NCBI GenBank assembly: GCA_938091985.1
Contig: CALKOE010000201.1
Coordinates: 1-15,123 of the forward strand
Origin: an uncultured Acidimicrobiales bacterium
Lineage (GTDB): Bacteria; Actinomycetota; Acidimicrobiia; Acidimicrobiales; Aldehydirespiratoraceae
Direction of reading: 5' to 3'
Length of the DNA: 15,123 bases
Position 1 is the first letter of the stretch, and each line of letters opens with the position of its first letter. The notes beneath the pieces are model-generated. The model did no database searches and was not told the DNA's origin. It was given only the letters and a program-made list of their open reading frames with translations. Shown here in pieces: positions 1-15,123 of the stretch. A program made the position numbers and the translations under genes.

Positions 1-1539
1 ATTCTCGAAGTCGATGACGTTGAGGTCCGCTCGATAGCCAGGGGCCAACACGCCGCGGTCGTAGAGCCCGACAGTGCGCGCAGTGTCGCGGGCCTGACGC
101 CGCACCAGGAACTCGAGATCGATCCGACCCTCGGGACGCTCGCGGCCCCAGTGCTGAAGCAACGTCGTGGGGAACGATCCGTCGCAGATGGTGCCGACGT
201 GGGCACCACCGTCACTGAGGGCGGGGACCGTGAAGTCGTGCGTGAGCAGGTCTCGGGTGCCGTTGAGGTTGCCGTGGCCGTAGTTGCTGAATGGGAGCCC
301 CAACATGTTGGTGCCGCCGTTCTTCAGCAGCAGGTCGAGAGCGAATTCGGCAGGGCTGACACCGGCAGCGGCCGCCCGGTTGCGCACGGTCTGATCGGCG
401 GCCGGCTCGTAGTAGGGCGTCTCGCCCATCTCGAACATGATCTCGAACTTCTCGATCAGGCCACCCCCGACCAGGGTCGTCTCCTTGCCGCTCGCCTCGG
501 CCAGCAGGCGGGCCCGACGATCCGGGTCGTTCAACGCGATGACGCGTTCCGCCGGCGCGAGATCGGCCACCTCGGCCCATACCGGATTACGCATGAACGG
601 ATTGAGGGTGCATTCGAAGCCGAGCAACACACCGATCGGGCGAACCGGACACTGTCCGGTGATCTGCAGTCCGTCGGCGCGGGCGCCTTCGATTCGACCG
701 AGTAGATCCTGGTGGAACTCATCACTCTTCGGGCTCTCGACGATCGTGAACGACAGCGGCCGACCGGAGATGGCGCACATGTCGCGAAACATCTGAAACT
801 CACGTTCGCGATCGACGAAGTCCGACACCAGCTGAAACACGCCGGTGCCGCCCATACCGACAGCTTCGGCGATACCGACGAGTTCCTCGGCCGCGGCAGT
901 GAGGGTCGGCGTGAAATCTCCGGTGGAGGTCTTGTGGTTCGACGTGCGACTGGTGGAGAAGCCGAGCGCGCCGGCCGCGATGCCCTCTGCGGCGAGGCGT
1001 CCCATCTCGGCGATGTCTTCCGGCGTGGCGTCTTCCCGGTTGGCGCCGCGCTCCCCCATTACGTGAAGCCGAAGGGCGCCGTGGGGAACCTGTGTCGCGA
1101 TGTCCATGTCCTTCGGACCGTCACACGCTTCGAGATAGTCAGCGAAAGAGTTCCAGCCCCACTTGAGTCCTTCGTGCAGCGCGGCACCGGGGATGTCCTC
1201 GACCCCCTCCATGAGTTCGACCAACTTGTTGTGGTCGGCGTTGTGGACCGGAGCGAAGCCGACACCACAATTGCCGAACACCACGGTGGTGACGCCGTGC
1301 CAGCTCGACGGCTGCATCCGTGTGTCCCACGTGGCTTGGCCGTCGTAGTGCGTGTGGATGTCGACGAAGCCCGGTGCGACGAGCGCTCCGTCAGCATCGA
1401 TCTCGCGAGTGGCGGAGCCACTCACTTCACCGACCTCGGTCACCACGCCGTCGCTGATCGCGACATCTGCGGTGCGGGCCGGGGCGCCGGTGCCGTCGAC
1501 GACGGTTCCGGCCCGGACAATCAGATCATGCTCAGCCAT
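1..1539 (-). CDS. N-acyl-D-amino-acid deacylase-type amidohydrolase (3' end beyond window)
   Basis: Reading the complement from 1539 gives 513 uninterrupted codons that run off the left edge. The N-terminal beta-sandwich segment ends in APGFVDIHTHYDGQ, carrying the HxH metal pair (His62, His64). GNCGVGFAP follows at about 89-97, with the Cys that is a metal ligand in D-aminoacylases. Late in the protein is LSDGGAHVG with the probable catalytic Asp, then the start of the C-terminal sandwich (YRADLNVIDF). These motifs place it in the COG3653 D-aminoacylase branch, cytosolic zinc enzymes that cleave N-acyl-D-amino acids or related amides. The exact substrate cannot be read from sequence. ATG 1539 is chosen because AAGGGG lies 6 nt upstream; an in-frame ATG at 1566 is an alternative. 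The gene is divergent from P450 A, with only about 25-37 nt between the starts, so regulatory sites must overlap coding sequence or each other. Confidence 0.88.
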   Translation of the reverse strand, partial: MAEHDLIVRAGTVVDGTGAPARTADVAISDGVVTEVGEVSGSATREIDADGALVAPGFVDIHTHYDGQATWDTRMQPSSWHGVTTVVFGNCGVGFAPVHNADHNKLVELMEGVEDIPGAALHEGLKWGWNSFADYLEACDGPKDMDIATQVPHGALRLHVMGERGANREDATPEDIAEMGRLAAEGIAAGALGFSTSRTSNHKTSTGDFTPTLTAAAEELVGIAEAVGMGGTGVFQLVSDFVDREREFQMFRDMCAISGRPLSFTIVESPKSDEFHQDLLGRIEGARADGLQITGQCPVRPIGVLLGFECTLNPFMRNPVWAEVADLAPAERVIALNDPDRRARLLAEASGKETTLVGGGLIEKFEIMFEMGETPYYEPAADQTVRNRAAAAGVSPAEFALDLLLKNGGTNMLGLPFSNYGHGNLNGTRDLLTHDFTVPALSDGGAHVGTICDGSFPTTLLQHWGRERPEGRIDLEFLVRRQARDTARTVGLYDRGVLAPGYRADLNVIDFEN

Positions 1540-1576
1540 TTCGATCCCCTTGCGTTCGACGACCATGATGGCAGTG

Positions 1577-2767
1577 ATGAGCGACCAGGCCCAGATCGAT
1601 CTTGCAATGGCCGACGACGACGAGCTCGCCGGTCCGGCATTTCATGCCTACCTGGCGGATCGCCGGGCTGAAGCTGCGCTGGTCGACGCAACGATGCTCG
1701 GAATGTCGGTGAAGCTCATCACGCGCCATGCCGAGCTCGACGCGGCATTTCGCGACGACGAGGGGTTCCCGGCCGGGCCGACCTACGCAACCACGATCGA
1801 GCCCTGTCAGGGGGTGACCTTCGAGTCGACCGACGGCCACGAACACAACGTGTTGCGTGACCTGGCGACCCGAGAACTCCGCGCTCGACCGGTCGCTCGA
1901 TTCGCCGAGCAGGCCATCGCCCCAATCGCCGACGAAATCATCGACGGGTTCATCGCGGATGGCGGCGGTGACCTCGTCGAGTTGTTCACGGCCAAGTTCC
2001 CGTTCTACGTGTTCGGTCGCCGCATGGGACTTCCCGACGATCGACGCGATGACTACTTCGACTGGAGCTTCGACATTCTCGGCTTTCCCGGCGACCCTCA
2101 GCGGGGTCTCGCAGCCGCCGCCGACCTCACGGCCCACGCGGAACCGGCGCTGCAGGCGCGGCGCTCATGCCCGGTCGACGACGACGCTGGGCCCGACATG
2201 CTGAGCTCGATGGTCACCGCTGAGAACCACGGGCGACACCTCGACGACGAGGAGATCCTCTCCCATGTCAGAGCGATCTTCGCGGCCGGCGCGTCGACCA
2301 CCCACCACGGTCTCGGCAACACGCTCTACGCGTTGCTGACCCACCCAGATTCACTGGCCCGGCTTCAGGCAGATTCGGCACTCATCCCCGCCGCCGTCGA
2401 CGAAATGCTCCGATGGGAACCGCCGCTGGGTGTCTTGCCTCGCATCGCCCCGTTCGACACCACCGTGGCTGGCGAACAGGTCCGCGAGGGCCAGTTCGTG
2501 CTGATGGGCATCGCCTCGGCCAACCGAGACGAACGCATCCATGCCGACCCGGATGTCTTCGACATCGATCGCAAGCCCACTCGGGTGCTCACCTTCGGCT
2601 TCGGCTCACACCACTGTCCTGGCACCCATCTCGCGAAAGCGCAGATCGCGATCGGGATCCGTTGCCTGATCCAGCGTCTTCCCGGCCTGAAACTGAACGA
2701 GTCGGCCGCTGCTCGGCCGGTGGGGGCGATTCTTCGTGGACCGCGATCTCTTCCGGTCAGTTGGTAA
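1577..2767 (+). CDS. Cytochrome P450 (P450 A), I-helix acid replaced by Ser
   Basis: A 396-residue soluble bacterial P450 of normal length. The C-helix His-x-x-x-Arg is at 90-94, the I-helix segment AGASTT at 237-242, the K-helix ExxR (EMLR) at 276-279, and the heme loop FGFGSHHCPG at 340-349 with Cys347 as thiolate ligand. Such enzymes insert one oxygen atom into a substrate using electrons from a ferredoxin; no redox partner is encoded nearby. The usual Asp/Glu before the I-helix Thr is Ser240 here, which is uncommon and bears on proton delivery. The start is uncertain: ATGs at 1565, 1568 and 1577 are in frame and none has a clear Shine-Dalgarno site. 1577 gives a typical N-terminus (MSDQAQ). 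The frame is open further upstream, but that would run into the divergent amidohydrolase gene. It converges on the marR gene, whose stop lies 5 nt past this one. Confidence 0.9.
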   Translation: MSDQAQIDLAMADDDELAGPAFHAYLADRRAEAALVDATMLGMSVKLITRHAELDAAFRDDEGFPAGPTYATTIEPCQGVTFESTDGHEHNVLRDLATRELRARPVARFAEQAIAPIADEIIDGFIADGGGDLVELFTAKFPFYVFGRRMGLPDDRRDDYFDWSFDILGFPGDPQRGLAAAADLTAHAEPALQARRSCPVDDDAGPDMLSSMVTAENHGRHLDDEEILSHVRAIFAAGASTTHHGLGNTLYALLTHPDSLARLQADSALIPAAVDEMLRWEPPLGVLPRIAPFDTTVAGEQVREGQFVLMGIASANRDERIHADPDVFDIDRKPTRVLTFGFGSHHCPGTHLAKAQIAIGIRCLIQRLPGLKLNESAAARPVGAILRGPRSLPVSW

Positions 2768-2771
2768 GGGC

Positions 2772-3266
2772 TCAGGCGAAGTCGCCGTTGGCGGCGCGAA
2801 ACCCCGCGAGTGCCTCAGTCACACGATCCCTGTCTTCGGGTTCGAGCCCGTCGAGTCCATAGTCGATCGAAGCCAGTGCCTCGGCCCCCGACTGTGCCGC
2901 CGTTCGGCCCGCCGGCAACAAGCGGGCCAGCACCGTGCGGCCGTCGTCCTCGTGGCGAATCCGGTCCACGAAACCAAGCGCTTCAAGGCGCTGAATCGTG
3001 TTGGTGACGCTGGCGGCATGCACCTGCAGCCGGTCGCCGATCTTGCCCATGGGCAACTCACCCGCTCGGGTGAAGCTGAGCAGAGCCAACACCTCGAATC
3101 GACTGAAGTTGAGATCCAACGGCGCCAAGGCTGCATCGATTCGCCCATGCAGAATCTGATGGGCCCTGGTGATCGCCGTCGCTGCCCGCATGACATCGGT
3201 GCCACCCCAGCCGCGAGTCGCCCAGTTGCGCGCCGCCTCTTCGATGGGATCGAAATCCAGCGCCAT
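2772..3266 (-). CDS. MarR-family transcriptional regulator, divergent from the acyl-CoA mutase operon
   Basis: A 164-residue winged-helix protein. The helical dimer arm covers about 1-50 and the DNA-binding core about 52-118. The core has LSFTRAGELPMGKIGDRL, a recognition helix near VHAASVTNTIQRLE (82-95), and the wing RHEDDGRTVLARLL with the conserved DxR. The C-terminal dimer helices follow. MarR proteins are usually repressors that release DNA when a small ligand binds, and they often control the divergent neighbour, here the mutase operon. An acyl-CoA or organic acid ligand is my inference. The frame is open back to an ATG at 3302. I choose ATG 3266 because a TTGGAC/TAGGGT promoter with a 17-nt spacer would put the transcript start on it, giving a leaderless mRNA. 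An 18-bp imperfect palindrome overlaps that promoter, which suggests autoregulation. Confidence 0.87.
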   Translation of the reverse strand: MALDFDPIEEAARNWATRGWGGTDVMRAATAITRAHQILHGRIDAALAPLDLNFSRFEVLALLSFTRAGELPMGKIGDRLQVHAASVTNTIQRLEALGFVDRIRHEDDGRTVLARLLPAGRTAAQSGAEALASIDYGLDGLEPEDRDRVTEALAGFRAANGDFA

Positions 3267-3293
3267 GACCGCTACCCTATGCGTAGATACTTT
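3265..3293 (+). promoter_or_regulatory. Candidate promoter of the mutase operon
   Basis: ATGACC (3265-3270, matching TTGACA at the central TGAC) lies 17 nt before TACTTT (3288-3293, a TANNNT box). Transcription would begin near 3300, leaving a leader of about 35 nt that carries GGTGA (3323-3327), a Shine-Dalgarno match 7 nt before the mutase ATG. The -10 box is inside the left arm of the palindrome at 3288-3305. Confidence 0.35.
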
Positions 3294-3302
3294 GATGTCC
3301 AA
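3274..3302 (-). promoter_or_regulatory. Candidate promoter of marR, leaderless type
   Basis: Read on the minus strand, a -35 box TTGGAC (3297-3302) and a -10 box TAGGGT (3274-3279) are separated by 17 nt. The expected transcript start falls at about 3266-3267, on the ATG of the regulator. Spacing and the TANNNT core fit actinobacterial housekeeping promoters. The call is from pattern only. Confidence 0.45.
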
Positions 3303-3305
3303 GTA
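3288..3305. promoter_or_regulatory. Candidate MarR operator (18-bp imperfect palindrome)
   Basis: TACTT at 3288-3292 pairs with AAGTA at 3301-3305. Seven of the nine symmetric positions across the 18 bp are complementary. The size and the TACTT..AAGTA arms look like MarR-type sites. It lies in the 68-nt gap between marR and the mutase gene and overlaps both candidate promoters, so one bound dimer could block both directions. Confidence 0.5.
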
Positions 3306-3334
3306 GTTGGAGTGCAGCAGATGGTGACCGCACG

Positions 3335-4963
3335 ATGAGCGACCCGAAAGACGACTGGCAGGCCGACTACGACGAGGCCCGCCTGCGCGACGTTCCGTTC
3401 GAGACGATGTCGGGCGTGCCTCTCGACGCGGTCTACGGCGAAGCCCCCTACCCCGGGCAATACCCCTACACCCGAGGACTCCACGCCGCCGGCTACAGGT
3501 CTCGACTCTGGACGATGCGCATGTTCGCCGGTTTCGGCACCGCCGAAGACACCAACGCGCGGTTCAAGGAACTCCTCCGCGCCGGCGGAACCGGCCTCTC
3601 CACCGCATTCGACATGCCGACCCTGATGGGCCGCGACTCCGATTCGCCCTGGGCGCTCGGTGAAGTGGGTCGAGCGGGCGTTGCGGTCGACACGCTGGCC
3701 GACATGGAAGATCTGTTCGCCGACATCGACCTCAGCACCGTGTCGACCTCGATGACGATCAACGGACCCGCCGCATCGCTGATGGCCATGTATGTCGCCG
3801 TCGGCGAGAAGACCGGCGTGCCCCGTGCCGACCTCGCCGGCACGATTCAGAACGACATTCTGAAGGAATACCAGGCGCAGAAGGAATACATCTACCCGCC
3901 TCGCCCGAGCATGCGCATCGTCACCGACATGGTGAAGTTCACGACCGCCGAGATGCCGAAGTGGCATCCCATTTCGATCTCCGGGTACCACATTCGCGAA
4001 GCTGGCTCGACAGCGGCACAAGAGCTCGCGTTCACCCTCGCCAACGGGTTCGCGTATGTCGAAGCCGCCATCGCCGCAGGCGAAGACATCAACGAATTCG
4101 GCCGCCGGCTCTCCTTCTTCTTCAACAGTCATCTCGACTTCTTCGAGGAGATCGGCAAGTTCCGTGCAGCCCGACGAATCTGGGCCCGCTGGATGAAGGA
4201 GCGCTATGGCGCCACCGACGAGCGCGCGATGATGTGCCGGTTCCACACCCAGACCGCCGGGGTGTCGCTCACCGCAAGCCAGCCCGAGATCAACATCGCC
4301 CGAGTCGCCACGCAGGCTCTCGCCGCGGCACTCGGCGGAACTCAGTCGCTGCACACCGACAGCTTCGACGAGGCACTCGCACTACCGACCGAGAAGGCCG
4401 CTCGCATTGCCCTGCGCACCCAACAGATCGTGGCCCACGAGACGGGCGTGACCAACGTGGTCGACCCCCTCGCCGGGGCACCATTCGTCGAATGGATGAC
4501 CGACGAAATGGAACGCCAAGCCGAAGAGGTGTTCGCTCATCTCGACGAGCTCGGCAACGGTTCGATTCTCGAAGGCGTCTACGCCGGGATCGACAACGGC
4601 TACTTCGTCGGGGAGATCGCCGATGCGGCCTACCGTTTCGAACGCGAGGTCAACGCCGACCGCCGGATCATCGTCGGCGTCAACGCCTTCACCGATGGCG
4701 ACGAAGACACCGTGCCCAATCTGCTGCGCGTCGACCACTCCACCGAGGAGTACCAGCGCAAGCGACTCGACGCCGTCAAGAAGGACCGGAACCAGGAATC
4801 GGTGACCGCAGCGCTCGACCTCATCACCGCCACCGCCGAGGATTCCACGACAAATCTGATGCCTTCGATCATCGATGCCGTGAAGGTCTACGCCACTGAA
4901 GAGGAGATCGCGATGGCAATGGAAAAGGTCTTCGGGACCTACGTCGAAACGGCGATCGTGTGA
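3335..4963 (+). CDS. B12-dependent acyl-CoA mutase large (catalytic) subunit, isobutyryl-CoA mutase type
   Basis: A 542-residue TIM-barrel subunit of the methylmalonyl-CoA mutase family without a fused B12 domain; that domain is the next gene. The N-terminal pattern (WQADYDEARLRD, TMSGVPLDAVYG, YPYTRG) resembles IcmA of Streptomyces. By alignment in memory to Propionibacterium MutB (offset 25), the substrate-defining Tyr89 is Phe64 and Arg207 is Gln182. This Phe/Gln pair marks isobutyryl-CoA/butyryl-CoA mutases rather than methylmalonyl-CoA mutase. Ala91, where 2-hydroxyisobutyryl-CoA mutase has Asp117, argues against that activity. CoA-contact Arg57 and Arg62 and catalytic His219 are kept. 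Unusual positions are His50 for Tyr75, Ala52 for Thr77 and Met63 for Gln88. It would carry out a reversible radical carbon-skeleton rearrangement in the cytosol. It is first gene of an overlapping operon; its TGA shares bases with the GTG of the next gene. Confidence 0.9.
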   Translation: MSDPKDDWQADYDEARLRDVPFETMSGVPLDAVYGEAPYPGQYPYTRGLHAAGYRSRLWTMRMFAGFGTAEDTNARFKELLRAGGTGLSTAFDMPTLMGRDSDSPWALGEVGRAGVAVDTLADMEDLFADIDLSTVSTSMTINGPAASLMAMYVAVGEKTGVPRADLAGTIQNDILKEYQAQKEYIYPPRPSMRIVTDMVKFTTAEMPKWHPISISGYHIREAGSTAAQELAFTLANGFAYVEAAIAAGEDINEFGRRLSFFFNSHLDFFEEIGKFRAARRIWARWMKERYGATDERAMMCRFHTQTAGVSLTASQPEINIARVATQALAAALGGTQSLHTDSFDEALALPTEKAARIALRTQQIVAHETGVTNVVDPLAGAPFVEWMTDEMERQAEEVFAHLDELGNGSILEGVYAGIDNGYFVGEIADAAYRFEREVNADRRIIVGVNAFTDGDEDTVPNLLRVDHSTEEYQRKRLDAVKKDRNQESVTAALDLITATAEDSTTNLMPSIIDAVKVYATEEEIAMAMEKVFGTYVETAIV

Positions 4964-5385
4964 GCGACACGACAACGCCGTCCGGCGGGGAGGACACCAC
5001 AACACGAGTCGTGCTGGCCAAGCTCGGCCTCGACGGTCACGATCGTGGCATCAAGGTGGTTGCCCGGATGCTTCGCGACGCCGGCATGGAAGTGATCTAC
5101 CTCGGCCTGCGCCAAACCACCGACAGCATCGTCGCGGCAGTCGAGCAGGAAGACGCCGATGCGATCGGCCTCTCGATGCACAACGCCGGCCACCTCACCC
5201 TCGGCCCTGCAATGTTGGCCGCCCTCGACGCGGCCGACCTCGACGTGCCGTTGATCATCGGCGGCATCGTCCCCGCCCCCGACCTCCCAATCCTGACCGA
5301 AGCCGGCGTCGCCGCCGTGCTCGGCCCCGGTGCATCCGCCGATGAGGTCGTGCGCACCGTTCGCCGCGTGGTCCACGGCGAGTGA
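4960..5385 (+). CDS. Cobalamin-binding small subunit of the acyl-CoA mutase
   Basis: A 141-residue Rossmann-like B12-binding protein, the size of stand-alone IcmB/HcmB subunits. The signature DxHxxG is DGHDRG at 25-30, with His27 as the lower axial ligand of cobalt. The GG motif is in LIIGGIVP (98-105). The SxL motif that lines the nucleotide-tail pocket reads Ser72-Met73-His74, so the usual Leu is His. It should pair with the large subunit to form the complete mutase. The start is GTG 4960, overlapping the upstream TGA by 4 nt (GTGA). It ends in another GTGA overlap with meaB. Both overlaps suggest translational coupling and matched expression of the three proteins. Confidence 0.9.
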   Translation: MSDTTTPSGGEDTTTRVVLAKLGLDGHDRGIKVVARMLRDAGMEVIYLGLRQTTDSIVAAVEQEDADAIGLSMHNAGHLTLGPAMLAALDAADLDVPLIIGGIVPAPDLPILTEAGVAAVLGPGASADEVVRTVRRVVHGE

Positions 5386-6353
5386 GCCGACCTGATCTCG
5401 CGGCGGCAGAACTGGTCGAGCGCGCCACGAACGGCGACCGCCGCTCCGTCGGGCGGCTGCTGAGTCTGGTCGAACGGGGCGGCGCCGGCGCCGAAGAAAT
5501 CGCCGAGCTCACCCATCTCGAGAGTCACTCGTCTCATGTCATCGGCATCACCGGAGCCCCCGGTGCGGGTAAGTCGACGATGGTGGCGAAGCTCGTTGCC
5601 GCGTGCACCGCAGCCGGACAACGCCCAGCGGTGCTCGCCGTCGACCCATCGTCGCCGCTCACCGGTGGCGCCATCCTGGGCGATCGTGTGCGCATGGCGG
5701 AGGTCGACACCACTGCGTTTATTCGTTCGGTCGCCACGCGTGGCCATGCCGGTGGGCTCGCACTGGCAATACCCGGCGGTGCGCGGGTGCTCGCCGCTGC
5801 CGGATTCGATCCGGTGATCATCGAGACCGTCGGCGTGGGCCAAGTGGAGGTCGATGTCACTGCCGCAGCCGACACGACGGTGGTGGTCGTCACCCCCGGA
5901 ATGGGTGACGCGGTGCAAGCCAACAAGGCCGGTCTCCTCGAAGTGGCCGACATCTTCGTCGTGAACAAAGCGGACCGACCCGGTGCCGGCGACGCCCGTC
6001 GAGATCTCGAACTCATGCTCGAGTTGAGCCACGTCACCGGCCAGGAAGACGAGTCCTATCGACCGCCGATCGTGATGGTGAACTCGCTCGATGGCGACGG
6101 CATCGCCGAGGTCTACGACCTCATCCACACCCATCAGGATCATCTCGTCACTTCCGGGACCCTCCACGATCGTCGTTGTCGTCGCACCCGATTCGAGCTC
6201 GCGAGTCGCGCTGGGCTGCGGTTCGAACGTGTGCTCACATCCGCGCTCGACACGCCAGCGGTCGCCGCAGTGATCGACGACGTCGCGGCCGGAAGAGCCA
6301 CACCGGCGAGCGGACTCGCCGCACTCACAGCAGCTCTCGACGCACCTCTCTAA
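5382..6353 (+). CDS. meaB: MeaB-type G-protein chaperone of the acyl-CoA mutase
   Basis: A 323-residue SIMIBI-class GTPase of the MeaB/ArgK family, normal length. It has an N-terminal helical segment (1-50), Walker A GAPGAGKST (58-66), DPSSP (88-92), GDRVRM (100-105), ETVGVGQVE (148-156) and the guanine-specificity NKAD (195-198). A C-terminal dimerisation arm follows. MeaB proteins use GTP to gate adenosylcobalamin loading into the mutase and to protect or clear inactivated cofactor. Its place in the same overlapping operon as both subunits shows which mutase it serves. The start is GTG 5382 in a 4-nt GTGA overlap. It ends in TAA 10 nt before the second P450. The last 20 residues are Ala-rich and unremarkable. 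Confidence 0.93.
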   Translation: MSRPDLAAAELVERATNGDRRSVGRLLSLVERGGAGAEEIAELTHLESHSSHVIGITGAPGAGKSTMVAKLVAACTAAGQRPAVLAVDPSSPLTGGAILGDRVRMAEVDTTAFIRSVATRGHAGGLALAIPGGARVLAAAGFDPVIIETVGVGQVEVDVTAAADTTVVVVTPGMGDAVQANKAGLLEVADIFVVNKADRPGAGDARRDLELMLELSHVTGQEDESYRPPIVMVNSLDGDGIAEVYDLIHTHQDHLVTSGTLHDRRCRRTRFELASRAGLRFERVLTSALDTPAVAAVIDDVAAGRATPASGLAALTAALDAPL

Positions 6354-6363
6354 CATCACCGCC

Positions 6364-7551
6364 ATGACTCCCGCGACCGACCTGCTCGATCCGACCTGGT
6401 GGCAAGGAGATCCGCAGGCCGACTATCGAGCCCTGCTCGACCACGAGGGGCTGTGGCGCGACGAACGCAGCGGCTTCTGGATGGCGGCGCGCCACGCGGA
6501 CCTTCTGGCCGTGGAACGCGATGACGAAACGTTCGCCAGTCGAGCCGACGGTGGCGGTGCATATCGGGTCAACCCCTCCCCCGGCGAAACGACGATGATC
6601 AGCAAGGACGACCCTGAGCACCTTGCGCAGCGACGAATCGTCAATCGACGATTCACCCCGAAAGCGGTGCGCGACCACACAGCGCACTACACCGAACTTG
6701 TCGACGACCTGGTCACCGGAGCGTGCGCCGAAGTCAGTGATCACGGCCACGTCGAAGTGGTCGACGCGATGGCGGCGCAGCTGCCTTGTCGTGTCACCGC
6801 CGAACTGCTCGGATTCGGACCCGACCTGTGGCGCGAGGTGAAGAGTTGGTCCGAACGTCAGATGCGGATCGACTCAGCGGTGATCGACCCCAGCCTGTTC
6901 GAATCGTTCATCGGCAGCATCCAGGAATGGAGTGCGGTCATGGAAACGGTGCTGCCCGAACGGATGAGCGAGCCCGCCGACGACCTGTTCTCCGACTGGC
7001 TGGCCAGCGGCATGGACGGCGAGACCATGGTGATGGAGACCGGACTCGTCATCGCCGGCGGCGCCGAAACCACGCGCACTGTCATCGCCCACGGGCTGCG
7101 GACCCTCGCCGACCGTCCCGAGATCTGGGAGCACCTGGCGACCGACCCCTCCGCCATCCCGCTGGCGGTCGAGGAACTGATTCGCTGGGTCACCCCACTC
7201 AACAACATGTTTCGCATCGCCACCGTCGACACCGAAGTGGCGGGAACGCACGTCGCGGCCGGCGATCGCATCGCTCTCGTCTACCCGGCCGCCAATCGCG
7301 ACCCCTCGGTGTTCGATCGACCCGATGAGTTCGACATCACCCGCGACCCGAACCCCCACTTGTCGTTCGGGCACGGTGCTCACTTCTGCCTCGGCGCGAA
7401 TCTCGCTCGTATCGAAGTCCGCCTGTTGCTCGAGGCCCTCACCTCACGCGTCACGAATCTCCGAGTGATCACGGAGCCCGACGTCGAACCGAATATCTTC
7501 GCCCGGGCCGTCCGTACCTTCGATCTCGCCTGGGATCAGAGAGCCGCCTGA
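6364..7551 (+). CDS. Cytochrome P450 (P450 B), resembling the CYP142/CYP125 sterol group
   Basis: A 395-residue complete soluble P450. The C-helix DDPEHLAQRR is at 82-91, I-helix AGGAETT at 231-237 with the normal acid-Thr pair, ExxR at 271-274, and heme loop FGHGAHFCLG at 335-344 with Cys342. The pattern LLDPTWWQGDPQADYRALLD and the central FRIATVDTEVAGTHV resemble actinobacterial CYP142/CYP125-like enzymes, which oxidise the terminal methyl of sterol side chains. Family placement is from memory and tentative. It starts 10 nt after meaB, so it probably belongs to the mutase operon, linking oxidation of a branched substrate to acyl-CoA rearrangement. There is no Shine-Dalgarno site. TAACAT (6351-6356), which includes the meaB stop, lies 7 nt before the ATG and could instead give an independent leaderless transcript. 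Confidence 0.9.
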   Translation: MTPATDLLDPTWWQGDPQADYRALLDHEGLWRDERSGFWMAARHADLLAVERDDETFASRADGGGAYRVNPSPGETTMISKDDPEHLAQRRIVNRRFTPKAVRDHTAHYTELVDDLVTGACAEVSDHGHVEVVDAMAAQLPCRVTAELLGFGPDLWREVKSWSERQMRIDSAVIDPSLFESFIGSIQEWSAVMETVLPERMSEPADDLFSDWLASGMDGETMVMETGLVIAGGAETTRTVIAHGLRTLADRPEIWEHLATDPSAIPLAVEELIRWVTPLNNMFRIATVDTEVAGTHVAAGDRIALVYPAANRDPSVFDRPDEFDITRDPNPHLSFGHGAHFCLGANLARIEVRLLLEALTSRVTNLRVITEPDVEPNIFARAVRTFDLAWDQRAA

Positions 7552-7561
7552 TCAGGCTCTC
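7539..7561. terminator. Candidate bidirectional hairpin at convergent gene ends
   Basis: A perfect 7-bp inverted repeat, GAGAGCC (7539-7545) and GGCTCTC (7555-7561), encloses a 9-nt loop. It spans the stop codons of P450 B and the XRE regulator, which abut with no spacer (7551/7552). A perfect 12-bp palindrome, GCCTGATCAGGC (7546-7557), offers an alternative fold. There is no T-tract, so intrinsic termination is uncertain. Confidence 0.3.
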
Positions 7562-8346
7562 GCGAATCGCTCGACAGTCGCAGTGTCAGCGGCGGGCGTG
7601 TAGATCACGGCTGCCCATCCCGGATGATCAGGCAGCGAGAGACGGTGATGATCAAAGACCAGTTCCCCTTGCACCGGATGAACGAAGCGCCGCTGCTGTG
7701 AGGTGAAGACCGCCACGTCGTGGCGTCCCCACGCGTCGGCGAACTCGGGGTGAGCGCGTAGTTCGTCGACCAGAGCGGTTGCTTCGTCGCTCGGGTAGTG
7801 ACTCACGTGGAGTCGGAACTGCCGCGTGAGCCGCTCAATCTCGTCCGTCCAGTCAGTCATGAACGTGCGCAACTCGGGTGTCTCGAGCGTGAGGCGAAGC
7901 AGATTGGGGCGCTCGACACGATCGAGTACAGGGAACAGTCGTGCCTCGGCGCGGTTCCAACAAACCACGTTCCACGCGTGATCCAGGACGTAGGCAGGAT
8001 TCGGTTCGAGGCCCTCGACAAGCGTGCGTTGGGACGAATCTGCGATCTGCCCCGCGATGGCAGCCGCCGGCGGGTGCACGTCGGCCAACCCGAACAAGTG
8101 CGACCGTTCGGCCGGCGAAAGCCGCAAGGCGTCGGCGAGACCGGAGAGCACGTCGGCGGACACTCGATTGGCTCGCCCCTGCTCCAGACGCGTCAGCCAC
8201 GACACGCCGATGTTGGCCAGCACCGCGACTTCCTCGCGGCGAAGACCCGCCGTGCGGCGCCCGGTCGAGGAGGGCAGACCCACATCGCCGGGGCGAAGCC
8301 GCGCTCGCCGAGTGCGCAGGAAGTCGCCGAGTTCACCCGATTTCAC
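7552..8346 (-). CDS. XRE-family regulator with MmyB-like ligand-binding domain
   Basis: A 264-residue protein. An N-terminal XRE helix-turn-helix covers about 5-88, with TAGLRREEVAVLANIGVSW then LTRLEQGR as the HTH core. A PAS-like MmyB-type ligand-binding domain follows at about 105-260, with the hallmark phrases AYVLDHAWNVVCWNRAE, RLTRQFRLHVSHYPSD, and the C-terminal HHRLSLPDHPGW. In actinobacteria these proteins usually sit divergent from the gene they control and sense a hydrophobic small molecule. Here the divergent target is the aminotransferase/CMD operon. The start is GTG 8346, supported by TAGGTT 6 nt upstream (leaderless pattern). The 14-bp palindrome just upstream of that box is the likely operator. 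Confidence 0.93.
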   Translation of the reverse strand: MKSGELGDFLRTRRARLRPGDVGLPSSTGRRTAGLRREEVAVLANIGVSWLTRLEQGRANRVSADVLSGLADALRLSPAERSHLFGLADVHPPAAAIAGQIADSSQRTLVEGLEPNPAYVLDHAWNVVCWNRAEARLFPVLDRVERPNLLRLTLETPELRTFMTDWTDEIERLTRQFRLHVSHYPSDEATALVDELRAHPEFADAWGRHDVAVFTSQQRRFVHPVQGELVFDHHRLSLPDHPGWAAVIYTPAADTATVERFARA

Positions 8347-8352
8347 CCGGTG

Positions 8353-8358
8353 AACCTA
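8353..8358 (-). promoter_or_regulatory. Candidate -10 box of the XRE/MmyB regulator (leaderless)
   Basis: On the minus strand TAGGTT lies 6 nt before the GTG at 8346, so transcription would begin at or next to the start codon. I see no good -35 box, as is common at actinobacterial promoters. No Shine-Dalgarno match is present for this gene. Confidence 0.4.
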
Positions 8359-8362
8359 CCAC

Positions 8363-8376
8363 TGGTGGTACCACCA
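8363..8376. promoter_or_regulatory. Perfect 14-bp palindrome, candidate operator of the XRE/MmyB regulator
   Basis: TGGTGGTACCACCA is fully self-complementary. It lies 4 nt upstream of the candidate -10 box of the regulator, in the expected -35/-10 spacer, and about 48 nt before the ATG of the divergent aminotransferase gene. A perfect site in the only gap between the two genes is what an autoregulated divergent repressor would use. Confidence 0.55.
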
Positions 8377-8423
8377 TCAGCAGAGACTTCCGGACCATCA
8401 CCATCAGCCCGCATCATGCAGAG

Positions 8424-9561
8424 ATGACCATGGCCCACGACCCGCTCCTGAGCCAACGAGCGCGCCACGCAACCACATCAGCCATCAGAGATCTGCTCGA
8501 ACACGCCCAACGACCCGGAATGATCAGCCTGGCGGGTGGGCTTCCCGACCCCGCGCTCTTCCCGGTCGACCATCTCGCCTCCATCGCCGATCAGGAGATC
8601 CGCGCCAACAGTGGCCACGTCCTGCAATACGGCCTGACCGCCGGCGACCGACATCGACCATGTCGTCGTCACGACCGGATCCCAGCAAGCACTGCAACTG
8701 CTCTCGGCGGTGGTTCTCGATCCCGGCGACACCGTGGTGGTCGCCGAACCCGAGTATCTCGGCGCGATGCAGGCATTTCACAACGCCGGCGCCGAGCTCA
8801 CCGGCATACCAATCGACCACGGTGGCATCGATCTCGACCAGCTCGAAAATGCACTCGCTGCCGGACTGCGCCCGAAGATGGTCTACCTGGTTCCCCATTT
8901 CCACAATCCGTCGGGATCAACGCTCTCGTCGTCGCGGCTCGAACGCCTCTTCGCTCTGGCCTCGCACCACGGGTTTCTCGTCGTGCTCGACGACCCTTAC
9001 CGCGAGCTCACCGCCGACGGAGAGACGCCCGTTGAGCCCGATGCTCATCCGATGGCGGTGCACCTTCGCAGTACGTCGAAGATTCTTGCACCGGGACTCC
9101 GAGTCGGTTGGTTGATCGGTCCGCGTTGGCTCACCATCGCCATAGAGCGGGCGAAGCAGTCAGCCGATCTCCACACCAGCACGGCCTCGCAGGCGATCGC
9201 TCGACGAGCACTCGCCGCCGATTGGTTCCCGACCCACCTCGCCACGCTTCGCAGCGCCACGCGAACGAAGCGCGATGCCCTTTGTGATGCGCTCGACGCG
9301 ACGCTGGGCGAGCGAATCTCCTTCACTCGCCCCGGCGGCGGCATGTTCGTGTGGGCCACGCTCTCAGGGGTCGAGTCGACCGACGTCCTGCTCACGCGGG
9401 CGCTCGATCGTGGGGTGGCCTTCGTGCCGGGCTCAGCATTTGCCGTCACCCACGACCTGTCGTCATGCCTTCGCCTGAGCTGGGCAACCGCAAACACCGA
9501 CGAACTCATCGATGCCGTGAGTCGATTGGCTCGCTCGGTCGAAATAGGGTCGAAGAGATGA
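8424..9561 (+). pseudogene. PLP-dependent aminotransferase (MocR/2-aminoadipate type), disrupted by internal deletion and frameshift
   Basis: The frame from ATG 8424 reads as the N-terminus of a fold-type I aminotransferase (RDLLEHAQRPGMISLAGGLPDPALFP, then VLQYGLTAG). It loses homology after about 8645. The family sequence resumes in another frame at about 8647-8650 with DIDHVVVTTGSQQALQLL and runs to 9561. The second part has NPSG in PHFHNPSG, DDPY, and the PLP-lysine motif STSKILAPGLRVG, so the catalytic core was complete. Homologues have roughly twenty more residues between YGLTAG and the VVTTGSQQ strand, so a short segment not divisible by three is missing; a TGA at 8635 blocks the second frame upstream. 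It may be a true pseudogene or an assembly error. The family transfers amino groups of aliphatic or aromatic amino acids. Its TGA overlaps the next ATG, so it was an operon leader. Confidence 0.85.
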
Positions 9562-9929
9562 CCTTCAGCGCTGAGCTCGCTCCCAACGTCGCCGACGCGT
9601 TCAGTCACCTCCTCGACGGGGTGTGGGACGGACGTGTCGATACAGGGGTGCTGGAGCGCTGCCGCCAGCGCGTCGGCGAACTCGTGGGAGCGCCACCCGA
9701 CGCTGGCCGACACCCGAGTGAACCAATCCCCGCAACCGACAGCGCCGTGGTGGACGCGTGTCTGGCCTTCACGGAAGTCTGGGTGATCGACCCCCACGCG
9801 ATGACCGATGAACTCGCTGCGTCCGTTCGATTGCATCTGAGCGACGCAGAAGCCGCAGCATTCACGATCGGTCTGGCCACCATCGAGGCCCAGGCGCGAG
9901 CCGCAGTGGCATGGGGAGCGTTCGAATGA
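9558..9929 (+). CDS. Small CMD/AhpD-like protein without a CxxC motif
   Basis: A 123-residue mostly helical protein. LERCRQRVGELVG (32-44) and DSAVVDACLAFTEVWVID (61-78), followed by a TDE..A.VR.HLSDAEAAAF segment, resemble a group of short carboxymuconolactone-decarboxylase-like proteins common in actinobacteria. In that group the first motif is usually close to ELCRLRVAQLLG. The only cysteines are Cys35 and Cys68, far apart, so it cannot carry out the CxxC chemistry of AhpD. A structural or substrate-binding partner of the next protein is an inference from context. ATG 9558 overlaps the upstream TGA (ATGA), and its own TGA overlaps the next ATG (ATGA). The assignment is by recalled pattern, not by search. 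Confidence 0.65.
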   Translation: MTFSAELAPNVADAFSHLLDGVWDGRVDTGVLERCRQRVGELVGAPPDAGRHPSEPIPATDSAVVDACLAFTEVWVIDPHAMTDELAASVRLHLSDAEAAAFTIGLATIEAQARAAVAWGAFE

Positions 9930-10411
9930 GATTCCCACCGCCAGCTGACTCGATGAACTTCTTCGAACACGACGCCGAACTCAATGCCCGCTTCGACCGT
10001 TTCTACGGAGAACTCTGGCAACGGGGAACAGTCGACGAGGCCACGAAAGAGGTCGGACGGCTCCGCAACGCCCGCATCACCGACTGCGGCATTTGACGCA
10101 ACCTCCGCTTCGCAGGTGCGCAGCAGCAAGGACTCACCGAGGAACGCGTGGACGAAATCGACGGCGATGTCGCCGACACCACGCTGCCGAATCGTTGGAA
10201 AGCGGCGGTCGAGTGGACCGACGTGGTGATCGGCGCCACGTCAGCCACCTCGTCACCTTCTACTCCAACAACCAATGACAGTCTTACGCGCGCTGAGCGC
10301 GCGGAGCTGACACTCACCGTCGCTGTAGCCCAGGGCTTCTCCAAGGCTGCCATCGCCTGGGGGCCGGCGCCTGACCTGCCAACAATGGTGATTCCAACAC
10401 CTGGGAGCTGA
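9926..10411 (+). CDS. CMD/AhpD-like redox protein with in-frame TGA in its CxxC motif: candidate selenoprotein (CxxU)
   Basis: Starting at ATG 9926 (ATGA overlap with the gene before), the frame reads MRFPPPADSMNFFEHDAELN, then DEATKEVGRLRNARITDCGI, then TGA at 10094-10096. It continues in the same frame with RNLRFAGAQQQGLTEERVDE and LPNRWKAAVEWTDVVIG to TGA 10409-10411. Homologues I recall read DCGFCRN(L/V)RFAGA at this point, so the TGA replaces the second Cys of the redox motif. Read through, the product is 161 residues with Cys54 and Sec57. AhpD-type CMD proteins reduce peroxides or disulfides through CxxC. A SECIS-like hairpin follows at once. Residues 104-118 are a Ser/Thr/Pro-rich linker, and GFSKAAIAWG near the end is family-like. 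Alternative: a Cys TGC-to-TGA nonsense mutation, leaving a 56-residue stub and an orphan ORF from ATG 10148. Confidence 0.65.
10097..10124 (+). promoter_or_regulatory. Candidate bacterial SECIS element just 3' of the in-frame TGA
   Basis: GCU (10107-10109) pairs with AGC (10122-10124), and CGC (10111-10113) with GCG (10118-10120). Between these two helices U10110 faces C10121 unpaired. The apical loop is AGGU (10114-10117). Loop distance from the TGA is 17 nt, and the GGU lies 18 nt after it. As I recall the E. coli fdhF element, it also has two 3-bp helices separated by an unpaired U and GCAGGU at this same spacing. SelB recognises that U and the loop G/U. A competing fold (10097-10104 with 10114-10120, one bulged A) is possible. 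Confidence 0.55.
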
Positions 10412-10432
10412 TTCCAACCTGATGTCGCTCGC

Positions 10433-10444
10433 ACTGAATTCAGT
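10433..10444. promoter_or_regulatory. 12-bp perfect palindrome upstream of the hydrolase gene
   Basis: ACTGAATTCAGT is fully self-complementary and lies in the 77-nt gap before the alpha/beta hydrolase, 44 nt from its ATG. It could be an operator. No convincing promoter boxes were found in the gap, which otherwise shows only a short repeat of TGATTCCAAC (10389 and 10409). Confidence 0.25.
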
Positions 10445-10488
10445 CTGGATAGTTGTCAACCTGGGGTTCGCGCTGACAGCATGAGCCA

Positions 10489-11277
10489 ATGGCTCAGCGT
10501 CCGCACCCTCTCCTCGCACTTCTCGAGGTCCGCGCCGCGCCGGAGCTCGGGTTTTTTGCAGCTACCGCACCCGCCATGGCGGCGCTCCTCCCTCGGGCCA
10601 ACGTCGATCGTCACGTCCTCGTGCTTCCGGGCTTCATGGCCGGCGACTCGAGCACTGCTCCGCTGAGAAGGTTGCTCGGCACGCTCGGCTATCAAACCCA
10701 CGGTTGGGGTCTCGGCCGCAATATCGGACCGACGGCCGAAATCGTCGAAGGCCTCGTGCACCTCATCGAACGACTCGACCGAGAGAAGGGTCCGATCGAT
10801 GTCATCGGCTGGTCGCTCGGTGGCCTGTTCGCCCGAGAAATCGCCCGCTTGGCTCCCGCCACCGTGCGCCAGGTGATCACTCTGGGGAGTCCGTTCCAGA
10901 CAACCGGCCCCGACGAGTCCAACGCCAGCGCCGCGTTCACCGCGCTGCGCTCGCGCCACAGCGACGACATCATGATCCCCCGCATTCCCAGTTGGGCTCG
11001 CGAACCAATGGAAGTGCCGACGACGTCGGTCTACACAAAGGGCGACGGAGTCGTCAGCTGGCACCAGTGCCTCAATCGTGATCTTCCCGAGACCGAAAAC
11101 GTCGAGGTCTACGGAAGCCACTGCGGCCTCGGCCACAATCCTGCAGCCACGTTCGTGATCGCCGACCGGCTCGCGCAGGCGAACGATGACTGGACCCCGT
11201 TCCGTCCGCCACGGCCGATGCGCAGCTTCTTCCCCAACGCCGACGTGCTCGACACCGACCGCGTCCGCGCCGCCTGA
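10489..11277 (+). CDS. Alpha/beta hydrolase (lipase/esterase-like)
   Basis: A 262-residue alpha/beta-fold hydrolase. The oxyanion-region motif LPGFMAG is at 46-52, and the nucleophile elbow GWSLGG at 107-112 makes Ser109 the catalytic serine. GDGVVSW at 185-191 supplies the probable acid Asp186, and GSHCGLGHN at 209-217 the His (His211 or His216). The strand before the elbow (DVIGWSLGGLFAREIA) and the following TLGSPF are typical of lipase-like and PGAP1-like esterases. I see no signal peptide, so it is probably cytoplasmic; the substrate is unknown. ATG 10489 has no clear Shine-Dalgarno site, but it follows the Sec-candidate gene by 77 nt, so it may have its own promoter. Downstream it converges on the coiled-coil gene across a hairpin. 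Confidence 0.85.
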   Translation: MAQRPHPLLALLEVRAAPELGFFAATAPAMAALLPRANVDRHVLVLPGFMAGDSSTAPLRRLLGTLGYQTHGWGLGRNIGPTAEIVEGLVHLIERLDREKGPIDVIGWSLGGLFAREIARLAPATVRQVITLGSPFQTTGPDESNASAAFTALRSRHSDDIMIPRIPSWAREPMEVPTTSVYTKGDGVVSWHQCLNRDLPETENVEVYGSHCGLGHNPAATFVIADRLAQANDDWTPFRPPRPMRSFFPNADVLDTDRVRAA

Positions 11278-11291
11278 CCCCAGCGCACACA

Positions 11292-11309
11292 CGGATCCTT
11301 CAGGATCCG
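11292..11309. terminator. Candidate bidirectional terminator hairpin
   Basis: CGGATCC (11292-11298) and GGATCCG (11303-11309) form a perfect 7-bp stem with a TTCA tetraloop, 14 nt past the hydrolase stop. The loop contains the stop codon of the convergent minus-strand gene. The strong stem and convergent setting favour termination or 3'-end protection; there is no T-tract. Confidence 0.4.
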
Positions 11310-11665
11310 ACCTGGACTTCAGCATCGACTTCGGCTTCCGCCGCGACCGCACGGCGCAACAAGCTCGACGCCTCCGATTCCAGTTCGCGAGCGCGGGTCT
11401 CGAGCGCCACACGAGTCGAGGTGAGGTGTTCTCCGACGGACCACAAGGATCGTCTGATGCCCGTTTGGAGTTCAGTCCGACTCTGCGTTGCCGCGTGCGA
11501 CGACCAGACCTGGGCGGTATGGCGAAGCTGGGCCTCATCATCGCGGCTGAGCACGACCCAGCGCCGTCGCTCGAGCTCCAGTGCCAATGCTCGCGCGGCT
11601 GCCGCCCTTCCTCTCGCCACGGTTGCCTCACTGCGCAGCTCGAGAATCTGTTCGCTGCTGGTCAT
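11300..11665 (-). CDS. Small hypothetical coiled-coil protein
   Basis: A 121-residue protein I do not recognise. It is almost wholly helical and rich in Ala, Arg, Glu and Leu, with heptad-like stretches at about 8-38 (ELRSEATVARGRAAAARALA) and 84-116 (TRARELESEASSLLRRAVAA). A less regular centre contains RDDEAQLRHTAQVWSSHAA. There is no signal peptide, membrane segment or known catalytic motif. Such proteins may be structural or oligomerisation partners; no function is claimed. The complementary strand has a long open frame over the same bases, but its product looks unlike a protein (Arg/Pro/Cys-rich), so the minus-strand reading is preferred. ATG 11665 lacks a clear ribosome binding site. 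Confidence 0.5.
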   Translation of the reverse strand: MTSSEQILELRSEATVARGRAAAARALALELERRRWVVLSRDDEAQLRHTAQVWSSHAATQSRTELQTGIRRSLWSVGEHLTSTRVALETRARELESEASSLLRRAVAAEAEVDAEVQVGS

Positions 11666-11727
11666 GGTTGTGGTTGATCGTTGATCCGCATGGTGATCAG
11701 AAAGTAATGAAACAGCATGAAAGGCGT

Positions 11728-11744
11728 CAAGGAGGTTCTCCTTG
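11728..11744. promoter_or_regulatory. Inverted repeat in the divergent gap upstream of the acyltransferase
   Basis: CAAGGAG (11728-11734) and CTCCTTG (11738-11744) form a perfect 7-bp inverted repeat around GTT. It lies in the 136-nt gap between the coiled-coil gene (minus) and the acyltransferase (plus), which is visibly richer in A and T than its surroundings. It is not next to a start codon, so it is more likely an operator or leader hairpin than a ribosome binding site. The gap also has a tandem GTTGATC pair near 11669. Confidence 0.35.
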
Positions 11745-11789
11745 GTTGATTCCTCTGCTGACGCTTCGAGAACACAAAGAAGGGAGGGC

Positions 11790-11795
11790 TAACGT
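11790..11795 (+). promoter_or_regulatory. Candidate -10 box of the acyltransferase operon (leaderless)
   Basis: TAACGT, a TANNNT box, ends 6 nt before ATG 11802, so the transcript would begin at the start codon. A purine-rich AGGGAGGG lies just upstream at 11781-11788, but it is about 13 nt from the ATG, too far for a standard ribosome binding site. No convincing -35 box is visible. Confidence 0.35.
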
Positions 11796-11801
11796 CGTCC
11801 A

Positions 11802-12863
11802 ATGGCCGATCTGCCCAGGCCGGCGATTCGCCGGCCGATCAGCATCACAGTGCTCAGCCTCACGTTCTTCGTGCTGTTGCTGGTGACGCCGATCGTGCTC
11901 CCGGTGTCCGCGCTCCTCGATCTCATCACTCGCACGCCGATGCGGCGCTCACGAACGTGGCTGCTGTATCTCTTCATCCTTGGCAACGAAGGTCTCGGCA
12001 CCTGGTTGTCGATCGCCATGGTTGTATTTCATGCCGGGCGTCTGCACCGCCCGAAGACACAAGCCCGTTTTCACCGGCTCATGGTCTGGTGGGGAGGCCG
12101 GCACCTCACCTATCTCCGCTGGTTCGCCGGGCTGCGCTGGGTAATTGAAAACCCCGAGGTAGCGAAGGGAGCGAACGCGATCGTTCTGGCCCGCCACGCG
12201 AGCCATGCCGACGCCGTCTTGCCGATACTCATCTTCGGAAATGTCGGCGGCTACCAGATCCGCTACACCCTCAAAGAAGATCTGCAGTGGTCACCGGCCA
12301 TGGACATCGTGGGCAATCTGCTCCCCCATGTCTTCGTCGACCGTTCGCCCCCTCCCGACTCACCGCTTTGGCCGCGCATTCGCGAACTCGCTACCGGCGT
12401 CGACGACGACACCGTCACCATCATCTTCCCCGAGGGCACGTTCTACACACCCGAACGACTCGACCGCGCAGCCACTCGCATCGCCGAGACACGTCCAGAC
12501 CTCGAGGCGAAAGTTCGATCGCTCGGCCACCTTCTCCCTCCCCGACCCGCCGGCACCCACGCGCTCCTCGACGGTGCTCCTGGCGCTGACCTCGTGCTCG
12601 TCGCCCACGCGGGAATGGAGGCCTTCGGCGATCTCGCCCAAATCCGGGCGTCGCTGCCGCTGCGCGAACCGGTGAGGGTTCGGCTCTGGCGCATCGACCG
12701 GTCCGATGTGCCCACCGACGACGGCATTTTCGCCGGCTGGCTCCTCGACCGATGGGTCGAAATGGATGCGTGGATCAACGCCGAGCTCGGTGACCGGACC
12801 AACGGCGAGGCATCCGCTTCGTCTTCCCAAGTCCCATCCGGCATGGCGGAGTTTCGGGCGTGA
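11802..12863 (+). CDS. 1-acyl-sn-glycerol-3-phosphate acyltransferase-family (PlsC-like) membrane protein
   Basis: A 353-residue protein with an N-terminal hydrophobic helix at about 14-40 and a second at 53-76. The PlsC-type core follows: motif I HASHAD (His132-x4-Asp137), KEDL (158-161), FVDR (178-181), and motif III FPEGT (209-213). These are the catalytic and phosphate-binding motifs of acyltransferases that move a fatty acyl group onto a lysophospholipid or another hydroxyl acceptor at the inner membrane. The C-terminal 130 residues (PRPAGTHALLDGAPGADLVLVAHAGMEAF) resemble the LCLAT/AGPAT type; the acceptor is not determined. It is first gene of a trio: its TGA overlaps the GTG of the next gene. 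The last 25 residues are polar and poorly conserved in appearance. Confidence 0.87.
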   Translation: MADLPRPAIRRPISITVLSLTFFVLLLVTPIVLPVSALLDLITRTPMRRSRTWLLYLFILGNEGLGTWLSIAMVVFHAGRLHRPKTQARFHRLMVWWGGRHLTYLRWFAGLRWVIENPEVAKGANAIVLARHASHADAVLPILIFGNVGGYQIRYTLKEDLQWSPAMDIVGNLLPHVFVDRSPPPDSPLWPRIRELATGVDDDTVTIIFPEGTFYTPERLDRAATRIAETRPDLEAKVRSLGHLLPPRPAGTHALLDGAPGADLVLVAHAGMEAFGDLAQIRASLPLREPVRVRLWRIDRSDVPTDDGIFAGWLLDRWVEMDAWINAELGDRTNGEASASSSQVPSGMAEFRA

Positions 12864-13657
12864 GCGGCCATCTCGACGTCATGCTCGGTGCAGCACTCGC
12901 CATCGCGATCGTCATGATCACGACCTGGGTGATCAGCCTGGTGCTCCGCAACGCGAGCATCGTCGACATCGTGTGGGGCGCCGGGTTCGTCGTTGTCGCG
13001 TGGATCAGTCTGGCCATCGGTGACGGCACCACCGCTCGCATCAACCTGCTCACCGCCATGGTGACGATCTGGGGCCTTCGCCTCACGGCGTATCTTGCGT
13101 GGCGTAATATCGGAAGGGACGAGGACTACCGATATCAGTCGATGCGGCGTCGCCAGGGCGACGGTTTCCCTATTCGCTCGCTGGTCACGGTGTTCGGACT
13201 GCAAGGTCTCGTGATGTTCGTCGTGTCGCTGCCGATCCAGCTTGCCGCCAGTGCCACCACTCCCGACATCGGCTGGTTGGCCGTTCTCGGTGTCATCGTC
13301 TGGGGTGTGGGTCTGTTCTTCGAGACTGTGGGTGACGCACAGCTCGCCCGCTTTACCGCCGACCCCGACAATGTCGGTGCCGTCATGGATCGCGGCCTCT
13401 GGCGCTACACGCGGCACCCGAACTACTTCGGCGACACATGTATCTGGTGGGGCATCTTCGTCGTCGCCGCCGAGACAACCGACGCCCGTATCGGTGTGGT
13501 CGGACCCCTGTTGATGACCTTCATGCTCCTGCGAGTGTCGGGTGTCGCGATGCTCGAACGAGGCTTGATCAAGCGTCGCGAGGGCTACGACGACTACATG
13601 GCTCGCACCCCCACGTTCTTCCCTCGATCACCCAAGGAACTTCCCTCCGATGTCTGA
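12860..13657 (+). CDS. DUF1295 / steroid 5-alpha-reductase-like integral membrane protein
   Basis: A 265-residue polytopic membrane protein with hydrophobic segments at about 8-30, 36-54, 62-82, 107-130, 138-156, 193-206 and 212-231. The C-terminal signature GLWRYTRHPNYFGD (179-192), with the following WWG, is diagnostic of the DUF1295 branch of steroid-5-alpha-reductase/ICMT-like proteins. In that fold the conserved segment binds a nucleotide cofactor. An NADPH-dependent reduction of a lipid or steroid-like substrate is possible, but no DUF1295 function is certain. The start is GTG 12860, in a 4-nt GTGA overlap with the acyltransferase. Its end overlaps the start of the phosphatase by 8 nt, so the three are probably co-translated. 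Confidence 0.9.
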   Translation: MSGHLDVMLGAALAIAIVMITTWVISLVLRNASIVDIVWGAGFVVVAWISLAIGDGTTARINLLTAMVTIWGLRLTAYLAWRNIGRDEDYRYQSMRRRQGDGFPIRSLVTVFGLQGLVMFVVSLPIQLAASATTPDIGWLAVLGVIVWGVGLFFETVGDAQLARFTADPDNVGAVMDRGLWRYTRHPNYFGDTCIWWGIFVVAAETTDARIGVVGPLLMTFMLLRVSGVAMLERGLIKRREGYDDYMARTPTFFPRSPKELPSDV

Positions 13658-14426
13658 ATTGCCCCCCGTTGATGCCGAGCTCGTCGCCGCCGCAGTCGAG
13701 ATCACCCGAGCCGCCGGCGCGTTGACCCTCGAGTGGTTCTGCAACGACGATCTCGAGATCGATCACAAGGGTGACGGTTCGCCGGTGACGGCCGCCGACC
13801 TCGCCGCCGAGTCGCTCATGCGGGAGCGGCTGGTGAACCTTTGTCCTGACGACGCCGTCATGGGCGAAGAACATCAAGACACCAGCGGTACGAGCGGACG
13901 CACATGGGTGATCGACCCGATCGACGGCACAAAGGCGTTCACCAAGGGGGTGCCGCTCTACTCCAACCTGCTCGCCCTCGTCGACGAACACGGACCGGCG
14001 ATCGGAGTGATCAACCTGCCCGCGCTGGGCGAAACCGTGTGGGCCGGGCGCGGTCGCGGTGCATTCTTCAACGGCGAACCCTGTCGGGTGAGCAATCAGC
14101 CATCACTCGACGGCGCCTACGCCATGACCAGTGGCTTCGGCTATTGGCCTCCCGACGCGCTGCAGGCTGTGCTCTCCAGCCCCGTGATCTTTCGAACGTG
14201 GGGTGACGCCTATGGCTACGCACTCGTCGCGACCGGCAGGGCGGAAGCCATGATCGATCCTTTGGCCAACCCGTGGGATGTCGCACCGATGGCAGTGATC
14301 ATCCCCGAAGCTGGTGGTCGCTACACGACGTTCGATGGCGACGACGGACCCGATGCATGGAAGACGGGTTCCGGTGTGGGTACCAACGGCGCCATTCACG
14401 ACGCCTTGCTCGACGTCTGGCACTGA
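13650..14426 (+). CDS. hisN: Inositol-monophosphatase-family enzyme, HisN-type histidinol-phosphatase
   Basis: A 258-residue Mg-dependent phosphatase of normal length. The metal-binding motifs are in order: GEE (72-74), DPIDGTKAF (89-97) and NPWDVAP (207-213). SPVTAAD (44-50) supplies the mobile loop residues. The IDGTK phrase with a following aromatic residue is typical of actinobacterial HisN, which removes phosphate from L-histidinol phosphate in histidine synthesis. Other family members act on inositol phosphate, fructose bisphosphate or PAP, so the specificity is likely but not proven. No other his gene is in the window; its partners here are two membrane lipid-type genes. ATG 13650 overlaps the DUF1295 gene by 8 nt. 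It ends 4 nt from the convergent DUF3105 gene. Confidence 0.85.
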   Translation: MSELPPVDAELVAAAVEITRAAGALTLEWFCNDDLEIDHKGDGSPVTAADLAAESLMRERLVNLCPDDAVMGEEHQDTSGTSGRTWVIDPIDGTKAFTKGVPLYSNLLALVDEHGPAIGVINLPALGETVWAGRGRGAFFNGEPCRVSNQPSLDGAYAMTSGFGYWPPDALQAVLSSPVIFRTWGDAYGYALVATGRAEAMIDPLANPWDVAPMAVIIPEAGGRYTTFDGDDGPDAWKTGSGVGTNGAIHDALLDVWH

Positions 14427-14430
14427 CCTC

Positions 14431-15114
14431 TTAGCCGAGAACCTGCTCCGCGATCTGGGCGAACCCGTCGTCAGGATTATCGGGAGCAGAGCCGATCGCT
14501 CCGGCACAGCTCACACCGGCCTCGGGGGCGGTGGGAGAGCGGCGAGCGAGATAGGTACCGATGAACTCTTCGAACATCGGATCGGCAACCCGGTCGACCG
14601 CGAGCTGGCGTGTCCACGCGGTCATCACGATCGGATTCTGAAGCCCCGGGTAGGGAGCGGCAAGAATGTGTTCTTCACCCGCGACGCGTGCTTCGATCGC
14701 GGCGACCTCATCAGCAGCCAGGTCGGGTGCGTAGGCGATCCACACCGCCCCGTGCTCGAGGGCATGCACTGCAGTCTGGTCCTGCACCGGTGAGGTGTAG
14801 AAGCCGCAGTTCTGCCATGCGTCGAAGTGATCGCCGCTGGCCGGTGGCCGTTGGTCATAACTCGGGCAGAACACGTGATCGTTGCCGTTGTCGGACAATT
14901 CGGTGATCACCCCGACCTCGAGGAGTGCAGGCTCGGGTGACGACTCGCCCAGGCAGAGTTCGATCTGACCCGTGACACCGCCCGGCCCCAGCGTGGATGT
15001 GGTTCCGGCCGACGTGTCGTCACCGCTCCCACACGACGCAGCCAAAATGGCCAAGATCGCAACCACCGCGATCTTCACGAGAACTCTTGGCAAAACGGCA
15101 ACGTGGCGACCCAT
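14431..15114 (-). CDS. DUF3105-domain lipoprotein
   Basis: A 227-residue secreted protein. A hydrophobic signal segment (about 12-27) ends in LAASC, so Cys28 is the probable lipidated residue; the lipobox is imperfect, with Ala at -3. A Gly/Thr/Ser-rich tether follows. The DUF3105 core covers about 78-185 with its marks PPASGDHF (90-97), NCGFY (102-106) and HALEHGAVWIAYAP (117-130). Extra cysteines (54, 83, 103 and near the C-terminus) could form disulfides outside the membrane. DUF3105 has no settled function. ATG 15114 is only 9 nt from the window edge, so an earlier start is possible. GTG 15078 would give the compact signal MKIAVVAILAILAASC with AAGAG upstream and is a good alternative. 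Confidence 0.85.
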   Translation of the reverse strand: MGRHVAVLPRVLVKIAVVAILAILAASCGSGDDTSAGTTSTLGPGGVTGQIELCLGESSPEPALLEVGVITELSDNGNDHVFCPSYDQRPPASGDHFDAWQNCGFYTSPVQDQTAVHALEHGAVWIAYAPDLAADEVAAIEARVAGEEHILAAPYPGLQNPIVMTAWTRQLAVDRVADPMFEEFIGTYLARRSPTAPEAGVSCAGAIGSAPDNPDDGFAQIAEQVLG

Positions 15115-15123
15115 GGGTCGCCA

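Follow-up and report, generated by a model that had tools for sequence, protein, structure and literature searches.

A probable CMD/AhpD-fold selenoprotein of Acidimicrobiales and the CxxC-less CMD paralogue encoded next to it

The known CMD/AhpD proteins are homo-oligomers. The active site of AhpD, as in M. tuberculosis AhpD, has the arrangement Glu-x11-Cys-x2-Cys-x3-His, and the attacking residue is the second Cys. CMD-domain or AhpD-like selenoproteins with a CxxU motif were reported from the Sargasso Sea in 2005 (PMC1088965) and from GOS in 2008 (PMC2398784), so the precedent in metagenome surveys that a first-pass annotation of the present DNA had claimed does exist. Such proteins also appear in catalogues of 2022 and 2026 (PMC9312934, PMC13188914), and Actinobacteria were counted among the selenoprotein-rich phyla in 2006 (PMC1794560). 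These statements, and the comparisons with published selenoproteins below, follow the accessible parts of those papers.

The window analysed in this study is a stretch of 15,123 nucleotides from an uncultured Acidimicrobiales bacterium (contig CALKOE010000201.1). Like the published CxxU selenoproteins of the CMD/AhpD type, as the accessible descriptions present them, the product of the gene CMD2 in this window has the PF02627 domain, a predicted Sec as the second residue of CxxU, a putative bacterial SECIS element downstream and Cys homologues. Unlike them, it has Arg in place of the His of the AhpD motif, and it has a CMD partner gene without CxxC, which is not mentioned in those descriptions. 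The CMD2 subfamily may already be among the published CxxU selenoproteins, from which it is set apart here by their descriptions. Thus, the kind of selenoprotein has been known since 2005, the CMD2 subfamily has Arg for the AhpD His, and what is new here is the conserved CxxC-less CMD paralogue upstream, not a regulator.

PA0269 (2ijc, 2o4d, 7xw1) and Atu0492 (2gmy) resemble CMD2 in profile comparisons (E 6.7e-10 to 3e-8) and in fold. The Glu-x11-CxxC of PA0269 aligns with E42, C54 and position 57 of CMD2. In contrast to the probable Sec of CMD2, PA0269 and Atu0492 have Cys; their identity in the Foldseek rows is 14-22%, and PA0269 has His at the place of R61. The NCBIfam models NF053654, NF041047, NF041238, NF041537, TIGR01926 and NF045649 are matched weakly by CMD2 relatives and by related CMD/AhpD selenoprotein candidates. 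Among these six, the best score of protein P0001 is 17.0 bits (NF045649, E 0.0023), followed by 15.3 bits for NF041047 and 14.9 bits for NF053654, all below the cut-off; NF041238, NF041537 and TIGR01926 are not among its matches listed. The same protein scores 13.4 bits with TIGR00778 (ahpD; cut-off 27.8), TIGR00777 is not among its matches listed, and no NCBIfam cut-off is reached. The best score of L086, 29.6 bits with NF053654, is also below the cut-off.

The features of the locus are as follows.

7552..8346, minus strand: HTH + MLTR_LBD regulator, divergent; a neighbour in the genus only
8430..9561, plus strand: PLP aminotransferase/MocR-like gene, frame-broken by a 44-nt gap; a neighbour in the genus only
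9558..9929, plus strand: CMD1, a CMD paralogue without CxxC and probable non-catalytic partner subunit; its stop overlaps the CMD2 start (ATGA)
9926..10411, plus strand: CMD2-Sec, a probable CMD/AhpD-fold selenoprotein of 161 residues, Sec at 57, E42-x11-C54-x2-U57-x3-R61
10094..10096, plus strand: in-frame TGA (UGA), codon 57, probably read as selenocysteine by comparison of the TGA/Cys column
10107..10124, plus strand: putative SECIS hairpin (5' arm 10107-10113, AGGU loop 10114-10117, 3' arm 10118-10124)
10489..11277, plus strand: alpha/beta hydrolase; adjacent within the genus alone, and retained in the genus genome G006

The CMD2 frame and its relatives

The frame 9926-10411 is interrupted solely by the TGA at 10094-10096, with 56 codons before it and 104 after it. 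As the first-pass annotation had stated, the latter part is open to the gene's own stop, which is also TGA (in 6/6 genus species). Plain ORF calling on the window gave a stub of 61 aa that starts at the ATG of 9911 (56 codons if counted from 9926), and a second ORF of 87 aa starting at 10148, reproducing the split that had been predicted for standard gene calling. The CMD2-Sec subfamily, which is well supported and lies mostly in Acidimicrobiia, is truncated by plain ORF calling. PF02627 (CMD) matches residues 18-98 and spans the TGA (entered as Cys), with E = 2.1e-8 and a score of 34.5 bits, above the curated cut-off of 23. The claimed family motif does continue across the TGA; its proposed wording DCGFCRN has to be replaced, since the subfamily motif is roughly (G/D)CxICxNLRFxGA.

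On comparative grounds, I consider CMD2 to be a bacterial selenoprotein with a probability of about 0.96. The support consists of the exchange of TGA and Cys, the constraint on both sides of the TGA, a conserved hairpin and the Sec machinery of the genus; the gene pairing is likewise shown, and that Sec is actually incorporated into CMD2 is what I infer. The CMD2 gene was found in 6 of the 7 genus genomes searched, with TGA at codon 57 in all six; the five congener homologues are 70-79% identical, and the homologue search gave no CMD2 match in the seventh genome (G006). A scan of a contig collection yielded 25 CMD2 loci, whose codon 57 is TGA in 18 and TGC/TGT in 7. Since three of the 18 TGA loci repeat genus genomes, there are 15 further Sec genes, 13 of them in records titled Acidimicrobiia, Acidimicrobiales or Actinomycetota; the exceptions are L086 (marine group bacterium Sva0996) and L089. 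Among protein homologues, the codon-57 column is Cys in 120/120 listed (of 175 found), which is no frequency because Sec forms cut at the TGA are not expected in a protein database. Thus, the claim that a single TGA falls on the second Cys of CxxC agrees both with these homologues and with the TGA of the close relatives. E42, C54 and R61 are each kept in the same 120 listed homologues. An in-frame UGA aligned with the Cys of homologues, with the frame conserved beyond it, is a criterion for selenoproteins, and this is the pattern found in CMD2.

In a 396-genome sample of the phylum, 17 genomes had a CMD2 match at 1e-15, and a TGA-holding match was present in G000 and G172 only; therefore, the gene is rare. 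Thirteen weak matches (L025-L037) were left out as orthologues, being other CMD/AhpD-like proteins by translation. The distant Sec homologue L107 was excluded from the count of hairpins in 21 genes and from the Sec-origin trees because of its distance. Of the database homologues (120 listed), 25 entered the tree and 45 entered alignment A1, while the Cys-column count uses all 120. The Sec-origin trees need 2-3 Sec/Cys changes, and one Sec clade appears in 0% of 200 bootstrap trees. The AU test did not reject a single Sec clade (p 0.37; p 0.30 without the SECIS columns), so one origin and several origins of Sec are both left standing.

Other CMD/AhpD-like frames of the same order (L026, L028, L030, L034, L035, L126 and L134) have an in-frame TGA in CxxU, with downstream hairpins shown for all of these except L134. 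The order seems to be rich in such AhpD-like selenoprotein candidates. SelA and SelB were reported in most sponge symbiont bins by a paper that also lists the Sva0996 bin holding L086, and no named selenoprotein was seen in its accessible part (PMC5649159). A mostly open-access literature search on selenoproteins of Acidimicrobiia/Acidimicrobiales gave nothing further on point in the accessible texts (PMC13083753 is unrelated), and a similar search found no literature on Actinomycetota together with SECIS.

The hairpin, the Sec machinery and the constraint around the UGA

In the bacterial SECIS model, as given in the accessible part of PMC13188914, the apical loop has 3-9 nt with a G in its first two positions and lies 16-37 nt from the UGA. 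An upper stem of at least 4 contiguous base pairs serves there as a prediction rule, and some bacterial SECIS elements depart from the prediction model. Each of the 21 Sec genes, 6 from the genus and 15 from elsewhere, can form a hairpin at +11 to +28 after the UGA, with an AGGU loop 17 nt from the UGA as the loop and spacing rule has it; in every one, this hairpin has the lowest energy among the folds of the 36 nt that follow the UGA. Its sequence in most Sec genes is GCUUCGC-AGGU-GCGAAGC. The 15 non-genus genes form 7/7 pairs, contiguously. The 6 genus genes form 6/7, arranged as 3 pairs, a U.C mismatch (10110/10121 in the window) and 3 pairs, and the mismatch accompanies the replacement of Lys by Gln. 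One pair is altered on both sides in L095 (C-G to U-A), L087 and L105 have one G-U each, and L107 has the same stem around GGUC. The seven Cys homologues form 2-4 of the 7 pairs, and at their terminal TGA the six genus genes form 1-4 of 7 such pairs. GGT stands at codon 64, which lies in the loop, in 21/21 Sec genes and 0/7 Cys genes (Fisher p = 8e-7, uncorrected for kinship), the latter having six other Gly codons and one Thr. Near copies account for 11 of the 21 Sec genes, there are 11 distinct 36-mers, and the tests ignore kinship.

The strict SECIS rule gives no element in 5/6 genus Sec genes and one elsewhere in G005, while it gives an element in 5/7 Cys genes. The folding energy of the window is not unusual against shuffles (z values of 0.58, 0.80 and 0.09 in the three stretches folded), and two of these three stretches fold best into a different, competing hairpin. 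Hairpin energy alone was therefore rejected as evidence, the window being no better than shuffles. Because hairpins that fit the rule occur in 5/7 Cys genes and the window energy is unremarkable, the presence of a hairpin proves nothing; the evidence for SECIS is its conserved position and sequence. Thus, of the proposal of a SECIS element downstream of the TGA, the hairpin stands as a conserved element of the Sec genes, while the mismatch in the window breaks the strict model.

The assembly of the window's own genome is 66% complete and in 507 contigs. On contig C8 it contains SelB as a run of 571 stop-free codons from position 486, where the SelB model match covers positions 2-352 of 581. 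SelA is in two pieces, reaching the last base of contig C110 and the first of C8, and the piece on C8 lies directly before selB. SelB is above the cut-off in 7/7 genus genomes versus 2/14 controls. A tRNA-Sec with the anticodon tca was detected by ARAGORN in 6/6 congeners; RF01852 is above its cut-off in the same six, a loose model that also hits 5/14 controls. The selD gene is above the cut-off in 5/6 congeners, with one TGA each, and the copy of G005 is cut by the contig end. The expectation of Sec genes in the genome was thus borne out for selA and selB, while selC and selD were not found in its 66%-complete assembly and are present in congeners.

If the frame is simply open through the TGA, the codon might be read through with a standard amino acid, or TGA might be a sense codon genome-wide. 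This is very improbable, since CMD2's own stop is TGA in 6/6 species, position 57 is Cys in 120/120 listed homologues, SelA, SelB and tRNA-Sec exist in the genus, and the hairpin is kept in the Sec genes, whereas the 7 Cys genes do not have it. Genome-wide recoding was rejected on this evidence.

Constraint was measured as pN/pS pooled over 15 pairs of the six genus species. It is 0.183 before the TGA and 0.380 after it, in agreement with the expectation that sister genomes show no loss of constraint downstream; within the latter part it is 0.517 over the 40 codons next to the TGA and 0.224 over the final 45. Control frames over the first 30 codons gave 1.30 (+1) and 1.11 (+2). Thus, purifying selection acts on both sides of the TGA. 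Codons 58-68 are identical in the six species at 10 of 11 positions, whereas outside this stretch the count is 17 of 77 comparable codons (Fisher p = 1.6e-5), and the longest run of identical codons is 11 (permutation p = 3e-5). Part of the value of 0.517 may be due to a suppression of synonymous change.

A nonsense mutation or a miscalled TGC/TGT could be suspected in an assembly of 507 contigs, in which a 44-nt gap breaks the frame of the neighbouring aminotransferase gene. However, the same TGA occurs in six genus genomes and 15 more loci, purifying selection continues past it and the synonymous sites just after it are frozen; a pseudogene or sequencing error is scarcely credible and was rejected. 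A pair of genes, in which a stub of 56 residues is followed by an ORF with a start of its own, as output by a plain ORF caller, was equally rejected as scarcely credible, since the place of the first in-frame ATG/GTG/TTG beyond the TGA varies among the six species (codons 75, 75, 74, 100, 95 and 95), the segment RNLRFAGAQQQGL is invariant in them and precedes every such codon, and a single Pfam domain spans both parts.

The CMD1 partner, the other neighbours and the possible reaction

As the first-pass annotation had noticed, CMD2 overlaps the upstream gene through ATGA at its start; this four-base overlap with CMD1 is present in 6/6 genus members. CMD1 lies directly upstream of CMD2 in 25/25 loci (23 by tblastn, L102 and L105 by reading frames), at -1 to 91 nt between the CMD1 end and the CMD2 match in the 20 loci measured, and the adjacency is common to the Sec and Cys forms. 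By record titles, which may be wrong because these are metagenome bins, the loci belong to Actinomycetota, Binatota, Myxococcota and Pseudomonadota. Pfam gives no match for the CMD1 of the window, but 4/6 tested relatives score above the PF02627 cut-off. A profile comparison aligns CMD1 with CMD2 over 127 columns (probability 97.4%, E = 1e-11). No CxxC was found in any of the 17 aligned CMD1 proteins.

A regulator-linked operon, a context that the first-pass annotation had called possibly new, was considered as the meaningful setting of the gene. Regulator, aminotransferase, cytochrome P450 and hydrolase genes lie beside CMD2 in 4/4 congeners with enough flank, and the hydrolase is seen there in G005. 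These genes were seen in 0/22 loci outside the genus, some with short flanks, so this reading was rejected; the conserved neighbour of CMD2 is the CxxC-less CMD paralogue, not the regulator. The aminotransferase/MocR-like gene of the window is without 44 nt (between 8650 and 8651) that are present in G002 and G003, and its frame is broken; it is intact in the four congeners read. The gap may be a real lesion or an assembly defect. Further upstream, positions 3335-6353 of the window contain what I take to be look-alikes of a methylmalonyl-CoA-mutase-type large subunit, a B12-binding subunit and a MeaB-type GTPase, followed by a P450-like ORF, and this ORF row is syntenic in congeners.

G006 keeps the regulator, the aminotransferase and the hydrolase flanking the site. 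Neither CMD1 nor CMD2 was found in this genome; about 4.7 kb of other genes occupy the place that the pair has in its relatives. These 4.7 kb, in the region L140 (G006:C111:28000-37000), have acyltransferase-like, HAD/PlsC-like, TetR-like and hydrolase-like ORFs, named by reading. The CMD1 profile hits G006 once, weakly and on a different contig, and the hit turns out to be a CMD frame of a different type that holds a TGA. G172 has two pairs of CMD1 and a TGA-containing CMD gene. In L142 of this genome, a second type of TGA-containing CMD with a CHTU motif has a CMD1-like gene directly upstream; therefore, the pairing may extend beyond the CMD2 subfamily.

Judged from the gene arrangement and the sequences, there is about an even chance that CMD1 and CMD2 make up one enzyme, a heteromer of one catalytic and one non-catalytic subunit. 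The same even odds are given to an obligate two-subunit enzyme, in which the CxxC-less CMD1 would scaffold the Sec- or Cys-bearing CMD2 or give it contacts to substrate or coenzyme. A somewhat smaller chance, still a considerable one, belongs to the idea that the two are mere neighbours and that the selenoprotein CMD2 acts alone as a homo-oligomer, the form of the known CMD/AhpD proteins; gene order alone does not show contact between CMD1 and CMD2. Against this are the adjacency in 25/25 loci in four phyla by record titles, the two pairs of G172 and G006, in which neither gene was found. Nothing on point about a CMD protein with an inactive subunit was found in the literature, among the matches listed.

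The structure model of CMD2 (pLDDT 84) has a mostly helical CMD fold. Its best Foldseek matches are the AhpD-like Atu0492 and PA0269 (TM about 0.6, probability 1.00); no match reached E 0.001, the best E being 3.6e-3. In the alignment with PA0269, the E-x11-CxxC-x3-H residues fall on E42, C54, U57 and R61. Thus, the Glu, the first Cys and the Cys/Sec of the AhpD signature are present and the His is replaced by Arg61. Since position 61 is Arg in 120/120 listed homologues (of 175 found), CMD2 is not AhpD proper. Since the second Cys attacks in AhpD, Sec57 would sit at the nucleophile.

A possible mechanism is as follows. SelB with Sec-tRNA(Sec) would read UGA 57 as selenocysteine, directed by the AGGU-loop hairpin 11-28 nt downstream, and translation would stop at the terminal UGA, which is without such a hairpin. 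Sec57, replacing the second Cys of CxxC, would be the attacking nucleophile, Cys54 the resolving residue and Glu42 the acid/base that activates the nucleophile. In complex with CMD1, CMD2 may be a selenol-based oxidoreductase (peroxide or disulfide reduction); the best guess is a thiol/selenol oxidoreductase acting on another substrate than that of AhpD. Reductive dehalogenation, the type of reaction of Bmp8, a debrominase with the CMD fold whose structures 6ohj and 6ohi are among the Foldseek matches, could be considered instead, since selenols suit this reaction, as in deiodinases. It is unlikely, as Bmp8 ranks 32nd in the Foldseek list with E 0.85, below the AhpD-like proteins.

With the selenoprotein reading of CMD2, the natural exchange of Sec and Cys within one conserved gene pair, with SECIS visible at the codon level, would be a clean case for the gain and loss of Sec. 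If the two-subunit enzyme is true, catalytic Cys and Sec would exchange in a CMD system whose non-catalytic partner stays constant. The partner gene is also a starting point for finding the reaction of an uncharacterised CMD enzyme.
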